Source of the DNA: a virus
IMG/VR virus record: IMGVR_UViG_3300033977_000275
Coordinates: 1-26,980 of that record
Direction: 5' to 3' (one strand)
Length of the DNA stretch: 26,980 nucleotides
Every line of letters begins with the position of its first letter. The stretch's first letter is position 1. This document shows positions 1 through 26,980 of the stretch, in pieces. The position numbers were made by a program, and so were the translations under genes. Below the pieces are notes generated by a model. The model was not told the DNA's origin, ran no database searches, and saw only the letters and a list, made by a program, of their open reading frames with translations.

Positions 1-1692
1 AACATTCCAGGGGTGGGACCCTTTGGACCTGCTTCCAATACAGCATCAATGCTCGGTCCGGAAGGCGAATACCTGATAGTAAGCCTAGATAACCTCGCAC
101 CAACCGAAACGACTATGACACCTTACGGCCCGGTAACTACTCAAATAGGGCCTTCACAGTGGTATCTGCAAGAATGGAATTCATCCAGGATTTGGGACAA
201 CCTATACTCTGGTCCATCAACAACGCCGGACATTCCTCCACCAGTAACCAACGGATCCTGGACAGGAGGTACTGTGACTTATGAGGGCTCACCCCTTTAT
301 GTGCCAAGCTTATACGACTTTAACGTTTCGTTACCGTGGCTCGACACTGCAACGCTCAACGGCGCGTCCATAGACTCCATAACTGTTCTCGGAAGTATCC
401 AAGATGGTATGGTGCTTGCGTACGCTGGCAGCTTCCCCTCAAATGGTCAAGCCTTGTTCTTTGGCGCGAAAAGCAGCGCTCCCTTTGAAACGTTTGGCAT
501 CAACCTCAACACAACTTCAGGTACACTTGGTACAGAGCTATGGCACAACACGATTTCGGCGCCACCAGGCAACCTCACTGTCTGCTGGGGTTGCATCGAC
601 CCAGTTAACAATGTCTTCGCGTTAGAATACAGGGAAACTATGCAGTATGTCGGGTACAGTTTGCTTACAGGCGCGCAAATTTGGGGTCCAACCACAGCAC
701 AAGCGCCACTTGACTACTATGGCTGTCAGGCTTCAGGTAGTTTAGCCACTACAGCTGCTTACGGCAACATCTACAGCAGCGCCTACGCAGGAATAGTCTA
801 CTGTTACAGTACGAAAACTGGAAATATACTGTGGACCTTCGGCAACGGTCCAGTAGGATCAGACAACAGCACAAACTCTGGCGTTGAAACTCCTTTCGGC
901 AATTATCCAACCTTCCTCGTGGCTATTGGTAACGGAGTAGTATACACGATTACCAGCGAGCACACTGAGGAAACACCGATTTTCAAAGGTGCAGTAGCAC
1001 GTGCTCTCAATGCAACAACCGGGCAACAAATCTGGACTCTTTCGGATTACACAGGCGAATTCTTTACCGGTAGCTACGCCATCGCAGACGGCTATTCAAC
1101 ATTCTTTAACGGCTACGACAACCAAATCTACAGTGTGGGCAGAGGACCAAGCCAAACCACTGTTAACGTTCAAGCCTTCGGCTCAGACGTAGTGATTAGC
1201 GGCACAGTCATGGATATTTCCGCTGGCACAAAGCAAGCCGAGCAGGCAGCTGACTTTCCAAACGGAGTCCCATGCGCATCCGACGCAAGCATGACCGCGT
1301 GGATGGGCTACGTTTACCAGCAACAACCAGAACCAACCAACTTCGTAGGCGTTCCAGTGCAAATAGCTGTCTTAGACTCTAACGGCAACCACTACCCCAT
1401 CGGCACCGTAACAACTGATCCAAGCGGCAGCTTCAGCCTGACATGGTCACCGATCATACCGGGCAACTTCACCGTCTACGCCACTTTCGCTGGCACCAAC
1501 GGCTACTGGCCATCGTACGCTGAAACGCACTTCTACGCTCCCGCACCATCACCAACACTAGCACCGACAGTTTCACCGCCAACAGGTCTGGCATCGACAG
1601 GAACCGTAGAGTTAGGAGTAGTAGCAATAATAATCGTGATAATCATAATCGGCGCTTTGATTCTGGTAATGCTCAGCAGAAAACGACCGTAA
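1..1692 (+). CDS. PQQ-like beta-propeller surface protein, 5' end outside window
   Basis: The frame is open from base 1 with no convincing start, so the N-terminus lies outside the window. The protein shows repeated beta-propeller blades of PQQ/BamB type, for example segments ending in GNILWTFG and TGQQIWTLSDYTG, where a Gly-x-x-x-Trp pattern closes each blade. After the propeller comes a beta-sandwich-like domain (GVPVQIAVLDSNGNHYPIG, then GNFTVYATFAG), a Pro/Thr/Ser-rich linker, a membrane segment of Ile and Val near the C-terminus, and a short basic tail (SRKRP). This is the usual plan of archaeal extracellular proteins held by a C-terminal anchor. A catalytic role is not evident; binding or cell-surface structure is more likely. 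It is probably a host gene, because such proteins are typical of archaeal chromosomes, but viral carriage cannot be excluded. Confidence 0.8.
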   Translation, partial: NIPGVGPFGPASNTASMLGPEGEYLIVSLDNLAPTETTMTPYGPVTTQIGPSQWYLQEWNSSRIWDNLYSGPSTTPDIPPPVTNGSWTGGTVTYEGSPLYVPSLYDFNVSLPWLDTATLNGASIDSITVLGSIQDGMVLAYAGSFPSNGQALFFGAKSSAPFETFGINLNTTSGTLGTELWHNTISAPPGNLTVCWGCIDPVNNVFALEYRETMQYVGYSLLTGAQIWGPTTAQAPLDYYGCQASGSLATTAAYGNIYSSAYAGIVYCYSTKTGNILWTFGNGPVGSDNSTNSGVETPFGNYPTFLVAIGNGVVYTITSEHTEETPIFKGAVARALNATTGQQIWTLSDYTGEFFTGSYAIADGYSTFFNGYDNQIYSVGRGPSQTTVNVQAFGSDVVISGTVMDISAGTKQAEQAADFPNGVPCASDASMTAWMGYVYQQQPEPTNFVGVPVQIAVLDSNGNHYPIGTVTTDPSGSFSLTWSPIIPGNFTVYATFAGTNGYWPSYAETHFYAPAPSPTLAPTVSPPTGLASTGTVELGVVAIIIVIIIIGALILVMLSRKRP

Positions 1693-1718
1693 AGTGAAAT
1701 CAACAAACACAACCTCAC

Positions 1719-1731
1719 TTTCCCCTTTTTT
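1719..1731 (+). terminator. T-rich archaeal-type terminator
   Basis: A pyrimidine run with six T in a row begins about 30 bases after the stop of the propeller gene. Archaeal polymerase commonly ends transcripts at such T tracts without a hairpin. The assignment rests on position and composition only. Confidence 0.4.
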
Positions 1732-1937
1732 AGTCCATTCAAAGTAACGGAGAAAAGATGTGAGCTGAGAAGGCTCTGGTTAATTCAATATCCATAGCAT
1801 TAGCATTTTTCATTTCTCCTACGTTTTTCCAGAGCCTCAGCAAACCCTTAAAAGTCAACAGCCTCTGCTTCAGAATTTACTCCCTTCCCTTCTTCTTCCG
1901 ACAGACGAACACATGTACAGAGTAGTTGCGAGGGCTT

Positions 1938-1984
1938 AGTCCAGAAACCTTTACTAAACTTTAACCGGTCAGTCCAGAAACCTT
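1938..1984 (+). repeat. Paired 14-bp direct repeats upstream of Kelch gene
   Basis: The 14-base sequence AGTCCAGAAACCTT occurs at 1938-1951 and again at 1971-1984, exactly 33 bases apart, or about three helical turns. The second copy ends ten bases before the TATA-like box of the Kelch gene. The position suggests an activator or repressor binding on one face of the DNA, but the regulator is unknown. Confidence 0.5.
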
Positions 1985-1993
1985 GACAAAAAC

Positions 1994-2002
1994 CCTTTTA
2001 TC
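1994..2002 (+). promoter_or_regulatory. TATA-like box for Kelch gene
   Basis: The sequence CCTTTTATC lies 27-35 bases before the ATG at 2029. With usual archaeal spacing the transcript would begin a few bases before the start codon, giving a leaderless or nearly leaderless mRNA. Confidence 0.4.
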
Positions 2003-2028
2003 ACAAGCCATCTCCAAGAGAAAAATGG

Positions 2029-3474
2029 ATGAGCATGAGCAAAGGTTACGCCGTGGCGCTCCTTCTCGTTTTTCTTTTGGCGCCATACTTAATCGCTGCT
2101 AAGCCTGTTTCTGCAGATTCAGCCGCGACTGGGAACACATGGACAGAGTTGGCGCCGATGAATCTGGCGAGATCATATTTTGGCGTGGTTGTCCTAAATG
2201 GGAAAATTTACGCCATTGGAGGCTGCGACCAAGTTGCTACGGGTGGTAGCATAATAATGCCAGCCAGCAGTATCACCGGAGGCGACATCGGCACAAACGA
2301 AGCATATGACCCTGCCACAGGTAATTGGACTTCAGAAGCGTCCATGCCAACGCCAAGAGAAGGCTTTGCGATCGCCACCTATCAAGGCAAAATCTACTGC
2401 ATCGGAGGAAGTACTCAAGAACCGCCTTATGACATGTTTGGTGCGGTAGGTGTAAACGAGGTTTATGATCCTTCAACGAACAGATGGCAAGAAGAAGCCC
2501 CGATGCCTTATCCATTAACAGATTTGCAAGCAAATGTCATAGATGGAAAAATATACTGCATAGGGGGAGTTAACTCCAGCAATGTTGGTTCCACGGCAAA
2601 TCAAGTTTATGATCCAGCCACTAACACTTGGAGCGAAGATGCACCTTTGCCAACTGCAACTTTCGATTATGCAACAGGAACGTGCAACGGTAAAATATAC
2701 GTGATAAACGGGATATGGTGGGAAAGCGATTATGGACTTGATCTTAACCAAATCTATAATCCTCAGAATAACAACTGGAGCTTAGGTGCACCACCTCCTC
2801 ATCCAGCAAACAGTTTTGAAGATGGAGATTATGTTGGAGCTGCAACCACCGGGGTTATGGCTCCAGAGCGAATTTACGCCATCGGCAGCTATACACAGAT
2901 CTACAATCCCATGACTAATTCTTGGTCGCTTGGGGAGGCAATTTCTCCTTCGAGAGATGGCTTTGCAGTTGCTAACGTAAATGATCAACTGTACGTTCTG
3001 GGCGGCTTAACAATTACCAGTGATTTGAATGCGGAGGTTGCCACTGAAACCGAGTTTAATCTAGCCCAACTGTATACTCCTGTTGGTTACGGCACGATTC
3101 GACCTGAAATTTCGATTCTGTCTCCAGAGAATCAGACGTTTAACGAGTCCAACGTTCCTCTGGTTTTCACCGTGGATAGGGCTGTCAGCTGGGAAGGCTA
3201 CAGTCTTGATGGCAAAGCAAACGTAACCTTGAGCCGCAACCAAACTATCAGCGGCGTTCCAAACGGTTTGCACACGATAACGGTCTACGCTAATGACACT
3301 TTCGGAAACATGGGGGCTTCGCAAACCGTCAACTTCACAGTGGCGGCGCCCAAGCCTTTTCCAAACGTGGCTGTTGCGGTTGTCTCCGGCTTAGTAGTGG
3401 TAGTAGTTGTGGTTATTGCTGGTTTTCTGGTTTACTTCAAGAAGCGCAAGAAGACAGGCGATTTAGGCGCTTAG
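2029..3474 (+). CDS. Secreted, membrane-anchored Kelch-repeat protein
   Basis: The 481-residue protein starts with a signal peptide (hydrophobic core ALLLVFLLAPYLIAA, residues about 10-24). It then carries about six Kelch blades, with the typical pairs NGKIYAIGG, YDPATGNW, DGKIYCIGG and YDPATNTWSEDAPLP. Near residue 360 it changes to an Ig-like domain (RPEISILSPENQTFNES), and it ends with a Val-rich membrane helix and a basic tail (KKRKK). Kelch propellers of this plan are common on archaeal cell surfaces and usually bind proteins or glycans; no catalytic residues are apparent. The ATG at 2029 is chosen because the signal peptide begins there and the TATA-like box fits. It is probably the last host gene before the viral genes. 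Confidence 0.88.
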   Translation: MSMSKGYAVALLLVFLLAPYLIAAKPVSADSAATGNTWTELAPMNLARSYFGVVVLNGKIYAIGGCDQVATGGSIIMPASSITGGDIGTNEAYDPATGNWTSEASMPTPREGFAIATYQGKIYCIGGSTQEPPYDMFGAVGVNEVYDPSTNRWQEEAPMPYPLTDLQANVIDGKIYCIGGVNSSNVGSTANQVYDPATNTWSEDAPLPTATFDYATGTCNGKIYVINGIWWESDYGLDLNQIYNPQNNNWSLGAPPPHPANSFEDGDYVGAATTGVMAPERIYAIGSYTQIYNPMTNSWSLGEAISPSRDGFAVANVNDQLYVLGGLTITSDLNAEVATETEFNLAQLYTPVGYGTIRPEISILSPENQTFNESNVPLVFTVDRAVSWEGYSLDGKANVTLSRNQTISGVPNGLHTITVYANDTFGNMGASQTVNFTVAAPKPFPNVAVAVVSGLVVVVVVVIAGFLVYFKKRKKTGDLGA

Positions 3475-3593
3475 GCTTTAAGGCTGGGCGTTCCTGGAAT
3501 TCACTCTTTCATCGTTGCCTTAGACACTTTGCGAACAACAAAGCCTCCTCACTAACTGATGGTTATTTGCTAATATGCCCGTTTTTTGACACT

Positions 3594-3628
3594 CGGCTTT
3601 TGTAGCCGCGCAAAGCCAAGTCGGCTTT
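3594..3628 (+). terminator. Two adjacent short hairpins, possible terminator
   Basis: Bases 3594-3608 form a 5-bp stem (CGGCT with AGCCG) and 3612-3628 form a 6-bp stem (AAAGCC with GGCTTT). They lie between the Kelch gene and the first virus-like gene, close to where a host/virus boundary would be expected. A transcription end is the simplest reading. The repeated TCGGCTTTT may instead be an accident of the hairpins. Confidence 0.35.
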
Positions 3629-3642
3629 TCAGCGATGGATGG

Positions 3643-3654
3643 TTTTTATTTTTA
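3643..3654 (+). promoter_or_regulatory. TATA-like box before packaging genes
   Basis: The A/T stretch TTTTTATTTTTA lies about 25-34 bases before the ATG at 3677, so a leaderless transcript could begin there and run through the terminase genes. Only composition and spacing support this. Confidence 0.4.
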
Positions 3655-3676
3655 GCCTGCAAGTAACCAATGAAAC

Positions 3677-3988
3677 ATGCGGGCACACGCTTTTTCCAAA
3701 GCGTCGCTTGCAGTTTCATCTCGCCGCCTCGAGAGTGGTGTTTCCGGGGATGTTATGCACAGGAAAAGCGCGAAGAAATTAATGGACAGACAGGCTCGCA
3801 GGATTCGCGGGATCATTCTGAACGGCAGCTTCTACGACAGGAAAATAGGCGAAGCCGTTTCTAGGATGACGCGCTTAGAAGTGATGGAGCAGCTGCACGA
3901 ACCCGTTGAGGTCCACGTCATTCCTGATGTTGAGAAGGGCGAGGTTCTTGTTGACAGTCGCGGCCAAGGGAGTTTTCAGCGTGACTAA
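3677..3988 (+). CDS. Small basic protein of unknown function, first packaging-operon gene
   Basis: The product is 103 residues from ATG 3677 or 77 residues from an internal ATG at 3755. The part after 3755 is the better protein-like portion: a basic helical stretch (HRKSAKKLMDRQARRIRG) followed by a segment with alternating charged and hydrophobic residues (EVHVIPDVEKGEVLVDSRG). The upstream start fits a leaderless transcript from the TATA-like box; neither start has a strong ribosome site. I recognise no family. Its 3' end overlaps the start of the small-terminase-like gene by eight bases, so the two are probably translated together. A packaging or DNA-binding accessory role is a guess from position and charge. 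Confidence 0.55.
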   Translation: MRAHAFSKASLAVSSRRLESGVSGDVMHRKSAKKLMDRQARRIRGIILNGSFYDRKIGEAVSRMTRLEVMEQLHEPVEVHVIPDVEKGEVLVDSRGQGSFQRD

Positions 3989-4439
3989 AGGCAAGCCCTG
4001 GTCTCCTGAAGATGAGAAGCTTTTAAGGAACTATTTTGATTTCACTAAGGATCTGCACATTATAGCCTTCAACTTTGACGGCAAATACACTGAGGAAGCC
4101 ATCCGTCAAAAGTTGATAAAGATAGGATTACTGAAAGAAGAACAACAACAGTCAAAAAATGGTTGTTGTTGTTCTTCTAAACTCGAGTTTGATTTACCCG
4201 AAGAATTGCCTTCAGTAGAGGAGACGCTTAAGACTTTGGCTGCCGCATTGAAGGCTTTGGACGCCCCTGGGCTTGGAAAAAGCGAGGTCTTGCGGTTGCG
4301 GAACATTATTTCTGGGGTTAAAGTGTACAAGGAGCTGCTTGCGGACTATGTCAATTATCGCGGTCTTGAGGCTGAGCTTCTGGGGTTGAGACAGAAATAT
4401 GCAGAATTGGCGAAAAAGTCCCAGGACACTCCGCCCTAA
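3981..4439 (+). CDS. Probable small terminase subunit (TerS-like)
   Basis: The GTG start at 3981 gives 152 residues. The N-terminal 50 residues look like a Myb/SANT or helix-turn-helix DNA-binding domain (KPWSPEDEKLLRNYFDF, then YTEEAIRQKLIKIGLL). After a Gln- and Cys-rich hinge (EEQQQSKNGCCCSS), the rest is a long helical, coiled-coil-like region ending in LLGLRQKYAELAKKSQ. This plan, an N-terminal HTH plus helical oligomer region directly before the large terminase, matches small terminases, which recognise the packaging site and form a ring. No sequence-level family match is claimed. It overlaps the large terminase start by 41 bases. A 14-bp perfect inverted repeat encodes the hinge, which is unusual. 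The annotated start avoids a long overlap with the upstream gene. Confidence 0.6.
   Translation: MTKGKPWSPEDEKLLRNYFDFTKDLHIIAFNFDGKYTEEAIRQKLIKIGLLKEEQQQSKNGCCCSSKLEFDLPEELPSVEETLKTLAAALKALDAPGLGKSEVLRLRNIISGVKVYKELLADYVNYRGLEAELLGLRQKYAELAKKSQDTPP
4136..4178. repeat. Perfect 14-bp inverted repeat inside the TerS-like gene
   Basis: AGAAGAACAACAAC at 4136-4149 is the exact reverse complement of 4165-4178, with a 15-base loop. It encodes the hinge between the DNA-binding and helical parts. Several phages keep their packaging site inside the small terminase gene, so a pac-like role is possible. An mRNA hairpin controlling the downstream terminase is the alternative. Confidence 0.6.
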
Positions 4440-5832
4440 ACAATTGTTTTCTGAGCGCGATAAGTTACGTGAAGACGTTAACGTTTTTGAACAGCAGAGG
4501 CTCAGCAAGGCTGAAACTCTTAAGAATGACCCGTCAGAGTTCTTCCGTCAAGTTCTAGGCGTTGAACCTACAGATTATCAAAAAGAGCTAATTGAGCTTT
4601 TTCAGAAGAATCAGTTTGTGGCAGCCCGCTGGTGTAGGCAGGCTGGAAAGAGCTTTACTGTGTCGGGTATGCTTTTGAATTATGCCCTGGCTAACTCGAA
4701 CGTTTACATCGGTGTTGTCGGTCCTTCTCTGCGTCAGACCAAGCTAATCATTCGGCGAATCGGACATTTCGCCAGTAAATTGCCTTTCGGTCCAAAGATT
4801 ATCGTTCAAAGAACCAGGATAACCTGCGCTAACGGCAGCGTGATTGAAGCTTTCCCGAATAATCCAGACACGATTCGGGGCCCCACTCTGGATGTGGTTT
4901 ATGCGGACGAGTTTAATTTTATCCCGAACGCTGAAGACCTTTACGACGCTATCCTCTTTACGCTTGGCACGACTAACGGCAAATTCGTCTGCACCAGCAC
5001 GCCCTGGAACAGTGACAGCCTGTTCTGGAAAATCTGCAATCATGATGACTTCAGCGATTTTGCAAGGCACCATGTAACCTGGGAGAGGGCGAAAGAGCCC
5101 AATGGGCCGCTTAAGCTTGGCATTCTTGAGAAGATCCGCAGGCAACTACTTAACGATCCAGCGCGGTGGCGCCGCGAAATGGAGGCCGAATGGGCTGAGG
5201 ACGAGGACGTTTGGCTTACTCAAAGTCTCATCGTAAGCTGCATCGACAGCGAACTCGTGCCTTACGAGTTTGAGGCGCAGCCTGCCAGCGGCGAATTTTT
5301 CGTCGGCGTCGATCTAGGGCAAAAACAAGACTACAGCGTTGTAGTTGTTATAGAGAAGCAGGGACACCTCTTGCGAGTAGCCCACGTGCACAGGTTTCCT
5401 CTGCACACTGAATACGCCAGTGTGATCGGCTACGTTAAGAGCCTTCAGGACCGCTGGCGCGTAATCCGGTCAGTCTACGTTGACTATACTGGTGTTGGAG
5501 TTGGTATAGTTGAGGACATGGTTAAGAGCGGAGTTCAAGGCGTCACCGGCATAACGTTTACGGTTACTTCTAAGGAGGACATGGCTAACATCCTGCGTGA
5601 GCGGATGCGTCAGGGCGAAGTGAAAATCAGCTACGTGCCTGTTCGCAAGTCTGGCGACATCGACCTTACGGTTGAGTTAAACGTTGAAAGGTACACGCTT
5701 ACGAAAACGGGGCATGTGGGGTTTAGCCATCCAGAAGGCACTCATGACGACGTCTTCTGGGCATTGGCTCTCAGCTGCTACGGTGCGGTGCAGGCGCCCA
5801 TGCCTGGCCGCGGCGCCGTGATGGCGGATTAA
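4399..5832 (+). CDS. terL: Terminase large subunit
   Basis: This 477-residue packaging ATPase-nuclease pumps genome DNA into the prohead through the portal and cuts it. The ATPase part shows Walker A (WCRQAGKSF, residues 78-86), Walker B (DVVYADEF, 165-172) and the coupling motif CTSTPW (198-203). The RuvC-like nuclease part shows its acidic residues in VGVDLGQKQD (Asp305), VYVDYTG (Asp362) and GTHDDVFW (Asp450/451). Length and motif order are complete, so it should be active. The ATG at 4399 lies within the end of the TerS-like gene, a common arrangement for coupled translation. A diverged second copy of its last 39 codons lies at 8368-8484. Downstream, the expected portal gene is displaced by about 4 kb of inserted DNA. 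Confidence 0.96.
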   Translation: MQNWRKSPRTLRPKQLFSERDKLREDVNVFEQQRLSKAETLKNDPSEFFRQVLGVEPTDYQKELIELFQKNQFVAARWCRQAGKSFTVSGMLLNYALANSNVYIGVVGPSLRQTKLIIRRIGHFASKLPFGPKIIVQRTRITCANGSVIEAFPNNPDTIRGPTLDVVYADEFNFIPNAEDLYDAILFTLGTTNGKFVCTSTPWNSDSLFWKICNHDDFSDFARHHVTWERAKEPNGPLKLGILEKIRRQLLNDPARWRREMEAEWAEDEDVWLTQSLIVSCIDSELVPYEFEAQPASGEFFVGVDLGQKQDYSVVVVIEKQGHLLRVAHVHRFPLHTEYASVIGYVKSLQDRWRVIRSVYVDYTGVGVGIVEDMVKSGVQGVTGITFTVTSKEDMANILRERMRQGEVKISYVPVRKSGDIDLTVELNVERYTLTKTGHVGFSHPEGTHDDVFWALALSCYGAVQAPMPGRGAVMAD

Positions 5833-5878
5833 GAATAGAGTCCAAAGTGGTATCTTGCTGTGTTGATGGTGATTTAGC

Positions 5879-5959
5879 TTGAGTTTTGTTGCTGATCGTG
5901 TTCGTAAGCGCGGTAAAAAATGGGCATTTACTGAGTTCGGCTTCGAAGATTTGAGGTAA
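5879..5959 (+). pseudogene. Truncated 5' stub of a second portal gene
   Basis: Bases 5866-5908 match 9783-9825 at 41 of 43 positions, which covers the ribosome site GGTGAT, the TTG start and the first ten codons of the portal gene (SFVADRVRK). After base 5908 the similarity stops and the frame ends at 5959 after 26 codons. This stub stands exactly where the portal gene should follow the terminase. It marks the left edge of inserted or recombined DNA rather than a working gene. Confidence 0.8.
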
Positions 5960-6050
5960 AACAAAGAAGGATTTTGAAGCGGAATCAGATATCGTGGACT
6001 CACCATATTGATAAAGGATTCATAAGTTTTATCGGTTACAAGAATAACGG

Positions 6051-6070
6051 TTATATAGTATACTATATAA
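6051..6070. promoter_or_regulatory. 20-bp perfect palindrome with TATA box
   Basis: TTATATAGTA followed by TACTATATAA is a perfect 20-base palindrome that continues into AAAT. It lies about 40 bases before the TTG start of the HTH gene and includes a good TATA sequence. It may be both core promoter and operator, possibly for self-control by the HTH protein. The palindrome is certain; the role is inferred. Confidence 0.55.
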
Positions 6071-6108
6071 AATACCTTGTGTTTTAAATTAAACAGAGGT
6101 TAAGCGGT

Positions 6109-7050
6109 TTGAACAGCTACATAACTGACAAATATGCAGGAATGTTGACTGAAGAAGATGTTGGGAGTCTCTTTGATTCTTTAGCGAAGCAACTCGGCGG
6201 CAATCGCTCTGAAGCAGCGAGAAGATGCGGCTTGACCGGAAAAGCAACATATGATTGGGAACAGGCTACTTACGTAAAACTTGAAACCAAAAAGAAAGTG
6301 CTAGAAGCATCGCTCAGGGAGAATTTTCTGGCTACAGTAGAATACTTGCTAATACAAAGCTCAAACAAGAGCTTGGATCTTTTGAGGACAATTCTATCAA
6401 CACTATATGCAAATGCGTTGGAAGCAGCTTCTCCAAATGAGTTTAAGACCATGCTAGACAAGTTTGAAGAGATAAGAATAGCTCATCGAGGATTGATACG
6501 AGATCGGATTAATGATGAAATTGCAGATATGTCATCGATGTTGAAAAACAAGGCTTCAGATCTCGGGTTTTCTCTTGCAGCAAAATCAATTAGCGACTTT
6601 TCAGCAGAAGAAATGATAAATGCAGTGCAACTCGTCGGTCATTTGTATGCTGAGAACCCGGTGCAAGCTGAAACATTCGCTTTGAAGGATTTAGATCTTC
6701 CAGTTGATGCTTTGAAGCCTGTTATAGAGACATTCCAAAATCTATGCTTTGTGAAAGAAGCACACACTATGGCGGGAACTTATGTACATGGAGAAACATA
6801 TTGGGTTGATATACATGGAAGCCCAGTTTCGGTGGATGTACATGAGAGCCCAGGTTGGGTTGGTGTACATGGGAGCGTATGTTGGGTTGATATTCAAAGA
6901 AGTAGTTTGCAGCCAATTCAACACGCGAGAACATTTTTAGCCACCAGAGGTTCGTACTTTTTGCCACCTGAGCAAAATGCAGGATGGAGGACGTTAGCTG
7001 GCAAACCTATTGAGGAGAAGAAACTGTATGAAATTACCACAACAACTTAA
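6109..7050 (+). CDS. HTH-domain protein with C-terminal nonapeptide repeats
   Basis: The 313-residue product begins at TTG 6109, eight bases after a GAGGT ribosome site. Residues about 20-55 resemble a helix-turn-helix (SLAKQLGGNRSEAARRCGL, then TYDWEQ), with an Arg/Ser-rich recognition-helix region. A mostly helical middle follows (about 60-215). Residues 226-261 are four tandem nine-residue units (such as VHGSVCWVD and VHESPGWVG), each encoded by exactly 27 bases. I recognise no full-length family. It is first of three closely packed AT-rich genes that together sit between duplicated terminase/portal fragments; its last codons overlap the next gene. A regulator of this cassette or of the virus is likely; DNA binding is inferred from the N-terminus only. 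Confidence 0.65.
   Translation: MNSYITDKYAGMLTEEDVGSLFDSLAKQLGGNRSEAARRCGLTGKATYDWEQATYVKLETKKKVLEASLRENFLATVEYLLIQSSNKSLDLLRTILSTLYANALEAASPNEFKTMLDKFEEIRIAHRGLIRDRINDEIADMSSMLKNKASDLGFSLAAKSISDFSAEEMINAVQLVGHLYAENPVQAETFALKDLDLPVDALKPVIETFQNLCFVKEAHTMAGTYVHGETYWVDIHGSPVSVDVHESPGWVGVHGSVCWVDIQRSSLQPIQHARTFLATRGSYFLPPEQNAGWRTLAGKPIEEKKLYEITTTT
6784..6891 (+). repeat. Four tandem 27-bp repeats in coding frame
   Basis: Units start at 6784, 6811, 6838 and 6865. Each encodes nine residues of the pattern [VI]-H-[GE]-x-x-x-x-V-[DG]. The units have diverged at the DNA level while keeping length and frame, so the repeat is under protein-level constraint. Confidence 0.8.
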
Positions 7051-7468
7051 AACAAATGTAATAAGCGAGCTTGAATTTGTAACCAAGAAAATGAAGGAAG
7101 AACCTGATCTTACAAAAAAAATCTATTTCTACAGTGCTGTCAATGGTGCACTTGAACGTGCCACGAGATTTTGTTCCGATAATGAGCTGCTAATTGCCCA
7201 AGCAATAGCGGCTCTCTCATTGAACCTCATCAATGATAGGGTTAACCATCTAAAGATAGGCGACACTGTCGTTCCACTACCAGAAAGTCTATTTGATCAG
7301 CTTGTTGAAAGCGTTTCGGAGCTCAAACAGGCTATAGAAGAAGATAAGGCGGTTTATCCTGCTCTTGAGAAGATAATCGGAATCGCTTTTGTGACAACAG
7401 GCGGAGGTTTTTATACGCGCTCATTTCTTGACTATGTTGGTTCACAACAACACAGTCAAGAAGCGTAG
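7028..7468 (+). CDS. Small helical protein of unknown function
   Basis: The ATG at 7028 is preferred because a GAGGAG ribosome site lies just before it; it overlaps the upstream gene by 23 bases, which suggests coupled translation. The 146-residue product is predicted from its composition to be largely helical (VISELEFVTKKMKEE, then LIAQAIAALSLNLIN and ESVSELKQAIEEDKAVY). It has no signal peptide or clear membrane segment, and I see no catalytic motif. Its place between an HTH protein and a metallopeptidase suggests a partner or substrate of one of them, as an inference from context only. Confidence 0.65.
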   Translation: MKLPQQLKTNVISELEFVTKKMKEEPDLTKKIYFYSAVNGALERATRFCSDNELLIAQAIAALSLNLINDRVNHLKIGDTVVPLPESLFDQLVESVSELKQAIEEDKAVYPALEKIIGIAFVTTGGGFYTRSFLDYVGSQQHSQEA

Positions 7469-7473
7469 ACATA

Positions 7474-8337
7474 TTGAGTTGCCCAAATACTCTGCAATAC
7501 ATCAGACAAGCTGCAACTTCTGGCGGTCTAGACATTGTTGCAGACGAAGCTCTAAACGACATACGAAGTTCATTCCACTCTACAGTAGATTATGGGATAT
7601 CAACAAATCAGTTAACCAGTATTCGTTACAACTTTGAAAACTTAAGACAGGATCCAATGACCCTTTTTTTGAGAAACCCATTAACTGGTGGCGGTCGGTT
7701 CATCGAAGATGCAAAGAGAGTTTATGTTCTGAATCACGCTGAATGGATGGCAAATACTAAATTCACAAAAGGCCCTACGTTTCTGGGACAATACATTTAC
7801 GACTTAGGCGCAATACTTCTTCATTCAAATGGCGGCACGCCTGTTCTTTGGTGCAGAAATGTAATTGTACACGAGACCCTTCATAGCACTTCCTTGTACA
7901 GTAGAATTTGGTCTACTTTTCAGGACATCATCCCAAAGCACTTAGCGCTGATCGAGGGAATTACAGAATGCCTCAACATGTACGTACTTCTCAAGAAGCA
8001 TCCTACTTGTTACAACATGGCTAAAGCAAGCATTCAAGGAAATTGCCAGGTAGCATACAAAGAATCAACAAGACTTTTTTGTAGTTTGGCTCAAGTCCTG
8101 GGAATAGATCCCTTTGCAAACTTCTACTTTTCTATGGGACAAACATTTAGCGGTCCTTGGGGTCAATTCATAAACTCAATTCATTCAGCTGGGTTCAACG
8201 AATTCAATTATGCCTTAAGTGAGCAAACAGTTTTCAGAGAACATTCATTTAGAGAAGAATGCATAAGATCGATCAAAGGGTTCAAAAGAATCTATGATTC
8301 TGAAGATAGATCATTGGACTTTTCCAAGATACAGTAA
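7474..8337 (+). CDS. Putative zinc metallopeptidase (HExxH...E type)
   Basis: The 287-residue product begins at TTG 7474, five bases after the preceding gene ends. Residues 133-137 are HETLH inside a hydrophobic context (NVIVHETLHST), the classic zinc-binding helix, with Glu134 as general base. Twenty-four residues later EGITE (161-165) supplies a plausible third ligand, as in gluzincin peptidases. Cysteines at about 127 and 166 flank the site. There is no signal peptide, so it should act inside the cell. In bacterial phages and integrative elements an HTH regulator is often paired with such a peptidase (ImmR/ImmA), which makes regulated cleavage of a repressor attractive here. The family is not ImmA by sequence as far as I can judge. 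Start choice is uncertain. Confidence 0.6.
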   Translation: MSCPNTLQYIRQAATSGGLDIVADEALNDIRSSFHSTVDYGISTNQLTSIRYNFENLRQDPMTLFLRNPLTGGGRFIEDAKRVYVLNHAEWMANTKFTKGPTFLGQYIYDLGAILLHSNGGTPVLWCRNVIVHETLHSTSLYSRIWSTFQDIIPKHLALIEGITECLNMYVLLKKHPTCYNMAKASIQGNCQVAYKESTRLFCSLAQVLGIDPFANFYFSMGQTFSGPWGQFINSIHSAGFNEFNYALSEQTVFREHSFREECIRSIKGFKRIYDSEDRSLDFSKIQ

Positions 8338-8367
8338 CAATAACGACTCATAAGAAAAGAAGCATTT

Positions 8368-8484
8368 GTAGGGTTTAGCCATCCAGAAGGCACTCATGAC
8401 GACGTTTTCTGGGCAATGGCTCTTAGCTGCTATGGTGCGGTGCAGGCGCCTATGCCCGGTCGCGGCGCCGTGATGGCGGATTAA
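8368..8484 (+). pseudogene. Diverged second copy of the terminase 3' end
   Basis: Bases 8368-8490 match 5716-5838 at about 115 of 123 positions, including the stop codon. Nearly all the substitutions are at third codon positions: only Leu to Met and one near the left edge could change a residue. A copy decaying in place would not keep the reading frame meaning this way. The fragment is therefore best read as the terminase end of a related virus that came in with the true portal gene. Confidence 0.8.
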
Positions 8485-8499
8485 GAATAGCGCCAAAAG

Positions 8500-8555
8500 G
8501 GTTCTGTCAACTCTTCGTCTATTGATTTGCAGTGTAAATTTTCGTCTGTTAATTT
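8500..8555 (+). repeat. Left terminal inverted repeat with two subterminal iterons
   Basis: The terminal repeat occupies 8500-8517. Similar sequences TTCGTCTATTGATTT (8514-8528) and TTCGTCTGTTAATTT (8541-8555) follow each other at a 27-base step. The right end has the same two positions occupied. Confidence 0.75.
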
Positions 8556-8668
8556 TTTGTCCACCCATAACGAAGAAAGTCAAATAAAGTGACGATACGA
8601 TGACCCCAACATATTTCCTTGTGTTGCTCCGTTGAACTATATATTGTATATCCGAACTTAGCACAAAG

Positions 8669-8677
8669 CTTTTAAAG
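8669..8677 (+). promoter_or_regulatory. TATA-like box for the NYN gene
   Basis: CTTTTAAAG lies so that transcription would begin close to 8699-8703. That leaves a leader of about 65 bases before the TTG start of the NYN gene, with GAGGTT as a ribosome site near 8754. Confidence 0.4.
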
Positions 8678-8766
8678 CAACTAGTTATTACTGAAATTAT
8701 GGTTGTTATCAGAGACCGACGCCGACCATATGGTGCTCGGAAACTAATATCTGAGGTTATTTCTTA

Positions 8767-9375
8767 TTGCTTTTAGCACCTATTTCTACAGCAATTTTAA
8801 TCGACAACATGTATCTCCAAAACGCTCAAAGAGTTTTTCAAATACTAGACCCGCTAGACCCCAGAAAATTTCCTAAAGCTTTTCTTAGAACACAACCACC
8901 AGAAGAGCATTTTAGAACTTTCATTTTTGATGCGCTCCCGTACTTGCCTGAAACAGGAGCAACTCAACAACAAATAGACTATCATAATAAAAAACGGGGC
9001 TTTCTAGAGGCTATACAGTATTATGAACGCATCGATGTTGAGCTAGGTGATGTTCGTCCAAAGCATGCGCATTGCCCTAACTGCGGAACGGATTATATCG
9101 TTACAGTTCAAAAGCTAGTGGATGTTAAAATATCAGTACGTTTAGTTTCTTTGGCATGGTCAGGTGTTGTTAGAAAGATTGTTTTGGTTGCTGGAGATAA
9201 GGATTTACTGCCTGCGGTTCAAGCTATAAAAGATTCTCAAACTACTGTGAGGCTAGCGTTTGTGGAAGAACAAGATGTTCAAACTAGTAAGGAACTAATC
9301 AGATGTTGCCCAGAAAAACATAAGTTAACTCAAGCTGACATTGCCTCATGTAAATGGGATAAACCTACTCGCTAA
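8767..9375 (+). CDS. NYN/PIN-like domain putative ribonuclease
   Basis: The 202-residue protein starts at TTG 8767, preceded by GAGGTT. It has the layout of NYN (LabA/DUF88-type) domains, PIN-like nucleases that cut RNA with metal-bound acidic residues: Asp13 in ILIDNMY, Asp119 in QKLVDVK, and VAGDKDLLPAVQ (Asp144, Asp146). A CPNC knuckle (103-106) is inserted before the VDVK strand. In most NYN proteins the helix after VDVK carries another Asp; here the position looks like Arg125 (SVRLVSLA), so activity may be altered. It is the only protein gene in the transposon-like element and lies just before a structured RNA and a tRNA. RNA is therefore the likely substrate, but which RNA is unknown. 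It is not a transposase. Confidence 0.75.
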   Translation: MLLAPISTAILIDNMYLQNAQRVFQILDPLDPRKFPKAFLRTQPPEEHFRTFIFDALPYLPETGATQQQIDYHNKKRGFLEAIQYYERIDVELGDVRPKHAHCPNCGTDYIVTVQKLVDVKISVRLVSLAWSGVVRKIVLVAGDKDLLPAVQAIKDSQTTVRLAFVEEQDVQTSKELIRCCPEKHKLTQADIASCKWDKPTR

Positions 9376-9418
9376 TTCGAATTTTTTCTACATAATTTCT
9401 GGATGCTTATTTCATAAA

Positions 9419-9427
9419 CTTATTTAA
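9419..9427 (+). promoter_or_regulatory. TATA-like box before the structured RNA
   Basis: CTTATTTAAG-type sequence centred near 9423 lies about 27 bases before 9450, the first base of the long closing stem of the RNA candidate. The spacing is what an archaeal promoter needs to start a transcript at that stem. Confidence 0.45.
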
Positions 9428-9449
9428 GACTCGATAAGTAATAACATAA

Positions 9450-9548
9450 TGAAGGTAGGGAGCGGTCAGTTCTGCCTTGTTCACTTAGGTATTGAAGTGA
9501 GTTGGTAGAATGGCTACATCGGAAGGTGTAGCTACACACCTACCTTCA
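9450..9548 (+). ncRNA. Structured RNA candidate, about 99 nt
   Basis: A 10-bp perfect stem closes the molecule (9450-9459 with 9539-9548). Inside are a 6-bp hairpin (9481-9486 with 9495-9500) and a 10-bp hairpin with two G-U pairs (9511-9520 with 9525-9534) capped by the GNRA tetraloop GGAA. A weaker 3-bp hairpin may occupy 9464-9476, giving a three- or four-way junction. A TATA-like box sits about 27 bases upstream and a T-rich run follows at 9555-9563. I do not recognise a known RNA family. It lies between the NYN nuclease gene and the tRNA, inside the transposon-like element, so it could be a target, guide or antidote RNA for the nuclease; that link is only inference. The other strand would fold similarly. 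Confidence 0.55.
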
Positions 9549-9579
9549 CGTTATCATTTTTATTTGGTTAGCTTCGAAA

Positions 9580-9653
9580 TGGACTGGGCGGGACTTGAAC
9601 CCGCGGTCTCCCTGCGGTCAACAGGGCATTCAACCATGCTAAACTGCCAGCCC
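9580..9653 (-). tRNA. tRNA-Val (anticodon GAC)
   Basis: Read on the minus strand the cloverleaf is complete: acceptor GGGCTGG with CCAGTCC (one G-U pair), D stem GTTT with GAAT, anticodon stem CCCTG with CAGGG, a 5-base variable loop and T arm GCGGG-TTCAAGT-CCCGC. The 7-base anticodon loop is TTGACCG, which places GAC at positions 34-36 and reads the Val codon GUC. Positions 37 and 38 are C and G, while 37 is normally a purine, so decoding may be unusual. The discriminator is A and no CCA is encoded, as in many archaeal tRNAs. There is no intron. It lies near the right end of the transposon-like element, opposite in strand to the other genes. Confidence 0.88.
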
Positions 9654-9701
9654 TTGTTTTTGTCAATTATGTGGGTACGTATTTAGCTATTTTGCAAATA
9701 G

Positions 9702-9757
9702 GGAAAGCTAACCGAAAGTTTACATGGAAAAGACTTAACCGAAGATTTTACAGAACC
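9702..9757 (-). repeat. Right terminal inverted repeat with two subterminal iterons
   Basis: The terminal repeat is 9740-9757. TAACCGAA occurs at 9709-9716 and 9736-9743, again 27 bases apart. These mirror the positions of the two left-end motifs. The flanking target copy GCCAAAAG is 9758-9765. Confidence 0.75.
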
Positions 9758-9795
9758 GCCAAAAGTAACATTCTTTAGTATCATGGTGATTTGGC

Positions 9796-11157
9796 TTGAG
9801 TTTTGTTGTTGATCGTGTTCGTAAGGGTTTGCGTTCTGTTAGGGCTGCCTTTACTGCTCAGCGGGATGTGCCGCCAGCGGTGAGCAAGCAGCAGATTGAA
9901 GAGGACATCCCGGTTAACTGGGGAAAAGACAACGTTCTCATGAACTACGTTAACAAGTACATGTTGAAGGGGGCGGGCGCCGGGTTTGTTACTCCTCCCT
10001 ACACGGCGCAGTGGGATCTGGTCTGGGGCGCGACGCCGATTGAAGACCTGCCGAAATACAAGGACCTGTACACGTTTACACCGTACATTAAAGCTGCGGT
10101 CGATGTCACCGTGAACTTGGCCATTTCGAACGGGTTTGTGTTGGACGGCGGCAAGGATGCTGTTCGCGAGTGGTTGACGGATTGGCTTGATGAGCAGAAC
10201 ATTCTGCACACGTTGCGGGTTGCCGCGGCTGACATGCTGGTTTTCGGTAATGCTTACTTGGAGATTTGCCGGGATGAGGACACTGGCGCGGTTGCTTGGC
10301 TTAAGCCGCTTGATCCTGTTTATATGCGTCCCCGACGCGACGCCTACGGCGAGGTTTTCGGCTACATCCAGCTTCTTACCATGCCGCCCGTGGTTTTCTC
10401 AGCCCAGGACATGATACATCTGCGTTGGGGCGCTAAGAGCTGGTGGTATGAGTTTTCGTACGGTACCAGCTTGCTTAGGCCGCTGTTGAAGATTCAGTTG
10501 TTAATCAACCAGTTTGAGGATGATATGGCGGTTATCTGTCACACTTACACCAAGCCCATGCTTGTCGTAAAGGCTGGTACTCCTCAGAACCCTTTCAGCG
10601 ATGCTCAGCTTCAATCGTTGAAGGAGGCTTTTCAAACCCGTAAGCCTGGCACTGACGTGTTTATCCGCGGCGACGTGGAGGCTCAGGCGATTCAGAGCAT
10701 GACTAAGGAGATCAACGTTGAGTTTTGGCTTAACTACCTCTACAAGGAGCGTGAAGCAGTCCTCGGCGTTCCCAAGATTTTTCTGGGCGAAAGCGAGGGC
10801 GCTAACCGGGCAACGGCTGACGTGGTTATGCAGGAGTATGTCACCCGGCTGCGCATGATTCAAGAGATCATCGGCGACCTGCTGGAGACTGTCCTCTTTA
10901 AGCAGCTTATTGACGAGGAGTTCGGCGAGGGACAGGAGATTCCTAAAGTCAAGTGGAAGCCCATTTGGGAGGCCTCAATAACTGACAAGGCCAAGTTTAT
11001 CACCGGGCTGGTGCAGGCTGGAATTATCACGGTTGGTGAGGCTCGGACACAGTTAGGTTTTCCTCCTCAGCCCCAAGATGGGGTTTTGCCTGCTCAGCCT
11101 TCGCAGGTTGAGGGGGAAGACGCTTATAAACGCTCAGTTAAGGCATCTTTGACATGA
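9796..11157 (+). CDS. Portal protein
   Basis: This 453-residue protein should form the dodecameric ring at one capsid vertex through which the terminase drives DNA and to which the connector and tail attach. The TTG start at 9796 follows a GGTGAT ribosome site and is supported by the homologous stub at 5879. Portal hallmarks are the stem region with VKAAVDVTVNLA-like helix (YIKAAVDVTVNLAISNGF), the DMIHLRWG segment, and the long C-terminal helix with the conserved pattern FLGESEGANRATADVVMQEY, followed by IQEIIGDLLE. Length is ordinary for HK97/SPP1-like portals. It is separated from its terminase partner by the inserted cassette and the transposon-like element, and followed by an accessory module rather than directly by the protease. 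Confidence 0.93.
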   Translation: MSFVVDRVRKGLRSVRAAFTAQRDVPPAVSKQQIEEDIPVNWGKDNVLMNYVNKYMLKGAGAGFVTPPYTAQWDLVWGATPIEDLPKYKDLYTFTPYIKAAVDVTVNLAISNGFVLDGGKDAVREWLTDWLDEQNILHTLRVAAADMLVFGNAYLEICRDEDTGAVAWLKPLDPVYMRPRRDAYGEVFGYIQLLTMPPVVFSAQDMIHLRWGAKSWWYEFSYGTSLLRPLLKIQLLINQFEDDMAVICHTYTKPMLVVKAGTPQNPFSDAQLQSLKEAFQTRKPGTDVFIRGDVEAQAIQSMTKEINVEFWLNYLYKEREAVLGVPKIFLGESEGANRATADVVMQEYVTRLRMIQEIIGDLLETVLFKQLIDEEFGEGQEIPKVKWKPIWEASITDKAKFITGLVQAGIITVGEARTQLGFPPQPQDGVLPAQPSQVEGEDAYKRSVKASLT

Positions 11158-11219
11158 TGACCTCAATCTTGTTTCAACGGATTAGCTATTTAAAACCAGG
11201 ATAACGAAAGTTACAACCA

Positions 11220-11238
11220 TTTTTCCTTTTTTCTTTTG
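11220..11238 (+). terminator. T-rich terminator after portal gene
   Basis: A run of T broken only by a few C lies about 60 bases after the portal stop and before the promoter of the accessory pair. It would separate the portal transcript from the accessory module. Confidence 0.4.
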
Positions 11239-11302
11239 AGGTTAAGCGAATAGCAAAAAGCAAAAAATACTCGCCCAAGTCAGAAGGCTTTTCCGCAATA
11301 CG

Positions 11303-11346
11303 TAAATATAGATTAATACTTCATAAGAGATAACAGTTATGAAGTA
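11303..11346. promoter_or_regulatory. TATA box and 10-bp dyad operator
   Basis: TAAATATA at 11303-11310 is a good TATA box. Starting seven bases later, TACTTCATAA (11317-11326) is the exact reverse complement of TTATGAAGTA (11337-11346), with a 10-base spacer. Its centre falls where transcription should begin, so a dimeric repressor bound there would block the accessory genes that start at 11391. Confidence 0.65.
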
Positions 11347-11390
11347 AAAGGTAATCAGCATAATATGCACCACTAGGAGAATCGAAAGAC

Positions 11391-11636
11391 ATGACCGAAT
11401 TAGTGTCTCTCAAAGATGTGCCTAAAGTGCTCAGAATTATGTTACTTAAAGAGCTAGGGTTCAATTCAGACGGAACATATGTTTTATATGAGAATGGAGA
11501 AAAGTACCTAGACAAGTACATTCAAGCGCCGATAAGAATTGACAACATGGCTATTCTCCCTGGTAGCACAATTATCCTTGATAATAACCCGCTAAGCATC
11601 TCCTCATTTCTAGAGGAATACGGAGATGTCATCTGA
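11391..11636 (+). CDS. Small accessory protein of unknown function
   Basis: The 81-residue product starts at ATG 11391 after an AGGAG ribosome site. It is a compact, mixed alpha/beta-looking sequence (LKDVPKVLRIMLLKELGF, then GTYVLYENGEKYLDKYI and GSTIILDNNPLS) without signal peptide or membrane segment. I do not recognise a family. It lies directly behind a TATA box and a dyad operator and overlaps the next gene by 11 bases, so the two form one tightly controlled unit. Such a pair between portal and head genes is typical of a cargo (moron) insertion; whether it serves defence, lysogeny or host takeover cannot be told. Confidence 0.65.
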   Translation: MTELVSLKDVPKVLRIMLLKELGFNSDGTYVLYENGEKYLDKYIQAPIRIDNMAILPGSTIILDNNPLSISSFLEEYGDVI

Positions 11637-12327
11637 AAAACCCATTGCAGATGCCGCAGAGGGTGTAACTAAAGCCGTTCTTGGTTTTTCAAAAGAACAA
11701 TTAGAAGATTACATTGGAAAATTTAGAAACAGAGAACTTGCTTTTCTCTCAGACCCAGAGATAATCAAAATAGCAAAAGAACAACGCAGTACATCAGAAT
11801 GGAATCTTTTCACGCAAATTATAGATAAAGATGACCATTACCTCCGCATTTTGTTTCAGATGGGATTAACACTCAGAAAACTGCAAGGGAAAAAGGAACG
11901 TCTAGAATCCTTAAGGGAGAACATACTAAAAAAATATGATGCGAAAGGGCTACATATCGCCCAACTAATCCAAAATGGATTCTTTAATAGATTCCTTGCG
12001 AATGCTCTGGAAAGAAATCCTGTACCTCAGCAACTGAAATTTGAATTAAAGAATCTTCTTGACAATATCGAGAATACAGTTGTTTTTGTGCAAGAGAGGG
12101 ATAATGTAAACAACAGAGTAGAGGAGATAACTATTAAACTATTAGCAAATTCTCCAAAGACATTCATGATCTGCGGTCAAGGTTTTGCAAGGGACAAAGT
12201 TGACGCAATCATGGAACAAATAAAAAAGTGGATTCATCAACATGCCATTGAGTATGAGTACGAAATCTACCAGTCCAAATACAGAGAGGTAATCTTCCTT
12301 AACAAATCAGAAGAACAATCCACATAA
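11626..12327 (+). CDS. Helical/coiled-coil accessory protein of unknown function
   Basis: The 233-residue product begins at ATG 11626 inside the end of the upstream gene. It is rich in Lys, Glu, Gln and Ile and looks mostly helical, with coiled-coil-like stretches (LRKLQGKKERLESLRENIL and RDNVNNRVEEITIKLL). The C-terminal third changes to shorter segments with more strands (KTFMICGQGFARDKVDAI, then YEIYQSKYREVIFL). No catalytic signature or membrane segment is visible. Its A/T-rich codons, with AGA preferred, differ from the neighbouring head genes, pointing to a separate origin. It ends the accessory pair controlled by the 11317 dyad. The function is unknown. Confidence 0.7.
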   Translation: MSSEKPIADAAEGVTKAVLGFSKEQLEDYIGKFRNRELAFLSDPEIIKIAKEQRSTSEWNLFTQIIDKDDHYLRILFQMGLTLRKLQGKKERLESLRENILKKYDAKGLHIAQLIQNGFFNRFLANALERNPVPQQLKFELKNLLDNIENTVVFVQERDNVNNRVEEITIKLLANSPKTFMICGQGFARDKVDAIMEQIKKWIHQHAIEYEYEIYQSKYREVIFLNKSEEQST

Positions 12328-12529
12328 ATTCACCATGTCCCTTAATCGAACAGAATCCTTTCAATCGTTTATGAACAACGGGAAACGACGAAATCCCTGA
12401 CCGAATTACCTTGCTTGCCTTTTTAGAGCGCCGTTCGCGCAAGCGGGAATCGCTCAAATTTCCTTGCCTATCCCGAAAAAAGCCACATTATGTTTCAGCA
12501 GCCTTCTATGACTGTTCAGTTAGGTAGGT

Positions 12530-12853
12530 TTGAATGACATGCCAGGTATAGAAGAAACCGCCAATCAGTACAGATACAGAGTTAAGGATCCGTCGGCTTT
12601 CGAGAAGTTTAGGGTGAAAGAGCTCGGCAAAGGCGTCAAGATTACTCTTGGCAAGGTTAAGGGCTCGGATCGCTGGGAGATTCAGAGTTACATGTTTGAG
12701 AAAGCGTCTTTCCCAGATGCGAAGTCTGTTCGCCGATGGCTTGATCAGCATTTGAAGGCTGAGATACGGACGCTTCTTGATTTTAGGGCGTGGGATGAGT
12801 GGCGCCGACGTTTTGTGAACGCTTACATGGAGATTTCTGAGGTTTCAAGGTGA
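12530..12853 (+). CDS. Small conserved-looking head-region protein
   Basis: The product is 107 residues from TTG 12530, or 104 from ATG 12539 in the same frame. It has a beta-rich centre (RVKELGKGVKITLGKVKG, then WEIQSYMFEKASF) followed by two helices (AKSVRRWLDQHLKAEI, then RAWDEWRRRFVNAYM). It carries no catalytic motif. It is directly followed, six bases later, by a second small gene and then by the prohead protease. In other tailed viruses small proteins with this kind of sequence occur next to, or fused to, the head protease, so a role in head maturation is likely but not shown. Confidence 0.7.
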   Translation: MNDMPGIEETANQYRYRVKDPSAFEKFRVKELGKGVKITLGKVKGSDRWEIQSYMFEKASFPDAKSVRRWLDQHLKAEIRTLLDFRAWDEWRRRFVNAYMEISEVSR

Positions 12854-12859
12854 TCCAAA

Positions 12860-13237
12860 ATGAGTTATTACGCGAAAGTTTGGGGTACAGCGTACGTAAA
12901 CGATTTGCCCGACAGTAGCTTTGCGGTTGTTGAGCCTGGAGGCAAAACAGACAGTGAAGGCAAGACTGTTCCGCGGTCGCTTAGGCACTTGCCTTTTAAG
13001 GATAAGGATGGGAAAGTGGATTTGCCGCATCTGCGTAACGCGCTTGCCAGGCTTAGTCAGACGAAGTTGTCGCCTGAGTTGAAGGAGAAAGCGCGCAGGA
13101 AGCTGGTTGACGCTGCGAAGAATGCGGGTGTAGAAACGTCGCTGGATGAAAAGAAGAGTTTTCTTGAGGATTGGTGGGGTTTCGTGGCTTGGCAGGATGC
13201 TTGTCTTGCCGCTGGCGGTAAGCGTGTGCCCGCGTAG
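12860..13237 (+). CDS. Small protein with DLPDSSFA...HLRNALARLSQ domain
   Basis: The ATG at 12860 follows AAGGTGATCC, a near-full match to the expected ribosome site. The 125-residue product contains a recognisable small phage-associated domain: NDLPDSSFAVVEPGG near the N-terminus, RSLRHLPFKDKDGKVDL in the middle, and LRNALARLSQTKLS followed by KEKARRKLVDAAKNAG. In other viruses this domain stands alone or is attached to head proteases or capsid-region proteins, and its biochemical role is unclear. The C-terminal 35 residues (SFLEDWWGFVAWQDACLAAGG) look separate. Its place directly before the protease fits head morphogenesis. Confidence 0.75.
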   Translation: MSYYAKVWGTAYVNDLPDSSFAVVEPGGKTDSEGKTVPRSLRHLPFKDKDGKVDLPHLRNALARLSQTKLSPELKEKARRKLVDAAKNAGVETSLDEKKSFLEDWWGFVAWQDACLAAGGKRVPA

Positions 13238-13265
13238 TTGCCACGTGGCATCATGGTGATCTTGT

Positions 13266-14441
13266 ATGAAGCTGCGTTATTTTGTGCCTTTCCGAGCAGT
13301 GGAAGGCGTGGACGCTCAACTCGCGTTGAAAGAGAAACTGCTAAACATAGAGGGTGTCGCAATCGATGCGTCGGTGAATTCGAATAAGTGGCAGATTCCC
13401 AGCGAGGACCTTGATTTTGTCGCTGCTGGTTTGCTTGGCGCTCAGCTGCGTGTGGATCACGCGGAAAGTGCCCTGATGGTTGTCGGGCGAGTTTCTGCCG
13501 CTAACCGAGAAGGCAGTCGAGTTATGTTTCGCGCGGAGGTCGGCGAGGAGCATCTGATTGAAAAGATTCTGCGTAACTACGTTGACCACGTGAGCATTCA
13601 AGTTGACAGTGACAACGTGGAGTGCAGCAAGTGCGGTAAGCCCACGCGGAAAGAAGGCATGCTTGTTCACCTGTGTCCTGAAGCCTGGGAAATTATTCAT
13701 AAGCCTAAAGTCCGCGAGCTCAGCATCGTGGCGAGCCCGGCTTATAAGGACACGACGTTTGTTCCTGTGGGTTTTGCGGCTGCCATGGATAAGAGTCAGG
13801 TTGATGGGCGCCGGCTTGGGTTGCTTAGTCGCGTGCATCTTTTGAAGGCTAAGCTTGATTTGCTCGGAAGGCTGGAGGCTGTTTCATGGTCATTTGTTAT
13901 TGGAAAAACAGGTGATGATGAGGGTTCTAGACGCGAGTCGCAAGGACCTGATACAAAAACTTTAAGCGCAAAAGAGGTGAAGCCTTTGTCTGAACGTAAT
14001 GCTCAGCAAGGTGCTTCTTCACATAGTGCGAGCGATGGCGATGGCGTGGTTAATACTGCTGTTCCCGATGGAAAATCTTCACCGGTGACGTACCAAGATT
14101 TTCTGCAGCAGCTGCAGGACTTGGAAAGGCAGATTAATGATTCGGGCGCTTCGGCTGTTGACATTGAAGAACTGAAGAAGAAAGTGGCTGATCTTGAGTC
14201 TGAGGTTGCTAAGCGTGCAACTAAGCGTAGCTTAAGCAAGAAGATCAGTGACTTGACTAAGCAGTTGCAGCAGAATGGCGATGAGCAGGCTGAAGGCGCT
14301 GAGGCAGAAGCTGCCAGACGTAGGGCGGGCAGGGGCATTGTTGCGGTTGATCAGTTGCAATCGCAGGCGGATGTTCTCAGCAGCTACGAATGGTTCAAAG
14401 ATCTGCTGAAGGCGCACAGAAAGCTTGTTGGCTTTCAATGA
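13266..14441 (+). CDS. Prohead protease with scaffold-like C-terminus
   Basis: The 391-residue product starts at ATG 13266, behind GGTGATCTTGT. Residues 1-170 resemble herpes/HK97-type (XkdF or Mu-I-like) prohead serine proteases: LRVDHAES gives the candidate catalytic His65, NYVDHVSIQV the candidate Ser110, and RELSIVASPAYKDT the conserved closing strand. Between the last two a four-ligand zinc knuckle (Cys120, Cys123, His135, Cys137) is inserted, which I do not know from standard members. Residues about 270-390 are a long coiled coil (LQQLQDLERQINDS, KKKVADLESEVAKR), the composition expected of an internal scaffold. The protein would therefore guide shell assembly and then cleave itself and the scaffold. 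It precedes the decoration and capsid genes in the usual order. Confidence 0.85.
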   Translation: MKLRYFVPFRAVEGVDAQLALKEKLLNIEGVAIDASVNSNKWQIPSEDLDFVAAGLLGAQLRVDHAESALMVVGRVSAANREGSRVMFRAEVGEEHLIEKILRNYVDHVSIQVDSDNVECSKCGKPTRKEGMLVHLCPEAWEIIHKPKVRELSIVASPAYKDTTFVPVGFAAAMDKSQVDGRRLGLLSRVHLLKAKLDLLGRLEAVSWSFVIGKTGDDEGSRRESQGPDTKTLSAKEVKPLSERNAQQGASSHSASDGDGVVNTAVPDGKSSPVTYQDFLQQLQDLERQINDSGASAVDIEELKKKVADLESEVAKRATKRSLSKKISDLTKQLQQNGDEQAEGAEAEAARRRAGRGIVAVDQLQSQADVLSSYEWFKDLLKAHRKLVGFQ

Positions 14442-14456
14442 TTAGGGTGATCTTTT

Positions 14457-14861
14457 ATGTCTGGTGTTGGTAATGCTCCGTTTCTTGAAGGCACAAGTCC
14501 GCTTGTCAGCGACCGCTACATTGTAACGTTGGCTGTTGCTTCCGGCGTTACTGTAACGATGGGTCAGGTTGTTGAGATCAACACTGACTGGACTGTTGAC
14601 GTGCCGTCTGCTGCTAACAGCCTGAAAGTTGTCGGTATAGCTTTGACAGGTGGCACAGCTGGCCAGTACATCAGTATTATTTGCAGAGGCATATGCAGAG
14701 CAATTAGTGGCGGCGCTATTAACGCGGGTGATCAGATTACGAACGGTGCGTCAAGCGGGCAAGTAGTCACTGACAACACGGATAAGAATACGACTATCAT
14801 GGGCATTGCTTTGTCTACTGTTTCAAGCTCTGGCGTGACGGTTTACGTGCTGCTTTGGTAA
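14457..14861 (+). CDS. Head decoration protein (DUF2190-like)
   Basis: The ATG at 14457 follows GGGTGAT. The 134-residue, Gly/Thr/Val-rich product is almost all beta, with the pattern GVTVTMGQVVEINTDWTVD, VVGIALTGGTAGQYISI and GDQITNGASSGQVVT. This fits the small decoration/stabilisation proteins (DUF2190 or capsid cement class) that attach to the outer shell at icosahedral axes and are encoded directly before the capsid gene. Only 14 bases separate it from the major capsid gene. No signal or membrane segment is seen. Confidence 0.85.
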   Translation: MSGVGNAPFLEGTSPLVSDRYIVTLAVASGVTVTMGQVVEINTDWTVDVPSAANSLKVVGIALTGGTAGQYISIICRGICRAISGGAINAGDQITNGASSGQVVTDNTDKNTTIMGIALSTVSSSGVTVYVLLW

Positions 14862-14875
14862 GAAGGTGATTTTGT

Positions 14876-16438
14876 ATGGCGTTTGTTGAGTCAGCTTTGA
14901 CTTATGTGACTTCTGGGGCTGAGCTTTACCCTGCATTGTCTAAGATGATTGTTGAGTTGACGATGCCTGCTTTGGTCATCAAGAAGTTGCTTCCGGAGTT
15001 TCCGCTGCCTATGGGTAAAAGTGCGACTTTTCTTAAAGAGCAAGGCAGCAGGGCAGCTGCGATAAGCCAGGTTGGTGAGGGCGCTGAGATCATGATGGAT
15101 TTCACGCCTTTGACAACGTTCACCGTGATTCCTTACAAGAAGGGGCTGCGTGAACGTGTCAGCCGCGAGAACATTGAGGACCTTTACATTCCGGTGATTG
15201 CAGAGCAACTGCGGCGTTTGGCTAGGCGTATGGCTTACACGATTGACAAGGACTGCATGTCTGTCATCCAAAACGCTGCAGGGAACTCGATTACTTCAAC
15301 CGGAACAAGCATGGGCGCTACTGGAACTGCGTTCACTGTAACTGGCGGCTGCGGTACGAAAGACATTTTGGCTGCTAAGGCTGCCGTTGAAAACAACAAT
15401 TTCATCGTTGACAGCTTCCTTCTTAACCCGATCAACGCTAGAGATGTTATGTATCTGCCGCAGTTTTCGCTTTACGCTCAGTTCGGTGAAGAACCGTCTG
15501 GGATGAAGAACGGCATGGTCGGCCAGATCTACGGCATGAACGTGTACGTTAGCACCGTTGTCCCCGCCGGCACCGCCTTCGTCTTAAGCACAGGCAAGAA
15601 CTTATCTGCTGCCTACGCTCCATTGGGCTATTTCGTAAATAGAAGCCAAAAGGAACACTTAAATAACTTAGCGGGTTAATGCTTGCTAAGTTGATAAGTT
15701 TGCCAAAGCCTCAAGAACCTGATCGCCTCTTCAAGACAAAAGCTTGCGCAATTTGCGGAAAACCTTTTACTGTTGAATGGAACCACGGCAAAACGGTTTG
15801 TTGTAGTGAGGAATGTAAACGTGCGAACTGGATTAAGAATCATCCGTCGAAGAATTCGAATTGTCTTAACTGTGGTAAGCCATTGTCGCTTTTGCAGTTA
15901 CGGCATGGAAAAAGACGCGGTGATTTTTGCTCTCAGAAATGCAACTTCCAATATTACCTCAAACTTAACCCAAATCACCAATCTATGGCTGGGAAGCATG
16001 GTGGTCTATCAACAGCAAAAAAACATCCCGAAAACATGCGCAATGCTTATTCAGTTTTGACTCCTGAACTTAGACGAGAAAACAAGCGTAAACATGATCA
16101 GACTGTAGTTGAAAAGGCTGAAGAGTTGAAAAAGAATGGTTTTCTCATTATCTTTCAAGATTCATGGTCAAAACCGAGACCAGACATCATCGCGTACAAG
16201 AACGGCGAATTATTTTTGTTGGATGTCAAAACTGGAAGGGGAAGTATTAAGGTACTTGAGGAAAGAAAGTTCAAGCTTGTTTCTTAATGGTTCTAGCGAA
16301 GTAAAACGCCCATTGATGACTGACGTTGAGGTTAAGCAGGAGTTCGACAGTGTCGACGTTACTTTGACTACCCGATACAGCCCCGTTGTAGTGTGTGGAG
16401 AAGCCATTTCTGCAATCACTGGTTTGAACACGAGTTAA
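14876..16438 (+). CDS. Major capsid protein, HK97 fold, gene split by an intron
   Basis: The coding sequence is best read as join(14876-15638, 16302-16438): 900 bases, 299 residues, in frame. The start follows AAGGTGAT. Exon 1 shows the HK97-type N-arm, E-loop (GEGAEIMMDFTPLTTFTV), spine helix (IAEQLRRLARRMAYTIDKD) and A-domain (FLLNPINARDVMYL). Without splicing the frame stops at 15679 and the protein lacks its last strand. Exon 2 supplies the standard C-terminus (KRPLMTDVEVKQEFDSVD, then TTRYSPVVVCGEAI). Joining at the bulge-helix-bulge gives GYFVIKRPL, the motif expected there. A three-base shifted join at the shared GTAAA also stays in frame (GYFVKRPL). The product should build the icosahedral shell after proteolytic maturation. 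Confidence 0.87.
15665..15692 (+). promoter_or_regulatory. Hairpin presenting the endonuclease start codon
   Basis: AACTTAGC (15665-15672) pairs perfectly with GCTAAGTT (15685-15692). The 12-base loop contains the overlapping stop and start, TAATG, at 15677-15681. In unspliced mRNA this could limit or time translation of the endonuclease after the capsid reading frame ends. Pairing is certain; control is inferred. Confidence 0.5.
15679..16287 (+). CDS. Intron-encoded putative homing endonuclease, zinc-finger plus PD-(D/E)XK
   Basis: The 202-residue gene lies wholly within the intron; its ATG overlaps the stop of the unspliced capsid frame (TAATG). Two zinc-finger-like units come first, CAICGKPF...CSEEC (about residues 22-46) and CLNCGKPL...CSQKC (about 61-87). 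A KHGGLSTAKKHPENM region resembling intron-endonuclease DNA-binding modules follows. The C-terminus has a PD-(D/E)XK-type core: a helix VVEKAEELKKNGF, then RPDIIAYKNGELFLLDVKTG, giving PD...DVK. Such an enzyme would cut intronless capsid genes so that the intron is copied in by repair. Most homing enzymes in archaeal introns are LAGLIDADG, so this type is unusual. It is not an intein, because stop codons interrupt the frame. Confidence 0.72.
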   Translation: MLAKLISLPKPQEPDRLFKTKACAICGKPFTVEWNHGKTVCCSEECKRANWIKNHPSKNSNCLNCGKPLSLLQLRHGKRRGDFCSQKCNFQYYLKLNPNHQSMAGKHGGLSTAKKHPENMRNAYSVLTPELRRENKRKHDQTVVEKAEELKKNGFLIIFQDSWSKPRPDIIAYKNGELFLLDVKTGRGSIKVLEERKFKLVS

Positions 16439-16487
16439 ATTTGCTTTCTTAATCTTTCTTAAGCTGAATTGTTTCTTTTCTTTGCCT
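16439..16487 (+). terminator. Pyrimidine-rich terminator after capsid gene
   Basis: Several T runs (CTTTCTT, TTTCTTTTCTTT) lie directly after the capsid stop. They would end or reduce transcription of the head genes before the fibre gene, which has its own ribosome site 140 bases later. Confidence 0.4.
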
Positions 16488-16571
16488 CAGTCTTTTAAGT
16501 CTGTGACCGTTAAGCCGGGATTTTTAGTTATCTAAAATAAAGTTTGAAGGAGAAAAAAATGGAAGATGAGT

Positions 16572-16606
16572 AATCCTCAATCAAGTGGGCTTTTGAATTG
16601 GGGATT
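16572..16606 (+). promoter_or_regulatory. 10-bp hairpin upstream of the large fibre gene
   Basis: AATCCTCAAT (16572-16581) pairs with ATTGGGGATT (16597-16606), with one G-U pair and a 15-base loop. It lies about 33 bases before the fibre start and just after a ribosome-site-like GGAG and a tiny four-codon frame (ATG 16560). A leader structure controlling fibre expression is possible. Confidence 0.35.
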
Positions 16607-16639
16607 CTTCATGCTTTAGAGGTACCTGGGGAGTAGTTG

Positions 16640-19600
16640 ATGGGCAGCGCTAGTATTTCAATTTCAATCACTGCGCAGCACGCGTTCACGCTTAATTCCA
16701 CGGCTGATAACACAGCGGCGTCGATTAATAGTCCGCAGTGGAATTCCGCCCATAATACGACGGCGTCTATAAGCATTGCAAATATTAACGCTGACAGTTT
16801 AGGCGGGTCAGCTGCTTCGCAGTTTGCAGGCTCATCTGTCGTTGCCCAAATCAACTCTTCATCTGGCTCGTTGACGCTTGCCGCAGGCAACAACGTAACC
16901 CTTAGTCAAAGCAACAGCGGAATCACGATCAACGGTCCCAACATTCCGGCTCAGTCAACAGCACCAGCCGAGATTTCTGCGTCAAATCAAGCATTTACGT
17001 CTGGCACAATCGTCATTTCTGGATCAGACATGGTCACAGTTAAAACAGGCGCTAATCAGTCCATCATTATCGATGCCACTCAAAGCGTACAGACTCAGAG
17101 CACAGCGGCGCTTAATGGATCGACAGGCAACGTTCTTTTAACGGCTGGAAATAATGTTACGCTTTCGCAGAATCAAAGCACAATAACGATCTCTGCAGCG
17201 AACCAATCAGTTCAATCCTACAATATCCCTGCCGCTGGAACGCAGACTGCTAACTCCAGCGGAACTCATGTTTTTTCTAACTCCAACAACGTCAGTTTTG
17301 GAATGAATAATTCCTCAGTGATTACGGCGTCTGCATCGTTTAGTCAATCAGTTCAGACGCAGAGCCTTATTCCAGCCGCAGGAGTCTCAGGCGGCAACAC
17401 AAACAACACGAGTGGAACTTTTAGCGGCTCGTTAATGTTTGCTGGCGGAAATAATATCACTTTGTCTGTTTCAACTTCAGCAGGCGGCCAAACAATTACT
17501 ATTTCGGCTGCTAATGCCGGCGGCGCCCAAACAGGCATCAGTGGCATAATCGCGGGTACTCAAACAGAAACTTCGGGTACTATAAGTTTTGCAAACAGTA
17601 ACGGCATATCTTTCGGAATGTCTAACTCGTCAGTTATAACTGCTTCTTATACGGTACCTACGCAGTCAGTACAGAGCTATAATATTCCAGCTGCAGGAAC
17701 ACAAACTGCACAAACTTCTGGGACGCACGTCTTCAGCAACTCCAATAATGTTAGCTTTGGAATGAGCAATTCAAGCGTCATAACAGCGTCAGCATCGTGC
17801 CCTTCTCAAACAACACAGTCTTACAACATATTAGCAGCAGGGACGCAGACCGCTAACACTACCGGCACTGTCGTCTTTAGCAACTCAAACAGCGTCACTT
17901 TCGGAATGTCTAACAGCTCTGTTGTGACAGCATCGTTTAGTCAAAGCGTTCAAACACAAGGTTTGGTTCCTGTGGCAGGCGTAAGCACCGCTGGAAACAC
18001 AAGCGGTAACACAGGTGCTTACTCAGGCTCGTTCTTTCTCCAGGGCGGAAACAACATCACGTTGTCGGTGTCAACGGCGGCAGGCGCACAAACAGTCATT
18101 GTCTCGGGCGCAAACGCTGGCGGAGCCCAAACAGGAATTTCAGGAGTCATCGCGTCCAATGCAACATACACAAGTGGCACAGTTTCGTTTTCAGGCAGCG
18201 ACATGATTACGGTGAAATCTGCCGCAGGACAAGCTGTAATTATCGATGCTACTCAAAGCGTTCAGTCTTACAATATACCTGCTGCGGGTACAGAGACTGC
18301 TCAGACAAGCGGAACGCATGTTTTTAGCAACAGTAACAACGTAAGTTTTGGCATGAGCAATTCAAGCGTGATTACGGCTTCAGCCTCATTTTCGCAGTCT
18401 ACGGCTCCTGGAGCAATTAGCGCGGGCACGCAGATAGCGGCTTCTGGAACGGTTGTACTTTCAAACTCTAATGGCATCAGCTTTGGTATGAGCAACTCTT
18501 CAATTATAACTGCTTCGTACACAGTGCCATCACAATCTGTGCAAACTCAAAACATGGTTGATGTCGTCGCATCCAACACGACTTTCAGTTCAGGCACTAT
18601 CACAATTTCTGGGAGCGATATGGTAACTGTCAAGTCGGCGGCGAATGAGGTAATAATTGATGCTACTCAGTCTGTGCAGACGCAGAGTGTCCATCAGTTG
18701 TCAGCTGGGACTCAACTAGCTACCAGCGGCACCGTTGTACTCAGTAACAGTAATAACGTCACTTTTGGAATGTCGAATAGTTCGATTGTTACAGCATCAG
18801 CCTCGTATCCGTCTCAAACGGTTCAAAGCTACAATATTCTTGCAGCGGGAACTCAAACTGCTAATACAACGGGAAGCGTTGTATTTTCTAATAGTAACAA
18901 CGTCACGTTCGGTATGTCTCAATCATCCATCGTCACAGCATCGTTCAGTTATTCGCAATCTACAGCTCCGAGCGCTATATCAGCGTCAGGCAGCAGCGTG
19001 AGTTCAGGCACTGTTGTTTTCAGTAACAGCAACAACGTATCGTTCGGAATGAACGGGAATACGATCACAGCAACAGTAACAGGCGCAGGCGGCGGAGGAG
19101 GCGCTGCGATTTCAGCGAGTGGTAGCTCCATCAGCTCCGGTACAGCTGTCTTCAGTAACAGTAACAATGTGAGTTTCGGAATGAACGGGTCCACAATTAC
19201 CGCTTCGGCAACAGTAGCTTCTACAACGTACCAATCTTACAACGGAGGCATATCTGCCGGCTCTCAAATTATAACCTCGGGAACGGCGGTTTTCAGCAAC
19301 AGTAACAACGTCACATTTGGAATGAGTAATTCCTCGGTGATTACGGCGTCCGCGTCCTATCCGGCGCAGACGGTACAATCTTACAACTTGCTTGCTGCGG
19401 GAACTCAGACTGCTAATACAACCGGAACAGTTGAATTTTCTAACAGCAATAATGTTTCGTTCGGGATGTCTAATTCTTCGGTGATAACGGCATCATTTTC
19501 CTACTCGCAGTCTACGGCTCCGAGCGCAATATCAGCGTCTGGAAGCTCTGTCTCTTCTGGCACTGTTGTGTTTAGCAACGCGAACAACGTCACGTTTGGT

Positions 19601-20566
19601 ATGAGTAACAACACGATAACTGCTTCAGCTTCTGGCGCAGGCGGCGGCGGGGGCGCAGCGATTTCGGCATCTGGAAACTCCGCTTCAAACGGTACAGTTG
19701 TCTTTTCGAACAGCAACTCCGTGAGTTTCGGCATGAACGGTTCAACAGTTACGGCATCCGTCGGCGCGACAACCTTGCAGTCTTACAACGGCGGAATCGC
19801 GGCTGGAACTCAGACGTTAACTTCAGGGACTTGCATCTTCTCGAACAGCAACGGCGTAAGCTTCGGCATGTCAGGAACTGCGACTGTTACGGCAAATGTC
19901 GCAAGTTTGGTTCCGAGGATGCAAGCGTATTTTCCATTGGACGAAGTCTTCACAAGTTTGGTCGCTGTTCCGCAGGGCAGCGTATCAGTTCAGCCCGTGC
20001 TCTTCCCGTTCTACCTGACCGCAACAGAAATTGACTTCGCAGTAAGCATGAGCGTTGCAACGAACACGTCGAACACAAGCGCGTCATGTAACATAAGCAT
20101 CAACGTCGGCTTGTATTCACTGAGTTATTCAACTAGTGCTGGTGGAGCGACAAACGAGTTAACGTTAGCTACGTCATCCAGCGGCGTCGTCGAATTCACT
20201 TGGAGCAGCAACACAACGGGTTCAGTTACTGGCATGAAGCGGCTATCCGTGCCGTTCAGCATTAACGCTACGCCTGGTCTCTGGTGGCTCGGCGTAGTCA
20301 TGTCCACAGCGACAACTTACACTGGGCAGTCGATGACTATTTACGGTAACAGCGCGGTTCCGAACGCGTCGAACGCTATGAACCTCGGTTATTTAGGTTC
20401 TGGTACTGCGACTTACGGGTCAGTTTTCCCGTGGCAAGGCATCTACACAGTTCAGCAAAGCAGCGTTCCGAACGCTATCAGTACGGCCGACTTGAACGTA
20501 ACGTCTGCGTCGAACGTGCAGATAGCTAACGTCTGGTTTGCACTTAAAAACAACGTGTCATGGTAG
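16640..20566 (+). CDS. Giant repeat fibre/adhesin protein
   Basis: ATG 16640 is chosen over TTG 16637 because GGGGAG sits six bases before it; the product is about 1308 residues. Nearly all of it is built from short beta repeats. I count 15 copies of a unit like GTVVFSNSNNVSFGMSN-SSVITAS, three of a unit like GSDMVTVK...IIDATQS, and a few GGNNITLSVSTSAG units, joined by Ala/Thr/Gln linkers and two Gly-rich hinges (GAGGGGGAAISASG). The last 200 residues, after LVPRMQAYFPLDEV, are a distinct non-repeated domain that may be the tip. This plan fits a trimeric viral fibre or adhesin. The gene lies between capsid and connector genes, unlike usual tail-fibre genes, so a head fibre is also possible. 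There is no signal peptide. Confidence 0.75.
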   Translation: MGSASISISITAQHAFTLNSTADNTAASINSPQWNSAHNTTASISIANINADSLGGSAASQFAGSSVVAQINSSSGSLTLAAGNNVTLSQSNSGITINGPNIPAQSTAPAEISASNQAFTSGTIVISGSDMVTVKTGANQSIIIDATQSVQTQSTAALNGSTGNVLLTAGNNVTLSQNQSTITISAANQSVQSYNIPAAGTQTANSSGTHVFSNSNNVSFGMNNSSVITASASFSQSVQTQSLIPAAGVSGGNTNNTSGTFSGSLMFAGGNNITLSVSTSAGGQTITISAANAGGAQTGISGIIAGTQTETSGTISFANSNGISFGMSNSSVITASYTVPTQSVQSYNIPAAGTQTAQTSGTHVFSNSNNVSFGMSNSSVITASASCPSQTTQSYNILAAGTQTANTTGTVVFSNSNSVTFGMSNSSVVTASFSQSVQTQGLVPVAGVSTAGNTSGNTGAYSGSFFLQGGNNITLSVSTAAGAQTVIVSGANAGGAQTGISGVIASNATYTSGTVSFSGSDMITVKSAAGQAVIIDATQSVQSYNIPAAGTETAQTSGTHVFSNSNNVSFGMSNSSVITASASFSQSTAPGAISAGTQIAASGTVVLSNSNGISFGMSNSSIITASYTVPSQSVQTQNMVDVVASNTTFSSGTITISGSDMVTVKSAANEVIIDATQSVQTQSVHQLSAGTQLATSGTVVLSNSNNVTFGMSNSSIVTASASYPSQTVQSYNILAAGTQTANTTGSVVFSNSNNVTFGMSQSSIVTASFSYSQSTAPSAISASGSSVSSGTVVFSNSNNVSFGMNGNTITATVTGAGGGGGAAISASGSSISSGTAVFSNSNNVSFGMNGSTITASATVASTTYQSYNGGISAGSQIITSGTAVFSNSNNVTFGMSNSSVITASASYPAQTVQSYNLLAAGTQTANTTGTVEFSNSNNVSFGMSNSSVITASFSYSQSTAPSAISASGSSVSSGTVVFSNANNVTFGMSNNTITASASGAGGGGGAAISASGNSASNGTVVFSNSNSVSFGMNGSTVTASVGATTLQSYNGGIAAGTQTLTSGTCIFSNSNGVSFGMSGTATVTANVASLVPRMQAYFPLDEVFTSLVAVPQGSVSVQPVLFPFYLTATEIDFAVSMSVATNTSNTSASCNISINVGLYSLSYSTSAGGATNELTLATSSSGVVEFTWSSNTTGSVTGMKRLSVPFSINATPGLWWLGVVMSTATTYTGQSMTIYGNSAVPNASNAMNLGYLGSGTATYGSVFPWQGIYTVQQSSVPNAISTADLNVTSASNVQIANVWFALKNNVSW

Positions 20567-21378
20567 GCGAAGAACTTGAGTTATCAAACTCCAACGTTTG
20601 TATCTCAAAGAACCAGCGGATGCACGCAAGAAGTGACTTAAAAATGGTTCTTGCTATAGACGGTTCAGCTATAAATGCTTCAACTACAAACGCAGCAAGC
20701 ATTTCTGCATCTCTCACAACGACTCAAGCTAACGATGTCATTGTTGTTGCGTTTATGGGCGAAATGAATACCAATGCTGCATGCCCAACAATTTCGCAGA
20801 TTTCGTCGACGCATTTACCGTCAACCGCTTGGAGTAAACGGAGTCAGATCCAGATGGCTGGTGAAGGTGGTACTACAAGCGGAAATATAGATGTAGAAGT
20901 TTGGTGGGCTGTTGCTTCGTCTGCTTTGTCATCAGAGAGTATAACTGTCACATTAACTGGAACATGCAATGATGATATGGCGCTTGTTATTTTTGGAGTG
21001 TCAGGAGCAAACACTTCATCACCGTGGGACTCAAACAGCTCTTTGCCAGCATACAATACGAATGCAAGTAGTACGTCAAAAAATATTGCAAGTACAACTT
21101 TCAGCACGTCCAACGCTAATGATATACTGTTGTCAATTCAAGGTGTTGAAGTTGGTGCTGGAGCTACCCCGAGTGGATACACAGAGGTTAATACCGCCAA
21201 CAACAGCGGCGGAACTTATGGCGCTATAATTTATGTTGCTGAGGATATAGTTACTGCGACTCAATCAAGTGTTAGCCAAAGTACGACTGAATCTACGGAT
21301 TGGTGGGGCGTTATTGCGGATGCCATCCAGCAAGCTCCTGTTCCTCCTCTTACTTTTGCTACGCATTGGCTCTGGTGA
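20560..21378 (+). CDS. Beta-rich fibre-associated protein
   Basis: The reading frame opens at ATG 20560, overlapping the fibre stop by seven bases, but the protein-like part starts at ATG 20644 (MVLAIDGSAINASTT), which is the likelier start of a 244-residue product. It is rich in Ser, Thr, Asn and Ala and has beta-sandwich-like patterns such as ANDVIVVAFMGEM, VWWAVASSALSSESITVTL and ANDILLSIQGVEVGAG, where the ANDVIVVAF and ANDILLSIQ strands may be a duplicated element. It ends with THWLW, similar to the end of the next protein (QHWFM). It is probably a virion adhesin or fibre component; no enzyme motif is visible. Confidence 0.65.
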   Translation: MVGEELELSNSNVCISKNQRMHARSDLKMVLAIDGSAINASTTNAASISASLTTTQANDVIVVAFMGEMNTNAACPTISQISSTHLPSTAWSKRSQIQMAGEGGTTSGNIDVEVWWAVASSALSSESITVTLTGTCNDDMALVIFGVSGANTSSPWDSNSSLPAYNTNASSTSKNIASTTFSTSNANDILLSIQGVEVGAGATPSGYTEVNTANNSGGTYGAIIYVAEDIVTATQSSVSQSTTESTDWWGVIADAIQQAPVPPLTFATHWLW

Positions 21379-21427
21379 CTAGGACGGTTCTAATGAACAA
21401 TCACTCAAACTGCAGGAAGAGAATAAA

Positions 21428-22573
21428 ATGAGCGTCGTTGGTACGACAACGTCAAGCTACGGTCTAGGAGACTCAGTGTATCGCAGATGCTTTTATGCAA
21501 ACGGTTTATTTTGGGTGTTCTTTTTTGACGGAACAAACCTTGTTTACGCGACAAGTTCAAACGGTTCTTCGTGGTCAGTTGCTTCGATAGCTCGCTCAGG
21601 CATTGATGATGGACGCTCATTCGACATTTATTTCGACGGCACTTATGTTCATTATGTTTACGACAATTTCACGAATGGCGGCGCTGGAAACGCTATAACA
21701 ACTTATTATCGCAGAGGAACACCCGCAAGCAATGGCAGCATATCGTGGAGCCAAAGCGAACAGACAGTAATTTCCAACACTGCACTCAACTGGGCGATGT
21801 TGGCTGTAGATTCAAACGGCTACCCGTGGATTGCTTATGCGACTACGGGAAACAGTGAAACAGGCTATCCCTATGTCATTAAATCTTCTACTAACGATGG
21901 GACATGGAGCACAGCATCGGGCTTTCCTTATCAGCTTGACACGACACTTAACGGTTATTGGGAAGCGCGTCCTGTGCCGTTGCCGAACGGCAACATGGTC
22001 GTCATATTTACGGCTGGCTCAGAAGGCAACATTCACAACGGATACTTATGCGCCGCGTACTGGAACGGGTCAAGCTGGGGAACCGAAGTTTTTGGAACAG
22101 AAGTTGTAACCTATCAATTCTTCTCAATCGTGCCTAACGGAAATAATCCCTACATTGCATACATAACCGGCACGTCTTCTCCTTATACAATGAGAGTCGT
22201 CCAGTACTCATATTCCAGTAACTCTTTCGGCACTCCAGTAACCTTGGAATCGGGAGTTACAACAACTAATACAGACAACCCATTATCAATAGATGCGTCA
22301 GGGAACCTTTTTTGCTTCTGGGACAATTACCCCTCATCAAATTATCTTTATTATATACGATGCATAGGGGGAACGTGGGACTCTAATCCCACGACCTGGC
22401 AAAACGAAAGTGCAGCGACGATTCCTTCTCCTGAAGGTTATGAACTAAGCTGCTTTAACACTGCTTATGGAGGATTCATCGGCTTAGTTTACATGACAGG
22501 ATCCTCAAGTCCATATAACATTAAATTTATCGCTCTGGCGCCTGTTACTGCCGTTCAACACTGGTTCATGTAG
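21428..22573 (+). CDS. Beta-propeller receptor-binding or spike-like protein
   Basis: The 381-residue product starts at ATG 21428 after a GGAAGAG ribosome site. It has repeated sialidase-like propeller motifs: LVYATSSNGSSWSVAS, RGTPASNGSISWSQ, IKSSTNDGTWSTAS and CIGGTWDSNPTTWQ, where an Asn/Asp-Gly-x-x-Trp turn recurs in each blade, with strands such as GYPWIAYA and NNPYIAYITG between. Exosialidase catalytic residues are not obvious, so glycan binding is more likely than cleavage. It ends in QHWFM, like the neighbour. It likely recognises the S-layer or surface sugars of the host archaeon. It is the third and last gene of the adhesin block. Confidence 0.7.
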   Translation: MSVVGTTTSSYGLGDSVYRRCFYANGLFWVFFFDGTNLVYATSSNGSSWSVASIARSGIDDGRSFDIYFDGTYVHYVYDNFTNGGAGNAITTYYRRGTPASNGSISWSQSEQTVISNTALNWAMLAVDSNGYPWIAYATTGNSETGYPYVIKSSTNDGTWSTASGFPYQLDTTLNGYWEARPVPLPNGNMVVIFTAGSEGNIHNGYLCAAYWNGSSWGTEVFGTEVVTYQFFSIVPNGNNPYIAYITGTSSPYTMRVVQYSYSSNSFGTPVTLESGVTTTNTDNPLSIDASGNLFCFWDNYPSSNYLYYIRCIGGTWDSNPTTWQNESAATIPSPEGYELSCFNTAYGGFIGLVYMTGSSSPYNIKFIALAPVTAVQHWFM

Positions 22574-22581
22574 GTGAAAAG

Positions 22582-23325
22582 ATGTCGAGTGCAAGTTTGA
22601 AACCTCAACTCGTTATAATGGATGACATCGGCGGATTTCACAACCGTGACATCGAGAAATCGGTGCAGCGACTTGAGCAAGCGCAGTCATATCAAGATCT
22701 GTCAACAATCTGCGTTATTCCGGCGCTTAGAACAATGCCGAGTAAAGTAACTCAATCGTGGATGAGCATGATGACGCCGATGAACCAGAAGTTTATTCGC
22801 CTGTTCATTTACGACATGGAGGTTGGCGACGCGTACAACGCTGGAATCAATTTTATCCTGAATCATACTGACTTGTCAAAGTGGAAGTACGTGCTCACGC
22901 TGGAAACGGATAACATGCCGCCGCCGGACGGCGTGCTCAAACTGTACGAGGACATGAAAGACTTCGACGTTGTCGGCGGCTTGTACTGGACGAAGGGCGA
23001 AGGCGGGCAACCGATGATTTACGGCGATCCGCACGCGATACCCTTGAATTTTATTCCGCAGAAACCACAGATCAACACGGTGCAGCCGTGTATAGGGTTG
23101 GGCATGGGCTTTGACTTGTTCAAACTTGCCATTTTCAAGGATAAACGGTTGACGCAACCGTTTTTCAAGACGCTTCAGGAATTTAACCCTCAGAACGGCG
23201 GTGCGCGAGCGTACACGCAAGACTTGTACTTTTTTGAGAAGATTCATGCGCTCGGCTACAAAGTCGCGTGCGACACACGCGTTCGTGTTGGTCATTTTGA
23301 CCCAGAGCGAGATATGGTGTGGTGA
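22582..23325 (+). CDS. Glycosyltransferase, GT-A fold
   Basis: The 247-residue product begins at ATG 22582, eight bases after AGGTGA. The GT2-like core shows STICVIPALR for the first strand, VGDAYNAGINFIL for the helix that contacts the nucleotide sugar, and LTLETDNMPPPDG, where ETDN stands at the place of the metal-binding DxD. Near the C-terminus TQDLYFFEKIHALGYKVACD is the common acceptor-side segment. It should transfer a sugar to a protein or glycan in the cytoplasm. In this context the target may be the adjacent fibre proteins or a host glycan altered during infection; the substrate cannot be read from sequence. It overlaps the ribosome site of the next gene. Confidence 0.8.
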   Translation: MSSASLKPQLVIMDDIGGFHNRDIEKSVQRLEQAQSYQDLSTICVIPALRTMPSKVTQSWMSMMTPMNQKFIRLFIYDMEVGDAYNAGINFILNHTDLSKWKYVLTLETDNMPPPDGVLKLYEDMKDFDVVGGLYWTKGEGGQPMIYGDPHAIPLNFIPQKPQINTVQPCIGLGMGFDLFKLAIFKDKRLTQPFFKTLQEFNPQNGGARAYTQDLYFFEKIHALGYKVACDTRVRVGHFDPERDMVW

Positions 23326-23333
23326 GACAAGTA

Positions 23334-23888
23334 ATGGGAAAGAAAAGGCAAAGCGAAGTTAAAGAACAAGTTCCGTTAAAATATGATCTTGGTTGTGGTC
23401 AACGCAAACAGCAAGGATTCATCGGTGTCGACCGCGTTAGAATGGACGGGGTTGACATCGTTTTTAACTTGGAATCTTACCCGTGGACATTCGCGGAGGA
23501 TAACAGCGTTGACGAAGTGTACTGCAGCCACTTCATCGAGCATGTAAAAGAAATCCAAAAGTTCATCGACGAGATCTATCGAATTCTGAAAGTCGACGGC
23601 AAAGCAACAATCGTTGCCCCGTACTACTCGTCTATTCGCTCAATGCAAGACCCGTTCCACGTTAGACCAATCAGTGAAGCGTCGTTTCTCTACTACAACA
23701 AAGGTTGGCGCGACTTAAACAAGCTCGATCATTACGGCATAAAAGCGGATTTCGATTTTGAGTACGCTTACACTTGGCATCCTGACTTCATGAATAAAGC
23801 TGCGGAAGTTATGACTTTCGCTGCGGCGCACTACGTTAACGCGATAACGGATATAACAGTGTTTTTAACAAAGAGGAAGCCGCAATGA
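23334..23888 (+). CDS. SAM-dependent methyltransferase
   Basis: ATG 23334 is preferred to GTG 23319 because GGTGAG lies seven bases before it; the product is 184 residues. It has the class I methyltransferase plan: motif I LKYDLGCGQRKQQGF for AdoMet binding, then IGVDRVRMDG at the acidic end of strand two, CSHFIEHVKEIQKFIDEI, and YRILKVDGKATIVAPYY (strand four and five region). This family (Methyltransf_11-like) often modifies sugars in glycan clusters. With the glycosyltransferase directly upstream, a small glycan decoration unit is likely. Its last bases overlap the next ATG (ATGA). Confidence 0.8.
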   Translation: MGKKRQSEVKEQVPLKYDLGCGQRKQQGFIGVDRVRMDGVDIVFNLESYPWTFAEDNSVDEVYCSHFIEHVKEIQKFIDEIYRILKVDGKATIVAPYYSSIRSMQDPFHVRPISEASFLYYNKGWRDLNKLDHYGIKADFDFEYAYTWHPDFMNKAAEVMTFAAAHYVNAITDITVFLTKRKPQ

Positions 23889-24064
23889 GTCAAGCTTCCG
23901 CCGAATTCAACAGCGCGTTTAACTGGCCTGAATTTAATTCAATTCATAAAGTATTGTATACTCGCTCAGTTACTCTGCGCAGTGACGGTGCGCCTGTCAC
24001 TTTGGAAGGGAATGGTGCGCCTGTTACTTTGCGTGGTGACGGTGCGCCTGTTGTAGCAGAGTAA
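23885..24064 (+). CDS. Small protein with three nonapeptide repeats
   Basis: This 59-residue gene starts at ATG 23885, overlapping the methyltransferase stop as ATGA. After a 28-residue leader (MSQASAEFNSAFNWPEFNS and on) come three nine-residue units, VTLRSDGAP, VTLEGNGAP and VTLRGDGAP, each 27 bases long, then VVAE. The alternation suggests short beta strands with DG/NG turns. I know no family. Translational coupling with the methyltransferase indicates a real gene. Confidence 0.65.
   Translation: MSQASAEFNSAFNWPEFNSIHKVLYTRSVTLRSDGAPVTLEGNGAPVTLRGDGAPVVAE
23969..24049 (+). repeat. Three tandem 27-bp repeats
   Basis: Units begin at 23969, 23996 and 24023 and keep frame and the end GGTGCGCCT exactly, while their first halves vary. 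The unit length equals that of the 6784 array, without DNA similarity to it. Confidence 0.8.
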
Positions 24065-24086
24065 TCGCAGGCAACAGCTAGTTGGA

Positions 24087-24209
24087 ATGGAGCCAAGGAA
24101 AGCTGAATTTTTCTGCGTAGCCGAACGGTCGAGCGGAGGCTTCTTGATCATGAGGAGCGAGTTAAGGCTCCTTGAGGATAAGCATGTTCATGCCAAAAAC
24201 CAAGTTTGA
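24087..24209 (+). CDS. Possible 40-residue protein
   Basis: The frame from ATG 24087 encodes MEPRKAEFFCVAERSSGGFL and twenty further residues. The composition is protein-like, but the ribosome site (TTGG) is weak and the frame overlaps another small frame. It fills part of the 207-base gap before the connector gene. No function can be suggested. Confidence 0.3.
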   Translation: MEPRKAEFFCVAERSSGGFLIMRSELRLLEDKHVHAKNQV

Positions 24210-24267
24210 AGTTGATTTGCCGATGCAGCCGCCGTCACAAACCGTCCTAATATTGCTAATCAGGTGA
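24184..24267 (+). CDS. Possible 27-residue protein
   Basis: ATG 24184, eight bases after GAGG, opens MFMPKTKFEVDLPMQPPSQT followed by a hydrophobic end (VLILLIR). Its stop lies inside the ribosome site of the connector gene (AGGTGA), which suggests coupling. Length is too small for certainty. Confidence 0.35.
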   Translation: MFMPKTKFEVDLPMQPPSQTVLILLIR

Positions 24268-24271
24268 GAAA

Positions 24272-25054
24272 ATGTCTACATCGACTATTTTCAGGATGAA
24301 TACGGGTGATTTACAGCCGTCTCTGCAAGCGACGCTTTTGAACCCCGATGGAACAGCCGCGAACCTGACGGGCGCAACAGTGGTCTTTACCATGAGCCAG
24401 CGCGGCGTAGTTCTTTTCAGTAATCCAGCAACGATAGTTAACGCTACTGCTGGGATGGTTCAGTACAATTGGCAGCCCGGCAACACGAACTATTACGGCA
24501 GCTGCATAGGGGTCTTCACTGTTAGTTATCCGTCTGGCCTAACGCAGACGTTCCCCGTTGGCGCTCAGTTAAACATTGTTTTTTCTTTACAGTATCCTCA
24601 GTTCACCACGCTTGATGAAGTTATCACTCACTTGAACATCACAGGGCCAGACAATAACGACAATTTCACGGTTTTTGGCTTAACGGTTTCCGCTGACACC
24701 GTACAGGCTCATGTTTACCACGCGAACAAGTACATTTTTTCGCTTGTTCCCAGCTTGTCACAGGCGACTGATCCCAGATGGCCTAACGCTGAACTAGCCG
24801 CTTTAGACCTTGCCTGCCTAGGCGTGCTTGTCGCAAGCGTGGGCGGCGCTATGGTGGGTGCATACGATTATTTCTTGGGCGATATGCGTGTTGCACGTGC
24901 AGGACCTTACGCTTCAGCGATTAAGACCGCTATTCATGGTTACCGGGAAAGCGCCATCCGCAACTTGCAGAATGTTACCACCGTTGTCGTGGCGGCTGAA
25001 GCTGAGACCGCAAGGCAAGTGCCCAGATACGAGGGAGGTTTGGTTTCGCCATGA
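24272..25054 (+). CDS. BppU-N-like and head-tail connector-like protein
   Basis: ATG 24272 follows AGGTGAG. Residues 1-105 resemble the N-terminal module of baseplate/upper-fibre (BppU) proteins: RMNTGDLQPSLQATLLNPDG, AANLTGATVVFTMSQ and a GMVQYNWQPGNT strand. The second half (about 110-260) is helical and begins with YPQFTTLDEVITHLNITG, the kind of start seen in gp6-type head-tail connectors, whose helices then stack below the portal. The mixture in one chain is unusual. Position, after head genes and before tail-completion genes, fits a connector or adaptor. The last bases overlap the next start (ATGA). Confidence 0.6.
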   Translation: MSTSTIFRMNTGDLQPSLQATLLNPDGTAANLTGATVVFTMSQRGVVLFSNPATIVNATAGMVQYNWQPGNTNYYGSCIGVFTVSYPSGLTQTFPVGAQLNIVFSLQYPQFTTLDEVITHLNITGPDNNDNFTVFGLTVSADTVQAHVYHANKYIFSLVPSLSQATDPRWPNAELAALDLACLGVLVASVGGAMVGAYDYFLGDMRVARAGPYASAIKTAIHGYRESAIRNLQNVTTVVVAAEAETARQVPRYEGGLVSP

Positions 25055-25197
25055 GCCAAGGCGGTGATTTCGAGAGTTTGTATCATCATAACCTTGTTCT
25101 CGCGAAGATTAACGGCGTCAAGATGACCGTTTCAAGCACGGAGCTTAAGCGACTTATGGACGCCGGGTACGATGTTGAAGTCGTCACGCCAGTGTAA
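25051..25197 (+). CDS. Small protein, 48 residues
   Basis: This gene starts at ATG 25051, overlapping the connector stop as ATGA, with GGAGG nearby. It encodes a compact sequence MSQGGDFESLYHHNLVLAKI with NGVKMTVSSTELKRLMDAGY after it, which looks like a small beta-hairpin plus helix. Tight coupling supports that it is real. Its role in the virion or assembly is unknown. Confidence 0.6.
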   Translation: MSQGGDFESLYHHNLVLAKINGVKMTVSSTELKRLMDAGYDVEVVTPV

Positions 25198-25212
25198 GTA
25201 AGGGTGAGTGCC

Positions 25213-25434
25213 ATGGGTAAGCGTCGAAGAGAAAAAGCTTTAGGATCCACGCTTGAACAGCGGATAGAAAATCGTAAGGTGCATCCTGACGGCGCCTTCA
25301 AGAACGGCAGCAGCCAACGGCTCATGATGGAAAAGCTCAGCCAAGCTCACATCAAAAGCATGAAAAAATGGGCCGGACAGCGGTCACTGCCCTTTCATGA
25401 TGCTGCGTTGCAGTTTTATTCTGCGCAGGGGTGA
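25213..25434 (+). CDS. Small basic protein, 73 residues
   Basis: ATG 25213 is preferred to GTG 25204, since AGGGTGA lies just before it. The product is basic and helical (GKRRREKALGSTLEQRIENR, then QRLMMEKLSQAHIKSMKKWA). It may bind DNA or act as a small assembly chaperone; no motif decides. It belongs to a run of very short genes between the connector and the tail completion genes. Confidence 0.6.
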   Translation: MGKRRREKALGSTLEQRIENRKVHPDGAFKNGSSQRLMMEKLSQAHIKSMKKWAGQRSLPFHDAALQFYSAQG

Positions 25435-25446
25435 AAAAGCAAAGTT

Positions 25447-25575
25447 ATGATTCCTTGTTATTGGGGTGTGACTGAGCTTAAAATCACTGACTGCAAGGAC
25501 TGCTACGCGCGTCGTGCTTGTGGGAGTGCTGGGCCAGATGGGGAGTTAGAGAAGAATGTCAAGCCCGCCGAGTAA
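25447..25575 (+). CDS. Cys-rich miniprotein, 42 residues
   Basis: The frame from ATG 25447 encodes MIPCYWGVTELKITDCKDCY and on to a stop at 25575, overlapping the next gene by 20 bases. Cysteines at 4, 16, 19 and 25 could hold one zinc. A comparable Cys pattern appears in the small gene at 26421, which raises confidence that such miniproteins are real. Confidence 0.5.
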   Translation: MIPCYWGVTELKITDCKDCYARRACGSAGPDGELEKNVKPAE

Positions 25576-26038
25576 CACGTTTCCTGAGAAAATAAGCAAC
25601 TTGCTGCAGGCTAATTGGAATAGCGAGAGCACAGGCCTGCAGGTGACGGACGTCTGCTGGAGCCATGACAAGTTTGAAACCATGAATGAAATTTCAAACG
25701 TCTCTCAGAAAGCTATTATTTCAACCTATAATCCGACGAACCCAGTGTCGATTGAGGCCCTTTCGGCTCAGACTAATTTTATCCATGAAACCGTCGTGAT
25801 CGATGTGATATTGCACACGGATATTTTAGGCGGGACAGACAGTTGCATTGCCACTCGAGAAGCTGTTCGGCAACTGATCCTTGCGGTTATCCACGGGATC
25901 CAGCAGCAGACAGACGTGTTTCTGCCTGGAGCTGCCAGCATCTCAATCGATGGAGAATACGTCCGCGGTGAGCTCCCCCAGATTCAGCGTGAGAGCTTCA
26001 AAGTGGTTGTCAGCAATTTTGAGGTGCTACCAGAGTGA
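25556..26038 (+). CDS. Probable tail terminator or minor tail protein
   Basis: The 160-residue product starts at ATG 25556. It has an alpha/beta pattern with EKISNLLQANWNSES at the N-terminus, a strand QKAIISTYNPTNPV, a central HETVVIDVILHTD strand, a helix TREAVRQLILAVIHGIQ, and a closing strand RESFKVVVSNFEVLP. This order is like tail terminator proteins (gpU or gp17-like), which cap the tail tube. The following gene, of the HK97 gp10 type, is the usual neighbour, with a four-base GTGA overlap. Assignment is by shape and context rather than by a clear motif. Confidence 0.6.
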   Translation: MSSPPSNTFPEKISNLLQANWNSESTGLQVTDVCWSHDKFETMNEISNVSQKAIISTYNPTNPVSIEALSAQTNFIHETVVIDVILHTDILGGTDSCIATREAVRQLILAVIHGIQQQTDVFLPGAASISIDGEYVRGELPQIQRESFKVVVSNFEVLPE

Positions 26039-26400
26039 GCGTTGGCATTCAAGTGACTGTTGAGCAAGGCCTAACGACAGCTCTACAACAGTTGATGGAG
26101 GATTATCCTGAGGCTGTCGGCGCGGCTCTTATGCTTGTGGCTGAGCAGATGCTGCAGTTGAGCAACGTGCTTGTTCCCGTCCGCACAGGCTTTCTGAAGA
26201 GCACCTTAGGAGTGCGGCAGAACGGCAATTTCAGCGTCACGTTCTACGCGAATGCGCCTTATGCTGCTTACGTGGAGTTTGGCACTCGGCGCATGTCTGC
26301 CAGGTTATTTATGACTAGGGCATTGCAGCAGTATCAAAACGCGTTTGCTCCAGAGGTTGCTGGGGCTCTGCAGCAGCTTCAGGAAGCGTATTTCGGATAA
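26035..26400 (+). CDS. HK97 gp10-like tail completion protein
   Basis: The GTG at 26035 overlaps the previous stop. The 121-residue product has the well-known gp10-like signature: VPVRTGFLKSTLGVRQ, followed by FYANAPYAAYVEFGT-RRM and then a C-terminal helix (RLFMTRALQQYQNAF). These proteins join tail and head in siphovirus-like virions and always lie between the connector and the tail tube genes. It is complete and of normal length. Confidence 0.88.
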   Translation: MSVGIQVTVEQGLTTALQQLMEDYPEAVGAALMLVAEQMLQLSNVLVPVRTGFLKSTLGVRQNGNFSVTFYANAPYAAYVEFGTRRMSARLFMTRALQQYQNAFAPEVAGALQQLQEAYFG

Positions 26401-26420
26401 AATTTGAGGCGAATTATGGC

Positions 26421-26543
26421 GTGCTCAGCAAAGATTGTGAAGGGTGTCCCCTTTCGTTGTACCATTGCAAACAGCGATTTAGGCAAGCAGTTAAAGGCGA
26501 TAAAGTGTACTGCCCCGACGGCACCGTCCATTTAATTGATTAA
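26421..26543 (+). CDS. Cys-rich miniprotein, 40 residues
   Basis: From GTG 26421 the frame reads VLSKDCEGCPLSLYHCKQRF and continues to VYCPDGTVHLID before a stop at 26543. Cysteines at 6, 9, 16 and 31 make a zinc-knuckle-like set. An overlapping frame from ATG 26416 is about as long but has no such pattern. The GAGGC ribosome-like site is somewhat distant, so the start is uncertain. Confidence 0.45.
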   Translation: MLSKDCEGCPLSLYHCKQRFRQAVKGDKVYCPDGTVHLID

Positions 26544-26569
26544 CCAAAAAGTTGGAGGTGAATGATGAG

Positions 26570-26980
26570 ATGAGCACTTTTCTTGGCGTAGGCATTAACG
26601 GAGTGGTTCAAATTGCCGGTACAGCAGTGGCTAACCTGAAGAACGCTAGTTTCAGCATTAAGAATGATACTGTTGAAGAATTTGCCACTGGCGGCACGAA
26701 TCCGAATCAGCCGGTGCTTTTGGCAGCTACGAATCAGCATTACGAGATCAAGGCTGAGCAGTTGTGGACCGATAACACCGCGCTGTCTGACGCGATTGCT
26801 TCCGGAACTGCAGTCACGATTATCATTGGCCCGAAAGGCACGACAACGGGTTCAGGCGCTCCGAAGTACACTTTCAGCAACTGTATCATCACACAGTTCG
26901 ACCTGAAGTGGGATGCTAAAAGCGCCGTCAGCGACAGCTTCTCGGCTAAGGCAACGTCTGTTTCGGTTGGCACTTTCTAA
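26570..26980 (+). CDS. Probable major tail tube protein
   Basis: ATG 26570 lies eight bases after a strong GGAGGTGA; the stop is the last base of the window, and the product has 136 residues. It is beta-rich and starts STFLGVGINGVVQIAGTAVA, with LKNASFSIKNDTVEEFATGG and ITQFDLKWDAKSAVSDSFSA at the end, the pattern of small tail tube (TP901-1/gpV-like) proteins, where an N-terminal strand pair is followed by a loop and a sandwich. It would form the rings of a long tail; further tail genes should follow beyond the window. Confidence 0.7.
   Translation: MSTFLGVGINGVVQIAGTAVANLKNASFSIKNDTVEEFATGGTNPNQPVLLAATNQHYEIKAEQLWTDNTALSDAIASGTAVTIIIGPKGTTTGSGAPKYTFSNCIITQFDLKWDAKSAVSDSFSAKATSVSVGTF

Follow-up and report, generated by a model that had tools for sequence, protein, structure and literature searches.

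Probable archaeal bulge-helix-bulge introns in the capsid genes of tailed Bathyarchaeia viruses

The capsid gene of virus record IMGVR_UViG_3300033977_000275 (hereafter the window, the whole 26,980-bp stretch that was analyzed) is interrupted by a 663-nt insert. We consider this insert very probably to be an archaeal bulge-helix-bulge (BHB) intron that the host splices out of the capsid mRNA of a tailed Bathyarchaeia virus; it encodes a putative nuclease and is probably a homing intron. That an archaeal BHB intron splits the capsid gene had been predicted from the window alone, and the prediction is now supported by a precise insertion, an intron-free allele, BHB geometry, covariation, purifying selection on exon 2, recurrence (36 further introns), and host enzymes, all read from sequence. 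Splicing in vivo, nuclease activity, and homing we infer.

The interrupted capsid gene and its junction

Terminase, portal, cement, and HK97-type capsid genes were found in the window. Exon 1 of the capsid gene scored 40.1 bits against Pfam Phage_capsid_4 (cut-off 27), and the interrupted gene is an HK97-fold capsid gene, not cbf5. Exon 1 had been described as running into a stop, with the C-terminal part downstream, and this is what we found: the unspliced frame reads 13 insert codons and then meets a stop at 15677-15679, and the remainder of the gene follows the insert (Table 1). The capsid protein expected without splicing ends NRSQKEHLNNLAG. The predicted sum of 763 + 137 = 900 in-frame bases was likewise reproduced, with the sole stop at the end, a product of 299 aa, and the junction GYFVIKRPL.

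Table 1. Coordinates of the interrupted capsid gene, its insert, and the predicted RNA elements in the window.
Feature	Position	Strand	Details and basis
Exon 1, HK97-fold major capsid gene	14876..15638	+	763 nt, codons 1-254 plus one base; Pfam Phage_capsid_4, major head protein PHROGs, spliced alignment
G/C-rich exon helix, 5' strand TGGGC	15624..15628	+	Pairs with 16308-16312; sequence, fold
BHB core (4 bp), 5' strand TCGT	15633..15636	+	BHB geometry, covariation
5' bulge AAA	15637..15639	+	Predicted cut after 15638
Predicted BHB intron, 663 nt	15639..16301	+	Missing in L002; protein-only spliced alignment; BHB geometry
Inner (intron-side) helix, 5' strand TAGAA	15640..15644	+	BHB geometry, covariation
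Hairpin (13 bp) enclosing the intron-ORF start codon	15664..15693	+	RNA fold
Intron ORF, 202 aa	15679..16287	+	All similarity weak
Inner helix, 3' strand TTCTA	16291..16295	+	BHB geometry, covariation
BHB core, 3' strand GCGA	16296..16299	+	BHB geometry, covariation
3' bulge AGT	16300..16302	+	Predicted cut after 16301
Exon 2	16302..16438	+	137 nt, last 45 codons plus stop
G/C-rich exon helix, 3' strand GCCCA	16308..16312	+	Sequence, fold

The boundaries of the insert were recovered from protein evidence alone. A purpose-written aligner, which places a protein profile on DNA, permits introns in any phase, and is blind to RNA structure, returned the junction 15638/16302 exactly. The original prediction had suggested looking for an intact capsid gene free of the insert, and the closest relative (L002, 97% identical protein) has one: its gene is uninterrupted, with 900 nt against 900 nt and 0 indels, and its TTCGTGATAAAACG equals the product of applying the BHB rule to the window (TTCGTAA+TAAAACG) except for one synonymous change.

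Exon 2 showed a dN/dS of 0.026 between the window and this relative and of 0.00-0.28 across the other intron-bearing genes, despite the stop or frame change that precedes it. Judged by these ratios, exon 2 is under purifying selection in intron-bearing genes. An AlphaFold model of the intact 97%-identical relative, of low confidence (pLDDT 49.9), matched HK97-fold capsids and encapsulins in the PDB (best E 6.6e-7), and three strands of the capsid in this low-confidence model are encoded by exon 2.

The borders of the insert had been called a textbook BHB. All parts lie where they were predicted, but the word is slightly too strong for this copy, since the 3' bulge is paired in the best fold and the helix that flanks it on the exon side is a short A/U one containing an A.A mismatch. 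An internal loop separates this helix from the G/C-rich one. In the unconstrained minimum-energy fold, pairing of the AGT bulge is 5.9 kcal/mol better than the open form, while the core forms with P = 0.99 and the 5' bulge is as described; the trimmed intron folds much better than shuffles (z -4.0). At a spacing of 663 nt, BHB scores at least as high as this one occurred at 4 of 26,277 window positions, the true site counted.

Covariation at this site was assessed in 18 genes with 12 distinct border sequences. The core pairs UCGU with GCGA or GCGG, and all five inner-helix pairs (5/5) showed two-sided change. Double-changed cells numbered 21, compared with 6.2 ± 1.7 in shuffled data (0/500), and pairing stood at 92.9%, compared with 42% after a one-column slide. 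The ends of the same intron paired at 4.64 of 5 positions, and swapped ends at 2.17 (0/100,000 permutations). The random-site null that accompanied this comparison takes in the true site, and p-values drawn from it are upper bounds. By these measures, the BHB structure is conserved through compensatory change.

We also recorded several features elsewhere in the window. About 3.9 kb is inserted between the terminase and portal genes, which adjoin in a related locus (L003), and both ends of this stretch are partly duplicated: the terminase 3' end occurs twice (5715-5847 and 8367-8499; 133 nt, 92%), as does the portal 5' end (5866-5908 and 9783-9825; 43 nt, 95%). The stretch contains three ORFs, an NYN-domain gene (8767-9375), and a minus-strand tRNA-Val. 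Four tandem copies of a 27-nt coding repeat (6783-6902) lie in the ORF at 6109-7050. A 1309-aa highly repetitive protein, probably a tail fiber or adhesin, is encoded at 16637-20566, with repeats like SNSNNVSFGMSNSSVITAS, and positions 1-3474 encode PQQ/Ig-like and kelch-repeat surface proteins with C-terminal membrane anchors, which are either host flank or viral receptor-binding genes.

Recurrence, intron ORFs, and distribution

Comparable insertions recur in related viral capsid genes. More than 100 such genes were collected from viral contigs, with exon 1 and alignments as queries, and 29 of 117 distinct genes carried a total of 37 insertions, which is not an unbiased frequency because some searches were seeded with intron-bearing genes. 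The inserts come from many independent data sets. They range from 17 to 794 nt, number at most three per gene, fall in differing codon phases, and occupy some ten positions in about seven well-separated places (profile columns 28, 72, 84, 201/202, 245-248, 252/253, and 281). All 37 have a 4-bp core between two opposite-strand 3-nt bulges, with inner and outer helices, at the protein-defined junction, although two introns at site 84 have A.G as their outermost core pair. Scores for the fixed BHB geometry ranged from 16.8 to 32.8, and removal by the BHB rule restored an open, in-frame capsid gene in 29 of 29 cases. When folding was unconstrained, the core formed in 35 introns (33 complete and 2 with three pairs) and both bulges were open in 20 of the 37. 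The BHB reading is thus supported, but the original prediction had overlooked both the recurrence at multiple sites and the putative nuclease ORF within the intron.

Natural negative controls for the BHB score came from in-frame coding insertions, 18 or 24 nt long, in seven genes (L037, L091, L112, L191, L203, L234, and L269); these insertions scored 3-9 and were rejected as introns. In L203, which already has two BHB introns, a further 106-nt insert lies near the capsid gene 3' end (4676-4781, column 281). This insert was accepted as an intron with the lowest score of the set (16.8), and the frame is intact after its removal.

A search at 92 loci of the other genes lying up to 5-6 kb from the capsid gene gave no convincing intron. 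The best candidate of that search, before the portal gene of L049, lies upstream of the true ATG and was rejected. Neither the INPHARED phages, searched for the capsid, nor a first scan of genome contigs with exon 1 gave a match.

In the protein encoded by the window's intron, two Cys clusters resemble zinc ribbons, and the C-terminal part has a PD-(D/E)xK motif (PD...DVK) like that of Hjc. The matches of the ORF were weak, with E values of 0.035 to Pfam Hjc and 0.044 to Hjc in the PDB. Foldseek, applied to a model with pLDDT 60.7, returned Hjc with a probability of up to 0.99 at E 0.13 and I-Ssp6803I at low rank. We treat an Hjc-like nuclease identity as a tentative assignment, a lead and not proof. 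No close relatives of the ORF were found in viral contigs, phages, or 257 Bathyarchaeia genomes, and matches in L158 and L159 were unrelated by content. Within the viral collection, the window's 5' junction sequence is confined to this one record, so that, with no close relative of the ORF, the long 663-nt copy rests on one contig. The ORF start overlaps the exon-1 read-through stop (TAATG), and this overlap, together with the hairpin around the start codon, suggests coupled, controlled translation from unspliced RNA, with the hairpin as a possible element of translational control.

A second ORF-bearing intron, 794 nt long, was found in L222 at column 248, a site other than the window's; the same gene has a further intron of 32 nt at column 84. 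The longer intron encodes a zinc-ribbon protein of 255 aa whose domain is DUF559/MTES_1575/Vsr-like (DUF559, 21.0 bits with a cut-off of 20.6; MTES_1575, E 8.8e-6). At the same position as the 794-nt intron, L193 carries a 38-nt intron that shares the stem GCAAAC/GTTTGC with it but has no ORF, and this short intron resembles a deletion derivative.

The distribution of the introns is patchy, and intron-free sites in close relatives are precise. At the window's site, we counted 9-12 state changes on the capsid tree. Within one clade of near-identical capsid proteins, the intron is present in L009, L012, L023, and L024 and missing from L007, L025, L028, and L030. The patchy distribution and precise empty sites suggest that these are mobile (homing) introns with ORF-less remnants.

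Host enzymes, proposed mechanism, and alternatives

A related provirus was found in a Bathyarchaeota MAG, and from such relatives we infer Bathyarchaeia as the host for this contig. Among the 257 Bathyarchaeia genomes searched, genome G132 carries a provirus on a 2.73-Mb contig; the capsid gene of this provirus is interrupted at the window's site by a 65-nt intron, which excludes assembly error for the phenomenon as such. Two genomes that host relatives, including G132, each contain two tRNA_int_endo genes; by eye, one splicing-endonuclease subunit has the catalytic-type Tyr/His/Lys and the other does not. RtcB was found in G001, the one host tested. Hetero-tetrameric splicing endonuclease cleaves BHBs outside tRNA (PMC2738675), and the presence of two differing subunits per host matches expectation for such an enzyme.

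Under the mechanism we propose, the intron ends in the capsid transcript would pair into a BHB, the host EndA-type tRNA-splicing endonuclease, built of two different subunits, would cut both bulges behind their second base, and ligation of A15638 to T16302 by RtcB would yield a transcript for the whole HK97-fold capsid protein of 299 aa. The zinc-ribbon/PD-(D/E)xK protein would probably be made from unspliced RNA, coupled to the exon-1 read-through stop. This nuclease would most likely cut intron-free capsid alleles of co-infecting relatives, and the intron would be copied in by repair as a result. Where short introns occupy this or other sites, they would be remnants left after ORF loss.

The insert could instead be skipped by the ribosome with the RNA uncut, as in the programmed translational bypassing of T4 gene 60, to which we assign a small chance. 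Bypassed segments are short and hairpin-forming, and so are most of the inserts (17-68 nt), but two of them reach 663 and 794 nt and contain ORFs of their own, and the inserts as a whole lie in differing codon phases. The window's sole matching take-off/landing pair (GTA...GTA) would delete Ile255, which is invariant in aligned intact relatives, and L009 has no matching landing codon. Moreover, the junction can be predicted from BHB geometry at each of the sites, and bypassing does not require a BHB. Slighter still is the chance of an assembly error, sequencing artefact, or decaying capsid gene. The window junction is known from a single record, and host genome G088 does contain a truly decayed capsid copy, but the same-site insert on the 2.73-Mb provirus contig, the many independent data sets, the strong purifying selection on exon 2, and the match of boundaries to structure in every case all argue against this explanation.

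It is comparably improbable that a nuclease gene was merely inserted and that exons 1 and 2 give separate chains without splicing. Although an ORF from 16136 runs in frame through exon 2, that start falls within the nuclease ORF, exon 2 itself starts mid-codon, inserts of 17-35 nt are too small to provide a new start, and every aligned intact relative has the IKRP motif at the junction. The most remote of these explanations is an intein or an intron of the self-splicing group I or II type, even though bacterial-phage capsid genes do host homing-endonuclease introns (PMC3706429), as the window's intron had no Rfam match at E <= 1 and was rejected as a group I core, most members (17-106 nt) are below ribozyme size, and inteins are excluded by the stop codons and frame changes.

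Relation to known introns and significance

BHB introns in mRNA are represented in the literature by those of cbf5, which in Crenarchaeota measure 16-44 bp (PMC2738675). Like the capsid introns, cbf5 introns lie in a protein-coding gene, are short, depend on the endonuclease, and are gained and lost between lineages (PMC2738675). They differ in occupying one site of a cellular gene and having no ORF, whereas the capsid introns occupy several sites of a viral structural gene, with up to three per gene, and two of them have nuclease-like ORFs. Archaeal rRNA introns share the BHB borders, the presence of ORFs in some members, ORF-less deletion derivatives, and a patchy occurrence in conserved sequence (PMC2738675, PMC4496867, PMC6125680). 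Unlike these, the capsid introns lie in mRNA, and their putative nucleases are Hjc-like PD-(D/E)xK and DUF559/Vsr-like. To our knowledge, the nucleases of rRNA BHB introns are LAGLIDADG proteins.

Introns have also been proposed in protein genes of an archaeal virus, the rudivirus SIRV1, as putative 12-bp elements (Peng et al., via PMC2738675) that the citing authors describe as possibly unspliced (PMC2738675). Those elements are in frame and their splicing is only putative, whereas the capsid inserts break the frame and have covarying BHBs. Capsid-gene introns of bacterial phages are of the self-splicing type, whereas splicing by host tRNA enzymes is predicted here. The intron of mycobacteriophage cluster J is similar in residing in a tailed-virus capsid gene (PMC3706429). 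Surveys of archaeal tailed viruses and of Bathyarchaeia viruses leave mRNA introns unmentioned (PMC8651126, PMC10848311, PMC11705971). A literature search whose range left out most subscription papers and all bioRxiv preprints turned up no viral structural gene reported to contain BHB introns, and BHB introns with nuclease ORFs in viral structural mRNA appear to be new.

Archaeal mRNA introns have hitherto been essentially those of cbf5, and a probably mobile BHB family in the capsid mRNA of viruses is of greater interest than a single case. The 2009 study of cbf5 stated that proof of an origin of short mRNA introns by deletion would require the discovery of an intron with a protein-coding sequence inside it (PMC2738675). 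The ORF-bearing 794-nt intron of L222 and the ORF-less 38-nt intron of L193, with their common stem, form such a pair, although the gene is a different one. Because presence and absence of introns are polymorphic in close relatives, gain, loss, and homing of archaeal mRNA introns become directly testable. Standard gene calling truncates or splits these archaeal-virus capsid genes.

We lean toward a broader view in which Bathyarchaeia viruses carry mobile BHB introns that are concentrated in the capsid gene and were separately adopted by unrelated nucleases, with the short introns as remnants and shell production dependent on host splicing. If true, the mobile-intron reading would supply the ORF-bearing state postulated for archaeal short mRNA introns, in another gene (PMC2738675). 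With BHB introns in its capsid gene, the virus probably needs host tRNA-splicing enzymes to make its shell, and the host tRNA-splicing system may therefore be a viral dependence factor.
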